A stretch of 64,000 nt of DNA from Prevotellaceae bacterium (GTDB taxonomy: Bacteria > Bacteroidota > Bacteroidia > Bacteroidales > UBA932). The notes beneath the pieces were generated by a model. That model saw only the letters and a list, made by a program, of their open reading frames with translations, did no database searches and was not told the origin of the DNA. Shown in pieces: positions 1 through 64,000 of the stretch. Position numbers and translations under genes: made by a program. The stretch covers positions 1 to 64,000 of the forward strand of contig JAISBU010000008.1 in assembly GCA_031266015.1 (NCBI GenBank), in the 5' to 3' direction. Numbering within the stretch: position 1 is the stretch's first letter; each line of letters starts with the position of its first letter.

Positions 1-247
1 CGCCGATGAAGGTTAATCCTGCCGGCAAAGTCAGGTTGCCGCTCAGTCCGCTGCAATTTTCGAATGCCCAGTCGCCAATGGCGGTTAATCCTGCCGGTAA
101 GGTGAGGCTATCGCTCAACTCGCTGCAGCTGTAAAACGCACCGCTGCCAATGGAGGTTAATCCTGCCGGTAAGGTCAGGTTGCCGCTCAATCCGCTACAA
201 CCGTTAAACGCATCCTCGCCAATGGAGGTTAGCCCTGCCGGCAGCTT
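1..247 (-). repeat. 72-bp tandem repeats encoding LRR_5 units
   Basis: The motif GGTTAATCCTGCCGG (plus strand) recurs at 11, 83 and 155, and as GGTTAGCCCTGCCGG at 227, an exact 72-bp period. Each unit encodes 24 residues with the pattern LPAGLTxIGxxAFxxCSxLSx. The high nucleotide identity suggests recent unit duplication or gene conversion inside the gene. Confidence 0.85.
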
Positions 248-1138
248 TACCGAGGTAAGGGACGTTTTAGCGAAGTAGGGATAGCTTGAGACATTGCAAA
301 ACGAATACTGCGGCATTTCGTTGGCCGGGTAGCTATTCCACCATGGATACGTTCCATCCTCTCCTTCGTAGGCCACCACGGTGGCTCCGCTCAAGTCCAG
401 CTCCGTAAGGAAAAGCATGTTGTCGCGCATAAATTTTACGTCGCGGGCGTCAATGCTGCCCGTAAGGGTTAGCTTCTGTACGCCGGCTATATTGGCTACG
501 CTTTGGAGCGTTCCTGCAGCGGTAAGCGCTGCGGTCATAGAAGGTATCAGCGTTAAGGGAGCGCCGGTAACAGTAACATTATCAATAGCCGCCGGAGGTT
601 GCTTTCCAAGACTCTCATCGTTACGCCAGCTGAACACCAGCCGCTTGTTGCCCTTCAAGGCAGGCACCGTGATGCTTGCCTGTCGCCAGCTGTCGGAGCC
701 GCTGAAAGTAGCCAGAGGGTTGCCAAGCGGCTCCCCTGCCGTTGGCGTAACGGTGGCTTCTACCAAAAACACCTGCAAGTCGTCGAAGCCGTTTTCACCG
801 CTTCCCTTCCAGTCAAAACTAATGGTGAGGCTTGAGGTCGAAGATAGGGTGACATCCGTGTAGAGATGCGCTACCGAAGAGCTGTCGGTGGCGTAATGGT
901 AGCTCCCCTCGTCATCGGAGATGTAGGCGGCCTTGCTGCCGGCTGCAGCAGCGCCGTTGCCGGCAACAGCGCCCACGCGCCACCGGTTGGTTTGGCCGTC
1001 GTTGGCAAAAGTCCAGCCCGCGAGCGCTGTGCCCGAACCTTCCTCAAAGGTTTCGGAAAGAATTGCTGTTTGGGCTTTGGCACCCACGTTCGCCAGCAGC
1101 GCTGCGGCAAGCCCAATGGTCAAGATTTTTGTTTTCAT
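1..1138 (-). CDS. BspA-like leucine-rich-repeat surface protein (3' end outside window)
   Basis: The reading frame is open from an ATG at 1138 down to the window edge, so 379 residues are visible and the C-terminus is missing; I checked the frame codon by codon and found no stop. Residues 1-22 (MKTKILTIGLAAALLANVGA...) form a Sec signal peptide. Residues about 25-190 resemble a choice-of-anchor J or cleaved-adhesin beta-sandwich: ETFEEG near the start, then ISFDWKGSG and FDDLQVFLVEA. From about residue 295 a 24-residue repeat begins (LPAGLTSIGEDAFNGCSGLS type), which is the LRR_5 or BspA repeat. Such proteins are usually surface-attached and bind host or partner surfaces. A T9SS sorting domain would be expected in the missing part. 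The class is confident; the ligand is unknown. Confidence 0.85.
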   Translation of the reverse strand, partial: MKTKILTIGLAAALLANVGAKAQTAILSETFEEGSGTALAGWTFANDGQTNRWRVGAVAGNGAAAAGSKAAYISDDEGSYHYATDSSSVAHLYTDVTLSSTSSLTISFDWKGSGENGFDDLQVFLVEATVTPTAGEPLGNPLATFSGSDSWRQASITVPALKGNKRLVFSWRNDESLGKQPPAAIDNVTVTGAPLTLIPSMTAALTAAGTLQSVANIAGVQKLTLTGSIDARDVKFMRDNMLFLTELDLSGATVVAYEGEDGTYPWWNSYPANEMPQYSFCNVSSYPYFAKTSLTSVKLPAGLTSIGEDAFNGCSGLSGNLTLPAGLTSIGSGAFYSCSELSDSLTLPAGLTAIGDWAFENCSGLSGNLTLPAGLTFIG

Positions 1139-1213
1139 ATGCTATATCCGTTAAGTAGTCAAGATTTTAGTTTACCGTAAATCATTTATATTCTAATTTT
1201 CAACCTCAAAAAG

Positions 1214-1636
1214 CTATCTTTTTACAAAATTTATTTTTTGCAGCGTGTTTTTGAGCTCTGGTATTTCTACCTCCATTACAGCCACCTCCCTCTTACCGTA
1301 GCTCACCTTGTCGTGCAAAACGATACTGCCTGCGCCGTCGGGTAGGGTGTAGGAGTAGAAGATGTAGTTGCCTTTGGTTTCTTTTCGCAGCTCTTTTGCC
1401 GGACAAATTTTGATGAGGTAGGTGTAGGCATCGGAAAAATCGCTTACGCTGACCACGGTGGTTGTGGCATCTTGTCCCTGTGGTTTTCCAATGGGCTTAT
1501 TGTCAGGGCAGAGTATATGTTTTACTCTATCCAGAGCTTGGCGTCCAGGTTCTGCCGCCTGAACTTGCGATACGCCAATGAAGGATAGCAGGACAACGAA
1601 AATGCCGATAAAGAATCTTTGTAACTTTGTTCTCAT
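1214..1636 (-). CDS. Small secreted protein of unknown function
   Basis: A 140-residue protein. Residues 1-28 (MRTKLQRFFIGIFVVLLSFIGVSQVQAAE) form a signal peptide with a likely cleavage after VQA. The mature part has two cysteines (ILCPDNKP and IKICPAKE) that could form a disulphide, and is otherwise a mix of predicted beta strands (NYIFYSYTLPDGAGSIVLHDK). I do not recognise a family. It lies between the BspA-like gene and the decayed Spy-like array, on the same strand, but the 75-bp gap to the BspA start gives no clear operon signal. Probably a periplasmic or exported protein. The gene call is supported by the signal peptide and frame; the function is unknown. Confidence 0.6.
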   Translation of the reverse strand: MRTKLQRFFIGIFVVLLSFIGVSQVQAAEPGRQALDRVKHILCPDNKPIGKPQGQDATTTVVSVSDFSDAYTYLIKICPAKELRKETKGNYIFYSYTLPDGAGSIVLHDKVSYGKREVAVMEVEIPELKNTLQKINFVKR

Positions 1637-1673
1637 GGAGTTGTTTTGATTTATGAATTAGGTTCAAGATTAG

Positions 1674-1807
1674 TTAATTCAGATATTCAGACTTTTTCTT
1701 AATAAATGCGTCAATATCGAATCCTCCTCCCTTCCGGTTCTCCTGGCCACTACAGAAAAAACGAAGTTAAACAATAGCGGCAAAAGCAGGATATTTTTTA
1801 ATTTCAT
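1674..1807 (-). pseudogene. Truncated, frameshifted copy of the Spy-like gene
   Basis: This stretch repeats the first ~40 codons of the neighbouring intact gene at 1823-2257, including the same upstream GGAGGAATTATAT leader. It starts MKLKNILLLPLLFNFVFSV. The copy then carries about 11 extra bases after the signal peptide, which moves the frame; the original frame resumes downstream as FDIDAFIKKKSEYLN and stops at TAA (1676-1674). The remaining ~100 codons of the parent are absent. It is a partial tandem duplication that has decayed. Confidence 0.75.
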
Positions 1808-1822
1808 ATATAATTCCTCCTT

Positions 1823-2257
1823 CTAATAGTTATAATCCCCCAACGTTTCTTTTCTATATTTATCATCGGCTTTTCGATACTTATTTATTTTTTCAGCGGA
1901 CAATATCTTTGCAAACTCCTTGAAGTACGCAGTACGCAGTATCGTTTCTCTTTTTTCCCCTTCCAGAGTTAAATAGATAATACGCTCTTTTTCCGCTTTG
2001 GTTTTGTATGCCGGTTTAAATGTCAACTCACGCCGTTCCCTATATAGCTCGTGGTTCGCTTTGTATATTTTCTTCGAAAGTTCAGCTTCCAACGGAATAA
2101 ACACTTCCGCCTCAGCATCTGTCAGGCTAAGTTCTTTTTTCAGAAACTCAGACTTTTTCTTAATAAATACATCAATATCAACTTCTTTTCCTCTCTGGGC
2201 TACAGCAAAAACGAAGCTGAACAATAGCAACAAAAACAGGATGCTTTTTAATTTCAT
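1823..2257 (-). CDS. Small Spy/CpxP-like periplasmic protein
   Basis: A 144-residue protein with a signal peptide (residues 1-20, MKLKSILFLLLLFSFVFAVAQ). The mature part is almost entirely charged amphipathic helix: FLKKELSLTDAEAEVFIPLEAELSKKIYKANHELYRERREL and a Lys/Glu-rich tail ending GDYNY. Helical periplasmic proteins with an LTxxE/LTDAEA segment are common next to envelope-stress systems in Bacteroidota and resemble Spy/CpxP chaperones in composition. A strong Shine-Dalgarno-like GAAGGAGGAAT sits just upstream of the ATG, which is unusual in this phylum. It lies in a tandem family: a broken copy follows at 1674-1807 and a possible relative's 3' end precedes it at 2300-2476. The family assignment is inferred from composition only. 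Confidence 0.6.
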   Translation of the reverse strand: MKLKSILFLLLLFSFVFAVAQRGKEVDIDVFIKKKSEFLKKELSLTDAEAEVFIPLEAELSKKIYKANHELYRERRELTFKPAYKTKAEKERIIYLTLEGEKRETILRTAYFKEFAKILSAEKINKYRKADDKYRKETLGDYNY

Positions 2258-2299
2258 ATATAATTCCTCCTTCTAATAGGTTAATAGTTATAATACGTT

Positions 2300-2476
2300 C
2301 TAATAGCTATAATACATTTCTTTAAGGTGAAATTTGCGAACCTCATCCTGTAAAAATAAGTAATAATCCTCTTCATCGTCGGCGCTGCTGTATGTACTCA
2401 CCGGTTTTATGTTATCGCTTTTCTGTTCAGCGAGAACCTTATCAGTATTTACATCAGCTTTGTCTGTGTTCCTTGC
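2300..2476 (-). pseudogene. 3' remnant of a gene upstream of the Spy-like array
   Basis: A 58-codon open stretch without a plausible start codon, bounded upstream by TGA (2479-2477) and ending at TAG. It encodes an acidic segment (STYSSADDEEDYYLFLQDE) and ends KEMYYSY, echoing the GDYNY end of the intact neighbour. The ends also match in DNA (TAATAGYTATAAT). Immediately upstream lies CCTTGTTC-type repeat DNA, so the 5' half may have been replaced by a repeat insertion. It could also be chance. Confidence 0.35.
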
Positions 2477-2734
2477 TCATGCTTTTTGTTCTTTTAATCC
2501 TTGTTCTTTGTTCCCCGCCATACGCTGCCAACTTGTTCCTTACTCATGTCATTGCGAGTTCGGCGAAGTTAATCTCATGTTCGCACCCTGCTGCCGTAGA
2601 GCCCGAAGGTATAAAACAGAGCTGCAGGACGCTTCCCTACATGGGGAAATGGTCAAACAGGTTTTCGGGACGGTTCCGGCACGCCGGAAACCATGAAATA
2701 GGGTTGCGATGGTGTGTGTTTAAAAGAAATTCCG
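2477..2734. other. Intergenic DNA, no supported gene
   Basis: The left part holds CCTTGCTC/TTGTTCTTT repeat text related to the repeats at 16.9, 26.7 and 52.5 kb. The rest contains ATTGCGAGTTCGGCGAAG-type text and no frame with convincing coding character. Confidence 0.4.
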
Positions 2735-2763
2735 ACACGGCCAAAGGTTTGGCCGTGTTTTTA
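2735..2763 (+). terminator. Hairpin with T-run, terminator-like
   Basis: Inverted arms ACACGGCCAAA and TTTGGCCGTGT with a minimal loop are followed by TTTTT. No gene on the plus strand ends here, so it may be a stray structured element or part of a repeat. Confidence 0.4.
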
Positions 2764-2898
2764 CGGCATACTTATAAGCAGTGCAGGGCATAACGTTAAA
2801 AGCTACTGCGCAAATGTAAGAAAAATTATGCTTATCCGCAAGGTTATCTATAATTTACGATTGATAGTCGGCAGCCGCACGTCAACGGTTAACGGAGG

Positions 2899-2924
2899 TA
2901 GAGACGCGGCGCGCCGCGTCTCTA
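2899..2924. repeat. Perfect 26-nt palindrome, dispersed-repeat type
   Basis: TAGAGACGCGGCG followed by its exact reverse complement. Palindromes of this GAGACGCGGCGCGCC type are common dispersed elements in bacterial genomes. It adjoins the repeat at 2925-3060. Confidence 0.7.
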
Positions 2925-3060
2925 CTATGAACGGCGCATCACGTGTTGTCCTATGCTATTGATTATCAGATATTTCCCTTAACATAATAGCATTATGCTT
3001 ACGGGTATCGTTCAGCCTGAGCAACGGGCATTGCTTAGGTTAACTACAAAACGCACGCAC
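2925..3060. repeat. Dispersed intergenic repeat, copy 1
   Basis: This segment matches 21929-22050: shared blocks include GTTGTCCTATRCTRTTGATT, then CTTAACATAATAGCATTATG, then CTTACGGGYATCGTTCAGCC and GGGCATTGCTTAG. Both copies lie between genes and carry the TTCAGCCTRAG...GGGCATTG motif also present in the 23-bp array at 27.4 kb. Confidence 0.75.
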
Positions 3061-3104
3061 GCTGGTCAATTGTAAATAGTCAATGGTAAATGGAAAAGAT
3101 GCTC

Positions 3105-3992
3105 CTACTTCAGCAGGAAGTCGCCTTGTCCGGCCATAGCGCCATCCATGTACACCTGAATCTCATACTTACCCTTTGGCAGCTTTACGTTGTTGGTGTC
3201 AAAGAATATGCAGGTTTCCAGCTCCGAACTTTGATAATCAATTTCGCGCATGGCAGAGTACGCCAAACGCTCAATCTTGGTATCGAAGGTGCCATTTTCG
3301 GCGCTAGCCAGCAGGCTTTTGTCCGGCGCTATAATCCGTATGTAGGCAATACGCACACCGGGCTTGGCAATGGTGTTTTCGTTAATGGTGAAGCATGCTT
3401 TAATCTTCCTGGTACGGCTGGCGTAGCGAGTGTCTTTGTCGCGGCTGTTAAGCCCTGTAACCTCAGCGTTGCGTATCTTGATTACCGATCCTTTTTCAAT
3501 TTGTGAAGTCAAAGATGCCTTTTCTTCCGTCAACTTTTTGTTTTCCTCTTTAGATTGTGTCAATGATTGTTTTACCGATTCGTTCTCGGTAACGAGCTGC
3601 TGATTTAGCGTATTCAAAGAGTCAATCTGCTGAATGTAGCTGCGCATGATGGCGCGCAAGGTGTTGGCTTCCTTTTCGTATTCTCTGATTTTGGTAACGC
3701 TGATTTGCTCATTGGTTTTCATTTTCTTCATGAGCGTTTGAATCTTTGCCTTTTCCACCTCCAGCTCATCCTTGATGCTCTGGTTGGAGGTCTTAAGGCT
3801 TCCATACTCCCATAGCGTATTGCTCAGCTGTTTTTGAATGCTGTCACGTGCAGCAACCATCTCGCGTTCGTTGTTGCGCCATTTGCCCGCTTCATGAGCG
3901 TACCAACCTATCATGCCGCATAGCACAAGACCGAGTAGCAGTATAGTAATGACGTATTTTCTGTTTGTATTCTTTTCAGCCTGTTGTTCCAT
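3105..3992 (-). CDS. Single-pass membrane coiled-coil protein
   Basis: A 295-residue protein with one membrane segment at residues 13-31 (VITILLLGLVLCGMIGWYA). A long Glu/Lys/Gln-rich coiled coil runs over residues about 36-165 (IMRSYIQQIDSLNTLNQQL...). A globular domain of about 125 residues follows (VTGLNSRDKDTRYASRTRKIKACFTINEN... ending YEIQVYMDGAMAGQGDFLLK). The C-terminal domain looks like a beta-sandwich; I recall conserved Bacteroidota proteins with this layout but no assigned function. A short N-terminus and positive residues before the helix suggest the bulk lies in the periplasm. It follows the ABC ATPase gene on the same strand with a 45-bp gap, so co-transcription is possible. 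Confidence 0.7.
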   Translation of the reverse strand: MEQQAEKNTNRKYVITILLLGLVLCGMIGWYAHEAGKWRNNEREMVAARDSIQKQLSNTLWEYGSLKTSNQSIKDELEVEKAKIQTLMKKMKTNEQISVTKIREYEKEANTLRAIMRSYIQQIDSLNTLNQQLVTENESVKQSLTQSKEENKKLTEEKASLTSQIEKGSVIKIRNAEVTGLNSRDKDTRYASRTRKIKACFTINENTIAKPGVRIAYIRIIAPDKSLLASAENGTFDTKIERLAYSAMREIDYQSSELETCIFFDTNNVKLPKGKYEIQVYMDGAMAGQGDFLLK

Positions 3993-4037
3993 GATGTACA
4001 GATTTTGGGTGTTTGTATTGAATTTAGAAAAGAGGGC

Positions 4038-4955
4038 TTATGTGTTGCCGGTCAGCTCTCTGAAAATATCTTCCAGCTGCTTTTGCTGCTGCTGCATGCC
4101 AATGATGGTGTACTTGTTTTCTACCGCAAAATTAAATATTTGAGGGCGAATATCCTCACTTTTCCGGGCGCTAATAGAAAATATTTTGTTGCCGGTTTTT
4201 TGAACCTGGGCTGCGAATTCAGCTTGAGATAGCAGCTGCTCATTGATGTTATCCAAAAATTCCACCTCCACCTGCCATTGCGACGATAGCTGTGCCTGCC
4301 TTCGAATGTTTCCGGGGGTATCGTGAGCAACAATTTGTCCTTTGTTTACAATAATCACGTTGCTGCAAACCGCCTCTACCTCCTGCATTATGTGTGTAGA
4401 CAGGATTACCGTTTTTTCTTTACCCACTTCACGAATCAGCTGACGAATGTCTGCCAGCTGATTGGGGTCAAGACCGGCGGTGGGCTCGTCCAAAATCAGC
4501 ACGCTCGGATTGTGGAGTAGCGCTTGGGCAAGTCCCACCCGCTGACGGTAGCCTTTGGAGAGCTGTCCTATTTTCTTGCTGCGCTCAGGCGTTAATCCGG
4601 TAATTCCTATGGTGTTTTCTACGGTGGATCTGACATTTTTTATTCCGTACATGCCCGCTACCAGCTGCAGGTACTCATAAATGTACAAATCCAAGTATAG
4701 CGGGTTGTGCTCGGGAAGGTATCCTGCGGTTTTGCGAACCTCAAGGGATTGTTCAACCACGCTCAAATCGTTGACAAAGGCTTGTCCGGATGTCGGCGGA
4801 ATGTAGCCTGCCAAAATTTTCATCATGGTTGATTTTCCTGCCCCATTGGGCCCGAGAAGCCCTACGACCTGTCCTTTACCCACCTCAAAAGATACGCTGT
4901 TCAGCGCGGCTTGAGCGCCGTACATTTTGCTGATGTTTTTTACGGTAATGGACAC
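4038..4955 (-). CDS. gldA: GldA-like ABC transporter ATP-binding protein
   Basis: A 305-residue ABC ATPase. It shows Walker A GPNGAGKST at residues 35-43, the signature LSKGY at 132-136, Walker B LILDEP at 152-157 and the switch His188 (STHIM). The length, and a C-terminal domain of about 85 residues after the ATPase, match GldA, the ATPase of the Bacteroidota gliding-associated GldA-GldFG transporter. GldF and GldG permease genes are not adjacent here, so the partner must be elsewhere or the substrate may differ. A TAnnTTTG promoter box lies 25 bp upstream. The ABC ATPase call is certain; the GldA identity is likely but not proven. Confidence 0.8.
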   Translation of the reverse strand: MSITVKNISKMYGAQAALNSVSFEVGKGQVVGLLGPNGAGKSTMMKILAGYIPPTSGQAFVNDLSVVEQSLEVRKTAGYLPEHNPLYLDLYIYEYLQLVAGMYGIKNVRSTVENTIGITGLTPERSKKIGQLSKGYRQRVGLAQALLHNPSVLILDEPTAGLDPNQLADIRQLIREVGKEKTVILSTHIMQEVEAVCSNVIIVNKGQIVAHDTPGNIRRQAQLSSQWQVEVEFLDNINEQLLSQAEFAAQVQKTGNKIFSISARKSEDIRPQIFNFAVENKYTIIGMQQQQKQLEDIFRELTGNT

Positions 4956-4979
4956 GTTTGGCTATAAACTTGTAATATA

Positions 4980-4987
4980 CAAAGTTA
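4980..4987 (-). promoter_or_regulatory. Bacteroidota -7 promoter box for the gldA-like gene
   Basis: On the minus strand the sequence reads TAACTTTG, an exact match to TAnnTTTG, 25 bp before the ATG. No clear -33 TTTG is present. The divergent gene at 5066 has the same octamer. Confidence 0.45.
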
Positions 4988-5031
4988 GGTAAAAACGGCG
5001 TTGTAAATTAGGTTTAAGCCATTAAAAATGT

Positions 5032-5039
5032 TAACTTTG
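5032..5039 (+). promoter_or_regulatory. Bacteroidota -7 promoter box for the 5066 gene
   Basis: TAACTTTG matches TAnnTTTG exactly and lies 26 bp before the ATG at 5066. A TTTA about 20 bases upstream is a weak -33 element. It pairs with the divergent box at 4980-4987. Confidence 0.45.
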
Positions 5040-5065
5040 ACAGAGTATTTCTTATTTTCTGTATC

Positions 5066-5560
5066 ATGTGGAATCGTTATCCTATAAGAGCGCTAAAGTT
5101 CATAGTGTATTTTTACATCTTGTTTCTTCTGCTGTATGCTTTCATGTACCTGATGGGCATTGAAAATCCTGCCGGAAGTATAAAGCCGGACTGGCAGGCG
5201 TTGTTCAACCGTAGAATGATTTTGGGTATTGTCCTGTTGGGGTTGGCCTATCCGCTTATTGGCTTTAAATTGGTAAAACTTCAGCTGCCGGAGGGTGGTT
5301 TGGTTGCCCACGAGCGTGGGCTGAGGGATGCGGCTCAGCTGTGCGGCTTCAGGTTTAAGCAGGAGAGCGACGGATCGCTGCATTTTGTGGCGGAAAATCC
5401 TGTACGCCGAGCGCTGTCTGTTTATGAAGATAATGTGGTGGTTACTTTTGAGGATGATACGAATATTACAGTAACCGGACTTCGTAAGGATGTGGCTCGT
5501 ATTGAGCTGCGAATTAAAGATTACGTGCAGGATTTGAAGCGTCAAGCGGAGAAGGTTTAG
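5066..5560 (+). CDS. Two-helix membrane protein of unknown function
   Basis: A 164-residue protein with two membrane segments, at residues about 10-29 (FIVYFYILFLLLYAFMYLMG) and about 50-68 (MILGIVLLGLAYPLIGFKLV). A cytoplasmic or periplasmic alpha/beta domain of about 90 residues follows (GFRFKQESDGSLHFVAENPVRRALS... DNVVVTFEDDTNITVTGLRKDVARIELRIKDYV). The C-terminal pattern looks like a small ferredoxin-like or PH-like fold. I recall conserved hypothetical proteins of this type in Bacteroidales but no function. The YitT gene follows 70 bp downstream on the same strand. Confidence 0.65.
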   Translation: MWNRYPIRALKFIVYFYILFLLLYAFMYLMGIENPAGSIKPDWQALFNRRMILGIVLLGLAYPLIGFKLVKLQLPEGGLVAHERGLRDAAQLCGFRFKQESDGSLHFVAENPVRRALSVYEDNVVVTFEDDTNITVTGLRKDVARIELRIKDYVQDLKRQAEKV

Positions 5561-5630
5561 GATTTCAAATTCCAAATTTGAGACATGCGCGATGTAACCG
5601 GGTGACCATTTGTAAATCGTCAATCATAAA

Positions 5631-6584
5631 TTGCTTGTGAATAAGAGCTTCTTTCCCATACTAAAGGATTACGCTATTATCACGCTGGGGCTGCTGATTT
5701 TTGCCTTTGCGTGGGTGGCTTTCATCATCCCAAACGAAATTGTCGGTGGTGGCGTCAGCGGTATAAGTGCGCTGGTGCTTTACGCCACGGGCATTAAGTT
5801 TGAGTACACCTATTTTACCATTAACGTGCTGCTTTTTGTAGTTGGGGCTGCAGTATTGGGACGACAATTCGGGATTAAAACGCTGTATAGCATTCTGGTT
5901 TCCACTTTGATGTTTCACCTGCTGCCAAAATGTATTCCCCACTCATTAATTGAACAGGTGCAGTCCGAGAAAAATTTGCTGCTGTGGGTAATTGTAGGCG
6001 GTATTATAGAGGGAGTAGGTATTGGAATTGCGTTTACACGTGGCGGAAATACCGGTGGTACGGATATTATTGCGCTGATTGTAAATAAGTTTAAGCACAT
6101 CAATCCGGGGCGGGTATTGCTATACTGCGATGTAGTAATTATTGGTTCGGCAATTTTTCTCCCCGATAGAACTATCATTACGGTGGTGTACGGTTACATC
6201 ATGATAGCTGTTTCTACCTACGTAATCGACGTTTTGATTGTGGGTTCAAAGCAGTCCATGCAAATACTTATTTTCTCCGAAAAGAGTAGCCAGATTGCCG
6301 GTAGAATAAGCGAGGTAACAGAGCGCGGCGTGACTATGGTGCATGCAACCGGTTGGTACACTAAGCGCGAAAAACCTGTGGTTTTGGTTATCGTGCGCAA
6401 ATATGAGATAACTGATGTTTACCGTATCGTTAAGGAAATTGACCCAAAAGCATTTGTGTCGACTTCCAGCGCTACAGGTGTTTACGGCGAGGGATTTGAG
6501 CCCATAAAAGATGGTTCTGTGCTACCTAAGAGGAAGAAAAAAGCAAAAACAGAGGGCAATGGCGAATGTCATTTGCGGGCTTGA
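5631..6584 (+). CDS. YitT family membrane protein (DUF161 + DUF2179)
   Basis: A 317-residue protein with several hydrophobic helices over residues about 8-215: FPILKDYAIITLGLLIFAFAWVAFIIPNEIVGGGVSGIS is the signature start of the YitT family, and GIGIAFTRGGNTGGTDIIALIVN is its conserved Gly-rich centre. Residues about 220-300 form the soluble DUF2179 domain (MQILIFSEKSSQIAGRISEV... GVTMVHATGWYTKREKPVVLVIVRKYE). The family is widespread and lacks a proven substrate. No ATG is available: the frame opens with TTG at 5631, and GTG at 5637 is an equally good start. The C-terminal tail is basic (KRKKKAK). Confidence 0.85.
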   Translation: MLVNKSFFPILKDYAIITLGLLIFAFAWVAFIIPNEIVGGGVSGISALVLYATGIKFEYTYFTINVLLFVVGAAVLGRQFGIKTLYSILVSTLMFHLLPKCIPHSLIEQVQSEKNLLLWVIVGGIIEGVGIGIAFTRGGNTGGTDIIALIVNKFKHINPGRVLLYCDVVIIGSAIFLPDRTIITVVYGYIMIAVSTYVIDVLIVGSKQSMQILIFSEKSSQIAGRISEVTERGVTMVHATGWYTKREKPVVLVIVRKYEITDVYRIVKEIDPKAFVSTSSATGVYGEGFEPIKDGSVLPKRKKKAKTEGNGECHLRA

Positions 6585-6697
6585 CCCGCAATATCTTCCT
6601 TTCAATTCCGCGCTTTTTCATTTCCGGAGTATGTCTTCATAACATTTTTACATCGCCCAGGGAGTTGGGGCACTTGAGAGCAACTTAATTTTATGCT

Positions 6698-6880
6698 ATG
6701 GGCAAAAGAGTTTTTCTGCTGCTGTTAGCAGGGCTGACCCTCTAGGGCGCATGGGCGCAGAGCTACGTGCTTGCGCAGCCCGGCAAGGAGTACGCCATTG
6801 TGAGCGCAGCTGCAGGCGTTAACGGCACGCCGCTGTACCCGTGGTACCGGAACGGACTCCCCGTTAGCTGTGTCCAGTAA
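6698..6880 (+). pseudogene. Remnant of a secreted Ig-like/WYRNG protein with internal stop
   Basis: An ATG at 6698 opens a signal peptide (MGKRVFLLLLAGLTL) interrupted by TAG at codon 16. The same frame continues GAWAQSYVLAQPGKEYAIVS and reaches LYPWYRNGLPVSCVQ before TAA. The AWAQ cleavage site and the WYRNG motif are typical of the large secreted Ig-like or FISUMP-type proteins of gut Bacteroidota. The rest of the gene is missing. Surrounding DNA (6585-6697 and 6881-7337) has no convincing gene. Confidence 0.6.
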
Positions 6881-7337
6881 ATTGAAATGCTATGGATTAA
6901 AAATACGATTCGGTATATTTTGTCTTAACTCCTACTTTACAATTCATAATTGGGATGGCGTGTGAGTGCGTTGTTGTCATGAGCGAAGCCTCTCAAGTCG
7001 TGATAACGTGTCATCGTTGTGTAAGCTTGAGCTGCATCGACAAGCACGCCGGTAAGCTGTACAATTTAAAAGTACCTCTTTGGCTACCTGTTCGTATGGG
7101 CTTTGCAGAGCCTCCGGTGCGAGTGGTGGGTGGAGGGATTTTTCACTTCAGCTGACAGCTGAGCTGAAAATACTTAAATATCAAACACATAAATAGCTGC
7201 TTCTTTTAAGTTTTTTTAGCACTATACAAGGTAAGAACACATAAGGAATAGAATACTTTTAGCTATCTTTAAAACTTGAATTTAAGCCACACGTAGATTG
7301 TTCAACATGTTGATTATGAGTATTATCCAGGTGTGTA
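6881..7337 (+). other. Intergenic DNA upstream of purH, no supported gene
   Basis: A 66-codon frame at 6955-7155 has no recognisable domain, signal or ribosome binding site. The last ~150 bases are AT-rich and contain TATCTTTA and TACTTTTA, near-matches to TAnnTTTG, which may hold the purH promoter. Confidence 0.4.
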
Positions 7338-8864
7338 ATGTCCGATAAGAAACCTATTAAAAGCGCGCTTATCTCTGTATTTTACAAAGATGGGCTTGAT
7401 GTCCTTGTAAAGGAGCTGGATAAGCACGGCGTAAAAATATACTCTACTGGAGGAACCCTTGAATTTATTGAAGGCTTAGGAGTAAAGGCTCAGCCTGTGG
7501 AGAGCCTGACCGGCTATCCGTCCATACTGGGAGGAAGAGTTAAAACTCTACATCCCAAGGTATTAGGAGGAATACTTGCCCGTAGGAGCAACGCGCAGGA
7601 CAAGGAGCAGCTATCGCAGTACGAAATTCCTGAGGTAGATTTGGTAGTGGTAGACCTCTACCCTTTTGAGGAAACTTTGGCATCAGGTGCGCCCGATGCC
7701 GCTATTATCGAAAAAATTGACATCGGCGGAGTATCTCTCATTCGCGCAGCCGCAAAAAATTTCAACGATGTGGCCATTGTTGCTTCACGCTCGCAATACG
7801 CCGAGCTGCTTGCCATGCTGCAAGAGAGCAATGGTGGTACCACGCTGCAAAATCGTCGCTATCTGGCAACGCAAGCTTTCAACGTATCATCACACTACGA
7901 TAGCGCTATTTTCTCCTACTTCAGCGCTAGCGGAGAAGTACCGGCATTCAAGCCCTGTGTAGAAGGAAAAATACCTTTACGTTACGGAGAAAATCCGCAT
8001 CAGAAAGCCAGCTTCTACGGCAAGCTGAACGATATGTTGGAGCAGCTGCATGGCAAAGAAATATCCTACAACAACCTGTTGGATATTGATGCTGCCTTGA
8101 GCCTTATTGCTGAATTTACCGAACCTACCTTTGCAATTCTAAAGCACAACAACGCTTGCGGTGTTGCAACACGTCCGACTCTGCTTCAGGCATGGAAGGA
8201 TGCGCTGGCCGGCGATCCCGTATCTGCATTTGGCGGAGTATTGGTTTGCAACCGTGAGCTGGATTTGGAATCCGCTGAGGAAATGAACAAGCTATTCTGC
8301 GAAGTGGTTATAGCGCCGTCATACGGCGGGCAAGCCTTGCAGGTATTGAAGCAAAAGAAGAATCGTATTATTCTTATTGCGAAAACATTCAAATTACCTG
8401 CCACACAATATCGCTCTCTGCTGAATGGCGTAGTGGTGCAAAATCGTGACACAACCATAGAAACAGAAGCGCAACTTACCCCGGTAACAAAAGCACGCCC
8501 AACGGCAGAACAGGTATTGGATTTGCTTTTTGCGAATAAGCTGGTAAAGCAGTCAAAATCTAACGCCATTGTGCTGGCCAAGAATGGTCAGCTATTGGCA
8601 AGCGGTGTTGGTCAAACTTCTCGGGTAGACGCGTTGAAGTATGCTATAGAAAAGGCAAGCTCGTTCGGTTTCTCGCTGAAGGGCGCCGTTATGGCTTCCG
8701 ATGCGTTTTTCCCATTCCCCGACTGTGTAGAAATTGCCCACAAAGCAGGCATCGTTGCAGTAATACAGCCGGGCGGTTCGGTGAACGACCAGCAAAGCAT
8801 TGACTACTGCAACGCCAATAATGTTGCAATGGTATGCACAGGTGTAAGGCACTTTAAACATTAA
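7338..8864 (+). CDS. purH: Bifunctional AICAR transformylase / IMP cyclohydrolase
   Basis: A 508-residue PurH that catalyses the last two steps of IMP synthesis: formylation of AICAR with 10-formyl-tetrahydrofolate and ring closure. The N-terminal cyclohydrolase (MGS-like) domain runs from KSALISVFYKDGLDVLVKEL through YSTGGT, GRVKTLHPKV and DLVVVDLYPFE. The transformylase domain contains LRYGENPHQKASFYG, the catalytic KHNNACGVA, DPVSAFGGV, and the C-terminal SDAFFPFPDCVE and VIQPGGSVND motifs. Length is normal (about 505-530). The ATG at 7338 is the natural start. The mre cluster begins 57 bp downstream, so purH and mreB may be co-transcribed. Confidence 0.97.
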   Translation: MSDKKPIKSALISVFYKDGLDVLVKELDKHGVKIYSTGGTLEFIEGLGVKAQPVESLTGYPSILGGRVKTLHPKVLGGILARRSNAQDKEQLSQYEIPEVDLVVVDLYPFEETLASGAPDAAIIEKIDIGGVSLIRAAAKNFNDVAIVASRSQYAELLAMLQESNGGTTLQNRRYLATQAFNVSSHYDSAIFSYFSASGEVPAFKPCVEGKIPLRYGENPHQKASFYGKLNDMLEQLHGKEISYNNLLDIDAALSLIAEFTEPTFAILKHNNACGVATRPTLLQAWKDALAGDPVSAFGGVLVCNRELDLESAEEMNKLFCEVVIAPSYGGQALQVLKQKKNRIILIAKTFKLPATQYRSLLNGVVVQNRDTTIETEAQLTPVTKARPTAEQVLDLLFANKLVKQSKSNAIVLAKNGQLLASGVGQTSRVDALKYAIEKASSFGFSLKGAVMASDAFFPFPDCVEIAHKAGIVAVIQPGGSVNDQQSIDYCNANNVAMVCTGVRHFKH

Positions 8865-8921
8865 TGACTATAGGTTTTTCAGGCATAAAAAAACAATCGT
8901 AATATTTTATAAACGCAAAGC

Positions 8922-9944
8922 ATGGGACTTTTTTCACTATTCACACAGGAGTTGGCAATGGACTTAGGTACAGCCAACACTGTACTCATCCACAATGACC
9001 GCATTGTGGTGGACGAGCCGTCTATTGTGGCTATCGATCAAAACACCGGCAAGCTGATTGCCGTGGGCGAGCTGGCGCGCCAAATGCACGGTAAAACGCA
9101 CGAGAACATCCGCACTATCCGTCCTCTACGTGATGGCGTGATTGCAGACTTCAACGCTGCCGAGCAAATGATTCGTGGCATGATTAAAAAAATCAACACC
9201 GGAAGCCGCCTCTTCAAACCATCTTTGCGCATAGTAGTATGTATTCCGTCGGGTTCTACCGAGGTAGAAATTCGTGCGGTGCGCGATTCTGCCGAACATG
9301 CCGGCGGACAAGACGTTTATATGATATACGAGCCAATGGCCGCAGCGCTGGGTATTGGCCTTGATGTAGAGGCTCCGGAAGGAAACATGATTGTTGACAT
9401 AGGTGGTGGTACTACTGAAATTGCTGTGATTGCCCTTGGCGGTATTGTATGCAACAAGAGCGTACGTATTGCCGGCGACGTATTCACCTCTGATATTCAG
9501 ACCTATATGCGCCACCAGCATAATATTAAGATTGGCGAGCGTACGGCAGAAGATATTAAGATTAACGTAGGTAGCGCTCTTACCGAGCTGGATAATCCTC
9601 CAAAGGATTTCACCGTTCGTGGGCCGAACCTAATGACCGCACTGCCTGTTGAAGTTCCTATTACCTACCAGGAAGTAGCTTACAGCCTTGACCGTTCAAT
9701 ATCCAAGATTGAAAGCGGCATTCTTGGCGTACTGGAGCAGACTCCTCCCGAGCTTTACGCCGATATCGTAAGCAAGGGAGTATACCTTGCGGGTGGTGGC
9801 GCATTGCTGCGTGGTTTGGATAAGCGCTTGTCGGAAAAAATCAACATACCTTTCCATGTGGTAGAAGATCCTCTTCATGCCGTTGCAAGAGGTACCGGTA
9901 TCGCTTTGAAAAACATCCACAACTTCTCATTCTTGATGAGATAA
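8922..9944 (+). CDS. mreB: Rod-shape-determining actin homologue MreB
   Basis: A 340-residue actin-like ATPase that forms membrane-bound filaments and directs lateral cell-wall synthesis. It shows phosphate-1 MDLGTANTVLI (about residues 13-23), the conserved DEPSIVAID, the phosphate-2 motif NMIVDIGGGTTEIAVIALGG and the adenosine motif VYLAGGGALLRGLD. Length matches family members (about 335-347). It heads the order mreB-mreC-mreD-mrdA-rodA on the plus strand. The MGLFSLFTQE N-terminus has the short amphipathic, membrane-binding character usual for MreB. The gap to mreC (108 bp) holds a strong hairpin. Confidence 0.97.
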   Translation: MGLFSLFTQELAMDLGTANTVLIHNDRIVVDEPSIVAIDQNTGKLIAVGELARQMHGKTHENIRTIRPLRDGVIADFNAAEQMIRGMIKKINTGSRLFKPSLRIVVCIPSGSTEVEIRAVRDSAEHAGGQDVYMIYEPMAAALGIGLDVEAPEGNMIVDIGGGTTEIAVIALGGIVCNKSVRIAGDVFTSDIQTYMRHQHNIKIGERTAEDIKINVGSALTELDNPPKDFTVRGPNLMTALPVEVPITYQEVAYSLDRSISKIESGILGVLEQTPPELYADIVSKGVYLAGGGALLRGLDKRLSEKINIPFHVVEDPLHAVARGTGIALKNIHNFSFLMR

Positions 9945-9966
9945 AAAATAACGCATTACACAAATG

Positions 9967-10015
9967 CTTGCGGTTTACAGAAAATTTACGCTCCGGTAAA
10001 TCTGTAAACCGTAAG
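9967..10015 (+). promoter_or_regulatory. Large hairpin between mreB and mreC
   Basis: CGGTTTACAG (9971-9980) pairs with CTGTAAACCG (10002-10011). Inside it ATTTAC (9984-9989) pairs with GTAAAT (9996-10001), leaving a three-base bulge and a 6-base loop; four outer pairs including one G-U extend the stem. No T-run follows, so it is less likely to be a terminator than an RNA processing or stability element that lowers mreC-rodA expression relative to mreB. Confidence 0.6.
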
Positions 10016-10052
10016 TCGTATGTTATTCTACTTTGCCTTGAGCATCTAGTCC

Positions 10053-10892
10053 ATGAACAACCTTCTAAAGTTTATACTTCGTTTTCACGATTTTATTCTT
10101 TTTCTAATTTTAGAAGGCGCCGCTTTTGCCCTTATCGCCAACAGCACCTACTACCAGCAAACACAGCTGTACAGTGCGTTGCAGATTACTCAAAACTACT
10201 TCTTTGAGCTGTTGAGCGATATGGCCGAGTACACCTCGCTGAGAGGTGACAACGCTGCCCTTGCCCGTGAAAACGCTCGTCTGCGCAATCAACTGGACTA
10301 CTACGTAAATCACGATACTGCAAAGACCGTAACTCGTGTAGACCCACGCAACGGTAAGCTGTACACTTACATTCCGGCTAAGGTTGCCAACCTTCCCACC
10401 AACAAGCAGAACAATTTCCTTATCTTAAATGTTGGCGAATGGGACGGCATACGTTCGGAAATGGGCGTAATATCCGACAATAGCATAGTTGGTATTGTTA
10501 TTAATACTTCGGCCCACTACTCTACCGTTATGTCGTTGCTCAATCGTGACTTCAAGATTAGCGCCCGGTTAAAACGTACCGGCTATTTAGGGTCGCTCAT
10601 TTGGGATGGACATAACTATCAGGAGGCATTGTTAACCGAAGTTCCGCAGCACGTGAAAATTGCAGTGGGCGACACGGTTGAAACCAGCGGCTACTCTGCC
10701 ATGTTCCCTGAGGGAATACAAATAGGCCAGGTATTATCGTACGAAACCAAGAAGGGCAACTTCTACAACATTCGCATTAAGCTGGACATCGACTTTAAGC
10801 GTTTGCGCCATGTAAAGGTGGTTAGGTTTACCTATCAAGCCGAACAGCGTTCGTTGGAGCGCAATTTGAATCTCGTGAAAATCGATGAATAA
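10053..10892 (+). CDS. mreC: Rod-shape-determining protein MreC
   Basis: A 279-residue bitopic membrane protein of the elongasome that bridges MreB with PBP2 and RodA in the periplasm. A hydrophobic helix at residues about 10-29 (FHDFILFLILEGAAFALIAN) is followed by a coiled coil (LRGDNAALARENARLRNQLD, about residues 64-88). The twin beta-barrel domain follows with YIPAKVANLPTNKQNNFLILNVGEWDGI, then the MGVISDNSIVGIV and SVMSLLNRDFKISA motifs of MreC. Length is normal. Its 3' end overlaps mreD by 8 bp, indicating translational coupling. Confidence 0.95.
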   Translation: MNNLLKFILRFHDFILFLILEGAAFALIANSTYYQQTQLYSALQITQNYFFELLSDMAEYTSLRGDNAALARENARLRNQLDYYVNHDTAKTVTRVDPRNGKLYTYIPAKVANLPTNKQNNFLILNVGEWDGIRSEMGVISDNSIVGIVINTSAHYSTVMSLLNRDFKISARLKRTGYLGSLIWDGHNYQEALLTEVPQHVKIAVGDTVETSGYSAMFPEGIQIGQVLSYETKKGNFYNIRIKLDIDFKRLRHVKVVRFTYQAEQRSLERNLNLVKIDE

Positions 10893-11418
10893 AAGCCTAC
10901 AACAAGTAATAATTGCAGCGGTACTGGTCATATCGCAGATTCTGCTATTCAACAATTTGCAGCTGCGCGGTATGCTCAACTCCTTTGTTGCGCCCAGCAT
11001 TTACGCGTTGTTCATACTCACCATGCCCATAAATACCTCCCGTGTTAACCTGCTGCTTTCGGCATTTGCCATAGGTATAGCGGTAGACGGACTTTCCGGA
11101 ACGTTGGGTATAAATGCGGCGGCTTGCGTTCTGATAGCCTACCTGCGTCCCACCACTCTACGCTTGCTTTTTGTACGTGAGGAGCGTGACAAGAGCGTTC
11201 AACCCTCCATTTACACGCTTGGGGTATTGAACTTTTTCTACTACACGCTACTTACTACTTTCATATTCCATCTGGCGCTATTTTTCCTGGAAGTTTTCAC
11301 TTTCTACGAGGCGTACCTAACCGTAGTCAGAGCTATACTTAGCGCTATTGCCGCCACCACAGCCATGATGGCTATCGAATTTATTTTTGTAAGAAAAAAC
11401 AACCGCTACCACAAGTAA
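10885..11418 (+). CDS. mreD: Rod-shape-determining membrane protein MreD
   Basis: A 177-residue protein made almost entirely of hydrophobic helices (five to six predicted, for example VIIAAVLVISQILLFNNLQL, SIYALFILTMP and FYYTLLTTFIFHLALFFLEV). Sequence conservation in MreD is low, but the position between mreC and the PBP2 gene, the size, and the conserved features LFNNLQL and FAIGIAVDGLSGTLGINAAA support the call. It overlaps mreC by 8 bp. It ends 4 bp before the GTG start of mrdA. Confidence 0.93.
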   Translation: MNKSLQQVIIAAVLVISQILLFNNLQLRGMLNSFVAPSIYALFILTMPINTSRVNLLLSAFAIGIAVDGLSGTLGINAAACVLIAYLRPTTLRLLFVREERDKSVQPSIYTLGVLNFFYYTLLTTFIFHLALFFLEVFTFYEAYLTVVRAILSAIAATTAMMAIEFIFVRKNNRYHK

Positions 11419-11422
11419 TCAG

Positions 11423-13270
11423 GTGAACGAATTTGCAAATAGAAAGACCTATATAATCGGATTTATTATTCTGATTTGCGGCGTCATTCTCTCCCGGCTT
11501 TTCTACATGCAAGTAGTAGACAGCACTTACAAGCGAGCCTCGGACAGAAACGTATTGCGCTACGAAATTCAATACCCTGCCCGTGGGCTAATTTTTGACC
11601 GTAACGGAGAGCTGTTGGTGGGCAACCAAACGGTGTACGATATTATGGTCATTCCCCGTGAAGTCAAAGATTTTGATACGTTGGCGCTGAGCAATATTTT
11701 GGAAATCCCAAAGTATCAAATCCGCAGTACGCTGGAAACCATAAAGGGCAAGGCGAAAAAACTGGCTGCCTACCAACCTGCGCTTTTCCGCAAGCAAGTA
11801 TCAGCGGAGGTTTACGCAATGCTACAAGAAAAGTGGTTCCGCTTTCCCGGCTTCTATGTTCAACCTCGCAGCATACGCTCCTATCCTCGTAAATTAGCCG
11901 GAAATCTTATCGGCTACATTGGCGAAGCTGATACGGCAAACGTATCGGGCGACCCATTTTATGTACAAGGCAGCTACATTGGTAAAATCGGGATTGAGCG
12001 CTCTTACGAAAATATACTGCGCGGCAAACGAGGCGTAAGCATCTATATGCGAGATGTTTACAATCGAGTAAAAGAGTCTTACGCCGGAGGAGCGTACGAC
12101 ACTGTTGCCGTAGCCGGATCAGATATCATTTGCTCTATTGATGCTGACTTACAGGAGTACGGCGAAAAGCTAATGCAGAACAAAGTCGGTAGCGTTGTGG
12201 CGCTGGAGCCCGCTACCGGAGAAATTCTTGCCATGGTGTCTGCACCGAACTTTGACCCCGCAATTTACATTGACGCACACCGGGCCGCAGAGCGTGCCGA
12301 GGTTGGCCTAGATCCGCTAAAGCCGCTGTTCAACCGTGCAGTCATGGCGCAATATCCTCCGGGATCAACGTTCAAAACGCTAAATGCTCTTATCGCACTG
12401 CAAGAAGGAACGGCAACTCCAGCTACCACTTACAGCTGCGACGGAGGCTATCACTACGGCAAGCGTAAGGTAGGCTGCCACGGGCATCCATCGCCCATCA
12501 ACATGGTACAATCTGTGCAAATGTCATGCAACACCTACTACTGTCATTTGTTTAGAGGCATTCTTGATAATCCGACTTACGGAAGCACGCAAAACGGATT
12601 CAACGTTTGGCGCAGGCATATAGAAAGTTTCGGTATTGGTCGCAAGCTGGATACGGATATCCCCAACGAGCTCCGCGGTATTCTTCCTACCGCCGCAACG
12701 TACGACCGTATGCACGGAGTCGGCAGGTGGAAATCTCTGAGTATCATATCTTTATCTATAGGCCAGGGGGAGCTTGGCGTAACTCCGCTGCACATGGCAA
12801 ACTATGCGGCTACTATAGCTAACCGTGGATTTTACTATACACCTCACGTTGCCAGGCAAATAAAAGGACAGAAGCTGGATAAGCGCTTCTTAACGCCTCA
12901 TCCGACTACCATAAGCTTCAGCCATTTTAATCCTATCGTACAGGGAATGTATTTGGCTGTAAACGGAGGCCCTGGCGGAACAGCCACTATTGCTAAAATT
13001 CCGGATATAGACCTTTGCGGAAAAACAGGTACGGCACAGAACCCGCATGGCGAAGACCACTCCGTGTTTATCTGCTTTGCGCCACGCGAAAATCCGAAAA
13101 TCGCCATAGCGGTTTACGTAGAAAACGGTGGTTTCGGAGCACGCTGGGCTGCACCTATTGCCAGCTTGATGATTGAAAAATATTTGAAACGTACCGTCGC
13201 TCGTCCGTGGATGGAAAACTACGTGATGAGCGGCGACCTACTATACCCCAATGCAGTCAAGAAGCAATAA
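11423..13270 (+). CDS. mrdA: Penicillin-binding protein 2 (elongasome transpeptidase)
   Basis: A 615-residue class B PBP that cross-links peptidoglycan during rod elongation. A membrane anchor lies at residues 9-28 (TYIIGFIILICGVILSRLFY). The dimerisation domain includes YPARGLIFDRNGELL (51-65) and SYPRKLAGNLIGYIGE. The transpeptidase domain has SxxK as STFK with Ser315 and Lys318, SCN at 369-371 and KTG at 535-537. The start is GTG at 11423, four bases after mreD. The 3' end overlaps rodA by 20 bp, so the two partner proteins are translationally coupled. All active-site motifs are intact. Confidence 0.96.
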   Translation: MNEFANRKTYIIGFIILICGVILSRLFYMQVVDSTYKRASDRNVLRYEIQYPARGLIFDRNGELLVGNQTVYDIMVIPREVKDFDTLALSNILEIPKYQIRSTLETIKGKAKKLAAYQPALFRKQVSAEVYAMLQEKWFRFPGFYVQPRSIRSYPRKLAGNLIGYIGEADTANVSGDPFYVQGSYIGKIGIERSYENILRGKRGVSIYMRDVYNRVKESYAGGAYDTVAVAGSDIICSIDADLQEYGEKLMQNKVGSVVALEPATGEILAMVSAPNFDPAIYIDAHRAAERAEVGLDPLKPLFNRAVMAQYPPGSTFKTLNALIALQEGTATPATTYSCDGGYHYGKRKVGCHGHPSPINMVQSVQMSCNTYYCHLFRGILDNPTYGSTQNGFNVWRRHIESFGIGRKLDTDIPNELRGILPTAATYDRMHGVGRWKSLSIISLSIGQGELGVTPLHMANYAATIANRGFYYTPHVARQIKGQKLDKRFLTPHPTTISFSHFNPIVQGMYLAVNGGPGGTATIAKIPDIDLCGKTGTAQNPHGEDHSVFICFAPRENPKIAIAVYVENGGFGARWAAPIASLMIEKYLKRTVARPWMENYVMSGDLLYPNAVKKQ

Positions 13271-14669
13271 CATACTGTCACGCCTCGATTGGGTAGTCGT
13301 GTTTATATGGATGGCGCTTATGGCCATAAGCGTTATCAGCATATACGCTGCCGTATATGACGATGAAGCCCGCGGCATCTTTGACCTGTCCACACGCAGC
13401 GGTATGCAGGCGCTTTGGATTGGCGTGGCGCTCATCATAGCAACATTTACCCTTATCATTGAGAGTCGTTTCTACTACGTATTCGCACAAATACTGTACG
13501 GGCTATCCATTCTGTTAATGATAGCAACGCTCATTTTCGGTAGAGAAATCAACGGGAATAAATCCTGGCTTTACGTTGGCCCCATCGGATTACAACCGGT
13601 AGAGTTCATGAAGCTGGCAACGGCGCTGATGTTGGCTAAAATAATGAGCCCGCATAGCTTCAGGCTGCAACATTTCAGCGATTTCATGAAGGCGCTAATG
13701 GTCGTTGCCGTGCCCATGGCGCTCACCTTTTTGCAACACGATACGGGTTCCGCACTGGTATTTACGGCATTCATAATCGTATTCTACCGAGCCGGGTTAA
13801 AACCCTGGATAATAATGACTTGTATCTTCCTTATTTTTCTATTCATACTATCCCTGCTGCTAACAGAAGAGGCTACCCTCATACTACTCGGTGGGCTGGT
13901 ACTGGCCATTTTCATGGTTACTACCAGAAAGTTCAAGCTAGGTTTTATTGGCGTAGCAATAATTGCCGCCATTACCTGCACGCTACACTATTTTCTCCTG
14001 CTTTTTGACGCCGAATTTGAGCTATACGAATCGCTGCTTATTGCGTATGCGTCAATACTTCCCTTTGCCATCATCTATGCGCTGTGGAATAAGCTGCAAT
14101 ACGTGCTGCTGCTGGTTGGCCTTTTTGTACTCTCGGTAGGCCTAAGCTTTTCGGTAGATTATATTTTTGACAACGTTCTAAAGGAGCACCAGCGTAACCG
14201 TATAAATGACACGCTGGGTATAGTATCCGACCTTAAGGGCGCAGGATATAACGTGTACCAGTCCAAAGTAGCTATTGGCTCCGGTGGATTCCTGGGAAAA
14301 GGATTTTTGGAGGGAACTCAAACAAAATTCAACTTTATACCTGAGCAAAGTACAGACTTCATTTTTTGCACCATCGGCGAAGAATGGGGATTCATAGGAT
14401 CATTGGTAGTTGTCGGATTGTACCTGCTTCTGCTCACTCGTATTCTCAATATTGCCGAACGGCAAAAAAAGCTGTTTGCCAAGCTATGCGGCTACGGCGT
14501 AGCCGCTATACTCTTCTTTCACATGGGTGTGAATATCGGCATGACTATTGGCATTATGCCCGTGGTAGGTATTCCGCTACCCTTCGTCAGCTACGGAGGT
14601 TCGTCGCTGTGGACCTTTACCATTCTGCTATTTATTCTGCTTAAGCTGGACGTTGCTCGTTACGAATAA
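13251..14669 (+). CDS. rodA: Peptidoglycan polymerase RodA (SEDS family)
   Basis: A 472-residue polytopic SEDS glycosyltransferase, the partner of PBP2, that polymerises lipid II. Family motifs include NGNKSWLYVGPIGLQPVEFMKLATAL, FLQHDTGSALVF, and near the C-terminus KVAIGSGGFLGKGFLEGTQTKFNFIPEQSTDFIF, EEWGFIGS and GIPLPFVSYGGSS. It is about 100 residues longer than E. coli RodA because of extra hydrophobic segments in the middle (about residues 175-300), which I believe is usual in Bacteroidota. The start overlaps mrdA; the 3' end overlaps the convergent acpH gene by 29 bp. Confidence 0.96.
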   Translation: MQSRSNNILSRLDWVVVFIWMALMAISVISIYAAVYDDEARGIFDLSTRSGMQALWIGVALIIATFTLIIESRFYYVFAQILYGLSILLMIATLIFGREINGNKSWLYVGPIGLQPVEFMKLATALMLAKIMSPHSFRLQHFSDFMKALMVVAVPMALTFLQHDTGSALVFTAFIIVFYRAGLKPWIIMTCIFLIFLFILSLLLTEEATLILLGGLVLAIFMVTTRKFKLGFIGVAIIAAITCTLHYFLLLFDAEFELYESLLIAYASILPFAIIYALWNKLQYVLLLVGLFVLSVGLSFSVDYIFDNVLKEHQRNRINDTLGIVSDLKGAGYNVYQSKVAIGSGGFLGKGFLEGTQTKFNFIPEQSTDFIFCTIGEEWGFIGSLVVVGLYLLLLTRILNIAERQKKLFAKLCGYGVAAILFFHMGVNIGMTIGIMPVVGIPLPFVSYGGSSLWTFTILLFILLKLDVARYE

Positions 14670-15237
14670 AATCAAACGACAGCCGCTGTAAATCCGGGAA
14701 AAAATCTCTGAAATTTTTCTCCAACACATCGTTGTGCCGCTTCAAAAACGCAACAGCCTCATGGCTCAGTGGAGGCAACGAGCTATAGCGGCTCATGATC
14801 TCCAAAGCCCGCTGTATTCCGGAAAGCTCCGCATACTTACACAACCTGTTCGTTAGCATGAAATGCCATGCAAAACCTTTTACGGTAGCAGGTAAGCTCG
14901 TGTAGCGCCCCACCGTATCCAGATAAAAAGTCCGGGAAAATTTTAAGAGAGGCGTTGAGCTGTACTCGTCAAAATTTTTCGCCAAAAAATAGTCGTAGAA
15001 AATATCCAAGAAAATACCGGAGTAACGTCCAAATGCAGGCCTTAATAACTCCTTGATTTTCAGAACATAAGGATGCCTGTCTGTAAAGGTATCAACCTGC
15101 CTGTGAAGCCTTATACCGCTCTGTACATCAGAAGGGTAGCCCAACAGCTGGTTTCCCTTCACAAAATCGGCAATAAAGCCGCCAATCTTGCGACCGGAGT
15201 TATCACCCGAAAGGTATATGTGCGCAAGATAGTTCAT
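14641..15237 (-). CDS. acpH: ACP phosphodiesterase (AcpH/DUF479 family)
   Basis: A protein of 198 residues from the preferred ATG at 15237; a further in-frame ATG four codons upstream exists but MNYLAHIYLS is the typical family N-terminus. AcpH removes the 4'-phosphopantetheine from acyl carrier protein and belongs to an HD-like metal-dependent fold. Conserved features are NYLAHIYLS, GGFIADFVKG, LHRQVDTFTDRHP and FLDIFYDYFLAKNF, with the His/Asp residues of the metal site in DFVKG and HRQVDTFTD. Length matches the family (about 193). It is convergent with rodA and overlaps its 3' end. A TAnnTTTG box lies 35 bp upstream. Confidence 0.85.
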   Translation of the reverse strand: MNYLAHIYLSGDNSGRKIGGFIADFVKGNQLLGYPSDVQSGIRLHRQVDTFTDRHPYVLKIKELLRPAFGRYSGIFLDIFYDYFLAKNFDEYSSTPLLKFSRTFYLDTVGRYTSLPATVKGFAWHFMLTNRLCKYAELSGIQRALEIMSRYSSLPPLSHEAVAFLKRHNDVLEKNFRDFFPDLQRLSFDFIRNEQRPA

Positions 15238-15271
15238 TGAGGCAACCACAAATCATTGACTTACAGATTAG

Positions 15272-15279
15272 CAAATTTA
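15272..15279 (-). promoter_or_regulatory. -7 promoter box for acpH
   Basis: The minus strand reads TAAATTTG, an exact TAnnTTTG match 35 bp before the acpH start, giving a leader of roughly 28 nt. The -33 element is not clear. Confidence 0.4.
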
Positions 15280-15408
15280 GTCAAAAATCAACGGTTTATG
15301 CAATAAATTTACTACCTTTATGGACAATGTTAGCGAGCGGTGTAACGTTCGGAATAATTGGCAATTTGCTCCTTTACCCTAAATTTTCTAACCTAATAAA
15401 ACAACCTT

Positions 15409-15852
15409 ATGACCCTTGAAATCTGGCACATTTGGATGCTTGCAGGCATACTGTTTATTATACTGGAAATCTTCACGCCTTCGTTCTACGCAGCCTGCAT
15501 TGGCGTGGGATGTATAGCTACCGGGCTTGCTGTTATACCCATGAATAGTGGAGGAATAGTTCAATGGATAATATTTGCGGCAGCCACCGCCCTCACCTTC
15601 ATGTACGTTCGCCCGTTTATGATGAAGTACGCCTACCGCAAGTCGCATAAAGTAAAAACAAATACCGACAGCCTGATTGGAAAAACGGGACGCGTAACAC
15701 AAGCTATTGACGCTACCGCAGGTACAGGACGTGTAGCAGCAGGCGGCGATGACTGGCGGGCTAAGACTGCTGACGGTAGCACGCTGGAAGTTGGCGCACA
15801 GGTAAAGGTGCTGAAAATAGAAAGCGTTACAATTACAGTTGAGAAAATATAA
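15409..15852 (+). CDS. NfeD family membrane protein
   Basis: A 147-residue protein with three closely spaced hydrophobic helices in residues 8-70 (IWMLAGILFIILEIFTPSFYAACIG, then IVQWIIFAAATALTFMYV) and a C-terminal OB-fold domain of about 65 residues (SLIGKTGRVTQAID... GRVAAGGDDWRAKTADGSTLEVGAQVKVLKIES). The GDDWRAK and VKV patterns are the NfeD hallmark. NfeD proteins partner with stomatin/SPFH proteins in the membrane, and one follows here 20 bp downstream. The pair is thought to organise membrane microdomains and protein quality control. Confidence 0.9.
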   Translation: MTLEIWHIWMLAGILFIILEIFTPSFYAACIGVGCIATGLAVIPMNSGGIVQWIIFAAATALTFMYVRPFMMKYAYRKSHKVKTNTDSLIGKTGRVTQAIDATAGTGRVAAGGDDWRAKTADGSTLEVGAQVKVLKIESVTITVEKI

Positions 15853-15872
15853 AATAAACACCCTAAAACAAC

Positions 15873-16871
15873 ATGATTATGATAACCGGCGCAACCCTCA
15901 TTTTTATTGCCATTGCCATACTGGTAGTGGTAATCGTACTTTCCGGAGTAAAAATTGTACAGCAATCCGAAACCGTGGTCGTTGAGCGTTTGGGACGCTA
16001 CGACCGTACGCTGACTTCCGGCATCAACATTATTTGGCCAGTTATTGATAAGCCCCGCGAAATTACCTGGCGCCAGATTATAACCGGATATAACGGTGAA
16101 AAAACAGCCGTTTTCCGTAAGCGCCAGCGCATTGACCTGCGTGAAGCGGTGTATGATTTTCCAAAGCAAAACGTAATTACAAAAGACAACGTAGTTACGG
16201 AAATCAATGCCATGATTTACTTCCAAATCATTGATCCGGTAAAAGCGCTATACGAGATTGAGAACCTGCCGCTTGCTATTGAAATGCTTACGCAGACCAC
16301 GCTGCGTAACGTAATCGGAGAGCTTGACCTGGATCAGACGCTAACCTCTCGCGATACCATAAACAGCAAGTTGCGCACTATTCTTGACGAGGCAACCGAT
16401 AAGTGGGGAGTAAAAATTAACCGTGTAGAGCTGCAAGACATCAACCCTCCAAAGGATATTCGCGATGCCATGGAGAAGCAAATGCGTGCAGAGCGTGACC
16501 GTCGCGCCAAAATACTTGAGGCAGAAGGTCTAAAAGGCGCACAAATACTTGAAGCAGAAGGAGTTAGAGAAGCGCAGGTGCAACGTGCAGAAGGTCATAA
16601 GTTGGCGCAAATTCTTACTGCCGAAGGACAAGCAGAATCACGCATAAAAGTTGCGCAGGCAGAATCTGAGGCAATTCGGTTAGTTACGGAAGCAATTTCA
16701 AAAACAGGCGACCCCGTTAACTACCTTGTTGCAATGCGTTACTTAGACACATTGAAGGAAATGACATCCGGCAAAGACAATAAGGTGGTGTACATGCCCT
16801 ACGAAGCAACAGGCGTGCTAAGCTCCGTAGGCGGTATAAAAGATATGCTTACAGGCGTTACAAAGAAGTAA
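15873..16871 (+). CDS. qmcA: SPFH/stomatin-like membrane protein (QmcA type)
   Basis: A 332-residue SPFH (Band 7) protein. The N-terminal membrane segment (residues 5-25, GATLIFIAIAILVVVIVLSG) is followed by IVQQSETVVVERLGRYDRTLTSGINIIWPVIDKP, the typical prohibitin-homology start. A long Ala/Glu-rich coiled coil covers residues about 195-270 (REAQVQRAEGHKLAQILTAE with repeated ILEAEG units). It ends MPYEATGVLSSVGGIKDML. It forms multimeric rings in the inner membrane and pairs with the NfeD-like gene immediately upstream. The ATG at 15873 is used, with an alternative ATG two codons on. Confidence 0.9.
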   Translation: MIMITGATLIFIAIAILVVVIVLSGVKIVQQSETVVVERLGRYDRTLTSGINIIWPVIDKPREITWRQIITGYNGEKTAVFRKRQRIDLREAVYDFPKQNVITKDNVVTEINAMIYFQIIDPVKALYEIENLPLAIEMLTQTTLRNVIGELDLDQTLTSRDTINSKLRTILDEATDKWGVKINRVELQDINPPKDIRDAMEKQMRAERDRRAKILEAEGLKGAQILEAEGVREAQVQRAEGHKLAQILTAEGQAESRIKVAQAESEAIRLVTEAISKTGDPVNYLVAMRYLDTLKEMTSGKDNKVVYMPYEATGVLSSVGGIKDMLTGVTKK

Positions 16872-16880
16872 ATATGGCTG

Positions 16881-16945
16881 AAAGAGCAAAGACAACAGGA
16901 GCAAAGAGTTTTGTCTTTGCTCTTTAAATCCTTGTTCTTGAAGTC
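16881..16945. repeat. Inverted AAAGAGCAAAGAC repeat between qmcA and the S4 gene
   Basis: AAAGAGCAAAGAC (16881-16893) is the exact reverse complement of GTCTTTGCTCTTT (16913-16925), with ACAGGAGCAAAGAG between; CCTTGTTCTTG follows. The text resembles the GGAGCAAGGACAA/TTGTTCCTT repeats at 26.7 and 52.5 kb. It could act as a weak terminator but no T-run follows. Confidence 0.55.
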
Positions 16946-16954
16946 CCTTTTCTC

Positions 16955-17167
16955 ATGCATGAGTTTCAGCTGCATCCCGACGAAGAGTTTATTCCGCTCA
17001 TCCAGCTGCTAAAGGCAGCGCACATCGCATATTCCGGTGGCGAGGCACAGCAAATGGTGATGGACGGAATGGTGACGCTCAATGGGCAGGCAGAATCACG
17101 CAAGCGAGCGAAAATTCGTCGTGGCGATATAGTGCAAATGCAGGATGTGACAATAAAAGTAGTGTAG
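16955..17167 (+). CDS. Small S4-domain RNA-binding protein (YbcJ-like)
   Basis: A 70-residue protein that is essentially a single S4 domain: FIPLIQLLKAAHIAYSGGEA, followed by VMDGMVTLNGQAESRKRAKIRRGDIVQMQDVTIKVV. The GGEAQQMVMDGMVTLNG and R-K-R-A-K-I-R-R-G-D motifs match the YbcJ/RNA-binding S4 family. Such proteins bind structured RNA, and their cellular target is not well defined. It is followed by the branching-enzyme gene after 20 bp and preceded by repeat DNA. Length is normal for the family. Confidence 0.88.
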   Translation: MHEFQLHPDEEFIPLIQLLKAAHIAYSGGEAQQMVMDGMVTLNGQAESRKRAKIRRGDIVQMQDVTIKVV

Positions 17168-17187
17168 CGCCATAATTCCTCCTTTTT

Positions 17188-19173
17188 ATGAAAACACCCA
17201 AGCTTATCCAAAAAGATTCGGGGCTCAAACCCTATGAGGATGTAATTTGTAGGCGTATCAAAAGCGCAGAAAGTAAAGAGAGGGAGTTGACTCAAGGCAG
17301 TAAAAATTTGGCCGATATTGCCAACAATCACCTGTACTTCGGGTTGCACAAAACCGGAAATGGATGGGTAATCCGTGAGTGGGCGCCAAATGCCGAATAC
17401 GTCTATCTCATCGGAGATTTCAATGATTGGAAGTCCGACACTCGCTGGAAGCTTAGCTCCATCGGAGGAGGACGTTGGGAGTTACACCTACCTGCGAATG
17501 CGCTCAAACATTGCGACCACTATAAGCTACTCATTTGCTGGCCGGGCGGCAGCGGAGAGCGTATTCCCAGCTACTGCAAACGGGTGGTGCAAGATGAGAA
17601 AACTCACGTATTCTCAGCGCAAGTTTGGTATCCTCAACCCTACGTTTGGAAAAGCGCTCGTCCCAAAAAAGTAAAAAATCCACTGATTTACGAAGCGCAC
17701 GTGGGTATGGCTACCGATGAATATCGTGTAGGTACATATAATGAGTTTCGTGAGCGAGTGTTGCCACACATAGCATCGCTGGGTTACAACACTATTCAGC
17801 TTATGGCTATTCAGGAACATCCCTACTACGGGTCGTTCGGCTACCAGGTTTCTAATTTTTACGCACCCAGCTTCCGCTTTGGAACACCCGAGGAGCTAAA
17901 GCGATTGATTGACGCTGCGCATGCACTGGGCATTGCCGTTATTTTGGATATCGTACACTCACATGCCGTAAAAAACGACAATGAAGGATTAAGCCACTTC
18001 GATGGAACCGAATACCAGTTCTTCCATGCCGGAGCAAGAGGACAGCATCCCGTATGGGATTCACGCTGCTTCAACTACGGTAAAAACGAGGTGCTGATGT
18101 TTCTCCTATCCAACTGCAAGTATTGGTTAGATGAATTTCAGTTCGACGGATTCCGCTTCGACGGCGTTACCAGCATGATGTATCTCAACCACGGGCTAGG
18201 TACAAACTTCGTAAACTACAGAATGTACTACGATGAAACACAGGATGAAGACGCTATTACCTACCTCACCCTTGCCAATAAGCTTGTACACGAAGTTTAC
18301 CCGGCTGCGATTAGCGTTGCCGAAGATGTAAGCGGCATGCCGGGATTAGCCGGCCCCATTAAAGACGGCGGCATGGGTTTCGACTTCCGTATGAGCATGG
18401 GCATTGCCGACTTTTGGATAAAAACCCTCAAAACGAAAAAGGATGAACAGTGGCACGTTGGCGATATGTTTTACGAGCTAACCAACAAGCGTGCCGATGA
18501 AAAAACCATCTCTTACGCCGAGTCTCACGACCAAGCTATGGTGGGCGACAAAACCATCATATTCTGGTTGCTCGACAAGGAAATGTACACGGGCATGAAC
18601 GTGTTTGAACCTAACATTGCCGTTGACAGAGGTATTGCATTGCATAAGCTCATTCGCATGGCCTCGCTATCTACCGCCGGTGACGGCTACCTCAACTTTA
18701 TGGGCAACGAGTTCGGGCATCCTGAGTGGATTGACTTCCCTCGCGCAGGCAACGACTGGAGCCACCACTACGCCCGCAGACAATGGAACCTGGCCGATGA
18801 TAGTAACCTGCGCTATCGCTTCCTACAGGCATGGGATAAGGCAATGATTACGCTAACCAAAAATGAAAAAATATTCAACGAACGTCCGTTTGCCATTATA
18901 CAAAACAATGCAGACCAAGTTCTGATTTTCAAACGTGGAGATGTAGTATTTGCCTACAACTTCAACCCCACAAAATCATTCACCAGTTACGGATTAGAAA
19001 TTGATCCGGGTAAGTACAACATGCTCCTTAGCAGCGACAGCAAAGAGTTTGGCGGTTTTGACAGAGTAGATACTAAATCGCCATACTTTACCGTTTTTGA
19101 AAATAAAAAGAACTTGCTGAAGCTGTATTTGCCAAGCAGAACAATGGTGGTGCTGAAGAAAATGGAAGGATAG
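17188..19173 (+). CDS. glgB: 1,4-alpha-glucan branching enzyme (GH13)
   Basis: A 661-residue glycogen branching enzyme that introduces alpha-1,6 branches. A CBM48 N-terminal domain lies at about residues 55-150 (IREWAPNAEYVYLIGDFNDW). The GH13 barrel follows with AVILDIVHSHAV (region I), GFRFDGVTSMMY (region II with the nucleophile Asp), ISVAEDVSGMPG (region III with the acid/base Glu) and YAESHDQAMVGDKT (region IV with the stabilising Asp). The all-alpha-amylase-type C-terminal domain ends at residue 661. The size and motifs resemble the GH13_8 (eukaryote-like) branching enzymes often found in Bacteroidota. No glycogen synthase is in the window. Confidence 0.95.
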   Translation: MKTPKLIQKDSGLKPYEDVICRRIKSAESKERELTQGSKNLADIANNHLYFGLHKTGNGWVIREWAPNAEYVYLIGDFNDWKSDTRWKLSSIGGGRWELHLPANALKHCDHYKLLICWPGGSGERIPSYCKRVVQDEKTHVFSAQVWYPQPYVWKSARPKKVKNPLIYEAHVGMATDEYRVGTYNEFRERVLPHIASLGYNTIQLMAIQEHPYYGSFGYQVSNFYAPSFRFGTPEELKRLIDAAHALGIAVILDIVHSHAVKNDNEGLSHFDGTEYQFFHAGARGQHPVWDSRCFNYGKNEVLMFLLSNCKYWLDEFQFDGFRFDGVTSMMYLNHGLGTNFVNYRMYYDETQDEDAITYLTLANKLVHEVYPAAISVAEDVSGMPGLAGPIKDGGMGFDFRMSMGIADFWIKTLKTKKDEQWHVGDMFYELTNKRADEKTISYAESHDQAMVGDKTIIFWLLDKEMYTGMNVFEPNIAVDRGIALHKLIRMASLSTAGDGYLNFMGNEFGHPEWIDFPRAGNDWSHHYARRQWNLADDSNLRYRFLQAWDKAMITLTKNEKIFNERPFAIIQNNADQVLIFKRGDVVFAYNFNPTKSFTSYGLEIDPGKYNMLLSSDSKEFGGFDRVDTKSPYFTVFENKKNLLKLYLPSRTMVVLKKMEG

Positions 19174-19299
19174 ATGCAAAATCGACAAAAAGACAATTGG
19201 CAAATTGTTTAGCAAAATGCAAAAGAAAAAATCTACAAATTAAATCTTATTGTCGAAGTTGTCGAATTGCTTAAACTTACATAAATCTTTGATAATCAA

Positions 19300-20103
19300 A
19301 TGGTTAATATTGAAATAGGCTTAGAAAAATTCACCATAAACGTCTGTACCCTTGCCCGTAAAACAGGCAATTTTTTGCGTGAAGAGCGTAAGCAATTTTC
19401 CATGAATGCCGTTGAGGTAAAAGGGACGAACAACTTTGTAAGCTACGTTGACAAGCAAGCGGAAAAGCAAATTGTTGACGGGCTAAAAAATCTACTCCCC
19501 GAAGCCGGATTCATTGCCGAAGAGGGAACGGCGCAAAGCAACGACGAGCGCTATCGCTGGGTTATAGATCCGCTGGATGGCACTACTAATTTTATTCACG
19601 GCCTCTACCCTTTTGCCGTGAGCATTGCTTTAATGGATGGTGAACAAGCTATTATCGGCGTGATTTATGAGGTTGGTCTGGATGAATGTTTTTACGCCTG
19701 GAGTGGGAGCAAAGCATACTGCAACGGCAGTGAAATTACCGTTTCAGAGGCGCCAGCGGTAAAAGATTCTCTCATAGCCACCGGTTTTCCGTACACCGAT
19801 TTTGGCAAATTCGAAAAGTACATAAACAGCCTGCAATACCTGCTCAAAAATTCGCATGGTGCGCGCCGGCTTGGCTCCGCTGCCACCGACTTAGCCTATG
19901 TTGCCTGCGGTCGCTGCGATTCCTTCTACGAATATTCCTTAAGCCCGTGGGATGTGGCGGCCGGCGCGCTTATTGTACAGCAGGCCGGCGGAAAGGTCAG
20001 CGATTTTGCAGGGGGTAGTAGCTACATTTTCGGAAAAGAAATTGTTGCCACCAATGCAAAAACCTACGATGAATTCATGAAAATTGTAAAGACCTACTTT
20101 TAA
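19300..20103 (+). CDS. suhB: Inositol-1-monophosphatase family phosphatase
   Basis: A 267-residue metal-dependent phosphatase of the IMPase/FBPase fold. Motif 1 is WVIDPLDGTTNFIHGLYPFAVSIAL (metal-binding Asp residues), motif 2 is SPWDVAAGALIVQQAGGKVSDF, and GFIAEEGT supplies the catalytic Glu. The family dephosphorylates inositol phosphate or related sugar phosphates such as 3'-phosphoadenosine-5'-phosphate; motifs alone do not fix the substrate. It ends directly at the start codon of the glycosyltransferase gene (TAA then ATG with no gap), so the two are translationally linked. Confidence 0.9.
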   Translation: MVNIEIGLEKFTINVCTLARKTGNFLREERKQFSMNAVEVKGTNNFVSYVDKQAEKQIVDGLKNLLPEAGFIAEEGTAQSNDERYRWVIDPLDGTTNFIHGLYPFAVSIALMDGEQAIIGVIYEVGLDECFYAWSGSKAYCNGSEITVSEAPAVKDSLIATGFPYTDFGKFEKYINSLQYLLKNSHGARRLGSAATDLAYVACGRCDSFYEYSLSPWDVAAGALIVQQAGGKVSDFAGGSSYIFGKEIVATNAKTYDEFMKIVKTYF

Positions 20104-21120
20104 ATGATAAAGACCTCTGTTGTAATACTGAACTGGAACGGCCTCAAATTCTTGCAGCAGTTTCTATCCTCCGTTGTAGCCAACGCCACTGACAGCGAAA
20201 CCGAGGTTGTGGTTGCGGATAACGGCTCCACCGACGATTCGGTAAACTACATAGAGCAAAACTTTCCACAAGTAAGAGTTATCAAGTTTGATCAGAACTA
20301 TGGCTTTACCGGAGGTTACAACCGTGCGCTGGATCAGGTAAGCTCAACGTACACTGTGTTGCTCAACTCAGATGTGGACACTCCAAAAGGCTGGCTACAA
20401 CCGCTTGTACAACAAATGGATAGCAACAAAAAAATCGGTGCATGTATGCCTAAGATACTTGCCTGTAACAGACCTGAATATTTCGAATATGCAGGAGGTG
20501 CAGGAGGATTTCTGGATGTACTGGGCTATCCGTTCTGTCGTGGTAGAATTCTAGACGCAGTGGAAGTTGACAAGGGGCAATACGACAATACCCGAAACAT
20601 CTTCTGGGCAACAGGAGCTTGCATGATGGTACGCACAGAAGCTTATAAGCAGCTCGGCGGATTGGATGATGATTTCTTCGCGCACATGGAAGAGATTGAC
20701 CTCTGCTGGCGTATGCAGAACGAAGGATACCTGATACAGTGTGTCGGGCAATCCAAAGTATACCACGTAGGTGGAGGTACATTGCCAAACAACAATCCAC
20801 GCAAGCTATTTTTCAACTACCGCAATAATCTGCTGATGTTGTACAAAAATCTGCCGCAGAAATCACGGTATGTCGTGCTCGCCATCAGGCTACTTATGGA
20901 TTGGGCATCGGCAGTGGTATTCCTTTTGCAGGGCAAATTCTCCTTCACAAAATCCATTTTTAAAGCGCATTGGGAGTTTAGAAAAATGCGCAAAGGAAAA
21001 CGCCAGCCTCACAACCATCCGTTGAAAACCTTACAGGGCGTTTACCAGTGGAGCATCCTCATCTCCTACTTCTTGACCGGAAAAAGAACCTTCAGCCGAA
21101 TTATGGATAAACAAAATTAA
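20104..21120 (+). CDS. Family 2 glycosyltransferase
   Basis: A 338-residue GT-A enzyme starting IKTSVVILNWNGLKFLQQFL, followed by VVVADNGSTDDSVNYI and the DxD-type site TVLLNSDVDTPKGW. The acceptor region has FWATGACMMVRTEAYKQLGGLDDDFFAHMEEIDLCWRMQ, the usual rhamnosyltransferase-like (WbbL-type) signature. A hydrophobic segment (about residues 265-285, VVLAIRLLMDWASAVVFLL) near the C-terminus suggests membrane association. It probably transfers a sugar to a surface polysaccharide or lipid-linked intermediate. It is coupled to the phosphatase upstream; rluF follows after 15 bp. Confidence 0.9.
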   Translation: MIKTSVVILNWNGLKFLQQFLSSVVANATDSETEVVVADNGSTDDSVNYIEQNFPQVRVIKFDQNYGFTGGYNRALDQVSSTYTVLLNSDVDTPKGWLQPLVQQMDSNKKIGACMPKILACNRPEYFEYAGGAGGFLDVLGYPFCRGRILDAVEVDKGQYDNTRNIFWATGACMMVRTEAYKQLGGLDDDFFAHMEEIDLCWRMQNEGYLIQCVGQSKVYHVGGGTLPNNNPRKLFFNYRNNLLMLYKNLPQKSRYVVLAIRLLMDWASAVVFLLQGKFSFTKSIFKAHWEFRKMRKGKRQPHNHPLKTLQGVYQWSILISYFLTGKRTFSRIMDKQN

Positions 21121-21135
21121 CCGTTCTACCACCCA

Positions 21136-21885
21136 TTGGAACCCATTAGAATAAACAAGTACATCAGCGAAACCGGACTTTGTTCAAGGCGGGAAGCCGA
21201 CACACTTGTAGAGCAGGGTCGTGTAACCATTGACGGGAGGCAAGCCGAAACAGGCAGCAAAGTTTTACCGGGGCAGGTTGTCAAAGTCAATGGGCGCACC
21301 GTAAGCAACAATGCTGTGCAATCAGCTATTATTGCCTACAACAAACCGGTAGGCATTGTAAGCACTACCGACCCGAAAGAGCCTGACAATATCGTCCATG
21401 CAATCAACCATCCACAGCGCATCTTCCCTATCGGTCGGTTGGATAAAGATTCACAAGGACTTATTTTGCTTACCAACGAGGGGGATATTGTAAACAAGAT
21501 ACTTCGTGCCGGAAACAATCACGACAAAGAATATCTGGTAACCGTAAATAAGCCTGTTAACCAAGATTTTGCACGCCGCATGCAAAGCGGTATTCCAGTA
21601 CTGGGCGTTGTTACACGCAAATGCGAGGTTACGCTTTTAGGAAAAAACACCTTCAAAATCATACTGCGCCAAGGTCTCAACCGGCAAATACGACGCATGT
21701 GTGAATACCTGGGCTATGAAGTCACCAAGCTGGAGCGTGTACGTATTATGCATATTTTGCTGGGAAAGCTGAGAATTGGACAATGGCGAGATTTGACACA
21801 AGAGGAGGTTACGCTACTGTACAAGAAAATTGAGCATTCTGTAAAAACCGAGGAAGCATCGCAGCTGAAGAATAAAAGGAAGTAG
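21136..21885 (+). CDS. rluF: 23S rRNA pseudouridine synthase RluF-like
   Basis: A 249-residue pseudouridine synthase. It has an N-terminal S4 domain ([20 protein letters not shown]...[14 protein letters not shown]) and a catalytic domain with [19 protein letters not shown], the catalytic Asp in [21 protein letters not shown] and [18 protein letters not shown]. This matches E. coli RluF, which modifies U2604 of 23S rRNA, very closely over the whole catalytic region. The only possible start for the typical N-terminus is TTG at 21136. A basic tail (KNKRK) ends the protein. Confidence 0.92.
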
Positions 21886-21892
21886 AAGAATA

Positions 21893-22060
21893 CAAACCCA
21901 CGTCTCTACAGCGGGACAACCACCTAACCGTGCACGATTGCGTTGTCCTATACTGTTGATTATCAGGCGTTTTCTCTTAACATAATAGCATTATGCTTAC
22001 GGGCATCGTTCAGCCTAAGCTATGGGCATTGCTTAGTTTAGCTACAGAAAGCGCACACTA
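21893..22060. repeat. Dispersed intergenic repeat, copy 2
   Basis: This fills most of the 320-bp gap between rluF and tolC. It shares ordered blocks with 2925-3060 (CTTAACATAATAGCATTATG, CGTTCAGCCTAAG, GGGCATTGCTTAG) and begins CACGTCTCTACAG, the half-site of the palindrome next to copy 1. The block TTCAGCCTAAGCTATGGGCA plus TTG is the exact reverse complement of a 23-bp unit in the array at 27361-27475. The remaining bases to 22206 contain CTTCGACAGGCTCAGG, a common palindromic-repeat half. Confidence 0.75.
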
Positions 22061-22206
22061 TTGCGGGCGAAGCGAAGTAAGCTTAAGCCAATAGTACGAA
22101 TTACGATTGACTGGCGCCCGCACATACATCATGGCTGCATAGTGCAAACATGAGCTGCTTCGCTTCTTCGACAGGCTCAGGATGACGTCTTTATGGGCTT
22201 TTCCCT

Positions 22207-23556
22207 TTAGCTCGGCTCCATGTAAATTTGCGACATGCCACAGAGCTGCATGAGGTAAATCTCTGCGTATTTTGTCTGATATAGCGCGTTTACTACGCGG
22301 TCTTGAGCGTCGAGTAGGGTGCGCTGGAATTCACGCAGGCCAATGCTTGTAAGCTGTCCGTGCTTGTACTGCTCCATAGCCAAATCTACCTTTTGCTCTG
22401 CAAGGTCTTTGTTGTGCTGCTCCAGCTGCAGCAGGTTGATGTAGTGTAGATAGTTGGAGTACAGCTGCTGTAAATCTGTTTGCACCTGTAGCTGCTGGTG
22501 CTCGTATTCCAGCTCCCTGTTTTTCTGTTCCAGTACTGCATTCCGCTCCATTCTGCGCTGGTTGCTGCCGTCGTATATTTTTATACCTAAGGTAAGTCCG
22601 TAGTTGAAGCCTAAGTTTTCATAACGAGTATTACTTCCTGTGCTGTAGCTATTGCCGCTGTATCCATATCCTGCGTTGAAGTTCAAATATGGGTATCTTC
22701 CTGCTTCCACCTGCTTGCGCTCTTGTGCGGATACATCTCTATTTTTATCGTAAATCTTTAGCGATGTGTTGTTGAGTGTAGCCAGCTGCTCTAGCGTTGC
22801 CAGCTCTAAGTTGCGCTGCACCGTCAGCATGGTATCTTGCACGTAAATAGCCTGGTTAAAAGGTACCTGCAGCTTTTCTTTGAGCCTGATTTTTAGCTGC
22901 TTGATTCCCTCTGCATAGGTTGCATAGGTGGAGCTGTCGGCGTTGAAGTCCGCCTCGGCTTGCAGCACCTCAATGCGTGAACGGCTGCCGTAGTAAAACT
23001 GCTCTTGTGCAATACGCAAGCGGAAGCGTGACAGATCTAAGCTTTGACGAAGGTTTTTCATGCGGATTTTGCGTTGTACCACGTCGTAGTACATGGCGGT
23101 TACCTCCGCTACCAGCTGCTCTACGCTTAGCTTGGTGCTCAGCTCTCCAATTTGTTGCAGGTCTTTGTATCTGGACAGCGTGGCGGACATGTTGAAGCCG
23201 TCAAAGATTTTCCACGTAAGGCCTACGCCGAGGTTGTAGCTTCCGGTGTGGTTATTATCGTATTTAGCATCGGCGCCGGTGCGTGAATAGGTATTCTGAA
23301 AGTTGTTAAAAGTACCGCTATATCCGGCATTCCCATCAACGGTTGGCAGGTATCCGGCGTTGCCCGGCGAGGCATTATTGGCTGCTGCATCTGCTCTGTT
23401 TCTTGAGATTTTTACGTCAAAGTTTCTTTCTATAGCTTGCTCTACGCATCGCTGTAAATCAAATACTTCTTTGGCCTCTTTTGTTTTTTGTGCATGAAGT
23501 ACAGCGCCGGTCAAAAGGGCGAGCGAAAGCAGAAAATGTTTTTTGAAGAAAAGCAT
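22207..23556 (-). CDS. TolC-family outer-membrane efflux protein
   Basis: A 449-residue outer-membrane factor. A signal peptide (residues 1-22, MLFFKKHFLLSLALLTGAVLHAQ) precedes two OEP repeats made of long helices, for example FDLQRCVEQAIERNFDVKISRNRADAA near the start, VAEVTAMYYDVVQRKIRMKNLR and a second set from about residue 255 (EQLATLNNTSLKIYDKNRDVS). Tyr/Gly/Asn-rich segments (GNAGYSGTFNNFQN and GYGYSGNSYSTGSN) form the barrel strands. It is the last gene of the MFP-RND-TolC set on the minus strand, 10 bp after the pump gene, and forms the exit duct for that pump. Confidence 0.92.
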   Translation of the reverse strand: MLFFKKHFLLSLALLTGAVLHAQKTKEAKEVFDLQRCVEQAIERNFDVKISRNRADAAANNASPGNAGYLPTVDGNAGYSGTFNNFQNTYSRTGADAKYDNNHTGSYNLGVGLTWKIFDGFNMSATLSRYKDLQQIGELSTKLSVEQLVAEVTAMYYDVVQRKIRMKNLRQSLDLSRFRLRIAQEQFYYGSRSRIEVLQAEADFNADSSTYATYAEGIKQLKIRLKEKLQVPFNQAIYVQDTMLTVQRNLELATLEQLATLNNTSLKIYDKNRDVSAQERKQVEAGRYPYLNFNAGYGYSGNSYSTGSNTRYENLGFNYGLTLGIKIYDGSNQRRMERNAVLEQKNRELEYEHQQLQVQTDLQQLYSNYLHYINLLQLEQHNKDLAEQKVDLAMEQYKHGQLTSIGLREFQRTLLDAQDRVVNALYQTKYAEIYLMQLCGMSQIYMEPS

Positions 23557-23566
23557 AGGTAAGGTT

Positions 23567-26500
23567 TCAAATTTCAGGTTTTAAATTGTCATCGTTATTT
23601 GCGAGCTTGGCTCTGTCCTTTTTACTGGTTAGGTAGGTGTATGTGGCAGGAACTACGTACAGCGTCATAAAGGTTGAAATGAGCAAGCCGCCTGCTACCG
23701 CTGTACCCATCATGATACGGCTGTTGGCTCCCTCGCCTGTGGCAAAGGCCAGCGGCAGCACGCCAAGCAGGGTAGAGAGGCTGGTCATAAGAATAGGCCT
23801 GAAGCGCGCCGTGGCCGATTCTATAATAGCACTTCCGATGCTCAACCCGTTTTCGCGACGCTGGTTGGCAAACTCCACAATCAGGATGCCATTTTTAGAA
23901 ACCAAACCAATCAGCATGATAACACCGATTTGCGAGAAAATATTCATGGTTTTTCCGGCCCACCACAGAAACAGCAGCGCACCAAACAGCGCCAGCGGCA
24001 CGGTAAACATAATAATGAGCGGATCGCGGAAGCTTTCGAACTGTGCGGCCAGCACCAGGTAGATGAGCACAATGGCCAGCAGGAACGCGAACATAAGGCT
24101 AGAGGAGCTGTCGCGAAACTCTTTAGATTCCCCGGCCAGCGCGGTGCGGAAGGTTTCGTCCAGCGTTTCTTTAGCAATCCTGTCCATTTCGTCCAGCCCA
24201 TCGCCAATAGTTTTCCCTTTGGCCAATCCTGCCGATACGGTAGCCGAAACGAAACGATTGTACCGGTACAGGTTCGGCGGCGAGCTCTCTTCCCGGAGCG
24301 TTACCAGATTATCCAGCTGCACCATTTGGCTGGCGTCATTCTTTACGTAAATGGACTTCAGGTCCAGCATTTTGCTGCTGTACTGCTGCTCCATTTGACC
24401 GATTACCTGATACTGTTTAGAGTTGATGAAGAAGTACCCAAAACGTTGCCCGCTAAGGCCCAGCTGCAACGTCTGACCAATATTTTGGGTAGATACCCCC
24501 ATGAGGTTGGCCTTATCGCGGTTTATCTCCATGCGCACCTCCGGCTTAGTAAACTTGAGGTCAATGTCGGCCATTTGAAATACGGGGCTCTCGTAAACCT
24601 TAGCCATGAACCTGGGGGTAAACTCCTTCAACTTGTCCAGGCTGGTGGCCTGAAGCACGTACTGCACGGGCATTCCGGAGCGGCGGCCGCCAAAGGTACT
24701 TTGCTGCATAATAAAGGAGCGGGCGGCGGTGTACTGCTGCAGCTGCGGCGATAGCGCTTCGTAAAGCTGCTGCTGCGAGCGTTCACGCTCTTTTTGCGGC
24801 ACCAGTATAAGCCGGATAAAGCCACCGCCGATCCATGCCCGCATCAGGCTGGCCTGGGTCTCAGGGGCAGACTCAAGCGCTTCGTCATACACCTGATCCA
24901 TGTAGCGGTTCATGAAATCAAACGTGGAGCCCTCGGTACCGGAGCCGCGGATGATAAGCGCAGAGCGGTCCTCCAGCGGCGCCATTTCAGAGGGGATATT
25001 CATCCATAAGAACACCATGCCCACCAGCGTGATGGCGGTAATGGCCAGCGCCAGCCAGCGATGCCTCATAAAGGCGTTTAGCGAGCGGCTGTATACGCTG
25101 TTGAGCCCAACAAAAAACGGGTCGGTGACGCGGTACAGCCACGGCTGCCTTTTCCGGTGCTTCAGAATCTTGGTCGACAGCATGGGCGTGAACGTGAGCG
25201 CCACAAAGGCCGATATGAGCACCGAGCCCGAAATCACGATGCTGAACTCGCGGAAGAGGCGCCCCGTAGTTCCCTGTAAGAATACAATGGGCAGGAACAC
25301 CGCCACCAGCGTTATGGTGGTAGACACCACGGCAAAGAATATCTCGTCGGAGCCCTTCTTACCCGCCTCCAGCGGGCTCATGCCGGCCTCTATCTTCACG
25401 TAAATATTTTCCATCATCACAATGGCATCGTCCACCACCAGGCCAATGGCCAGCACTATGGCCAGCAGCGACAGCGTGTTGATGCTGAACCCCGCCAGGT
25501 ACATCACAAAGAACGCCCCCACCAGCGATACCGGAATAACCACCGTGGGGATAAGCGTGGTGCGCCAGTCGCGCAGAAACAGGAAAATGATCAGCACCAC
25601 CAGCACAAAGGCCACCACGATGGTTTCGCGCACCTCGCCGATGGAGGCCCGGATAAACTTGGTATTGTCGTACACCAGGTCAACCCTCACGTCCTCCGGC
25701 AGGTCTTTGGCGATAAGCGCCATGCGCTTGTATATCTCATCGGCAATTTCGACGTGGTTGGAGCCCGGCTGCGGAATAATGTTAACGCCCACCCCCGGCG
25801 TGCCGTCCAGCTTCATGATGCTGCGTATGTCCTCGGCGCCCAGCTCGGCGTAGCCCACGTCGCTGAAGCGGATAATCTTGTTGTCCTGCTGCGAAATGAT
25901 TAGGCGGTTGAAGTCGTTGGGGGTGGTCATTAATCCTTGCGCCCGAATGGTGAGCTCCACGTTCTCTCCCTCAAGCTTGCCCGAGGGCAGCTCCACGTTT
26001 TCGCGCAGCAGCGCGTTGCGCACATCCAGGGGAGTAAGCCCGTAGCCCGCCAGCTTGCTGGGGTTCATCCACAGGCGCATGGCGTAGCGCTTCTCGCCCC
26101 AGATGGTGATGGCGCTGATGCCCGAAATGGTTTGCAGCTGCTCCTTATAGGTGAGGTCGGCAAGCTCGCTGAGCTCCAGCAGCGAGCGCCGGTCGCTCTT
26201 GATGCCAATCATCATGATGGGGTCGGAGTCGGCGTCGGCCTTGGATACGGTGGGCGGGTCGCAGTCCTGCGGTAGCAGGCGCTGCGATTTGGACACCTTG
26301 TCGCGCACGTCGTTAGCGGCCGACTCCATGTCGCGGCTCAGCTCAAACTCTACCGTAATGCGGCTGCTGCCGGTGCTGCTGGTGCTGGTGAGCGAGCGTA
26401 TGCCCTCAATGCCGTTGATGCTCTGCTCCAGCGGCTCGGTAATCTGCTTCTCAATAATGTCGGCGTTGGCGCCAATGTAGCTGGTGCTGACCGATATGAT

Positions 26501-26629
26501 GGGCGGGTCTACGCTGGGGTACTCGCGCACGCCCAAAAACGTTAGCCCGATCATGCCAAACAGCAGTATCACAATCATGAATACCGTTGAAAGTACCGGG
26601 CGGTCTATGCTGGTGGACGAAAGGCTCAT
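23567..26629 (-). CDS. RND multidrug efflux pump, HAE1 family
   Basis: A 1020-residue inner-membrane proton-driven pump. It starts SLSSTSIDRPVLSTVFMIVILLFGMIGLTFLGVREYPSVDPPIISV, followed by the porter domain, and has the proton-relay Asp pair at residues 400-401 within GLVVDDAIVMMENI (TM4). The second half repeats the fold, with NGILIVEFANQ and AFATGEGANSRIMMGTAV in late TM segments. The order of membrane segments and the length fit AcrB-like pumps, which export hydrophobic drugs, bile-like compounds or dyes. It is coupled to tolC. Almost 1 kb of repeats separates it from the membrane fusion protein gene upstream. Confidence 0.95.
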   Translation of the reverse strand: MSLSSTSIDRPVLSTVFMIVILLFGMIGLTFLGVREYPSVDPPIISVSTSYIGANADIIEKQITEPLEQSINGIEGIRSLTSTSSTGSSRITVEFELSRDMESAANDVRDKVSKSQRLLPQDCDPPTVSKADADSDPIMMIGIKSDRRSLLELSELADLTYKEQLQTISGISAITIWGEKRYAMRLWMNPSKLAGYGLTPLDVRNALLRENVELPSGKLEGENVELTIRAQGLMTTPNDFNRLIISQQDNKIIRFSDVGYAELGAEDIRSIMKLDGTPGVGVNIIPQPGSNHVEIADEIYKRMALIAKDLPEDVRVDLVYDNTKFIRASIGEVRETIVVAFVLVVLIIFLFLRDWRTTLIPTVVIPVSLVGAFFVMYLAGFSINTLSLLAIVLAIGLVVDDAIVMMENIYVKIEAGMSPLEAGKKGSDEIFFAVVSTTITLVAVFLPIVFLQGTTGRLFREFSIVISGSVLISAFVALTFTPMLSTKILKHRKRQPWLYRVTDPFFVGLNSVYSRSLNAFMRHRWLALAITAITLVGMVFLWMNIPSEMAPLEDRSALIIRGSGTEGSTFDFMNRYMDQVYDEALESAPETQASLMRAWIGGGFIRLILVPQKERERSQQQLYEALSPQLQQYTAARSFIMQQSTFGGRRSGMPVQYVLQATSLDKLKEFTPRFMAKVYESPVFQMADIDLKFTKPEVRMEINRDKANLMGVSTQNIGQTLQLGLSGQRFGYFFINSKQYQVIGQMEQQYSSKMLDLKSIYVKNDASQMVQLDNLVTLREESSPPNLYRYNRFVSATVSAGLAKGKTIGDGLDEMDRIAKETLDETFRTALAGESKEFRDSSSSLMFAFLLAIVLIYLVLAAQFESFRDPLIIMFTVPLALFGALLFLWWAGKTMNIFSQIGVIMLIGLVSKNGILIVEFANQRRENGLSIGSAIIESATARFRPILMTSLSTLLGVLPLAFATGEGANSRIMMGTAVAGGLLISTFMTLYVVPATYTYLTSKKDRAKLANNDDNLKPEI

Positions 26630-26733
26630 AATTTACTATTTATTATTTACGGTTGATGATTAAAGAGCAAGGACTACAGGAGCAAGGACAACTTCAGCCT
26701 TTGTCTCTTATTCTTTTGTTCCTTTGTTCCTTA

Positions 26734-26797
26734 TTTACAGGAGCAAGGACAACTTCAGCCTTTGTTCTTTTATTCCTTTGTTCTTTTGTTCCTTATT
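26734..26797 (+). repeat. Left arm of 64-bp perfect inverted repeat
   Basis: Contains TTTACAGGAGCAAGGACAAC and continues into TTGTTCTTTTATTCC to CCTTATT. It is exactly complementary to 27481-27544. Confidence 0.9.
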
Positions 26798-26798
26798 C

Positions 26799-27016
26799 TT
26801 TGTTCCTCCAAAAGGTTCCTCCACGCGCCCGCTCGTACCTCGCGGGCTTGGTCGGAATGACGGCGCCTTTTGAAGGAGGGGGGTGTTTGGCGACGGCGCA
26901 GCCGCCGCAAAACACTTTTTTCCCCCACGCCGCCCCGTCATTCCGAGTGAAGCGTAGCGGAACCGAGGAACCTCCGTCCCCCGTCATTGCGACCCCCTCG
27001 GCTTCGCTCGGGGCAG
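26799..27016 (+). repeat. 217-bp direct repeat, copy 1
   Basis: Runs from TTTGTTCCTCCAAAAGG to CTTCGCTCGGGGCAG and is nearly identical to 27088-27304, with a few substitutions and small indels (for example CGCGCCCGC versus CGTGCCCGC). Contains GGCGCAGCCGCCGC and GGTCGGAATGACGG palindromic segments. Confidence 0.9.
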
Positions 27017-27087
27017 CCTTTATTCCTTTGTTCCTTATTTACAGGAGCAAGGACAACAGGAGCAAGGACAACTTCAGCCTTTGTTCC

Positions 27088-27304
27088 TTTGTTCCTCCAA
27101 AAGGTTCCTCCACGTGCCCGCTCGTACCTCGCGGGCTTGGTCGGAATGACGGCGCCTTTTGAAGGAGGGGGGGGTTGGCGACGGCGCAGCCGCCGCCAAA
27201 CACTTTTTTCCCCCACGCCGCCCCGTCATTCCGAGTGAAGCGTAGCGGAACCGAGGAACCTCCGTCCCCCGTCATTGCGACCCTCCTCGCTTCGCTCGGG
27301 GCAG
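27088..27304 (+). repeat. 217-bp direct repeat, copy 2
   Basis: Second copy of 26799-27016, ending in CTTCGCTCGGGGCAG and continuing into GCTCCGCGCAGCGGAGGAGC, itself a palindromic segment. Confidence 0.9.
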
Positions 27305-27346
27305 GCTCCGCGCAGCGGAGGAGCCTGTTGCCATGGCGGGCGTTTT

Positions 27347-27480
27347 TGTAGCTAGGCTAAACAATGTACATAGCTTAGCCTAAACAATGCCCATAGCTTA
27401 AGCTGAACAATGTACATAGCTTAGCCTAAACAATGCCCATAGCTTAGGCTGAACAATGCCCATTGTTTAGCCTAGCTACA
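27347..27480. repeat. 23-bp tandem array bounded by inverted ends
   Basis: Five 23-bp units occupy 27361-27475, alternating between a form with ACAATGTACATAGCTTAGCC and a form with ACAATGCCCATAGCTTARGC. The block is bracketed by TGTAGCTAGGCTAAACAATG (27347-27366) and its exact reverse complement (27461-27480). One unit type also occurs inside the dispersed repeat at 22009-22031. Confidence 0.85.
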
Positions 27481-27544
27481 AATAAGGAACAAAAGAACAA
27501 AGGAATAAAAGAACAAAGGCTGAAGTTGTCCTTGCTCCTGTAAA
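27481..27544 (-). repeat. Right arm of 64-bp perfect inverted repeat
   Basis: Exact reverse complement of 26734-26797, lying about 40 bp downstream of the MFP stop codon on the minus strand and so inside the efflux operon transcript. Confidence 0.9.
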
Positions 27545-27584
27545 AATCGTAATTCATAGCTGATAAATAATGGTTCATAAGCGG

Positions 27585-28664
27585 TCAATCGGTCAGCTGT
27601 AAATGGGTTAGCGCTACCGGCAGGTCGGTGCGCATTTGCAGTATGCCGGAGGTAATGAGGGTGTCGCCTGCGGCCAGTCCGCTTACAATCTGTATTTCGG
27701 ACTCGGTGCGTATGCCGGTGGATACCGGTACCGGGTGGGCCTTGCCGCCCTTGTACAGGTACACCTTGGCGCCGTTCATTTCCGGTATCAGGGCCTCGCT
27801 GGGTATGGCTATGGCGTTGCTGAACATCTTGATTTGCAGCTCTACGGTAACGTACCTGCCGGGCATGAGCTCCTCGTTGGCGTTGGGGTATATGGCGCGT
27901 ACGGTGAGCGTACGGGTTTTGCTGTCGACCTGCGGCTCTACAGCGTATACCTTTGCGGTAAAGGGCTTGCTGTATCCGTCAACGCGGAACAGCACAGGGG
28001 CGCCGGCCTGTACCACGCCTGCGTAGCGCTCGGGTATGGAGAAGTCTACTTTAAGGGGCGTTATTTTTACCATTTGGGTAACGGGCGTTCCGGGCGAAAC
28101 AAAGGCGCCCTCGCTGGTGTAGCGCAGGCCTATGATGCCGTCGAAGGGGGCGCGGATGCTGCTCTTTTCAATCTTGGCTTCAAGCTGGGCAATGTCTGCC
28201 TTGAGCACCTGCAGCTCGGTGAGGGACTGCTCGTAGCTCTCCTGGCTAATGGCCTCACGGCGCAGCAGGGCCCGCTGGCGCATCTCGCGGTCTTCGGCCA
28301 GCTTGTGCTGCACGTTGAGCTTGTCGAGCTGGGCCTGCAGCTCGTTGTCGTTGATTTTGGCAATGAGGGCGCCCTTCTGCGCCTTTTGCCCTTCGCGAAT
28401 GTTGAGCTCAATGATTCTTCCGGAAGATTCAAAGGACAGCTCCACCGCTTCGTCTGCCATGAGCGTACCGGCGCTGTTTATGTACTCCACGATGGGCTTG
28501 CTCGAGACCAGCAGGGCGTTTACCGGCAGCAGCTTGCGTGCCTGCCTGGGGGCCTCTGTGGGGGGAGTGTCCGGCAGCTTGCCGGGCTTTAGAAAGCTGT
28601 ACAGCAGCATACCCACCACTATAAGGAGGATTACTAAAGCCGTACGGCGAATGTTCTTTTTCAT
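27585..28664 (-). CDS. RND membrane fusion protein (HlyD/AcrA family)
   Basis: A 359-residue periplasmic adaptor. Residues 8-26 (ALVILLIVVGMLLYSFLKP) form a membrane anchor. The biotinyl-lipoyl-like half-motifs are EAVELSFESSGRIIELNIREGQKAQKGALIAKI and IRAPFDGIIGLRYTSEGAFVSPGTPV, separated by a helical hairpin (about residues 105-165). The beta-barrel and membrane-proximal domains follow (VDFSIPERYAGVVQAGAP; MPGRYVTVELQIK). It links the pump at 23567-26629 to the TolC-like protein. Gene order MFP, pump, TolC on the minus strand is standard, but the MFP-pump gap of 955 bp is abnormal and filled with repeats. Confidence 0.93.
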   Translation of the reverse strand: MKKNIRRTALVILLIVVGMLLYSFLKPGKLPDTPPTEAPRQARKLLPVNALLVSSKPIVEYINSAGTLMADEAVELSFESSGRIIELNIREGQKAQKGALIAKINDNELQAQLDKLNVQHKLAEDREMRQRALLRREAISQESYEQSLTELQVLKADIAQLEAKIEKSSIRAPFDGIIGLRYTSEGAFVSPGTPVTQMVKITPLKVDFSIPERYAGVVQAGAPVLFRVDGYSKPFTAKVYAVEPQVDSKTRTLTVRAIYPNANEELMPGRYVTVELQIKMFSNAIAIPSEALIPEMNGAKVYLYKGGKAHPVPVSTGIRTESEIQIVSGLAAGDTLITSGILQMRTDLPVALTHLQLTD

Positions 28665-28853
28665 TAGGCAGACCTTAATTTGTGTGTGAACAGAATCAAA
28701 ATGAGACGCAAGTTACTAAAAATAAGGGGTAACATTACGTTCCCGCTTGCTTAAAAAGAATTAAAAAGCCGTTGTCCGGTGCTGTTCTGCTTCTGTAATG
28801 AAAGGTTGGAGGCCAAATTGTAGCGTAAATGTGCGTGTTTGCGCAAAAATGCT

Positions 28854-28861
28854 TACTTTTG
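28854..28861 (+). promoter_or_regulatory. -7 promoter box for the DUF5606 gene
   Basis: TACTTTTG matches TAnnTTTG exactly, 58 bp before the ATG at 28920. A TTTG lies 12 bases upstream, closer than the usual 19-21, so the -33 element is doubtful. Confidence 0.45.
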
Positions 28862-28919
28862 TAAAACAGTTGTGCTGCCCCTGGCAGCAAAGTAGAACCA
28901 TCAATACAGAATTAGCCGT

Positions 28920-29489
28920 ATGGATTTAAAGGAGATTTTGGCCATAGCCGGTCAGCCGGGCCTGTACCAGTTTATTTCGCAGGGTAGGAATGGTATTATT
29001 GTAGAGTCCCTTGTGGATAAGAAGCGCAGCAGCGTGCCCGCTGCCGCTAAGGTGAGCAGCATGAGCGATATTGCCGTGTTTACCGAGGCTGAGGAAAAGC
29101 CTTTACATGAGGTGCTGCAGGCTATTAAGGATAAGCAAAACGCCGGTCCGGCCATTGATGTAAAGGAGTCAACGGAAGATGACCTGCGTAAGTTCTTTGC
29201 AGAGGTGCTCCCCACCTATGATAAAGAGCGCGTGTACCTGTCGGATGTAAAGAAGATTATATCGTGGTACAACATCCTGCAAAAGAACAGCATGATGGAC
29301 TTTGAGGTGAAGGAGGAAGAGGCAGCGGAAGAGGCAAAGGCTGAAGGAGAGGCGGTAGCGGAAAAGCCCGCTAAGGCAACCAAGGCTGCTGCTCCCCGTA
29401 AGGCCGCTGCTGCCAAGCCCGTTGCTCAAAAAGCCACCTCCAAGGCTGCGGGACAGGGCAAGATTTCTGCCCCCCGTAAGGCTCAGTAG
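28920..29489 (+). CDS. DUF5606 protein with a Lys/Ala-rich histone-like tail
   Basis: A 189-residue protein. Residues 1-125 match the conserved Bacteroidota DUF5606 domain as I recall it: MDLKEILAIAGQPGLYQFIS, then GRNGIIVESLVDKKRSSVPA, SSMSDIAVFTEAEEKPLHEV and LPTYDKERVYLSDVKKIISWYN. An acidic stretch follows (EVKEEEAAEEAKAEGEA), then a basic Ala/Lys/Pro tail of about 45 residues (KATKAAAPRKAAAAKPVAQK) like histone H1 C-terminal tails. Function is unknown; the tail suggests contact with nucleic acid or another polyanion. It is a single gene bounded by a -7 box upstream and a strong terminator downstream. Confidence 0.8.
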   Translation: MDLKEILAIAGQPGLYQFISQGRNGIIVESLVDKKRSSVPAAAKVSSMSDIAVFTEAEEKPLHEVLQAIKDKQNAGPAIDVKESTEDDLRKFFAEVLPTYDKERVYLSDVKKIISWYNILQKNSMMDFEVKEEEAAEEAKAEGEAVAEKPAKATKAAAPRKAAAAKPVAQKATSKAAGQGKISAPRKAQ

Positions 29490-29513
29490 TAATTTGCACA
29501 CCTTACTATACAG

Positions 29514-29553
29514 GCGCCCCGATAGCTGTTTATCGGGGCGCATTGCTTTTTTT
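29514..29553 (+). terminator. Rho-independent terminator after the DUF5606 gene
   Basis: An 11-bp perfect stem (GCGCCCCGATA and TATCGGGGCGC) with a 6-nt loop (GCTGTT) is followed by ATTGCTTTTTTT. Confidence 0.9.
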
Positions 29554-29612
29554 GTATGGCAGCCTCTGCATGGTCTTTATACTGCGGCGAAGGGCTTGGG
29601 GTAAGAGCAAGC

Positions 29613-30548
29613 TTACCTTGAGGAGGCGTACGTGCGGATATTCTCGGCTATCTTGTCAACCAACCGCCTGCGGGCCTCTACGCTTGCCCAGCCAATGTGC
29701 GGGGTCATTATCAGCTTTTCCTTGTTGTTGATGTGCAGCAGCGGGTTGTCGGTATGTATAGGTTCATTTACGAATACGTCCAGGGCTGCACCTGCAATAA
29801 GGTTTTCGTTAAGCGCTCTGGCCAGGTCGGGCTCATTAACGATTCTTCCACGCCCAATATTCACCAAATAGGCGGATGGCTTCATCAGCTGCAGCTGCGG
29901 GTAGGCTATCAGGTTGTTGGTGCTATCGTTAAGCGGAGCATGTATGCTGATAACATCGGACGTTTGCAGCAGCTCATTTAGCGAAAGCGAGGGGTAGGCT
30001 GCCGAATGATTTTTTCCTGTAGTGGAGTAGTATGCCACCTGCGCTCCAAAGGCTTCGGCAATGCCGGCTACGCGCTTGCCTATGTTGCCCATGCCAATAA
30101 TGCCCAGCTGCTTTCCGCTGAGCTCAAAGAAGGCGTGGCCGTGGTGGGTAAACATGGCAGCATGCGCATAATTTCCACTTTTTACAAATGAGTCCAGGTA
30201 GCAGATGTTATGCATGAGCGGCAGCAGCAGGGCAAATGTAACCTGCGCTACGCTGGCGGTGGAGTAGTTGGCTACGTTTTTTACCAGGATGTTTTTTGCC
30301 GCTGCGTACTCCAAATCCACGTTATTCATCCCTGTAGCCGCAATGCAGATAAGGCGCAGCTTAGGGAGCGCATCCATTACCTCTTTTGACATGCGAACCT
30401 TATTGCAGATAATGACTTCTGCCTTTTTGCAGCGCTCTATGGCTTGGGCGTTGGCAGTATTGTCGTACACGGTGAGGGCGCCCAGCGCTTCAATGGGGGC
30501 AAGGCTCACAGCGCCCATAGTGGCGTGGTCAAGGAATACAATGTTCAT
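29613..30548 (-). CDS. D-2-hydroxyacid dehydrogenase (glycerate dehydrogenase-like)
   Basis: A 311-residue NAD-dependent dehydrogenase of the D-isomer-specific 2-hydroxyacid family. It has the nucleotide-binding motif LGIIGMGNIGKRVAGIAEAFG and the catalytic triad context: Arg in VNIGRGRIVNE, Glu in LDVFVNEPI and His in MTPHIGWAS. The conserved NVANYSTASVAQVTFALLL is also present. Close relatives are annotated as glycerate or hydroxypyruvate reductases (HprA); substrate cannot be assigned from motifs alone. The gene starts inside the end of mazG (4-bp overlap), so both are on one transcript. Confidence 0.92.
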   Translation of the reverse strand: MNIVFLDHATMGAVSLAPIEALGALTVYDNTANAQAIERCKKAEVIICNKVRMSKEVMDALPKLRLICIAATGMNNVDLEYAAAKNILVKNVANYSTASVAQVTFALLLPLMHNICYLDSFVKSGNYAHAAMFTHHGHAFFELSGKQLGIIGMGNIGKRVAGIAEAFGAQVAYYSTTGKNHSAAYPSLSLNELLQTSDVISIHAPLNDSTNNLIAYPQLQLMKPSAYLVNIGRGRIVNEPDLARALNENLIAGAALDVFVNEPIHTDNPLLHINNKEKLIMTPHIGWASVEARRRLVDKIAENIRTYASSR

Positions 30549-31333
30549 TTCTTTTCTCCTTTTTCAGCGGCTTTGGCTTCTTCCCAAATCCCGTTCATTT
30601 CAGCTAAGGTCATTTCTGTGAGTGGACGACCTTGCTTGATGGTCTTCTGCTCCAAGTATCCGAAGCGTGAAATGAATTTTTTGTTTGTGCGCTCCAGTGC
30701 GGTTTCCGGATCTATTTTATAAAGCCGTGCCGCATTGACAATAGAGAAAAGCAGGTCGCCAAATTCGGCCTCCATGTTGTCCTTATTCATGCTGTCAATT
30801 TCTTGTTGCAGCTCGGCTAACTCCTCGTGCACCTTATCCCACACCTGCTCGCGTTTTTCCCAGTCAAATCCTACTGCACGCGCTTTGCTTTGTACACGCT
30901 GCGCTTTAATGAGGGCCGGTAACGTTTTGGGTACGCCGGACAGCACGGTTTTGTTTCCGTCTTTCTCGGTTAGCTTCAGCTGCTCCCAGCTTTTTATTAC
31001 CTCTCCGGCGTTGGCCGCCTCTGCATCGCCAAATACATGGGGATGGCGGTATACCAGCTTATCGCACAGCCCATCTATCACTCCTTTCATGTCAAAGGCT
31101 TTTTGCTCGGCGGCTATTTTTGCGTAAAAAACAATGTGAAGCAACAAATCTCCCAGCTCTTTACGTATGCCGCTTAAGTCTTTATCCAGTATGGCATCGC
31201 TAAGCTCGTAGGTTTCTTCAATAGTAAGCGGGCGAATGCTCTCCGGCGTTTGCTCTTTATCCCACGGGCACTTTTCCCGCAGCTCGTCCATTATGGTTAG
31301 CAGCCGCTCAAATGATTGTAAGGTTGAATCCAT
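30545..31333 (-). CDS. mazG: Nucleoside triphosphate pyrophosphohydrolase MazG
   Basis: A 262-residue MazG with two MazG folds. The first has LREKCPWDKEQTPESIRPLTIEETYELSDAI with the metal-binding EExxE-type motif and KELGDLLLHIVFYAKIA; the second has LAELQQEIDSMNKDNMEAEFGDLLFSIVNAARLYKIDPETAL. The enzyme hydrolyses non-canonical or surplus NTPs to NMP and pyrophosphate. Length matches E. coli MazG (263). It is the upstream gene of a two-gene unit with the dehydrogenase. Confidence 0.96.
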   Translation of the reverse strand: MDSTLQSFERLLTIMDELREKCPWDKEQTPESIRPLTIEETYELSDAILDKDLSGIRKELGDLLLHIVFYAKIAAEQKAFDMKGVIDGLCDKLVYRHPHVFGDAEAANAGEVIKSWEQLKLTEKDGNKTVLSGVPKTLPALIKAQRVQSKARAVGFDWEKREQVWDKVHEELAELQQEIDSMNKDNMEAEFGDLLFSIVNAARLYKIDPETALERTNKKFISRFGYLEQKTIKQGRPLTEMTLAEMNGIWEEAKAAEKGEKK

Positions 31334-31397
31334 TGTAATATTTTGAATTATAGGTAAATACGAAGTATTGCACGCCCGGTGTTGTTAACAAAAATTA

Positions 31398-32201
31398 TTA
31401 GGCTCTGGCTTCGGGAGCCGCGTCAAACTTTACCATTATGCTACTTTGGTCTTTACTTAACCGGTATAGCTTGCGGGCATTTCCACGGCAACATGCCACC
31501 TCCAGCAAATTTTGCCCGTTGAAGAATGCAACGGGACTACCATCGGGAACATCAGTGTACGTGCTGTATAGCCGAGGTACTTTATACGCCATGCTGTTGA
31601 TGTAGATCTTACCGTTGCGTCCTTTTGCCGCCTCGTCGAACAATGGCTTGGTGATGTTGGTGATGGTGTTTCCGTAGCTGTCAAAATGTAGTATCTGCCC
31701 AACTATGCTATTGGGTTGTATGGTGGGTATTTTAGCCAGTAATTTTTTTGGCTGCAGGGGGAGGCCAAGCGCACCGATTTCATTCTTTTGGCAGATGTGC
31801 TGTACAATACGGGCAATGGCTGCATTATTTGGCGGCGTACTTTGCACGCTGATAACCGCATCAAAAGAAGGGGCAAGCAAGCTGAGGTAGCCGTTATTTA
31901 CCCAAATGAAAAAATGCCCGTTAACCTTTGCCGCTACCAATGGCTGCTCCTCCGTGACGTTGGCTTCTACACCTACGAAGTGAACGCTTCCTATTGGAAA
32001 ACTTTGGTATACAGCGCTTACGGTGAATGCTGCCGTTTGAGGATCATACGCCGCAACATAGTGGGTAATGTCCACAATCTTAACGTCCGGACATTGTCCC
32101 AGTATGCAACCCTTTAGCGAGGCCACGTAGTGATCGCTGGTTCCCCAATCGGTGGTAAGGGTTAGAATTGGCATAAATTCGGTATTGGCAACGGTTTTCA
32201 T
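31398..32201 (-). CDS. SAM hydroxide adenosyltransferase (SAM hydrolase, DUF62)
   Basis: A 267-residue protein of the fluorinase-like DUF62 family. It begins with the signature ILTLTTDWGTSDHYVASLKG, followed by VKIVDITHYVAAYDPQTAAF and FVGVEANV. The C-terminal beta-barrel domain includes GQILHFDSYGNTITNIT, VPRLYSTYTDVPDGSPVAFFNGQNLLEVAC. The family converts S-adenosylmethionine and water to adenosine and methionine; the Asp-Arg-His set of the family is not fully traceable by eye. Length is normal. It is a single gene, divergent from htrA. Confidence 0.9.
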   Translation of the reverse strand: MKTVANTEFMPILTLTTDWGTSDHYVASLKGCILGQCPDVKIVDITHYVAAYDPQTAAFTVSAVYQSFPIGSVHFVGVEANVTEEQPLVAAKVNGHFFIWVNNGYLSLLAPSFDAVISVQSTPPNNAAIARIVQHICQKNEIGALGLPLQPKKLLAKIPTIQPNSIVGQILHFDSYGNTITNITKPLFDEAAKGRNGKIYINSMAYKVPRLYSTYTDVPDGSPVAFFNGQNLLEVACCRGNARKLYRLSKDQSSIMVKFDAAPEARA

Positions 32202-32287
32202 ACAAAATTACTTCAAACTTAGCTTGATATCAGCTAAGAAACCTCAATTATCTGACAAAAAAACAGGTGTAAGGTTAAGACATATTA

Positions 32288-32303
32288 AGGCACGATTGTT
32301 GCA
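32288..32303 (+). promoter_or_regulatory. Sigma-54-type promoter upstream of htrA
   Basis: AGGCACGATTGTTGCA fits the RpoN consensus TGGCACG-N4-TTGCW with only the first base different; GG at 32289-32290 and GC at 32301-32302 are separated by exactly 10 bases. The predicted start is about 75 bp before the htrA ATG. The site is almost identical to the one at 52828-52843. Confidence 0.5.
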
Positions 32304-32388
32304 GCATGTAGTTGTACGTTAGACATTTGTAACGGATATGAAACAATTTGTAAAACTTTACGTATAATCAAAACCGGAGGATATAGTT

Positions 32389-33840
32389 ATGAGGTTAAAG
32401 AAAAGCAATATTGGCGCTGTAGCTGTAGCTGCCATAGTTGGTGGCGCTGCTGCGTTGGCGGTAACGTTATTTATTCAGAAAGAAAAGGATGTTGTTGTTA
32501 TTGGCGGGCAAAGTAATGTGCCGGTACACTACACAAATTCAGGAGAGCAAGGTGGTGCGGTAGATTTGACATTCGCAGCGGAGCAAAGCGTTCATGCGGT
32601 GGTTCACGTGAAAGTCAGCTACTCCAGGTATGTGCAAAATGCACCGGAGAGCTTTTATGATTTCTTTTTTGGTACGCCGCAATATCGTCAAGAGCGCACA
32701 CCAAGCATGGGAGCCGGATCCGGTGTAATTATTTCGCAGGATGGCTACATTGTAACCAACAATCATGTGATAGACAGGGCTGAGGATATACAAGTTACGC
32801 TTAATGATAAGCGTACGCTGTTGGCCAAAGTGGTGGGAACCGATCCTGGAACGGATATTGCCGTACTTAAGGTAGCGGAAAAAGATTTACCCTTTATCAA
32901 CTTCGGTAGCTCAGGCAATTTACGTTTAGGAGAGTGGGTGCTGGCAGTAGGCAATCCGCTAAATCTTACCTCTACAGTAACGGCAGGTATTGTGAGCGCT
33001 AAAGCCCGAAACATAAATCTGCTATCGGAGAACTTTAAGATAGAGTCGTTTATACAGACCGATGCTGCTGTAAATCCGGGTAATAGCGGTGGAGCATTGG
33101 TAAATATTCGCGGAGAGTTGGTCGGTATTAATACCGCAATTGCTTCTACAACAGGTTCTTTTACCGGATACTCGTTTGCTGTACCATCCGTAATTGTGCA
33201 AAAGGTTGCGGCAGATATTATAGAGCATGGAGTTGTGCAGCGCGCTGTGTTGGGCGTTTCGCTTATGGAGCTGACTTCAGAGGTGGCTAAGGAGCTTGAT
33301 ATTAAAGATGTGGCGGGCGTATTTGTTGCAGATGCAATTGAAGGCGGAGCCGCAAAGAAGGCGGGCATTATCAGGGGTGATGTGATTATTGCGGTTAATG
33401 ATGTAAGGGTAAATAGCGTTGCTGAATTGCAGGAGCAGATCAGCAGATTCAGACCGAATGATCAAATTACGCTAATGGTTAATAAAGATAATAAAACCCG
33501 TTATGTAAACGTTGTTCTAAGAAATAAAGACGGCGGTACGGATGTTGTAAAGAAGATCGTTATAAATTCCGGAAAGCTACTGGGTGCAGAATTACAGCCG
33601 ATGAGCGACCAGCTGAAAAAAGCGCTGCGTATTCACGGTGGCATGCAGGTCCGCAAGTTGAGCCAAGGCAAGCTGCAACAGCAAGGAGTGAAGGAGGGAT
33701 ATATTATTCTGCGTGTGAATCGAGCTCTGATAAATAGCGTAGAGGATATAGAAAAGGCCATTGGAAATAAGAGCAATGAAGCAATTTTTGTGGAAGGTAT
33801 TTATCCGAATGGTATGAGAGCGTACTACGCTTTTGAGTAA
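32389..33840 (+). CDS. htrA: Periplasmic serine protease/chaperone HtrA (DegP/DegQ)
   Basis: A 483-residue trypsin-fold protease. An N-terminal membrane or signal helix (residues 9-29, GAVAVAAIVGGAAALAVTLF) leads into the protease domain with His126 (TNNHVID), Asp156 (GTDIAVLK) and Ser233 (NPGNSGGALVN). Two PDZ domains follow, at about residues 270-365 (VLGVSLMELTSEVAK... GGAAKKAGIIRGDVI) and 390-483 (LGAELQPMS... GVKEGYIILRVNRALI). It degrades or refolds misfolded envelope proteins. A GGAGG sequence lies 11 bases before the ATG and a sigma-54-like promoter upstream. rpoD follows 30 bp downstream on the same strand. Confidence 0.96.
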   Translation: MRLKKSNIGAVAVAAIVGGAAALAVTLFIQKEKDVVVIGGQSNVPVHYTNSGEQGGAVDLTFAAEQSVHAVVHVKVSYSRYVQNAPESFYDFFFGTPQYRQERTPSMGAGSGVIISQDGYIVTNNHVIDRAEDIQVTLNDKRTLLAKVVGTDPGTDIAVLKVAEKDLPFINFGSSGNLRLGEWVLAVGNPLNLTSTVTAGIVSAKARNINLLSENFKIESFIQTDAAVNPGNSGGALVNIRGELVGINTAIASTTGSFTGYSFAVPSVIVQKVAADIIEHGVVQRAVLGVSLMELTSEVAKELDIKDVAGVFVADAIEGGAAKKAGIIRGDVIIAVNDVRVNSVAELQEQISRFRPNDQITLMVNKDNKTRYVNVVLRNKDGGTDVVKKIVINSGKLLGAELQPMSDQLKKALRIHGGMQVRKLSQGKLQQQGVKEGYIILRVNRALINSVEDIEKAIGNKSNEAIFVEGIYPNGMRAYYAFE

Positions 33841-33870
33841 ATTCTGAGAAAATAAACCCAAACGTTTATA

Positions 33871-34731
33871 ATGAGACAGCTTAAAATTACAAAGTCGATT
33901 ACTAATCGCGAGAGCGCCTCGTTGGATAAGTATTTGCAGGAGATAGGTCGGGAGGAGCTTATCACGGTGGAGGAAGAGGTAGAGCTGGCGCAGCGTATCA
34001 AAAAAGGCGACCAAAAAGCTTTGGAGAAGCTAACTCGTGCTAACCTTCGCTTTGTGGTGTCGGTGGCCAAGCAATATCAAAACCAAGGCCTCAGCTTACC
34101 GGACTTGATTAACGAAGGTAACCTTGGTCTTATAAAGGCAGCAGAGAAGTTTGATGAAACTCGTGGCTTCAAGTTTATCTCCTATGCGGTATGGTGGATT
34201 CGTCAATCTATTCTTCAGGCATTGGCAGAACAGTCACGTATTGTGCGCTTGCCGTTGAATCAGGTTGGATCACTTAATAAGATAAATAAGGCGCTTGCCA
34301 AATTTGAGCAGGAGAACGAACGTACGCCATCTGCGGTAGAGCTGGCTGCTATTTTGGATATTCCGAAGGAAAAAGTTGCCGATACCCTTAAGGTTTCCGG
34401 TCGCCATGTATCTGTTGACGCTCCTTTTGTTGATGGTGAAGATAATAGCCTGTTGGATGTATTGGTAAACAATGACTCCCCCAGCGCAGATAGAGGCTTG
34501 ATTAACGAATCGCTTTCAAAGGAAATTGACCGTGCGCTGTCGACCCTTACCGAACGTGAGCGTGATATTGTGAAATACGTGTTTGGCATTGGAACTCAGG
34601 AAATGACCCTTGAGGAAATTGGTGAGAAATTCGGCCTTACTCGTGAGCGTGTTCGTCAGATTAAAGAGAAGGCAATCCGTCGCTTGCGCCACAACTCACG
34701 TAGCAAGCTGTTGAAATCTTATTTGGGATAA
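33871..34731 (+). CDS. rpoD: Primary sigma factor RpoD (SigA), short Bacteroidota form
   Basis: A 286-residue sigma-70 lacking the large N-terminal region 1.1, as is normal in Bacteroidota. Region 1.2 is [31 protein letters not shown]; region 2 contains [61 protein letters not shown]; region 3 spans [17 protein letters not shown] to about residue 210; region 4 has [16 protein letters not shown] and the helix-turn-helix [22 protein letters not shown]. It recognises the TTTG/TAnnTTTG promoters seen in this window. A strong terminator follows. Confidence 0.97.
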
Positions 34732-34744
34732 AATTATTTTTGAT

Positions 34745-34795
34745 AAACAGCCAAAAGCGGCAAAGTAAATACTACTTCGCCGCTTTTGGCTGTTT
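34745..34795. terminator. Strong hairpin terminator after rpoD
   Basis: A 17-bp perfect stem: AAACAGCCAAAAGCGGC (34745-34761) pairs with GCCGCTTTTGGCTGTTT (34779-34795), with a 17-nt loop. The right arm ends in TTT, then CCCC, and the left arm supplies A-runs, so it may work in both directions. Confidence 0.85.
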
Positions 34796-34962
34796 CCCCT
34801 TATGGAAAAAATTACACCGCTACTGCGGCTAGTCTTTTCCTAATGTTTTGCTTTGCGTAAGTAATAGTATTTTTAGAAGAAATCACGTACTTTTCAAGCT
34901 CCCATCTGAAACTTTCGAGGGCATTTTCTATTCTTTTTATAAATGAGAAGTGTTTTCTCTCG

Positions 34963-36006
34963 TCAGTATCCCTTTCTCAAATCCAACACTGCCGGCAGGT
35001 GGTCGCTGATGCCGCCGTTGTATTTAAAACCATTGTAGGTTCGGTATGGTTTCTGGCCGGTGTATGCGTTGTCATTTTCCAACAGGTATGGGGCAAAGAA
35101 TATGCGATAAGCATTTGATATACAGTATATTGGTTCATTGACGTTGAGCAGATTACCCGAAACAAAAATGAGGTCGATCAGCTCCCATTTGCCTTGAAAT
35201 TTGATACTCCCAACACCCGACTTGTGAGCGGCTATTGCCAGATTATAAAGACTGTCGGGAGAATTGCCATCCAGGTTGTTCGAAGCACATAGCGCTTCCG
35301 CTACGCTTTTGCTGTCGGGTGTATCATTGAAATCTCCCATGACTACTATGTTTGCCCGCGTGGAGGAGTGAAGTAGCGAATCTGTGATTTTCCTCAACGT
35401 TTTTGCAGCTTCCATCCGGCTGGTTTCTGAAAATACGGCGCCTCCGTATTTTGATGGCATGTGGCACACCAGCACGTGTAGCGTATCAAGCTCATTTACA
35501 ACACCTTTTGCATATAGAATGTCTCTTGTTTTACGTCCGTTGGAAAGTGTTACAGGAAAGAATTTTCTGCCAAGCAGGTTGAAGGTTGATTTTTGGTAGA
35601 GTAAGGCTACATCTATACCTCGTCCATCGGGAGAATCTTGGTGAACAATGCCGTAGGGATATTTTGCCAGCGGCGTTTCGTATATGAGCCGGTTGAGCAC
35701 CCATCGGTTTTCCACCTCACAAAGCCCAATCAAGGCGGGGGGTGTAAGCTCGCCAACGGAGGCTATAACCTTGTATAGGTCTCCGGTTTTCTTTTCGAAC
35801 CTATTCCATGTCCAATGGTGAGAACCACTGGTTGAGTAATCTTTTGGAGGTAGAGGATCTAGGCTGTCTACCAAAGGCCAAAAGTAGTTCTCCGTGTTGT
35901 AAAACATGATGCGTACATCGCCTTCTGCCAGCGCTCTGTTTTGTGCGGGTAGCGCATGAACGAATAGCAGAATGAAAAATACTATGGAGGTGGTGATACG
36001 TTTCAT
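34963..36006 (-). CDS. Secreted endonuclease/exonuclease/phosphatase family protein
   Basis: A 347-residue EEP-fold protein with a signal peptide (residues 1-21, MKRITTSIVFFILLFVHALPAQN). Family motifs in order are IMFYNTENYF, IGLCEVENRWVLNRLIY (metal-binding Glu), VCHMPSKYGG (His), NIVVMGDFNDTPDS (Asp/Asn metal site) and the C-terminal NGGISDHLPAVLDL (Asp-His). It may act as a periplasmic or outer-surface nuclease or phosphodiesterase; the substrate is unknown. Bacteroidota often carry one such exported EEP protein. It ends about 170 bp from the rpoD terminator and lies just after the lipoprotein gene on the same strand. Confidence 0.88.
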   Translation of the reverse strand: MKRITTSIVFFILLFVHALPAQNRALAEGDVRIMFYNTENYFWPLVDSLDPLPPKDYSTSGSHHWTWNRFEKKTGDLYKVIASVGELTPPALIGLCEVENRWVLNRLIYETPLAKYPYGIVHQDSPDGRGIDVALLYQKSTFNLLGRKFFPVTLSNGRKTRDILYAKGVVNELDTLHVLVCHMPSKYGGAVFSETSRMEAAKTLRKITDSLLHSSTRANIVVMGDFNDTPDSKSVAEALCASNNLDGNSPDSLYNLAIAAHKSGVGSIKFQGKWELIDLIFVSGNLLNVNEPIYCISNAYRIFFAPYLLENDNAYTGQKPYRTYNGFKYNGGISDHLPAVLDLRKGY

Positions 36007-36055
36007 TGCAAATGGTTACGATACGGTTGAAGGTGTATTGGGAGGTTTGATAATG

Positions 36056-37402
36056 CTATTTTGGCTTGTAAGTGTAAGCTCCGACATCATTGCTACTGCG
36101 GTAATTTCCATCTAAATCTAGTGGATATAACGCGCTAATTTCATTGGTTCCTATGCCAATAGCAGGAGAGTCGGACTTCAAATGGAAATCATCTTTGAGA
36201 GCATTTACAAAATTTGGATTATCTCTGTAAATGGACTTGTAGTGGCTGGTGTCTGAAGTATTAAAGCTGCTTGATAATTTGAGAATACAATGGTCAAATG
36301 TATAGCTATTCAAGCCGGATTCAATGTTGAGTTCTGTCTGGTTATTACCATAAATAATACATCCGGCAAATAGTGAATTTGCAAGTGGATATTTGCCGTT
36401 GCTTAACGATACCAGCTCTACAAAACGAGAATATGGGGAACCTATAGTGCTGTTGTACACCTGATATGTGCCGCCCTTTAGCAGCAGGGCGTTACGTGAA
36501 GCGCTGGCAAATAGTGAATTTGCTATTTGCAGGTAAGCGCCGTTGCTTTGCAACCCAATGTTAGCATGCTTTACAATGGTGTTGTTTATTTTTAGCTGCA
36601 CTTGGGCGGTATTTAGCTGTAGCGTATCTTCCACTACAATAGCGTTAGCTGCTCCGGAAATTTCGGCAAAGGTAATGGCGTTGTTTGTGCTGGTAGAGCT
36701 GAAGTATAACCCATTCCATTGGCTGCTTAGATTCGCATACCATTCTTCGTTTGCACGAATATAGGTAAGCCTCGCGCGACTTTCGCTAGTACCCGTAATT
36801 AGGAGGGTGCCATGTACATTAAGCCCGCAGTTTTTGCCAAAATAAAGCGTTGCGCTGTCGGCAATGTTGGCGCTATTGCCCATGGCAACGGAGGTGGTCT
36901 TTACTATGAGGTAAGGCTTTTCGGAGGTAAAGGTATAGTTGTTGGGTAGCACGCTGTCGCTAATTACGATGCACTCTTGTCCGTAAGATTTTACCAGTAG
37001 GTATTGCTTGCTGGCGCCAAGCTTAAAAAGGATGGAATCGATGTTGAGTAGCGCCTGATTTTGCTTGACCTCCACAAATATGTACATGCTGTCTTTCTTT
37101 GCCAGCTTCACATTGTCGATTGAAACTCCGGAACGTCCATCAACATTCATCACAAATGGAGAAGCGGCGCCACGTAGTAGCATAACCTGGTCAATTTTTA
37201 AGTTTGTGTTGCTTCGGTTATGTACGGTAAGCTGGTAGGTGGTGGAGCCGAGAGGTGCAAATATAGTATCGAAGTTGAGCTCGTCCAGGGAAAATTTCAG
37301 CATAACGTCGCTATCCGAAATATAGTCGTTTTTTTCGCAAGAGCAGAGTAGCGCAACCGCTATGCAGATGAGGCCAAAGGTGTATTTTGCGATAGAGGAC
37401 AT
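36056..37402 (-). CDS. Lipoprotein with Ig-like and parallel beta-helix domains
   Basis: A 448-residue lipoprotein; LLCSC at residues 18-22 is a good lipobox. Residues about 35-150 look like an Ig-like sandwich (LDELNFDTIFAPLGSTTYQLTVHNRSNTNLKIDQV). Residues about 165-400 carry short beta-rungs typical of a right-handed beta-helix (SATLYFGKNCGLNVHGTLLITGT; KHANIGLQSNGAYLQIANSLFA). The C-terminus DLDGNYRSSNDVGAYTYKPK is the choice-of-anchor Q motif. It is probably displayed on the cell surface. I recall related Bacteroidales lipoproteins of unknown function. The EEP gene is 50 bp downstream; a TAnnTTTG box is 78 bp upstream. Confidence 0.78.
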   Translation of the reverse strand: MSSIAKYTFGLICIAVALLCSCEKNDYISDSDVMLKFSLDELNFDTIFAPLGSTTYQLTVHNRSNTNLKIDQVMLLRGAASPFVMNVDGRSGVSIDNVKLAKKDSMYIFVEVKQNQALLNIDSILFKLGASKQYLLVKSYGQECIVISDSVLPNNYTFTSEKPYLIVKTTSVAMGNSANIADSATLYFGKNCGLNVHGTLLITGTSESRARLTYIRANEEWYANLSSQWNGLYFSSTSTNNAITFAEISGAANAIVVEDTLQLNTAQVQLKINNTIVKHANIGLQSNGAYLQIANSLFASASRNALLLKGGTYQVYNSTIGSPYSRFVELVSLSNGKYPLANSLFAGCIIYGNNQTELNIESGLNSYTFDHCILKLSSSFNTSDTSHYKSIYRDNPNFVNALKDDFHLKSDSPAIGIGTNEISALYPLDLDGNYRSSNDVGAYTYKPK

Positions 37403-37479
37403 GAAATTTTTTGGCTTGTTTTTTTAATTTTTTATGCCTGAATATAGTCTTGTACTCTGGACATCAAGGCTGTATACTG

Positions 37480-37487
37480 CAAAGATA
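37480..37487 (-). promoter_or_regulatory. -7 promoter box for the 36056-37402 lipoprotein
   Basis: The minus strand reads TATCTTTG, an exact TAnnTTTG match 78 bp before the ATG at 37402, followed by CAGTATA. Confidence 0.4.
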
Positions 37488-37597
37488 GCTAAATAGTACC
37501 AAGTCTGCAACGCCTCTTTTGTATGGCTGATTTTAATAGCTTACTTTGTATGGAAATTCTAAGTAATTCGCGGTTAATTTATACTCAAAAATACAAG

Positions 37598-38368
37598 ATG
37601 AAGAGGTTGTTTTTCTTTGCGTTGAGCTTGGTGATGCTTGCATCTTGTCATCAACGTGCACAGAAGGCTGCTACAATGTCGGCTATGCTTATGAGCGGCA
37701 GCTGGGTATGCGCTGATGTGATTGATGCTATTGTTGATGCTAAGTCAACCAAAGCGCTACGGGAGTTCCCGCCCTATACGGAGTTGTCCTTTGTGCGGGA
37801 TTCTGCTAAGCTGATGGCGGTAAATGGGCAAATAGAGCAAGTCCAGTTGACGTATACCGGCGTAGGAAATAAGATCAGCATTCGTGAGTGTGACGGAGGG
37901 GAAGACATGGTGCTCACCTTGGAGAATGATTCGGTGATGGTGTTTTATGACGAGCTGAACAACAAGCGCTGGCAGTATGTAAAAGCTTCGCCCTTGCTAA
38001 TTTCCGAGGCGCACGGATTTAAGGAGGGTTTTGTTAATACGTTGAATTACAGATTGTTATCAGGCGATTATGCGGTTATCGATTTGGAAACGGATAAGCG
38101 TTATGATGTAATGTGGAAACCTAACGGCTTCATATACGGAAGTCCCAATTTTACTCGCTACATGCTATGCTTCAGTGGAGATTGCATGAATTTCTCAACA
38201 GACGTCAGCTTAGTTCAGTTTTTTTCGGATGATAACGCAGGAGAATTTTATGGATGGACGGTAGAGGGTGGTGTGTTGAGCTTATACAGCTTGCGTACGG
38301 TCAATCAGCAAGATGAGATGACGGAGTATGTGGCCGATCGTAAGCTATTCGAACTGCGTAAGAAGTAG
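37598..38368 (+). CDS. Small lipoprotein of unknown function
   Basis: A 256-residue lipoprotein from the ATG at 37598. A longer frame starts at 37523 (25 extra codons), but MKRLFFFALSLVMLASC is a perfect lipoprotein signal with Cys17, so the internal start is preferred. The mature protein has alternating strands (GSWVCADVIDAIVDA; VQLTYTGVGNKISIRECDGGEDMVLTLENDSVMVF; NEVKLF-like end KLFELRKK), resembling Bacteroidota lipocalin-like proteins (GSWxxxxxIDA start). The family is not assigned. It is followed after 29 bp by lemA on the same strand. Confidence 0.7.
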   Translation: MKRLFFFALSLVMLASCHQRAQKAATMSAMLMSGSWVCADVIDAIVDAKSTKALREFPPYTELSFVRDSAKLMAVNGQIEQVQLTYTGVGNKISIRECDGGEDMVLTLENDSVMVFYDELNNKRWQYVKASPLLISEAHGFKEGFVNTLNYRLLSGDYAVIDLETDKRYDVMWKPNGFIYGSPNFTRYMLCFSGDCMNFSTDVSLVQFFSDDNAGEFYGWTVEGGVLSLYSLRTVNQQDEMTEYVADRKLFELRKK

Positions 38369-38397
38369 ATTCATGTTGATTTATAAAATATAGAAAA

Positions 38398-38976
38398 ATG
38401 AGAAAGTTACAAGTTTTTATGGTTGTGGTCGTGGCGGCTTTAATGAGTTCTTGCTCGTTGTACAACCGTCCGGTGGAGTTGGAGGAAAAGGTTGCTGAGG
38501 CGTGGTCTCAGGTGGAAAACCAGTACCAACGCCGTTCGGATTTGATTCCGAACTTGGTTGAAACAGTAAAAGGATACACTAAGCATGAGCAGGAAACGTT
38601 GACAGCGGTGATGGATGCACGGGCCAAGGCTACTCAAGTAACAATTGCGGCAGAGCATTTGGATGATGCCAGCGTAAAGAAATTTCAGCAGGCTCAAGCT
38701 CAGGTTACTTCTGCGCTGGGGCGCCTGATGGCGGTGGCTGAAAACTATCCGAATCTGAAGGCTAACCAGAACTTTTTGGAGCTACAGGCTCAGCTTGAGG
38801 GTACAGAAAATCGAATTGCTGTTGCCCGTAAAAATTTTAATGAAGCCGTAAGGGAGTACAATACTTTTATTCGTCGTTTCCCCAATAACATATTCGCAGG
38901 AATGTTCGGCTTCCAAGCTAAAGGTTATTTTGAGGCAGAACAAGGTGCGGATAAGGCTCCAAAGGTACAGTTTTAA
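38398..38976 (+). CDS. lemA: LemA family protein
   Basis: A 192-residue LemA protein. An N-terminal signal or lipobox (residues 1-20, MRKLQVFMVVVVAALMSSCS) precedes VAEAWSQVENQYQRRSDLIPNLVETVKGYTKHEQETL, then LTAVMDARAKATQVT, ENYPNLKANQNFLELQAQLEGTENRIAVARKNFNEAVREYNTFIRRFP, which is the LemA core. The family forms a helical bundle at the envelope. Its neighbour is a TPM-domain protein; the pair lemA-ygcG/TPM is common, and the two are thought to act together at the membrane, with an unknown mechanism. Confidence 0.93.
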   Translation: MRKLQVFMVVVVAALMSSCSLYNRPVELEEKVAEAWSQVENQYQRRSDLIPNLVETVKGYTKHEQETLTAVMDARAKATQVTIAAEHLDDASVKKFQQAQAQVTSALGRLMAVAENYPNLKANQNFLELQAQLEGTENRIAVARKNFNEAVREYNTFIRRFPNNIFAGMFGFQAKGYFEAEQGADKAPKVQF

Positions 38977-39044
38977 GTATCATTTTACCAGCTGCCGGTG
39001 ATCAATAAATCTTGTTGTTACGGGTAGCTGGCAACTGGTAAGCT

Positions 39045-39794
39045 ATGCGGATTATTACGTTTATATTTTCATTTCTGCTGAGTGTTGCGGTGTGGGGGCA
39101 AAATTTGCCGAAGCCTATGCAACCTCCTCGGCTTGTAAATGATTTTGCGCAGCTGTTGACGCCTGCCGAGCAACAGCTGTTGGAGCAAAAGTTGAGAGCG
39201 TACCATGATAGTACTTCTACTCAGGTGTACGTTATAACAGCTGCAGAGACCGAAGGCTATACGTTGGCACAGCTTTCTCCGGAATTTTTTAAGCAGTGGG
39301 GAATCGGACAGAAGGGGCAGGATAATGGTGTACTGATCTTGATAAAACCAAAGTTGGAACATGAATTCGGCGAGGTGTTTATTGGTACGGGTTACGGGAT
39401 GGAGGGTGTGCTGCCCGATGTCTACTGCAAGCGAATTATTGAGCAGGTGATTATTCCCAACTTTAAGAACGGTAATACGTACAGGGGAATTGATATGGCG
39501 GTTGATGCTGTAATATCCTATGCATCAGGCGAGTACAAAGGTAAGCTGCAGGGTGAATCAGATTTTATGGAAGCATTGCCGTGGTTGCTCATATTTGTGG
39601 TGCTGGTTATTATTTTTGTTCGTAACGCCAATAACAAGGGCAAAGGAGGAGGAAAATCCGGAGGTGGCGGAATACCCTTTATTTTTCCGATTGGCTTTGG
39701 GGGCGGACACTCCAGTGGTGGCTCGTTTGGTGGCGGCTTCGGCGGTGGCGGTGGTGGCCGCTCCGGCGGCGGCGGCGCAGGGGGACGGTGGTAG
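39045..39794 (+). CDS. TPM-domain membrane protein (YgcG/DUF477)
   Basis: A 249-residue protein with a signal peptide (MRIITFIFSFLLSVAVWGQN), a TPM/DUF477 domain at about residues 28-165 (VNDFAQLLTPAEQQLLEQKLRAYHDSTSTQVYVIT; TLAQLSPEFFKQWGIGQKGQDNGVLILIKP; FIGTGYGMEGVLPD), a membrane helix around residues 180-195 (LPWLLIFVVLVIIFV) and a Gly/Ser-rich tail of about 50 residues ending GGRW. This is the standard TPM layout. Its partner lemA lies 68 bp upstream. A strong terminator follows. Confidence 0.9.
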   Translation: MRIITFIFSFLLSVAVWGQNLPKPMQPPRLVNDFAQLLTPAEQQLLEQKLRAYHDSTSTQVYVITAAETEGYTLAQLSPEFFKQWGIGQKGQDNGVLILIKPKLEHEFGEVFIGTGYGMEGVLPDVYCKRIIEQVIIPNFKNGNTYRGIDMAVDAVISYASGEYKGKLQGESDFMEALPWLLIFVVLVIIFVRNANNKGKGGGKSGGGGIPFIFPIGFGGGHSSGGSFGGGFGGGGGGRSGGGGAGGRW

Positions 39795-39815
39795 TTTTTT
39801 TAGCGATGAATAAAC

Positions 39816-39857
39816 AAAAAGTGGTTGTTGAATAAGCTATAACAACCACTTTTTTTA
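39816..39857 (+). terminator. Rho-independent terminator after the TPM gene
   Basis: AAAAAGTGGTTGTT pairs with AACAACCACTTTTT (14 bp) around an 11-nt loop, and the T-run continues. It lies between two convergent transcription units (TPM gene and rsmG) and could serve both. Confidence 0.85.
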
Positions 39858-39933
39858 TTATCTATAGCTATCGGTTAAAATCCTGCAATTTTATTGCAGC
39901 GACTTTCAGCTTTTACAAACGTACGTAGCGCCT

Positions 39934-40563
39934 TTACCTCTTCACGTAAACCACTTTTTTTGTTTCGAAAAAATCTTCGGAAAAAAAGTCGGAAATATTG
40001 AACAGGTCAACTTTCTGTTTTACAGATTTTAGTTCTTCTGTTAAATCTCCTCCTTTGAGGTAGAGTAGGCCGTTGGGGAGATTGCTGTTATTTCCGGTAG
40101 AGATTTTGTTCCAAATCCAGCTCATAAATGTTGGTAAATCCGTTACGGCACGACTTACTACAAAATCGAAATTTTGGCGTAGTTCCTCAGCCCTGATTTG
40201 CTGTGCATGCACATTGCTCAATCCCAATGATTGAGCAACTTCTGCTACCACCTTAATTTTTTTCCCGATAGAATCTACCAGCATAAAAGAACACTGAGGA
40301 AACATGATGGCAAGCGGTATTCCCGGGAATCCTCCGCCAGTACCTGCGTCCAAAATTTTTGTTCCGGAAGCAAAGGTGGCAACTTTGGCAATAGCTAAGG
40401 AGTGCAGCACATGGCGTGTGGGAAGCTCTTCAATGTCTTTGCGGGAAACCACGTTTATTCGTTCATTCCAGTAGCTATATAGCTCCGGCAGCTTGGCAAA
40501 TTGCTCCTGCTGCCGTGTGGTGAGATTTGAGAAATATTTTGAAACGATTGGTAGCTCGGACAT
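39934..40563 (-). CDS. rsmG: 16S rRNA (guanine-N7)-methyltransferase RsmG
   Basis: A 209-residue class I methyltransferase that methylates G527 of 16S rRNA. The family N-terminus is FAKLPELYSYWNERINVVSRKDIEELPTRHVLHSLAI, followed by the SAM-binding motif ILDAGTGGGFPGIPLAIMFP and the core FDFVVSRAVTDLPTFMSWI. Length is normal (about 205-240). It starts 5 bp after the end of the ECF sigma gene on the same strand. Confidence 0.95.
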   Translation of the reverse strand: MSELPIVSKYFSNLTTRQQEQFAKLPELYSYWNERINVVSRKDIEELPTRHVLHSLAIAKVATFASGTKILDAGTGGGFPGIPLAIMFPQCSFMLVDSIGKKIKVVAEVAQSLGLSNVHAQQIRAEELRQNFDFVVSRAVTDLPTFMSWIWNKISTGNNSNLPNGLLYLKGGDLTEELKSVKQKVDLFNISDFFSEDFFETKKVVYVKR

Positions 40564-40568
40564 GATTC

Positions 40569-41150
40569 TTATTTTTTATCACCTGAATTGCCTAATACCA
40601 GCTTTATGAGCTGCTCTTTGGCACGAAACAGCTGAGTTTTTACTGTGCCAATGGGCATGTTCAACTTCTCCGCAATTTCTTCATAGGCAAACTCATTCAT
40701 GTATCGCATTTCTACCATAGTGCGGTACGGAAGCTTTAGCTTATCAAGCACTGCTTTTGCCAACGCAATATTTTGCTCGGCAATCATACTTTCTTCAGGA
40801 TTCGGGGTAGTATTTTGCGCGTTGAACTCGTCATTTTCCACCATCTTATCGATAGATACGAGGTTGTTTTTACGCTTACGCATAAAATCTATGCAGCAGT
40901 TATTCGCAATGGTATACAACCATGTGCTGAAAACCGCGAAATCGCTATTGTAGGTGTGGATATTGGCAAATGCTTTGGTAAAAGTTAGCTGCGCCAGATC
41001 TTCGGCATCAGCATTATTACCCAAGCGTTTTTTTAGCTGTTTAAAAACTCCGGCATGGTGGCGCTGCATAAGGGCTCTAAAGGCCTTTTGATCGCCCTTT
41101 TTCGCCTGCTCAATCCACAGCAATTCACCTTTTGGAAATTGCGCTGCCAT
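40569..41150 (-). CDS. ECF RNA polymerase sigma factor (RpoE-like)
   Basis: A 193-residue ECF sigma factor. Region 2 contains MQRHHAGVFKQLKKRLGNNADAEDLAQLTFTKAFANI, then FAVFSTWLYTIANNCCIDFMRKRKNN. Region 4 has LPYRTMVEMRYMNEFAYEEIAEKLNMPIGTVKTQLFRAKEQLIKL with the helix-turn-helix. No anti-sigma gene is adjacent, so its control is not visible. It overlaps the upstream glycosyltransferase by one base and is followed by rsmG after 5 bp, so three genes form one unit. Similar stand-alone ECF factors occur throughout Bacteroidota. Confidence 0.93.
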   Translation of the reverse strand: MAAQFPKGELLWIEQAKKGDQKAFRALMQRHHAGVFKQLKKRLGNNADAEDLAQLTFTKAFANIHTYNSDFAVFSTWLYTIANNCCIDFMRKRKNNLVSIDKMVENDEFNAQNTTPNPEESMIAEQNIALAKAVLDKLKLPYRTMVEMRYMNEFAYEEIAEKLNMPIGTVKTQLFRAKEQLIKLVLGNSGDKK

Positions 41151-42316
41151 TATTTTATACGTTTAATTTTATGCAGGTTGGGGCGGGCAATGGCAATAAC
41201 CAGCATAAGTAGCGGCGAGTATAAATCGTAGGCCATGAGTCCCCAAAACAATTTTCGTTCTTGTAATCTCACCTGTGCGCGACGGTATACTGCTACACGT
41301 GATATCAGGCGTATGAGCATGAACAACGTCAACCCTGACAGCATGATCAGGCTATTGAAAAGAGTAGCGTACGCTATTAAAGTTGCTGCTGACAGGTAGT
41401 AAAATATTCGGGAAAGAAGCTCAACGTTGATGCTTTTCCGGCCACGCTTACCCATGCTTAACAGTGACGCATACTGACAGCGCTGAAGGAACCATTGTCC
41501 GAATGTGAGGCGCTGTGTGCTGACAAGTATAGAGTCCGGATGCAGCATTACACTCGTATTTTCCGCATTGGCATTACGGCAAAGGAAGATGGTTTCTTCG
41601 CTGTTGGCGTAAGAGTGGTAGTTGGCAAAACCTTTGTTGCGGAAAAACATTCCCTGGCTGAAACCCATATTTTTTATGCTGGCACGGTACGGCTTGCCTA
41701 GCTTTGCCGCATTTAATGAGAATAGGGCTAAGTACAGAGAGTCTGCCCTTCGTATCTTGTCTACTCCACCTGCTCTGGGCTTGCTACGGCAGTATCCGAT
41801 AGCTGCCTCTGTTTTATCGGTAAAAGCCTGCTGCATAGTGGTTAACCATCGATTATTTTGAGGCTCACAATCGGCCTCCGTAAATAGAATACTGTCAAAG
41901 CGAGCCGCCTTGATGCCAATGGTCATGCCTAGCTTACGATCGTGCCGAAATTTTTTGTCGGGCTCAATGGCGCTTATTTGAAGGTTGCTATACTTGCGCT
42001 TTAGAGCGTGCAGCAACGCTTCGGTATCATCGGTAGAGCAGTCGTTTACCACAATAACCTCAAAGGTAGGGTAGTCCTGCTCTAAAAAGCGGGGCAGATT
42101 TTTTTCCAGGTTGCTGCGCTCATTAGTAGCACAGATGACAACAGATACCGGACGACGGTTGGCCGCAACGGGTTTGTTTTTGGCGGTAGCCCGCCTGAAT
42201 GGAAACCAGTAAAAATAGAGTTGAACAAAGATGCAAAGCGCAAAGAACGCAAGCAATGCAAGGATATATTCCGGAAACGAGAGGTACTCTAGTTCGTACA
42301 AAAGATCAAAATTCAC
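41150..42316 (-). CDS. Membrane-bound family 2 glycosyltransferase
   Basis: A 388-residue protein with an N-terminal membrane helix (residues 15-38, PEYILALLAFFALCIFVQLYFYW), a GT-A domain (PVSVVICATNERSNLEKNLPRFLEQDYPTFEVIVVNDCSTDDT; SILFTEADCEPQNN; acceptor region) and two or three helices near the C-terminus (ISRIFYYLSAATLIAYATLFNSLIML; LMAYDLYSPLLMLVIAIA). The topology resembles processive GT2 enzymes, but no QxxRW is seen (the region reads TFGQWFLQRCQYAS, so a QRCQYAS variant of the QxxRW type is possible). The product is not predictable. The gene precedes and overlaps the ECF sigma gene. Confidence 0.88.
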   Translation of the reverse strand: MNFDLLYELEYLSFPEYILALLAFFALCIFVQLYFYWFPFRRATAKNKPVAANRRPVSVVICATNERSNLEKNLPRFLEQDYPTFEVIVVNDCSTDDTEALLHALKRKYSNLQISAIEPDKKFRHDRKLGMTIGIKAARFDSILFTEADCEPQNNRWLTTMQQAFTDKTEAAIGYCRSKPRAGGVDKIRRADSLYLALFSLNAAKLGKPYRASIKNMGFSQGMFFRNKGFANYHSYANSEETIFLCRNANAENTSVMLHPDSILVSTQRLTFGQWFLQRCQYASLLSMGKRGRKSINVELLSRIFYYLSAATLIAYATLFNSLIMLSGLTLFMLIRLISRVAVYRRAQVRLQERKLFWGLMAYDLYSPLLMLVIAIARPNLHKIKRIK

Positions 42317-42456
42317 CGTGAGTAAGTTTATCGGTTGGAGGTGCTAAAACTTCTAATTTTGGTTTTGCTATGTATTTAATAATCAAAATAATATAAAATA
42401 CGTTGGCTTACCCAAAATGAGCATACAATTTTAGCAAAGATTTTGGAAATTCGCCC

Positions 42457-42464
42457 TATCTTTG
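42457..42464 (+). promoter_or_regulatory. -7 promoter box for tgt
   Basis: TATCTTTG matches TAnnTTTG exactly, 58 bp before the tgt start. TTTTGG 10 bases upstream is too close for a standard -33. Confidence 0.4.
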
Positions 42465-42521
42465 CATGGTTATCTTATACAATAACGGCAATGAGTTATT
42501 AACATATATATATTTTAACTT

Positions 42522-43658
42522 TTGGCACTTACGTTCGATCTTCAGCATACCGATACTGAAACGGCAGCCCGCTGTGGACAAATTCATACAGAACATGGCG
42601 AAATTTCTACGCCTATTTTTATGCCCGTAGGCACTGTGGCTACCGTTAAAGGAGTGTTTCATAGGGATTTAAAAGAGGAGGTGAGGGCAGAAATCATTCT
42701 TGGAAACACCTACCACCTGTATTTACGTCCCGGATTGGAGGTTCTGGAGGCCGCCGGAGGCTTGCACAAATTTTCGGCTTGGGATAGACCTGTTTTGACC
42801 GATAGTGGTGGTTATCAGGTGTTTTCGCTATCCAATACGCGCAAGCTAGCTGAAGAAGGCTGCGTTTTTCGCTCGCACATTGATGGCTCAAAGCATCTTT
42901 TTACTCCGGAAAATGTAGTGGATATTCAGCGTACTATTGGCGCTGACATTGTGATGGCGCTGGATGAATGTCCGCCTGGGACAGCGGAGTATGCTTATGC
43001 AAAAAAATCGTTAGGCCTTACCCAGCGATGGTTGGAGCGGGGTATAAAGCGTTTTGACGGCACAGCGCCAAAGTACGGCTATAGCCAAAGCTTTTTCCCG
43101 ATTGTGCAGGGTTGCGTATATCCGGATTTGCGCCGTGCGGCGGCGGAGCATGCCGCCAACCTGCAGCGCGAAGGCTACGCCATTGGCGGGCTTGCGGTGG
43201 GCGAACCCGCTGAGCGAATGTATGAAATGATTGAGGTGGTAAACCAAATTCTGCCGCAAAGTAAACCCCGCTACCTCATGGGCGTGGGAACTCCCGAAAA
43301 TATTCTGGAGGGCATTGCCCGGGGTGTGGATATGTTTGATTGTGTGATGCCTACGCGCAACGGACGCAATGGTATGCTGTTTACCTCAGAGGGAATTATA
43401 AACATACGTAACCAAAAGTGGGCAAAAGATTTTTCGCCTGTTGACCCAAATGGTGCTACCTTTGTAGATTCGGCGTACAGCCGTGCCTACCTGCGTCACC
43501 TGTTTGTATCAAAGGAAATGTTAGGCGCGCAGATTGCCAGCATGCATAATTTAGGTTTTTACCTGTGGCTGGTACAGCAGGCCCGTATGCATATTGCGGC
43601 GGGAACATTTGCCGCTTGGAAAAATGTTATGGTAAAGAAAGTAGCCGCCAGGCTTTAG
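42522..43658 (+). CDS. tgt: Queuine tRNA-ribosyltransferase (Tgt)
   Basis: A 378-residue Tgt that exchanges guanine 34 of tRNA Asp/Asn/His/Tyr anticodons for preQ1. Motifs are FMPVGTVATVKGV, LTDSGGYQVFSLS (catalytic Asp), ECPPGTAEY, FPIVQGCVYPDLR, GLAVGEPAERMYE and FDCVMPTRNGRNG (nucleophile Asp). The C-terminal CxCxxC zinc site of the E. coli enzyme is absent: the aligned region reads VDPNGATFVDSAYSRAYLRHLF. I believe this is a Bacteroidota trait. No ATG fits the family N-terminus, so TTG at 42522 is the start. Confidence 0.93.
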   Translation: MALTFDLQHTDTETAARCGQIHTEHGEISTPIFMPVGTVATVKGVFHRDLKEEVRAEIILGNTYHLYLRPGLEVLEAAGGLHKFSAWDRPVLTDSGGYQVFSLSNTRKLAEEGCVFRSHIDGSKHLFTPENVVDIQRTIGADIVMALDECPPGTAEYAYAKKSLGLTQRWLERGIKRFDGTAPKYGYSQSFFPIVQGCVYPDLRRAAAEHAANLQREGYAIGGLAVGEPAERMYEMIEVVNQILPQSKPRYLMGVGTPENILEGIARGVDMFDCVMPTRNGRNGMLFTSEGIINIRNQKWAKDFSPVDPNGATFVDSAYSRAYLRHLFVSKEMLGAQIASMHNLGFYLWLVQQARMHIAAGTFAAWKNVMVKKVAARL

Positions 43659-43946
43659 CCGGAAAGACATTCGATATCCCGTTAGGCATGGGCGCATAGC
43701 GGAAAATGACTGTCATTAGGCCGGAGGTTGCGGGTCTAGCCTGTAATGGCGTGAGTGTGCGTTGTTACCCTGAGCTTGTCGAAGGGTACGGCGTGGGAGT
43801 GGGAAAGGTCTCCGCCCTGTTTAATTCTCAGGATGTTAATTACTCGTACATTAGTTATATATGCTGATTAAAGGTTGCGGGAGTTGCATATTCTATAAAA
43901 TCCTTGTTTTATACAATTTACTCATATTTGAATAAAATTGTTTGAA
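43659..43946 (+). other. Intergenic DNA with a repeat palindrome, no supported gene
   Basis: Contains ACCCTGAGCTTGTCGAAGGGT, a common dispersed palindromic segment, at about 43780-43800. From about 43820 the composition turns AT-rich, marking the edge of the island. Confidence 0.5.
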
Positions 43947-44994
43947 ATGAAGAGTTTGATAATTAATCCGACAATACTAACTTTTATAACAACTTACACT
44001 TGTACTAGCACATGTAGAAGTTGTTGATTTCAATGCAGCCCGAAAAGGAAAGAAAGGCTGTCGGTTGATGATATGAAAAAATATATAGATGCATGTATTG
44101 ATTCATATAGTAGTTTGAAGCTGTTAGTTTTGACAGGAGGAAGAAGTTTTTACCTACGGTAATTCAGTTGAAGAAATTATCCAATACGCATCATTGGCAG
44201 GATTATTGACTCGTATTGTTAGTAATGGTTTTTGGGCAAAAGACTACGACATCGCTCTTCAAAGAATCCAGAAGTTGGTGGAAGTTGGATTAGATGAAAT
44301 TAATTTCAGTACAGGTGATGATCATTTGGAATTTGTGCCGATAGAAAATATAAAGAATGCAACCTTAGCTTCACTGAAGCAAAATTTGACGGTAGCCATT
44401 AATGTTGAGTCTGCTGATGACAGAAATTTTGATTCTAATTACTTTTTTAAAGATACCAATTTCAATGAATATTTAATAAATGGGAAATTGAAGATACTGA
44501 ATGGGATGTGGATACCATTTGCTCAATTGCCAGAGAAAGAAATAGCAAATAATGAAGATAAAATTTTGAATTTTCATAAAGAGCATGTATATTTAAATAA
44601 ATACACTAAATGCAGCAATATTTTTTCTGGTATTACTATAGACCCTAATTATCGGATGCTTGCTTGTTGTGGAATCACATCAAAAAATGTGCATTATTTG
44701 GATTTGGGAGATGTACGCCAACATTCTATAAAGGAATTGTATGATAGACAATTTAATGATTTTTTAAAAATATGGATAGCAACGGAGGGTCCTCATAAAA
44801 TAATGGATTTTATTGCTGTTCATTCACTTGTTGATACGGATTATAAGCGACAACATGTCTGTCAGGTCTGCGAAAAGATTTTCAGCAATACGCAATATCT
44901 GCAAATCTTGAAAGATAATTATCGAAAAATTTATTCAAATATATTAATCAAATATTTTATTAACAAAAGAGAATTAGAAAATGAAATCTCCTAG
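43947..44994 (+). pseudogene. Radical SAM/SPASM-like enzyme, interrupted by UGA and a frameshift
   Basis: From ATG 43947 the protein reads MKSLIINPTILTFITTYTCT and then STCRSC, giving the [4Fe-4S] motif CxxxCxxC at Cys19, Cys23 and Cys26. TGA at 44025-44027 follows, then the frame continues FQCSPKRKERLSVDDMKKYI to SLKLLVLTGG. Here the text GGAGGAAGAAG has one base too many: dropping an A restores GGEEVFTYGNSVEEIIQYAS, which runs without a stop into the intact part from codon TTG 44194 (MAGLLTRIVSNGFWAKDYD, EINFSTGDDHLEFVP). The C-terminal part has SPASM-like cysteines (KCSNIF, ACCGI, CQVC). Such enzymes often modify peptides. It overlaps the next gene by 14 bp. A nonfunctional gene is the simplest reading; sequencing error or recoding are alternatives. 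Confidence 0.75.
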
Positions 44995-45847
44995 CAAAAA
45001 TTTGGTACGGGTCGTTGCAGCAACTACAATAGTAGGAATGTTGGCACCATCCTGCGAAACTCTTGTTTATAAGGATGTTATTGTTTCGGACAGTTTGCCG
45101 GCAAAAGGTGCTTATGCTATTGATTTAGATCTTACAAAAGGAGAATTGGATTATTTACGGTTTTTACAAAAATTAAGTGATGATATTGTTAAATATCCCG
45201 TGATTGCTCGTGAATTTGCTAAAAATCCGCAGTTGTTTTTGGAAAAGTATGGATATAATGAGCCAATTGATATGGATGAAAATATGATGAAACTCGTTTT
45301 AACTTTAGGTGATGATGATATAAATAAAGCGGTTAATGTGGGTGATATTAAAATGGTATTGAAGTTAATGGACGAGAAAAATCTTCTGAGTGATTATACA
45401 AATTCCTATTCTAATGTAAATTTTCCAGAAGAACAAGTTAAAGAAATTATGGGTATTATGGGTATTAATGCTAGTGATATTGAATGTTACTCTTGTGGAC
45501 CGGCTATATGTGTGGCTATTCTTCTTTTAGCAGCAGTAGTGTATGTGGGTGCTGCTACAATAGCAGCAGTTGGAGTTGCAGTAGGTGTAGTTTTTGCTCT
45601 ATCCATAGGAGGAACACCATTTTTAAAAAATCCATACACATTACCTAGTAATACATCTCTTAAAATATGGTCATTAAAAGGAAAACCTGATGCTATGTAT
45701 ATTGCAGCAGATCTCTGTATTGAAGATCAAGTGGATAAAATTATGGATGTGATAAAATCGTACAGTAATAAATCCAATGTAAAAAACTTTGATGAAAAGA
45801 AAATGAGAGAATTTTTGAAGTTAAACATCTTAATGCAAAACAATTAA
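44981..45847 (+). CDS. Leader-like, Cys-containing hydrophobic protein (candidate peptide precursor)
   Basis: A 288-residue protein I do not recognise. Residues 9-25 form a signal-like stretch ending LAPSC, a weak lipobox (Cys25). Residues about 53-130 are acidic-helical, and VIAREFAKNPQLFLEKYGYN is reminiscent of NHLP-type RiPP leader peptides (xFxxDPxxxLxxxG). The segment from 169 to 210 holds Cys169, Cys172 and Cys177 (ECYSCGPAICVAILLLAAVV) and then a long Ala/Val/Gly run, YVGAATIAAVGVAVGVVFAL, that could be a membrane helix or a bacteriocin-like core. A polar helical tail of about 75 residues follows. It overlaps the radical SAM gene and is followed at once by a membrane protein gene (TAATG). 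Confidence 0.55.
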   Translation: MKSPSKNLVRVVAATTIVGMLAPSCETLVYKDVIVSDSLPAKGAYAIDLDLTKGELDYLRFLQKLSDDIVKYPVIAREFAKNPQLFLEKYGYNEPIDMDENMMKLVLTLGDDDINKAVNVGDIKMVLKLMDEKNLLSDYTNSYSNVNFPEEQVKEIMGIMGINASDIECYSCGPAICVAILLLAAVVYVGAATIAAVGVAVGVVFALSIGGTPFLKNPYTLPSNTSLKIWSLKGKPDAMYIAADLCIEDQVDKIMDVIKSYSNKSNVKNFDEKKMREFLKLNILMQNN

Positions 45848-46572
45848 TGGTACTCTTTTTTGTGTTTATTTTCCTGCTTGTGGGAGGACTTCTTTATTGG
45901 AAGGGTTTTTATGTAAGAAAAAATCCGTATTCACAGATTCAAAATTCGCTAAAGCTGTCAAGAATGAATCTTGCCCCCGAAGCGGTAACGTTGTATGCGA
46001 ATAAGATATCCAGAGCACTCCGATTGTTAGGTGTTTTATTTTTTGCCTTAGCATTTGTCCAATATTTGGTTGGCAGTCCCGAATTTACTTTGCTTGCGTT
46101 ATTTATTCCCATAGTTAGCCTTCTCATTTATCTGTTATATTTTCGGAAAATACTGACCGGTAAAGTCCCTATAGTGTCAATTATTTTAGGGATACTGGTA
46201 TTTGTGGTGCTGGTTGTATTTATAGGTTTTTCGTACATCGAAACATCAGTGATTGTTGATAATGATAAGCTCAAAATAGCTGGTTTTTATGGTGAAACAA
46301 TTCCACTGAATCAAATAAGCGAAGTGTTTGTAGCGGATACACTTCCCAGCATTGGTTTACGTACAAATGGCATATCGACGGGAACTATTAGTAAGGGGTA
46401 TTTTTTTTCAAAATCGTTGCGGAAAAATGTAAAGCTGTTGCTTCATTCGAATGCCAAACCCTACATATATCTTGTTTATGCAGATGATAAATATATTATC
46501 ATCAATTTTAGAAAGCAAGAGAAAACTCAGCAAGTTAACAGTCAATTGAAAAGAATAATAGTAAATGAATAA
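45847..46572 (+). CDS. Membrane protein with a PH-like C-terminal domain
   Basis: A 241-residue protein with four hydrophobic segments: residues 2-18 (VLFFVFIFLLVGGLLYW), about 58-74 (GVLFFALAFVQYLVGSP), about 76-97 (TLLALFIPIVSLLIYLLYF) and about 107-130 (SIILGILVFVVLVVFIGFSY). The C-terminal ~100 residues (VIVDNDKLKIAGFYGETIPLNQISEVF... IYLVYADDKYIIINFRKQEKT) look like a bacterial PH (bPH_5/YyaB-like) domain. The layout is that of DUF3784-plus-PH proteins. The start codon shares its A with the stop codon of the previous gene. Possible roles are immunity, export or membrane sensing; none is proven. Confidence 0.65.
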   Translation: MVLFFVFIFLLVGGLLYWKGFYVRKNPYSQIQNSLKLSRMNLAPEAVTLYANKISRALRLLGVLFFALAFVQYLVGSPEFTLLALFIPIVSLLIYLLYFRKILTGKVPIVSIILGILVFVVLVVFIGFSYIETSVIVDNDKLKIAGFYGETIPLNQISEVFVADTLPSIGLRTNGISTGTISKGYFFSKSLRKNVKLLLHSNAKPYIYLVYADDKYIIINFRKQEKTQQVNSQLKRIIVNE

Positions 46573-47116
46573 GTGTATTTTACTACTTTTCCTTTTGTAT
46601 ACAGCAACAATATCTGTTGCTCAAAGCAATAATACACATATTATCAAAGCAAATTCTAAAATTAATGCGCTATTCAAAGGAGAGGGTTTTGTTTTTGAAA
46701 GTTTGGGATATGAGTATATTTTAAATATGAAACATTCTGTCGGATTCCGGATTGGTTGGGATTTCAAAACCTCCAAAATGGAGGTACCCGAAGTTGGGAA
46801 AGCGATAACCCATAGAAATTTATTGCTTGCATTGGAACATTATTACTTTCCTTATAAAAATCAGCGTAATTCAGGAATGTATATATCTCCGGAATTATAC
46901 TATGCTAACGGAATGTTAAGCGTTGATAATGAAAAATCGCATGAATATGGATTGAATTTAAGCCTTGGCTATCGCTGTTGTTTCAATCCGATCGTTTTAG
47001 ACTGTGCGTTGTTTTCTGGGTATGGGTATTCATACCAAGAAAATAATGTGTATGCCTACAGGAGTAAAGAAATTAAATCATTAGAATTCAAAGTTACAAT
47101 CGGATTTATTTTGTGA
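46565..47116 (+). CDS. Secreted, probably outer-membrane beta protein
   Basis: A 183-residue protein with a signal peptide (residues 1-19, MNKCILLLFLLYTATISVAQ). The mature part alternates short hydrophobic and polar residues: FRIGWDFKTSKMEV, LLLALEHYYFPYK, GMYISPELYYANG, YGLNLSLGYRCCF and LEFKVTIGFIL, ending in a hydrophobic residue, as expected for a small outer-membrane beta-barrel (DUF3575-like). It overlaps the upstream gene by 8 bp and the S41 gene by 4 bp. Function unknown. Confidence 0.6.
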   Translation: MNKCILLLFLLYTATISVAQSNNTHIIKANSKINALFKGEGFVFESLGYEYILNMKHSVGFRIGWDFKTSKMEVPEVGKAITHRNLLLALEHYYFPYKNQRNSGMYISPELYYANGMLSVDNEKSHEYGLNLSLGYRCCFNPIVLDCALFSGYGYSYQENNVYAYRSKEIKSLEFKVTIGFIL

Positions 47117-48501
47117 AAATGAAAACAGGATGTTTTATTATAATAGTGACAGTGTTACTGTTCCAAACTTCCTGCTATGAAGACGATGCTATTATAATGA
47201 CAGAAGAAAAACTTAACAAAGAGGTGAATCAATGGATTTATAATACCATGTCGTACTATTACTACTGGGAGAAAGAAATGCCAGATAACATTGAAAATTA
47301 CAATATTTCCCCGATTGATTTTTTTAAATCATTACTTTATATTAAAGATAGATATTCATTCATCATTAATCAGAGTAATAGCCTTGGTATTAACAATTCC
47401 ATAAGCGATGTTGGAAATTACGGTTTTGAATCAAATTTTGGATATATAGACGAAGATAAAACCCGTATTGGCGGATTAGTGTTGTACGTATTTCCAAATT
47501 CCATGGCCGAAAAAGAGGGTGTTAAGAGAGGAGATATTTTCATTTCTATAGATGAGGTTTCGCTAACGATGGATAACATAGAGGATGTATTTCAAAAAGC
47601 GAGGGCGACTTTTACTTTTATCAGATATGATGGATGTGACACCACAATTTTTAATAAAATGCTGCAAAGGGAAACTCACGAAATTGCTCCGATCTATACG
47701 CAAAAGATATTCGATATGAAACATACAAAAATTGGTTACTTTTGTTATAATCAATTCCTTGATGATAACGGTGACGGATCAATGATGTATGTGAATGAAC
47801 TTTTGGAGTGTTTCAGTAATTTCAAAAGAAATGGTATAAACGAGTTGGTAGTTGACTTACGATATAACCTTGGAGGTCTCATTAACCTTTCTGTCTTACT
47901 TGCCAGTTTGATAGTTCCGAACGTTGATTCGACGAAAATAGCATTGCAATTTGAATATAACGAAAAAATTCAGTCATTAATATACAGGGATAAAGATCGG
48001 CGGACTCTAAATTTTTCTCTTTATCCTGATTCTTACGTAGGGTCTAACCTCAATCGTGTTTTTTTTATCGTAGGCTCCATGACTGCCTCAGCCAGTGAGG
48101 CAGTCATTAATGCACTTTTACCGTATATGGACGTAATTCTTGTTGGAGAATCTACTTACGGCAAAAATTTTGCGTCTACGCTATTTACAAAAACTAATAA
48201 TTGGGGAAATACGTATGCCATTATGCCGGTTGTGATGAAAGTGTATAATTCAAGTTATGAATCTAGTTATGGAGAAGGATTTAGTCCTGACTATCAAATA
48301 AATGAATTTATGCATCAACTATATGAATTGGGTGATACAAGAGAGGTGATATTAAACTATATTCTGACTTCAATTTTTATGATTAATCTTGAAAACGAAA
48401 ATGAAACAAGGAGTGCTTTTCGCGCAACTACATTTTCTCCGTTATTGGCTAAATCTATTGATAAGTATCACATCTATGAATTTCGTCAACACGAAAGGTA
48501 A
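47113..48501 (+). CDS. S41-family peptidase lipoprotein with PDZ domain
   Basis: A 462-residue protein from GTG 47113 (ATG at 47119 is an equal alternative). The signal peptide ends LLFQTSC, a good lipobox. A helical N-terminal region (NQWIYNTMSYYYYWEKEMPDN) precedes a PDZ domain (about residues 115-195, GLVLYVFPNSMAEKEGVKRGDIF). The S41 catalytic domain includes GYFCYNQFLDD, ELVVDLRYNLGGL, and the nucleophile Ser328 in TASASEAVI with Lys351 in TYGKN, 23 residues on. S41 peptidases with this layout cut exported proteins or peptides. It is the last gene of the island operon. Confidence 0.85.
   Translation: MKMKTGCFIIIVTVLLFQTSCYEDDAIIMTEEKLNKEVNQWIYNTMSYYYYWEKEMPDNIENYNISPIDFFKSLLYIKDRYSFIINQSNSLGINNSISDVGNYGFESNFGYIDEDKTRIGGLVLYVFPNSMAEKEGVKRGDIFISIDEVSLTMDNIEDVFQKARATFTFIRYDGCDTTIFNKMLQRETHEIAPIYTQKIFDMKHTKIGYFCYNQFLDDNGDGSMMYVNELLECFSNFKRNGINELVVDLRYNLGGLINLSVLLASLIVPNVDSTKIALQFEYNEKIQSLIYRDKDRRTLNFSLYPDSYVGSNLNRVFFIVGSMTASASEAVINALLPYMDVILVGESTYGKNFASTLFTKTNNWGNTYAIMPVVMKVYNSSYESSYGEGFSPDYQINEFMHQLYELGDTREVILNYILTSIFMINLENENETRSAFRATTFSPLLAKSIDKYHIYEFRQHER
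48079..48107 (+). repeat. Perfect inverted repeat inside the S41 catalytic-site codons
   Basis: ATGACTGCCTCA and TGAGGCAGTCAT flank GCCAG; the stem covers the codons of the TASASEA active site. Probably chance or codon-driven. Confidence 0.5.
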
Positions 48502-48624
48502 GTCGATTCTTGAGAATTTATTTCCGCTAGTTTGTATCTGTCTTATCTATTAATGGAGTTCAAGGTTTAAAATTTCTACAGGCAACAATTTAGCAGTTCA
48601 ACAACTCAACATATTTCAGAAGGC

Positions 48625-49707
48625 GTGCTTAAAATAATTGACTGGTATATTATTCGAAAGTTTGTTAGTACTTACCTGTTTGCCATACTGGCGCTCACGG
48701 TAATTATTATTGTGTTTGATACCAGCGAAAAAATTGACGACTTTGTTGCCAAGCAGGTTCCCCTTACAGCTATTATTTTTAACTATTACGGCAACCTTAT
48801 TCCTTACCTGTTGAGCGTTTTCAGCGCGCTGTTTACCTTTATTGCCGTAATATTTTTTACCTCCAATCTGGCATCTCATACCGAGATTGTAGCAATGCTG
48901 TCCAACGGTATCAGCTTCTCTCGTATCATGAGACCGTACATGATTACGGCGGTTGCCATTACCATTTTTAACTGTATTTTGGTCAACTTCGTAATACCAC
49001 CTGCAACGGCGAATCGCTATGAGTTTGAGGAAAAATATATTCGTAATCCGTATCAGAATAGAGAGCGCGATATTCACCGCCAGTGTTCGCCTACACAGTT
49101 TTTGTACATGGAGAGCTTTGGTGTGCGCGAGCAGACGGCTTACCGCTTTTCTTTGGAGAATATAGAGAACGACGAGCTGCAGTCTAAGCTGACCTCGGCA
49201 TATGCTACTTGGGATTCATCCAAAAATGTGTGGTGCGTGTACAACTACACCATACGTACGCTTACAGACAGCGGCGAAGTTATTGCCATGGGGCAGCAGC
49301 TGGACACGTCTGTTTATCTTACGGGAAAAGATTTTTCAATACGCCTTAATCGCTTTGTGGAAACCATGAACTTCTTTGAGCTCAATGAGTACATTGGAGC
49401 GTTGGAGCACCAGGGCGCTGCTGCTATAAATGATGCACTTATAGAGAAGCATAAGCGGTTTGCCTATCCTGTTGCCAGCATTATTCTTACGGTTATTGGC
49501 GTAACCCTCTCATCCCGCAAAATGCGCGGAGGTATGGGTATTCATATCGGGCTGGGTGTGGGGCTGAGCTTCTCATATATACTCTTTCAACGATTTAGTG
49601 AAATGTTTGTGCAGAGCGGTACGCTTACTCCGGGCGTAGCTTTGTGGGTTCCCAATATCCTTTATATTGGCGTAGCCATGTACCTGTACCGTAATACACC
49701 AAAGTAG
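48625..49707 (+). CDS. LptF/LptG-type LPS export permease (YjgP/YjgQ)
   Basis: A 360-residue inner-membrane protein from GTG 48625. It has the family layout: N-terminal helices (IIDWYIIRKFVSTYLFAILALTVIIIVFDTSEKIDDFV), YLLSVFSALFTFIAVIFFTSNLASHTEIVAMLSNGISFSRI, a periplasmic beta-jellyroll region (about residues 130-260) and C-terminal helices (ASIILTVIGVTLSS... GLSFSYILFQRFSEMF). LptF and LptG form the ABC permease that extracts lipopolysaccharide and passes it to LptC. Whether this copy is F or G cannot be settled here. smpB follows 6 bp downstream. Confidence 0.93.
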   Translation: MLKIIDWYIIRKFVSTYLFAILALTVIIIVFDTSEKIDDFVAKQVPLTAIIFNYYGNLIPYLLSVFSALFTFIAVIFFTSNLASHTEIVAMLSNGISFSRIMRPYMITAVAITIFNCILVNFVIPPATANRYEFEEKYIRNPYQNRERDIHRQCSPTQFLYMESFGVREQTAYRFSLENIENDELQSKLTSAYATWDSSKNVWCVYNYTIRTLTDSGEVIAMGQQLDTSVYLTGKDFSIRLNRFVETMNFFELNEYIGALEHQGAAAINDALIEKHKRFAYPVASIILTVIGVTLSSRKMRGGMGIHIGLGVGLSFSYILFQRFSEMFVQSGTLTPGVALWVPNILYIGVAMYLYRNTPK

Positions 49708-49713
49708 AGCCCC

Positions 49714-50166
49714 ATGTTTAAAGCTTCGAATGTTGAAATAAAGAATAGACGCGCCACGTTTGACTACGAGCTGGTAGAAACATTCACGGCGGGAGTGGTG
49801 CTAGCCGGAACGGAAGTTAAGGCTATACGTGAGGGCAAGGTCAGCCTGGCAGACAGCTATTGCTTTTTTGCCAATGGCGAGCTTTGGGTAAAGAACATGC
49901 ACGTTACGGAGTATCGTTTTGGTACGTATACGAATCATTTCCCAAAGCGCGACCGTAAGCTGCTACTGCATAAAAAGGAGCTGCAGAAGCTGCAGCGCAA
50001 GGTTAAGGAGAAGGGCTACACCCTTGTGGCGTATCGTCTTTTCTTTAACGAGAAAAATTTTGTGAAGCTGGAGATAGCGCTTGCGCGAGGCAAAAAATCA
50101 TTCGATAAGCGAGAAAGCATCAAAGAGAAAGATTTGCGGCGGGAGATGGATAGGAGGGAGGACTAG
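49714..50166 (+). CDS. smpB: SsrA-binding protein SmpB
   Basis: A 150-residue SmpB that escorts tmRNA to stalled ribosomes. Motifs are [45 protein letters not shown] (the typical N-terminal barrel), [27 protein letters not shown] and the basic C-terminal [19 protein letters not shown] that folds on the tmRNA. Length is normal (about 150-160). It follows the Lpt permease with 6 bp between. Confidence 0.97.
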
Positions 50167-50192
50167 CGTCATGGGGTTTTGTTGTATTTTCT

Positions 50193-50200
50193 TACCTTTG
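50193..50200 (+). promoter_or_regulatory. -7 promoter box for the DUF4199 gene
   Basis: TACCTTTG is an exact TAnnTTTG match, 31 bp before the ATG. A TTTTG lies only 11-12 bases upstream. Confidence 0.45.
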
Positions 50201-50231
50201 TGAATAGTAATTTTTTAGGAGTGATGTAAAT

Positions 50232-50705
50232 ATGTACTGGAGAAAAGCGGCTGTAAACGGGGCGTATATTGGTGGCGTGGGTGCTTTGTGCGTACTGCTG
50301 GAGCAGCTGCTGGGGGGTAATGTGCTGCTGGCTTTGCTTAGCTACGCTGTGCCGTTTGTCGGCTTCTCTTGGTTCTCTATACGTCTGAGAGACAAGGAAT
50401 TAGGAGGCCGCATTACCTATGGGCAGACCTTCAGGTATGCGTTGATGCTCAGTTTTTTTGGCGCTATTATTGTAGGGGCGGCAACCACCGTTGTCAACGT
50501 TTTGCATCCCGAATATTTAGCCGACGCTACGGATGAAATCCTGAAGATTTTCGAAAAAACTGCCTCGGAAAAGGATGTGCTGGCATTTAAAGATGTGGCA
50601 AGCAGAATGAGCTTTCCCGCTACTTTCTTCATGTATTCCGTTGCCAGCTACACATTCTTTGGAATGATTATTGGGTTGATAACCTCGGCAATGGTAAGAA
50701 GATAG
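50232..50705 (+). CDS. DUF4199 membrane protein
   Basis: A 157-residue protein with four hydrophobic helices: about residues 8-23, 25-44 (VLLALLSYAVPFVGFSWFSI), 65-88 (YALMLSFFGAIIVGAATTVVNVL) and 135-155 (YSVASYTFFGMIIGLITSAMV). GGRITYGQTFRYALMLSFFGAII and FKDVASRMSFPATFFMY are typical of the DUF4199 family of Bacteroidota. Function unknown. The glycosyltransferase gene follows 25 bp downstream, a common pair as I recall. Confidence 0.85.
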   Translation: MYWRKAAVNGAYIGGVGALCVLLEQLLGGNVLLALLSYAVPFVGFSWFSIRLRDKELGGRITYGQTFRYALMLSFFGAIIVGAATTVVNVLHPEYLADATDEILKIFEKTASEKDVLAFKDVASRMSFPATFFMYSVASYTFFGMIIGLITSAMVRR

Positions 50706-50730
50706 GTAATTTCAAAATAAGTAAGGAAAA

Positions 50731-51681
50731 ATGGACGTATCAGTTGTTGTTCCGTTGTACAACGAAGAAGAGTCGTTACCCGAGCTGATGGCTTGGATAA
50801 AGCGAGTGGCAGATGCCAACAAGCTAATCTGTGAAGTTGTGATGGTTGACGATGGCAGCGCCGACGGCTCATGGGAAGTTGTGCAAACGCTATTTGCAGA
50901 GTACGCGGGCATGGTGCGCGGTATTAGGTTGCAGCGCAACTACGGAAAATCTGCCGCTCTTTTTTGCGGATTTGAGGCGGCTCAGGGTAGCGTTGTCATT
51001 ACTATGGATGCCGATTTGCAGGACAGCCCCGATGAGATTCCGGAGCTATATCGCATGATTGTACAAGATGGCTATGATGTTGTGTCCGGTTGGAAAAAGA
51101 AGCGCCACGACCCAATAGGCAAAAGGCTTCCCAGCAAAGTGTATAACGCAACAGCCCGTAGAATTACGGGGATTAAGCTGCATGACTTTAACTGCGGGCT
51201 TAAGGCATACCGTAGAAAAGTGGTAAAAAGCATTGAGGTTTACGGCGATATGCATCGCTACATTCCGGTGCTGGCGAAGCAGGCCGGATTTAAAAAGATC
51301 GGCGAAAAAGTAGTGTGCCATCAGGCGCGTAAGTACGGGGTAAGCAAGTTTGGCTGGCAGCGCTTTATGACCGGATTCCTGGATCTGATGTCGGTTGTTT
51401 TCCTTACCAAGTTTGGCAAAAAGCCAATGCACTTTTTTGGCGTTATGGGTACGCTCATGTTTTTCATTGGGCTTGTTATGGCCATCTACCTGGGTGCGAA
51501 TAAAGTATACTGCCTGGCTAAAGGTATTCCCGCCATTTTGGTAACCAGCAGCCCGTACTTCTACATTGCGCTTACCACCATGGTTATGGGTACGCTGCTG
51601 TTTTTGGCAGGGTACCTGGGCGAGCTCATTGCCCGTAACTCCAGCGATAGGAATCACTACCTGATAGAGGAGGCAATTTAA
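50731..51681 (+). CDS. Polyprenyl-phosphate glycosyltransferase (DPM/GtrB-like)
   Basis: A 316-residue GT2 protein: MDVSVVVPLYNEEESLPELM, VVMVDDGSADGSWEVVQ, LQRNYGKSAALFCGFEAAQGSVVITMDADLQDSPDEIPEL (DxD site), GWKKKRHDP and GLKAYRRKVVKSIEVYGDMHRYIPVLA. Two C-terminal membrane helices follow, about residues 232-255 and 271-295 (YFYIALTTMVMGTLLFLAGYLGELIARN). This is the layout of DPM1-like and GtrB/ArnC-like enzymes that load a sugar on undecaprenyl phosphate. It probably supplies sugar donors for envelope glycans. Confidence 0.93.
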   Translation: MDVSVVVPLYNEEESLPELMAWIKRVADANKLICEVVMVDDGSADGSWEVVQTLFAEYAGMVRGIRLQRNYGKSAALFCGFEAAQGSVVITMDADLQDSPDEIPELYRMIVQDGYDVVSGWKKKRHDPIGKRLPSKVYNATARRITGIKLHDFNCGLKAYRRKVVKSIEVYGDMHRYIPVLAKQAGFKKIGEKVVCHQARKYGVSKFGWQRFMTGFLDLMSVVFLTKFGKKPMHFFGVMGTLMFFIGLVMAIYLGANKVYCLAKGIPAILVTSSPYFYIALTTMVMGTLLFLAGYLGELIARNSSDRNHYLIEEAI

Positions 51682-51716
51682 GATATGCCACAAAATAGCT
51701 TACCTCCCTTTCCCCC

Positions 51717-52245
51717 CTTACCTCCGCCCCGTCATTCCGACCGGAGCGTAGCGGAGTGGAGGAACCTTTCCCCTCACCGCCACCCCGTCATTCCGACCCC
51801 CTCGACTTCGCTCGGGGCAGGCTCCGCGCAGCGGAGTGGAGTGGAGGAACCTCCGCCCTCCGTCATTGTGGCTACCATCGTTCTGCGCTTGCCGACAGGT
51901 TCCTCCACGCGCCCGCTCGTACCTCGCGGGCTTGGTCGGAATGACGGTGATCTTTTTTAATAGTAAGGATGGGGTGTTTTGCGGCGGCGTAGCCGCCGCA
52001 AAACACCCCATTTCCCCCTTACCGCCGCCCGTCATTCCAACCCCTTCGACTTCGCTCAGGGCAGGCTCCGCGTAGTGGAGTGGAGGAACCTCCGCCCCTC
52101 ATCGCCATCCCCGTCATTCCGACCGGAGCGTAGCGAAGCGGAGGAACCTTTCCCCTCACCTCCACCCCCGTCATTCCGACCCCTTCGACTTCGCTCAGGG
52201 CAGGCTCCGCGTAGCGAAGTGGAGGAACCTCCCCCCTCCGCCCCG
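51717..52245. repeat. Array of REP-like palindromic repeats
   Basis: About six imperfect copies of a unit, each beginning CGTCATTCCRACC and ending GGAGGAACC, with a centre related to CTTCGCTCAGGGCAGG or GGAGCGTAGCGGAG. Copies start near 51729, 51788, 52029, 52109 and 52168; one inverted copy occurs at 51895-51948 (GGTTCCTCCACG... GGTCGGAATGACGG). The same text occurs at 26818-26865 and 27106-27150. Open frames here are repeat artefacts. Confidence 0.85.
51970..52010. repeat. Perfect 19-bp stem hairpin within the array
   Basis: TGGGGTGTTTTGCGGCGGC pairs with its exact reverse complement around a GTA loop. Related GC-rich palindromes (GGCGCAGCCGCCGC) occur in the 26.8-27.2 kb repeats. Confidence 0.85.
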
Positions 52246-52276
52246 ATAAATCATAAATCAGGCAGCAAATCCCCCT

Positions 52277-52288
52277 GTGTGCGCACAC
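52277..52288. promoter_or_regulatory. Short palindrome GTGTGCGCACAC
   Basis: A perfect 12-nt palindrome sharing its core with 52432-52449, 150 bp away, flanking an AT-rich stretch. Possible paired operator. Confidence 0.35.
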
Positions 52289-52412
52289 GAATTGTTAAAC
52301 TTTATTAAACACAATGTTAAAGTTGAATTTGTATATCCCTGTAAATCAAAGTATTAACTCATTTAACACGGCTTATGATAAAATAGGTTGAATAATGTAT
52401 GATTAAATGTTT

Positions 52413-52420
52413 TACATTTG
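52413..52420 (+). promoter_or_regulatory. -7 promoter box before the PUL-like region
   Basis: TACATTTG is an exact TAnnTTTG match, with TTG at 52388-52390, 22 bases upstream. An 18-nt palindrome starts 12 bases downstream, where an operator would sit. Confidence 0.4.
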
Positions 52421-52431
52421 CCCAGTGAATG

Positions 52432-52449
52432 TGCGTGTGCGCACACGCA
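52432..52449. promoter_or_regulatory. 18-nt perfect palindrome, candidate operator
   Basis: TGCGTGTGC followed by its exact reverse complement GCACACGCA; core shared with 52277-52288. Confidence 0.45.
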
Positions 52450-52473
52450 GTCTTTAGTTGAAAGTTGAAAATT

Positions 52474-52760
52474 CATAATTCATAAATCGCATTATCCTTG
52501 CTTTTTGTTCCTTGTTCTTTATATCGCAAGTCGCACATTGAGCGTTGAAAATCGCAAATAGTAATTCATAAATCGTATTGTCCTTGCTCCTTGTTCCTTG
52601 TTCTTTATATCGCAAGTCGCACATTGAGCGTTGAAAATCGCAAATAATAATAAATAGTAATTCATAAATCGCATTATCCTTGCTCTTTGTTCCTTGTTCT
52701 TTATATCGCAAGTCGCACATTGAGCGTCGAAAATCATAAATAATAATTCATAAATAATAA
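52474..52760. repeat. Tandem ~86-bp repeat, three copies
   Basis: CATAAATCGCATTATCCTTG (or CATAAATCGTATTGTCCTTG) recurs at 52481, 52567 and 52663, each followed by TTGTTCCTTGTTCTTTATAT and CGCAAGTCGCACATTGAGCG. Minus-strand frames over this stretch encode repeated KEQGT-type peptide and are artefacts. Confidence 0.9.
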
Positions 52761-52827
52761 ATCATACATTGATACGCCCTGCAACAAATAATAGTAAAGC
52801 CCCTCAAGCCCGCTGCCGGATTGACTT

Positions 52828-52843
52828 TGGCACGATTTTTGCA
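52828..52843 (+). promoter_or_regulatory. Sigma-54-type promoter before the large T9SS gene
   Basis: TGGCACG-ATTT-TTGCA is a perfect match to the RpoN consensus TGGCACG-N4-TTGCW, with GG and GC exactly 10 bases apart. Predicted transcription would start about 110 bp before the ATG at 52962. Nearly identical to 32288-32303. Confidence 0.6.
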
Positions 52844-52885
52844 CACACACACACGAGTGGCGTAGTTTCTGATTTTGATGTAAAG

Positions 52886-52917
52886 AATTCCGTATGCGCG
52901 GCCGCGCATACGGAATT
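52886..52917. promoter_or_regulatory. Perfect 32-nt palindrome in the leader of the T9SS gene
   Basis: AATTCCGTATGCGCGG is followed at once by its exact reverse complement CCGCGCATACGGAATT. It lies between the sigma-54-like site and the start codon, so it may be a dimeric regulator site or an RNA hairpin in the leader. Confidence 0.5.
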
Positions 52918-52961
52918 TTGCGTATACATACAGGCCAATAATTCAACAAAAAAATAAACCT

Positions 52962-55900
52962 ATGAAAACGAAAAGAATTTTTTCATTGCTGGCGCTTGCC
53001 GCGCTTATGCTATGGGGAGCGCACGTAAAGGCTGCGGGAACTACACCTTATGCAGACGAATTCCCTGTTACGTTTGTAGCTTCTGAAACCAATATTAGTG
53101 CTGCGGAGTGGGTAACCTACACTGCGAACAGTTATTCAAGTAGAACAGATTGCAGCACGCCTCAAGGTAACTATCCTAACCTAAGTGGGACTGGGCGTAA
53201 GGTAGATTTTTACCTTAGCAATTGCGGTGACGCTATATTTACCTTACGTGGTAATGGCTCTCGCGAAATGGCTTTTTATGTGAATGACAACAAGGTCGAA
53301 CAAAAGGTGATTACAACAAACGGTTGTGAGGATGTCGTTATAAGTGTTAATAGTACAGGAAGTGTTAAGGTGTCTGTGTCTGGTGTAGACGGAAGCGTTT
53401 ATCTTCCTTCAGTGACGTTTACCTCAGGGGTCTCCGCTTCTCCCACCATTACCGCTACTCCTGAAGCCATAGCTATTACCACTCCTGCCAACGCGGTGGT
53501 GGAGGAGACCCAAAAAACGGTAACCGTTTCGGGCGTAGCGCTCACGGGAAACCTTTCGCTGGCTATTCAAGGCGAGGGCGATGCTATTTTTAGCCTACCC
53601 TCCGCAAGCGAAACGCTTACCGCAGTGGAAGGTGCAGTGGCGGCTACGGCTGTTGTGCTGGAGTTTGGCGATTATTCAGCGGCGGCAGGACAAACCCTGT
53701 ATGATACGCTGGTAATTTCCGGTGGCGACGCCGACGAGGTGAAAGTTCCTTTGGAGCTTACGGTTACCGCAGTTGATGAAAGCAAGCCGGTGGTCACCGG
53801 CTACTTCCCTGTAGATGAGGACACTAACGTATTCGTCTACACTCCGCTGTACGTAGTATTTGATAAGAATATTACCGTAAACGATACTGATGCGGTAGTC
53901 ATCGATAACGGGAATGAAATTACCAGCGTAGCGGCAAGCAACGACACCCTGTTTATTACGGCCTTGCTGGTAAAGAACACCACCTATACCATTACCCTGG
54001 GGGCAGGCGCCGTGCAGGATTTGGCAACAAACAAGTCTGAGGAATCCTCCTGGTCCTTCACCACCGACGGCGCAGCGCCCACGGTGGTAGGCAAGGAGCC
54101 GGAGGGCAATACCGCTCCCATTAAGCCGATTAAGGTTACGTTCAGCGAGCCTGTAGAGGTAGTCGGGGATCTCATTACGGTAAACGGCGGCATTGTTGGC
54201 GCTACCCTTAGCGGCGACCGCATTACCCTTACGCTAACGGATACCGTCGTTGGGCCGGAGCATACCTACGCGGTAGTAATTCCAAAGGAGGCCATTACTG
54301 ACATTTCCGGTAACGAGCTGGCCGAGAATATTAAGTGGACCTTTACCGCCCTGGACGACAGCCCGGTATTCCCCTATAAGCCTACTCTGGACGCCAGCTT
54401 TGTTATCCCCTCATGGATGACGTTGACGAGCGCTACCGGAAGAACCAGCGACGGGTGCCAAACTACTACCGGTTACGCTTTGCGTACTGCTAATGGTTTT
54501 GCAGAGTTCCGCCTGCCTCAATGCGGCTACTTTAGGGTAGACGTTACCGCCAACGGCGGCAGAACATTCAAAATGTTCGTAGATGGAGTAGAGAAGATTC
54601 CATCGACAGCCATAGAGAAGACCACTCCCTGCGGTGGAGTTGGTTACATTAACTACAAGGTAAACTCGTTTACGCCTGTAGTTATCCGCATTGAGGATAT
54701 GGGATCTAGTTTTAGCTTGGTTAACCTTGAAATTACCGCTCCTGAGGTGGACAGGCCTGCCATTTTTGCTTCGCCTGAAGCCATAGACGTTACCGTGGCG
54801 GCCAACGCAACGGTAGCAGAGGCCGACAGATCAATAATCGTGGTAGGGGCAACGCTTACCAGCGATCCTGTTACGTCGGTTATTCAAGTGGGCGGAGCAG
54901 CAGGCATTTTTGCAGTTCCGGTGCTTAAAGCAAGCCTGACGCCCAATTTGAACGGAGCCATTCGCGATACCCTTGTGCTGGAGCTTGGCGATTATTCAGC
55001 GGTGGCAGGAACCACCCTGCGCGATACGCTGGTAATTTCCGGTGGCGGCGCCGATACCATCATAAAGATACCTTTGGTGCTTACAGTTACCGGAGCGGAT
55101 ATAACCGCACCGGTTGCTCTTGCATTTTTCCCTGTAAATGAGGCGGTTAACGTGCCTGTCAACACCCCTCTGTACGTGGTGTTTAGCGAGCCTGTTACCG
55201 TAGATCCGGCTAAGGTAACCATAGACAACGGCGTTACCGTAAGCGGCGTTACCGTAAAGGAGGATACGCTGTTTATCACTGCCGCCCTGGTAAAGGACGT
55301 TACCTATACGGTAGCCCTTGCTGAGGGTGCGGTAAAGGATGCGGCGGAGAACGAGTCGGTGGCAAGTTCTTGGTCATTTACCACAGACAACGCAGCTCCC
55401 GTGCTGAGCGGCAGCGCCCCTGCCGACAATGCAGCCGGTGCAGCCATTAACGTTAAGCCCTCGTTTACCTTCAACGAAAAGGTAACCGTGCTTACCGCAA
55501 CCGTAGCCGACGCCATTAACGACAGCATAGACGTAACGCTGGCCGTAAGCGCAAGCGGTACGGTGGTAACCGTAACCCCCGCGCATAACTTTGAGTACCT
55601 TACGGAGTACGCGCTTACCATTCCTGCCGGCAGCATTGCCGATATTTCGGGCAATGAGTACGCTACGGACTTGGCGCTGCACTTTACCACCAAAAAGCAG
55701 GTAGAGGGTCTGTTCTACACCGACTTTCTTACCGCGCCGGACGCAGTTGGCGCGCTCGTGTTCAATGCAAGCAACGAGTATGCAATTGGCGCCGGTCCGG
55801 TAGTTATAGGCAATATGACCCTTGGCGGACACAGCAGCGCAAAGCTTCAAGGTAGCGCTCTCGAAGCTACGCCTGACGAACCGGGTATGGACGGAGCTAC

Positions 55901-57113
55901 CGATGGCCGTTTCTCTACGGGTGGGCAAGGTGGTTATGTGGAGTTGCCCTCGCTGCAAGGGCCTTGTATGATATACTTCTGGCATGCCCCCAGTGGCGCT
56001 AATAGTAACGTACGCGGTTTGACGTTGACGGCTAACGGCGCGAATTTGGGCGGCAATTCGCTCGCTACCGCTACCGCTACCTATGGAACGACATCAGCCA
56101 ATTCAATCTACCGCAAGGATTCTGCGCTGTACGCCGGCACGGATATGGTTACGTTCAGGCTTACGGGTGGCAGCAGCGGTATGTGGCTGCTTGATGTTCT
56201 GGTTAAGGCCATAGAAATTGATGACGAAGCCCCTGTGCTAGCCTTTACTCCTGCTGACGGCGCTACAGGCGTGGCCTCTAACGCTACGCTGGTGGCTGCG
56301 GCAAGCAAGCCCATGTACCGCAAGAACGACATGACCGCAAAGCTTACCTTCAGCGACCTGGCCGGCTACGTTACGCTGCTTAAGGGCGAAACGCCTGTGG
56401 CAACCGCAGACTTAAGTTTTGCGCTGGACAACGATACCATTAAGGTAGCGCTCGAAAATGGCGCACGCTGGGAAAACGGCGCGACCTACACGCTTAAGGT
56501 AGATACCGTATCCAACAATTTCGGCTATAAGAGCGATGTGCAGTCTACCACCTTTACCATTGTTGGCGATGAAGTGTTTGTTAGCGACCTTACCATTACC
56601 AGCCCCACCGAGGAGCAGGAGATAGCGGTAGGCGCAACGGTTGCGCTAACGGCCACCGTTACGCCGGACAACGCTACCGATAAGTCGGTAAGCTGGGAGT
56701 TGATAGGCGGCGGCTCGTACGCCACGCTAAACGCCTCAGCGCCAAGCGTAACGGGCGTATTAGCGTCGGGTAGTGCAGCAGTTCAGCTTAGGGCCAGAGC
56801 CAACGGCGCCGACGGCAACCTTACCCGCGACGTGTACTTCTACGTGAGGGCGGCAGGTACCGGCATTACAAAGAGCGCCGATGATTACGGCATTGTAGTG
56901 TCGCCTATTCCCACAGACGGTTTGCTGAACGTGAACAGCAACGTAACGCTCAAGCAGGTTAAGGTATACGCTGCATCAAGCAGTGCATTAGTGCTTTCGC
57001 AACCGTTGAGCGGCTCAAGCGTAGACCTGAGCGCGTTGCCGGCAGGCAGCTACATTGTGCTGCTATTCCCCGAAACCGGCGCACCCGCTGTCGTTCAGGT
57101 GGTAAAGCAGTAA
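52962..57113 (+). CDS. Giant multi-domain surface protein with T9SS sorting domain
   Basis: A 1383-residue exported protein. A signal peptide covers residues 1-24 (MKTKRIFSLLALAALMLWGAHVKA). Then come two modules of similar plan: a Cys-containing beta-sandwich (about 25-165 and 475-600), an Ig-like segment (TATPEAIAITTPANAVVEE; FASPEAIDVTVAANATVAEA) and paired SbsA-type Ig-like domains (Big_5: VVTGYFPVDEDTNVFVYTPL, SFTTDGAAPTVVGKEPEGN). A third lectin-like sandwich lies near 910-1085, followed by further Ig-like domains. The last ~75 residues (YGIVVSPIPTDGLLNVNS... LPAGSYIVLLFP) form a type-A T9SS sorting domain, so the protein should be anchored or released at the cell surface. No catalytic domain is recognised; a binding or adhesion role is inferred. 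Confidence 0.85.
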   Translation: MKTKRIFSLLALAALMLWGAHVKAAGTTPYADEFPVTFVASETNISAAEWVTYTANSYSSRTDCSTPQGNYPNLSGTGRKVDFYLSNCGDAIFTLRGNGSREMAFYVNDNKVEQKVITTNGCEDVVISVNSTGSVKVSVSGVDGSVYLPSVTFTSGVSASPTITATPEAIAITTPANAVVEETQKTVTVSGVALTGNLSLAIQGEGDAIFSLPSASETLTAVEGAVAATAVVLEFGDYSAAAGQTLYDTLVISGGDADEVKVPLELTVTAVDESKPVVTGYFPVDEDTNVFVYTPLYVVFDKNITVNDTDAVVIDNGNEITSVAASNDTLFITALLVKNTTYTITLGAGAVQDLATNKSEESSWSFTTDGAAPTVVGKEPEGNTAPIKPIKVTFSEPVEVVGDLITVNGGIVGATLSGDRITLTLTDTVVGPEHTYAVVIPKEAITDISGNELAENIKWTFTALDDSPVFPYKPTLDASFVIPSWMTLTSATGRTSDGCQTTTGYALRTANGFAEFRLPQCGYFRVDVTANGGRTFKMFVDGVEKIPSTAIEKTTPCGGVGYINYKVNSFTPVVIRIEDMGSSFSLVNLEITAPEVDRPAIFASPEAIDVTVAANATVAEADRSIIVVGATLTSDPVTSVIQVGGAAGIFAVPVLKASLTPNLNGAIRDTLVLELGDYSAVAGTTLRDTLVISGGGADTIIKIPLVLTVTGADITAPVALAFFPVNEAVNVPVNTPLYVVFSEPVTVDPAKVTIDNGVTVSGVTVKEDTLFITAALVKDVTYTVALAEGAVKDAAENESVASSWSFTTDNAAPVLSGSAPADNAAGAAINVKPSFTFNEKVTVLTATVADAINDSIDVTLAVSASGTVVTVTPAHNFEYLTEYALTIPAGSIADISGNEYATDLALHFTTKKQVEGLFYTDFLTAPDAVGALVFNASNEYAIGAGPVVIGNMTLGGHSSAKLQGSALEATPDEPGMDGATDGRFSTGGQGGYVELPSLQGPCMIYFWHAPSGANSNVRGLTLTANGANLGGNSLATATATYGTTSANSIYRKDSALYAGTDMVTFRLTGGSSGMWLLDVLVKAIEIDDEAPVLAFTPADGATGVASNATLVAAASKPMYRKNDMTAKLTFSDLAGYVTLLKGETPVATADLSFALDNDTIKVALENGARWENGATYTLKVDTVSNNFGYKSDVQSTTFTIVGDEVFVSDLTITSPTEEQEIAVGATVALTATVTPDNATDKSVSWELIGGGSYATLNASAPSVTGVLASGSAAVQLRARANGADGNLTRDVYFYVRAAGTGITKSADDYGIVVSPIPTDGLLNVNSNVTLKQVKVYAASSSALVLSQPLSGSSVDLSALPAGSYIVLLFPETGAPAVVQVVKQ

Positions 57114-57128
57114 GCAATTGTACGTTGA

Positions 57129-57170
57129 GTAAGCTCCTCATGGCTATTTTGTAGAGGAGCTTACTTTTTT
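57129..57170 (+). terminator. Terminator between the T9SS gene and susC
   Basis: GTAAGCTCCTC pairs with GAGGAGCTTAC (11 bp) around a 14-nt loop and is followed by TTTTTT. It suggests that susC has its own promoter or is reached only by read-through. Confidence 0.85.
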
Positions 57171-57334
57171 ACTCAGCAAAAAATAAGTATGATTTTCCAC
57201 AGGTAAATACATATTTTATCGGTGAAAATCTGTGACAACGCCTGTTTAATCTGTGCCCTGAAAACGAGGAAGCAGGGCAGGGTAGCGGGTAACGTTGCGG
57301 ATAACCATAAAAACAAATAAACCAACGACAAATT

Positions 57335-60300
57335 ATGAGAATACTACTTTCAGCTGCGCTAGCCATGTTGCTGACCTTTTCGGCGGCGGCGCAAAGCATG
57401 CTCAAAATTTCGGGTACGGTGCTCGACGAAAGCAGCGAGCCGGCTGTGGGTGTGAGTGTTGTGGTAAAGGGTACTACAACGGGTGCGGTTACCGATGTTA
57501 ACGGTGGCTACGATATTCAAGCTCCTGCCGACGGTGTGCTGCGATTTTCGTTTGTAGGCATGGCCGATGTGGAGGAACCCATTAACGGAAGGGGGCGTAT
57601 AGACGTTACCCTGGCAAATGCCGCCAACAACCTCGATGAGGTTGTGGTAATTGGCTACGGTACAGTGCGTAAGCGCGATCTTACGGGCGCAGTTTCGTCG
57701 GTAGGCGGCAAGGATGTCGCTGCCGTTCCTGTAAGCTCTGCCGCTGAGGCAATTACGGGAAAAATGGCTGGCGTGCAGGTAACCACCACCGAAGGTTCGC
57801 CCGATGCCGAGGTAAAAATCCGCGTGCGCGGCGGCGGCTCTATTACGCAGAGCAGCAACCCCCTGTACATTGTGGACGGCTTCCCCGTAAGCTCCATTAA
57901 CGATATTGCTCCGGGCGATATCCAGAGCATGGATGTACTCAAAGATGCCTCATCGGCAGCTATTTACGGCGCTCGTGGCGCAAACGGCGTGGTAATTATT
58001 ACCACTAAGAGCGGACAGGAGGGCAAGCTTACGGTAAACTACAACGCCTACTACGGCTGGAAAAAGATAGCAAAAACCCTGGACGTTATATCCCCCTACG
58101 ATTATGCGCTGTGGTCGTATGAGCGATCGCTCCTGGCCGACGACGACAAGTACGCCAGGTACTTTGGCAACTGGGAGGATATTGATATGTACGACGGCAT
58201 AGCCTTCAACGACTGGCAGGACATCATTTTCGGCAACGTCGGAACAACTTTTAACCACAACCTGAGCATTAGCGGAGGTACGGAAAAGAGCAAGTACGCC
58301 TTTAGCTACAACCACATTGACGATGAGGCCATTGCCAAAGGTTCGAATTATGCCCGCGACAACCTGGCGCTAAAGCTGACCAGCAACCCGCACAAGCGCG
58401 TTCAGCTGGACTTCTCGGTGCGCTGGGCAAAAACTGGGGTAAACGGCCCCATCACCAACGACGGCGGTGAGGAAAAAGGCTCTACGAGCGATACCCGCCT
58501 GAAGAGCGTAATGATTTATCCATCTATACCACTTACAGCCAAGGAGTTGACAGACCCCTCCGAAACCGACCCGGATTTTGCGCTGTACAGCCCTACCGTT
58601 TCTCTGCGCGACAACGAGCGCGTCAACAACCGTAAAACGCTCAACATGGGCGGCGCGGCCAGCTGGGAGTTTATAGACGGATTTAAGCTCAAAACAGAGG
58701 TGGGTCTAGACCAGTACGATGAGCGCAACGACCGCTTTTACGGCGTTACCACCTACTACTCAAGAATGACCGTGCCGGGAAATGATAACAAGGGAAAACC
58801 CGCCGTTATTTTCACTGACCGCAACCGTGAAACCCTGCGCAACACCAATACCCTGAACATGGACTTTAACACGTTTCTGCCAAAAGATCACAGCCTGAGC
58901 CTGTTGCTGGGGCAGGAGTACCTTATTACCACCAGCCACACTATGGAGTCTTTAGGGGCGGGCTTTGACTACAGCTTTAACCTGGATATGGCCCGCCGCC
59001 TGACCACTGAGGGAAATGGGGGAGAGTACTATCCGGCTGTTAACAACTCATTTTCGCCTGACGATAAGCTATTCTCGTGGTTTGGCCGCACCAACTACAG
59101 CTATCAGGGCAAGTACCTGGCAAGCGCAACCTTCCGCGCCGATGGTTCTTCAAAGTTTGCCAGCGGCAACCGGTGGGGTTTATTTCCCTCAGTATCAGCT
59201 GCATGGCGTATTTCAGCCGAACCCTTTATGGAGGGTACAAACAAGTGGCTGAACGACCTGAAGCTGCGTGCCAGCTACGGTACTGCGGGCAACAACAACA
59301 TTCCCGCCGGACAAATGACGCAAACCTATCAGGCAAGCGGAACCTCCTGGGTGGGCGGATACAGCAGCTACTGGGCGCCCAGCAAAATTATGGCCAACCC
59401 CGACCTTACGTGGGAAACCACCATTACGCGCAACGTGGGCGTGGACTGGTCGCTGCTTAACGGCAGCCTGAGCGGAACGGTGGAGGCCTACCTCAACAGC
59501 ACAAAAGACCTGCTGCTGCTATTCCCAACCCCAGGAACAGGCTACGATAACCAGTACCGCAACATGGGCGAAACCGAAAATCAGGGATTGGAAATATCGG
59601 CAAACTGGGCGGCGGTAAGCAAGAAGAATTTTACCGTTAGCGTTAGCGCCAACATTGGCTTCAACAAAAATAAGGTGGTTTCCTTAGGCGATATGGAAGA
59701 GGTAACGGGCGCTACAGAATGGTCAAGCACCGAGGTTGGTACTGACTACATGGTAAGAATAGGCCAGCCTATTGGGCAAATGTACGGCTACCGCGCTGCC
59801 GGCCGCTATGAGGTAAGCGATTTTGACTACGTAGACGGAAAATGGAGGCTAAAGGACGGCGTGGTGAACTGTAGCGATGTTATCGGCGCCAACCAGCTGC
59901 GCCCCGGCGCTATGAAGCTGGAGGATATAGACGGCGACCATAAGGTAACGTCGGACAACGACCGCGTGGTAATAGGCAACGCCAACCCGCTGCATACGGG
60001 CGGTTTCAGCGTCAACGTTCGCGCCTACGGATTCGACTTGGGCGCCTACTTCAACTGGAGCTACGGCAACGATGTGTACAACGCCAACAAGATTGAGTAT
60101 ACCTCAACCAGCAAATTCCACTCGCGCAACATGATTGATATTATGGCCGACGGCAGCCGCTGGACAAACCTGGACAAGACGACAGGGCAGCTCATTACCG
60201 ACCCTGCTGCGCTTGAAGCCGCCAACGCCAACACCACCATGTGGAGCCCCTGGATGTCAAAATACGTGCTTACCGACTGGGCCGTAGAGGACGGCTCGTT

Positions 60301-60538
60301 CCTGCGCCTCAACACGCTCACCTTGGGCTACACCCTTCCGCGCAGCTTGACCGAAAGGGTAAAACTCAGCGCCACACGCTTTTACGTATCGGCGTACAAC
60401 GTGTTCTGCCTGACCGGCTACAGCGGATTTGACCCTGAGGTAGACACCCGCCGCAAGGTGCCGTACACGCCGGGGGTGGACTACGCCGCCTACCCGCGCA
60501 GCCGTCAGGTGGTGGTAGGGCTTAACCTAACGTTCTAA
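57335..60538 (+). CDS. SusC/RagA-family TonB-linked outer-membrane transporter
   Basis: A 1067-residue TonB-dependent transporter. A signal peptide (MRILLSAALAMLLTFSAAAQ) precedes a carboxypeptidase-regulatory-like domain (residues about 25-100, ISGTVLDESSEPAVGVSVVVKGTTTGAVTDVNGGYDI), the plug with LDEVVVIGYGTVRKRDLTGAVSSV (TonB-box-like) and SNPLYIVDGFPVSSINDIAPGDIQSMDVLKDASSAAIYGARGANGVVIITTKSG, and a long barrel ending GLNLTF with a terminal Phe. SusC proteins import glycans or peptides under a SusD lid. The SusD gene follows 8 bp downstream. All expected parts are intact. Confidence 0.96.
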   Translation: MRILLSAALAMLLTFSAAAQSMLKISGTVLDESSEPAVGVSVVVKGTTTGAVTDVNGGYDIQAPADGVLRFSFVGMADVEEPINGRGRIDVTLANAANNLDEVVVIGYGTVRKRDLTGAVSSVGGKDVAAVPVSSAAEAITGKMAGVQVTTTEGSPDAEVKIRVRGGGSITQSSNPLYIVDGFPVSSINDIAPGDIQSMDVLKDASSAAIYGARGANGVVIITTKSGQEGKLTVNYNAYYGWKKIAKTLDVISPYDYALWSYERSLLADDDKYARYFGNWEDIDMYDGIAFNDWQDIIFGNVGTTFNHNLSISGGTEKSKYAFSYNHIDDEAIAKGSNYARDNLALKLTSNPHKRVQLDFSVRWAKTGVNGPITNDGGEEKGSTSDTRLKSVMIYPSIPLTAKELTDPSETDPDFALYSPTVSLRDNERVNNRKTLNMGGAASWEFIDGFKLKTEVGLDQYDERNDRFYGVTTYYSRMTVPGNDNKGKPAVIFTDRNRETLRNTNTLNMDFNTFLPKDHSLSLLLGQEYLITTSHTMESLGAGFDYSFNLDMARRLTTEGNGGEYYPAVNNSFSPDDKLFSWFGRTNYSYQGKYLASATFRADGSSKFASGNRWGLFPSVSAAWRISAEPFMEGTNKWLNDLKLRASYGTAGNNNIPAGQMTQTYQASGTSWVGGYSSYWAPSKIMANPDLTWETTITRNVGVDWSLLNGSLSGTVEAYLNSTKDLLLLFPTPGTGYDNQYRNMGETENQGLEISANWAAVSKKNFTVSVSANIGFNKNKVVSLGDMEEVTGATEWSSTEVGTDYMVRIGQPIGQMYGYRAAGRYEVSDFDYVDGKWRLKDGVVNCSDVIGANQLRPGAMKLEDIDGDHKVTSDNDRVVIGNANPLHTGGFSVNVRAYGFDLGAYFNWSYGNDVYNANKIEYTSTSKFHSRNMIDIMADGSRWTNLDKTTGQLITDPAALEAANANTTMWSPWMSKYVLTDWAVEDGSFLRLNTLTLGYTLPRSLTERVKLSATRFYVSAYNVFCLTGYSGFDPEVDTRRKVPYTPGVDYAAYPRSRQVVVGLNLTF

Positions 60539-60546
60539 CCGTAAAA

Positions 60547-62379
60547 ATGAGTAGAGAAATGAAAAACAGCATAAAAATACTGACCCTGGCGCTGCTGGCA
60601 GCCTTTGGCGCCAGCTGCGAAGACATTTTGGAGGCGCCTACCAAGTCGTCTATGGACGAATCGGTAATATTTTCAACGCCTGCCTACGCCAAAAATGCCA
60701 TTGCAGGCGTAATACAATCCTTTGGCGAAACCAACTCCTACCGGGGACGCTACTACACCCACTACGGCGTAAACACCGATGTAGAGGTTAAGAGCGGCCT
60801 GAGCGGAACGGCCGAACCCGATGACAAGGCGCGCCTGTCGAATTACAATACGAATGTGGCCAACGGCGAAATGAACGTGGGTAATGATACTTACGTCAAG
60901 GCCTACGAGGGCATCGAGCGAGCCAACCTGTCCATTCGCGGGCTTCGCCAGTACGCCGATCTGAACAACTGGGAGCTGGCGCAAATACTTGGCGAAATGC
61001 TAACCCTGCGGGCCGTGCTGTACGTAGACCTGCTGAAGGGCTGGGGCAACGTGCCTGCACGCTTTGAGCCTATTTCGCCCGCAACCATTTACCTGCCGCG
61101 TGCCGACCGCGATGTGGTGCTGAAGCAGCTGCTGGCAGACCTTGAAGAAGCCGCAGGCTTGGTGGGCTGGCCCAACGAGAATGCCTATACTATTACAAAT
61201 GAGCATATTAACAAGGCTTTTGTGAAAGGCTTACGCGCCCGCGTTGCCCTTATGGCGGGCGGACACTCCATGCACATGGGCGAAACCGCCATGCGCCCAA
61301 GTAATGACCCCGATTTGGCTAAGGACAAAATGTACGCCATTGCCAAAAAGGAGTGTCTGGATGTAATTGAAAGCGGAACAGCCCGTCTGCAGCCGCAGGG
61401 TACTTGGGCAAGCAGCTTTGAGGCGGCCTTTAGGGCGGTGCATGCCGAAGCTCACGTAGCCGGCAACGAGGCGCTTTGGGAAATTCCCTTTAGCACAGAG
61501 CGCGGCAGGGTAATCTACACCTGGGGCATAGAGCATAAGAAGGTTGATATATACACCGCGCAAAATAAAGGCGCCCAGATTTTGCCCAACCCCATTCTGT
61601 TTTACAAGTACCGAAAAGAGGATGTTCGCCGCGATATTACCTGTATTCCCTACGAGTGGGACAATGGAACTGTCTCTACCACAGGGAATCACGTACTACG
61701 TAGCCTCAACAGCTGGTGCTTTGGCAAGCACCGCTACGAGTGGCTCAACCGCCGCGTTACCAACGTCAACGACGATGGTCTGAACTTCTTGTACATGCGC
61801 TACGCCAACGTGCTGCTCATGGCCGCCGAGGCCGTTAATGAGCTTGACGGCGCGGGTGCAGCGGCGCCCTACCTTCGCGAAGTTAAGGAGCGTGCTTACC
61901 CGGAAAACTCCTCTATTGTGGAAGCCGAAATGAGCGCCGCTATCGCAGGCAAGACAGCCTTCTTCAACACCGTTGTGGACGAGCGTGCTAAGGAGCTGGC
62001 GGGTGAAATGTACCGCAAGGAAGATCTGATACGTTGGGGCTTGCTGGACGCAAAAATGATCTCAAACAGGGAGGATCTAGCGAAGTTAGAGGCGCGTACA
62101 GCGCCCTACAACAATGTAAATGCCAAGGTGTACTCTAAGACGGCGCCCGACGGCGTAAGCCTGCTGTTGTACGGGCTGGAGCCTGGTCAACTGGGCGACC
62201 CTGGCGACGCCAGTTACGTCGGAAAAACATGGAAGCTTAAAGGCGACACCGATACAAAGACCTATCAGGAACGCCTGTATGCGCGCACGCCAAGCTCGCA
62301 GCCTTACTGGCCCATTTGGGAAAGTGTAGTAATCGCCTCAAACGGCAAAATCGTTAACGACCCGGTATTTCAACAATAA
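60547..62379 (+). CDS. SusD/RagB-family nutrient-binding lipoprotein
   Basis: A 610-residue surface lipoprotein; the signal ends LLAAFGASCED with the lipid Cys about 24 residues in. A second ATG at 60559 is equally plausible as start. SusD features are EDILEAPTKSSMDESVIFSTPAYAKNAIAGV near the N-terminus, the TPR-like helices (LNNWELAQILGEMLTLRAVLYVDLLKGWGNVP), and the C-terminal SusD domain with NDDGLNFLYMRYANVLLMAAEAVNELDGAG and ERAKELAGEMYRKEDLIRWG. It caps the SusC barrel at 57335-60538 and binds the imported substrate, whose identity is not evident. Confidence 0.95.
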   Translation: MSREMKNSIKILTLALLAAFGASCEDILEAPTKSSMDESVIFSTPAYAKNAIAGVIQSFGETNSYRGRYYTHYGVNTDVEVKSGLSGTAEPDDKARLSNYNTNVANGEMNVGNDTYVKAYEGIERANLSIRGLRQYADLNNWELAQILGEMLTLRAVLYVDLLKGWGNVPARFEPISPATIYLPRADRDVVLKQLLADLEEAAGLVGWPNENAYTITNEHINKAFVKGLRARVALMAGGHSMHMGETAMRPSNDPDLAKDKMYAIAKKECLDVIESGTARLQPQGTWASSFEAAFRAVHAEAHVAGNEALWEIPFSTERGRVIYTWGIEHKKVDIYTAQNKGAQILPNPILFYKYRKEDVRRDITCIPYEWDNGTVSTTGNHVLRSLNSWCFGKHRYEWLNRRVTNVNDDGLNFLYMRYANVLLMAAEAVNELDGAGAAAPYLREVKERAYPENSSIVEAEMSAAIAGKTAFFNTVVDERAKELAGEMYRKEDLIRWGLLDAKMISNREDLAKLEARTAPYNNVNAKVYSKTAPDGVSLLLYGLEPGQLGDPGDASYVGKTWKLKGDTDTKTYQERLYARTPSSQPYWPIWESVVIASNGKIVNDPVFQQ

Positions 62380-62399
62380 ACTTCTTATAACCTAAGGAT

Positions 62400-64000
62400 A
62401 TGAAAACAGCGCAAAAATTGCTATATATGGTGGCCCTTGCACTTGCCCTTACCGCCTGCAAGGAGCCTATGGACGAAATTACCGGAACGGATTATCCTCG
62501 CACTTTTTCGCCTATTGAGATAGAGGTAACGCACATCAGGTTTGACTCGGCAAGGATAGAGTGGCAGTCTATTGACGGTGCAAGCGCGTATACGGTAGAG
62601 CTTAGCGGCCAGGGCGACAGCCTACAGTTCAGCAGCATTGTGCGTACCTGGGATAATGTTGATGGTACAAGGCTGAACGTGGGCGGCCTGTGGGGCGAAG
62701 CGCAGTACAGCGTCCGGATAAAAGCCAAGACCTTTGCGGAGGGAAAGGAGGATTCCAAGTGGAAAAACCACACGTGGAAAACGCCCGCCGAGCAGGTTTT
62801 CCTGTCGGTACGCAGCGTTGATATTAAGGGAACGAGCGTTAAGGTGCGCTGGTCGTTGCCCAACGGTAAGCTCACGGAGCTAAGGGTAAGCGGCGGCATA
62901 GACCCTATACAGCTTACCGAGACAGATATGCCCAACGGCGAGCGCGAGCTTACGGGCTTAAAATCGAATACAAGTTACACCATTGCGCTTTATGACGGAA
63001 CCAAAAAGCGCGGGGAGGTAAAGCCCAAAACGAGGTGGAAACCCACCGGAGCAGAAGGAAATGTGGTAACGCTAAGCATTGGCCAGGATTTGAAGGCTGC
63101 TTGCGAAGATGCTGCTAACGTTGGCAAAATCATTTACCTGCCCGATAATTATACTTTTGACGTACTCAACTCCGCAGAAGATAACGGTATGCTAATTGCA
63201 GGCAGCATGACCATTATGGGCGACCCCGATGCAAGCGCTAAGCCTAAGATTAAGTTCTTCGGCGATGCCGGCAAAAGATGCTTCATTTTACCGGCAAATG
63301 CCGATACCATACTGATTACTAACGTTATATTAGAGGGCGATCCTGCTGCGGGAAGCGGTATTATTGACCAGCCGAATTTATCAACAGATCCAAAGATTAA
63401 CACCTTGAAAGCGCTTGTGTTTGAAAACGATGAGCTGCTTAACGTCGGTAGAGGCTTTGTCCGGTTGAGATCTACTACCGATACCGCTGTAAAATCTATT
63501 GAGTCGCTGTCTGTCAATGACTGTATTTTCAGTAATTTTGGCGCCACCAACTCCAATGGCATTTTCATAAACGTCGCAACGGAAAAAGGAGGTATTGATA
63601 ATATTACGATTACCAACACCACCATCTATGGGCAGAAGATGGATTTTATTAACGCTTCGGGGACAGGAACGACGGTAGTAAACAACCCCGTAAAGAAGAT
63701 AAACATTGAAAATTGTACGTTCGATGATATCGTGAAGGAGTCGTCGGATAACCGTTACTTTATTCAAGCCGCCAACAACACGGGCTTAACGGCAACGGTT
63801 AAGAATTGTATTTTAGGTAAAACTGCCACAGCAAGGCAGTTTAACGGGGGTTCAGGCAGCACAGCTACCGCTACGGATTGCTACAAAACCTCAGACCACG
63901 CTACTACTGCTTCCTATGACTTTGCGTCTGGCGTAACCGCCTACTCAGGGTCTTCCACTACGCTCTGGACTAACCCGGCTGCAGGCGACTTTACGTTTAA
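62400..64000 (+). CDS. SusE/DUF4957-like surface lipoprotein (3' end outside window)
   Basis: The frame is open from ATG 62400 to the window end (533 full codons). The signal peptide ends ALALTACKEP, a good lipobox. Residues about 35-130 and 130-215 resemble two fibronectin type III-like domains (VTHIRFDSARIEWQSIDGASAYTVEL; VRSVDIKGTSVKVRWSLPNGK). From about residue 220 a parallel beta-helix follows, with rungs such as KIIYLPDNYTFDVL, ITNVILEGD and INIENCTFDDI, as in DUF4957/DUF5123 lipoproteins of polysaccharide utilisation loci. It lies 20 bp after susD and probably belongs to the same surface complex; helical rungs suggest a polysaccharide ligand such as pectin, which is inference. Confidence 0.85.
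   Translation, partial: MKTAQKLLYMVALALALTACKEPMDEITGTDYPRTFSPIEIEVTHIRFDSARIEWQSIDGASAYTVELSGQGDSLQFSSIVRTWDNVDGTRLNVGGLWGEAQYSVRIKAKTFAEGKEDSKWKNHTWKTPAEQVFLSVRSVDIKGTSVKVRWSLPNGKLTELRVSGGIDPIQLTETDMPNGERELTGLKSNTSYTIALYDGTKKRGEVKPKTRWKPTGAEGNVVTLSIGQDLKAACEDAANVGKIIYLPDNYTFDVLNSAEDNGMLIAGSMTIMGDPDASAKPKIKFFGDAGKRCFILPANADTILITNVILEGDPAAGSGIIDQPNLSTDPKINTLKALVFENDELLNVGRGFVRLRSTTDTAVKSIESLSVNDCIFSNFGATNSNGIFINVATEKGGIDNITITNTTIYGQKMDFINASGTGTTVVNNPVKKINIENCTFDDIVKESSDNRYFIQAANNTGLTATVKNCILGKTATARQFNGGSGSTATATDCYKTSDHATTASYDFASGVTAYSGSSTTLWTNPAAGDFTF

Follow-up and report, generated by a model that had tools for sequence, protein, structure and literature searches.

The 187-bp region (32202-32388) that separates a divergent SAM hydroxide adenosyltransferase gene from htrA raises the question of what transcribes this protease gene and the primary sigma factor gene behind it, and specifically whether a sigma-54-type sequence 86 bp 5' of the htrA start is a genuine promoter element (Table 1). 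The window (the whole stretch of 64,000 nt analyzed here, C55:1-64000) belongs to a genome of 2.50 Mb in 71 contigs that is 95% complete. Its nearest named HtrA relatives are found in Bacteroidota MAGs, with top identities for Bacteroidia bacterium MS495-6 (62%) and Prevotellaceae bacterium TD116_bin53 (63%). Among the 99 sampled genomes of the family, HtrA was detected in 87, with 25 out of 25 genera represented.

Table 1. Features of the htrA-rpoD locus (positions within the window) and the basis of each assignment.
Feature	Position	Strand	Basis
SAM hydroxide adenosyltransferase gene, divergent, left border of promoter region	31398..32201	-	gene and domain reading
Sigma-54-type -24/-12 element AGGCACG-ATTG-TTGCA, predicted distal promoter, start predicted at ~32314	32288..32303	+	sequence, genome rank, family score
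ECF-sigma-type element TGAAAC-N16-CGTATAAT, predicted proximal promoter, start predicted at ~32375, a few bases downstream	32339..32368	+	motif unique in window; relatives
htrA, trypsin-like protease with PDZ domains, 483 aa	32389..33840	+	gene and domain reading
htrA-rpoD gap, 30 bp, without TAnnTTTG	33841..33870	+	motif search
rpoD-type primary sigma factor gene, 286 aa, regions 1.2, 2, 3 and 4	33871..34731	+	gene and domain reading

A preliminary description of this DNA had reported a sigma-54 match at 15 of 16 positions. The sequence agrees with that description (AGGCACGATTGTTGCA), with GG at 32289-32290 and GC at 32301-32302, 10 bases apart, corresponding to -25/-24 and -13/-12. The count of 15 holds if the four N positions are included, while the informative positions alone give 11 out of 12. 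The reported leader of about 75 bp is also correct, as a start 12 nt past the C of -12 leaves 75 nt to the htrA start. This leader folds no better than its shuffles (z 1.33).

Sites with up to three mismatches show no excess in the window (101 observed versus 111.1 expected); weak matches are therefore uninformative and counting them was discarded as evidence. With at most one mismatch, the window contains three sites (16805 on the minus strand, 32288 and 52828 on the plus strand) versus 0.92 expected under a first-order model, whereas for a single 150-bp stretch read on one strand the expectation is 0.001. The whole genome contains 11 exact NGGCACGNNNNTTGCW sites (NGGCACG-N4-TTGCW), including the one at 32288, versus 4.43 expected. 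Allowing one mismatch yields 90 sites, versus 50 for the reversed pattern and 36 expected. Each of the 11 exact sites has A as its last base, though the pattern allowed A or T; eight are intergenic according to our reading, two are located within genes and one within overlapping ORFs. The preliminary description had raised the questions whether the site would rank at the top of a genome scan and whether many random sites would score similarly. It stands among the best matches of the genome, and similar scores are infrequent at a stringency of one mismatch, judged by the genome and the first-order expectation. Taken from the window alone, the match is near chance; it is the genome evidence that lends it credibility. 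That the match is a functionless product of chance would fit the number of such sites to be expected (~0.9 per 64-kb window, 36 per genome). We consider this very improbable, as the site lies within 187 intergenic bp in the right direction, where ~0.001 is expected per 150 bp, and as the htrA genes of relatives carry the same element.

The genome encodes the machinery that an RpoN reading calls for, as the preliminary description had proposed to verify. Its rpoN is full-length, with activator-interacting, core-binding and DNA-binding domains, and two proteins have a strong sigma-54 activation domain, one of 409 aa without a receiver domain and the other a response regulator of 445 aa. The canonical loop of sigma-54 activators is GAFTGA, in place of which both proteins carry GSFTSA. 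At one locus (L002, C46:17693-21193), a sigma-54 activator without a receiver domain adjoins a gene that we take to be LptE-like, with groESL about 15 kb away on the same contig. Across the family, rpoN was detected in 93 of the 99 genomes, and five of the six genomes without a detected rpoN are at most 80% complete. Genome G005 (99% complete) has sigma-54-type elements at htrA and groES, and no rpoN was detected there, a second rpoN domain search being negative as well. Because two strong activators are present there, we take a missing contig to be the more probable cause; the activators also weaken G005 as a refutation of the RpoN reading.

Conservation before htrA was analyzed in 84 family regions (87 matches gave 85 regions, with G025 and G059 left out, and L118 was too short). 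Most family sites escaped a scan weighted on the GC at -12, and a softer matrix was used afterwards. A score of at least 9 is reached in 63 of the 84 regions, versus 6.4 expected from first-order shuffles and three on the opposite strand, and the site at 32288 has the top score of the entire set. The common family form is TTTGGCATATAWTTTGA, usually located 20-65 bp 5' of the htrA start codon. It deviates from the sigma-54 consensus in that the C of -12 is often, even usually, A or T. A matrix-free search for TGGYAY-Nk-TTTG found k=4 in 55 out of 84 regions belonging to 17 genera, no case of k=1-3 or k=5-8, and one, four and four cases of k=9, 10 and 11, respectively. Column information is high only within a 16-bp block. 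The fixed spacing with GG and G before orthologous genes is as expected of a -24/-12 element; a -35/-10 promoter would give a second block. We also considered CATATAAT of the family as the mere -10 of an ECF promoter; this was rejected because column information gave no conserved -35 block. In distant named Bacteroidota (80 loci, two of them too short) the signal is weak, with 15 of 78 htrA regions scoring at least 9 versus four on the opposite strand. By eye, a GACARAATTGCAA-like block is seen just 5' of the sigma-54 element in the nearest relatives.

The same element occurs before other protein-quality genes. GroES was found in 90 out of 99 family genomes, and TGGYAY-N4-TTTG precedes groES in 40 of the 50 regions examined (the 30 best matches and 20 picked to add genera and G005). 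The genome of the window contains TGGCACGATAATTGAT 112 bp upstream of groES and TGGCATACTTTTTGCA 150 bp upstream of lon. The element shared by htrA and groES points to a sigma-54 proteostasis set, in which htrA would join groESL and lon. In genome G076, a start at 1527 is predicted from the element at L234:1501, and a FopS-like Rfam match begins at 1526, thus 1 nt off, although this match (RF04319) is under the gathering score (39.3 versus 56 bits, E 0.004). We regard the coincidence as a further sign that elements of such shape start transcripts. Neither the window nor 12 loci of its genome gave a match when scanned against Rfam. FopS-like small RNAs behind a sigma-54-type element are located at 1501-1620 of both L234 and L228 (G076 and G010, respectively); for FopS in B. 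thetaiotaomicron, the retrieved text of PMC11697453 gives sigma-ABfr promoters.

These family data could also mean that TGGYAY-N4-TTTG is read by a factor other than RpoN, such as an unknown sigma factor or a heat-shock regulator, which would account for the frequent A or T in place of the C of -12 and for the elements of G005, where rpoN is not detected. We find this quite improbable in view of the near-universal rpoN of the family, the rigid GG-N10-G spacing, and the full GGCACG-N4-TTGCA carried by the window genome's own sites. In addition, the retrieved text of PMC12316311 describes B. thetaiotaomicron groES as sigma-54 dependent, and the FopS-like match of G076 lies next to the start predicted by sigma-54 geometry.

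A second element lies between the site at 32288 and htrA. The sequence TGAAACAATTTGTAAAACTTTACGTATAAT (proximal element in Table 1) contains a perfect TGAAAC-N16-CGTATAA (32339-32367), of which the window has no second exact copy. SigW-type ECF promoters of B. subtilis have the form TGAAAC-N16-CGTA, and we take the element found here to match this consensus. With a spacer of 15-17, TGAAAC-CGTATAA is present in 16 out of 320 loci: the window's htrA region (two overlapping loci), all six htrA regions of the nearest genus (g9), the two closest named relatives and all six loci of another genus, g22 (L054, L056, L057, L059, L063, L065). In each of the g22 loci, TGAAAC-N16-CGTATAA is located in the htrA-rpoD gap directly before rpoD, overlapping a terminator-like hairpin. 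The window encodes one ECF sigma factor (40569-41150, minus strand) of 193 aa, with no evidence tying this gene to the proximal element. A viral-contig search with this protein gave two distant matches. SigP of Porphyromonas gingivalis has the same length of 193 aa (retrieved text of PMC4800418). In the literature that our search returned in excerpt, we found neither such an ECF-type motif for the phylum Bacteroidota nor any work on RpoN or ECF factors acting at htrA in this phylum, and the excerpts of PMC12596196 and PMC4800418 contain no matching motif.

The two elements are not equally distributed. Among the nearest relatives, the proximal one is present in nine out of nine htrA regions and the sigma-54 element in seven; L045 (G087) and L125 keep the former and lack the latter. 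It is conceivable, then, that only the ECF-type promoter works and that the sigma-54 element survives as a remnant of the ancestral htrA promoter, decaying after an ECF takeover, which would also suit the lengthened stretch between -12 and the start codon in the nearest genus (81-126 bp at four of the five sites scored). This seems unlikely to us, since the window's site is undecayed, equals the other exact sites of its genome and outscores all other family regions.

The reading that we favor, with moderate confidence, is that the site at 32288 is a genuine sigma-54 -24/-12 element and forms the distal half of a two-promoter region of an htrA-rpoD operon. RpoN polymerase would sit at this element as a closed complex, to be opened by one of the genome's two enhancer-binding ATPases, whereas the proximal ECF-type promoter would supply an envelope-stress input. 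Transcripts of both promoters would probably cross the 30-bp gap into rpoD. The control of htrA by RpoN, put forward in the preliminary description, is likely on the sequence evidence, being a well-supported prediction from rpoN, the activators, the genome rank and the family spacing at htrA and groES. It has to be narrowed, however, as RpoN would be at most one of two inputs because TGAAAC-N16-CGTATAA stands between site and gene in all nine nearest relatives.

The preliminary description had extended RpoN control, with more reserve, to rpoD, which indeed begins 30 bp behind htrA. In all 29 family loci where both genes are readable, rpoD follows htrA. Housekeeping promoters of Bacteroides, recognized by sigma-ABfr, have TAnnTTTG at -7 and TTTG at -33 (retrieved text of PMC7366714). 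TAnnTTTG is found neither in the 187 bp before htrA, nor in the gap, nor in the final 600 bp of htrA; one copy is located far upstream within htrA at 32561. Other genera have it within the htrA-rpoD gap at 12 of 23 loci, for the most part 25-31 bp ahead of the start, versus none of six loci of the own and nearest genus. As the gaps are short (27-86 bp) and shuffled gaps of such size also rarely contain TAnnTTTG, its absence is less telling. With the motif missing from both the gap and the final 600 bp of htrA, rpoD mRNA is most simply explained by read-through from the promoters of htrA, the alternative being an unrecognized internal promoter. The extension to rpoD is thus plausible by read-through across a 30-bp gap, to the extent that the missing motif can be trusted.

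A more far-reaching idea, which we put forward only tentatively, is that rpoD of this lineage has no housekeeping promoter of its own and is transcribed only from the RpoN and ECF promoters before htrA; the level of the main sigma factor would thereby be set by envelope and protein-folding stress. The uneven presence of TAnnTTTG in the gaps (0/6 versus 12/23) and the ECF-type element directly before rpoD in the g22 loci are consistent with such a promoter loss. If rpoD truly depends on two stress promoters, the primary sigma factor would be commanded by alternative ones, an unusual arrangement that is easily testable in a cultivated relative.

Apart from the htrA locus, the strongest sigma-54-type site of the window is TGGCACGATTTTTGCA at 52828 (plus strand), which passes directly into a (CA)6 array (52842-52853); the window has no other array of at least six CA units. 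When up to two mismatches are allowed, GGCACG-N4-TTGCACACACAC occurs at 27 sites in eight of the 99 genomes (seven in the own genome, 10 in G080 and four in G092), versus one for the reversed pattern. TTTGGCACGATTTTTGCA sites fused to (CA)n microsatellites are found in L010-L020 and L294-L320, with a CG repeat instead in L014, and the arrays reach up to 48 units in g20 genomes. Several CA-fused sites precede SusC-like or secreted-protein genes; others precede unnamed genes or are located at contig ends. No CA array of at least six units is present in 223 loci unselected for the motif (834 kb). Such sites may possibly represent RpoN-type promoters whose transcription start carries a microsatellite of variable length, as could be anticipated for phase-variable surface genes. 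The literature returned in excerpt by our search contained no case of a CA-microsatellite-fused RpoN promoter. Between the site at 52828 and a 1383-aa Ig-domain protein at 52962 there is a strong 15-bp hairpin (52885-52918, plus strand, z -3.1) followed by TTTT-like sequence, which may be an attenuator or the end of a short RNA.

Compared to the known promoter systems, the proximal element resembles SigW-type ECF promoters of B. subtilis in both hexamer cores and in their spacing, but it belongs to another phylum. The usual promoter of the phylum, that of sigma-ABfr, occurs in about half of the gaps of other genera but neither before htrA nor in the gap of this locus. The distal element shares with sigma-54 promoters (consensus TGGCAC-N5-TTGC; TGGCACN5-7TTGCT in the retrieved text of PMC12316311) the GG and GC 10 bases apart, the complete GGCACG and TTGCA, and a genome with rpoN and activators. 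It differs in its first base (A instead of T); elsewhere in the family, A or T often replaces the C of -12. That 2025 survey names GroES, GrpE, HSP90, COG0542 and COG0466 as chaperone and protease genes of Bacteroidota among the predicted sigma-54 targets. The groESL and lon sites found here agree with this set; htrA suits its functional group but is not mentioned in the main text of PMC12316311, nor are degP and COG0265. With groES and grpE assigned to sigma-54 in the retrieved text of PMC12316311, the family element with its fixed spacing would extend this assignment to an envelope protease, and its family-wide presence at htrA and groES offers a compact test set.
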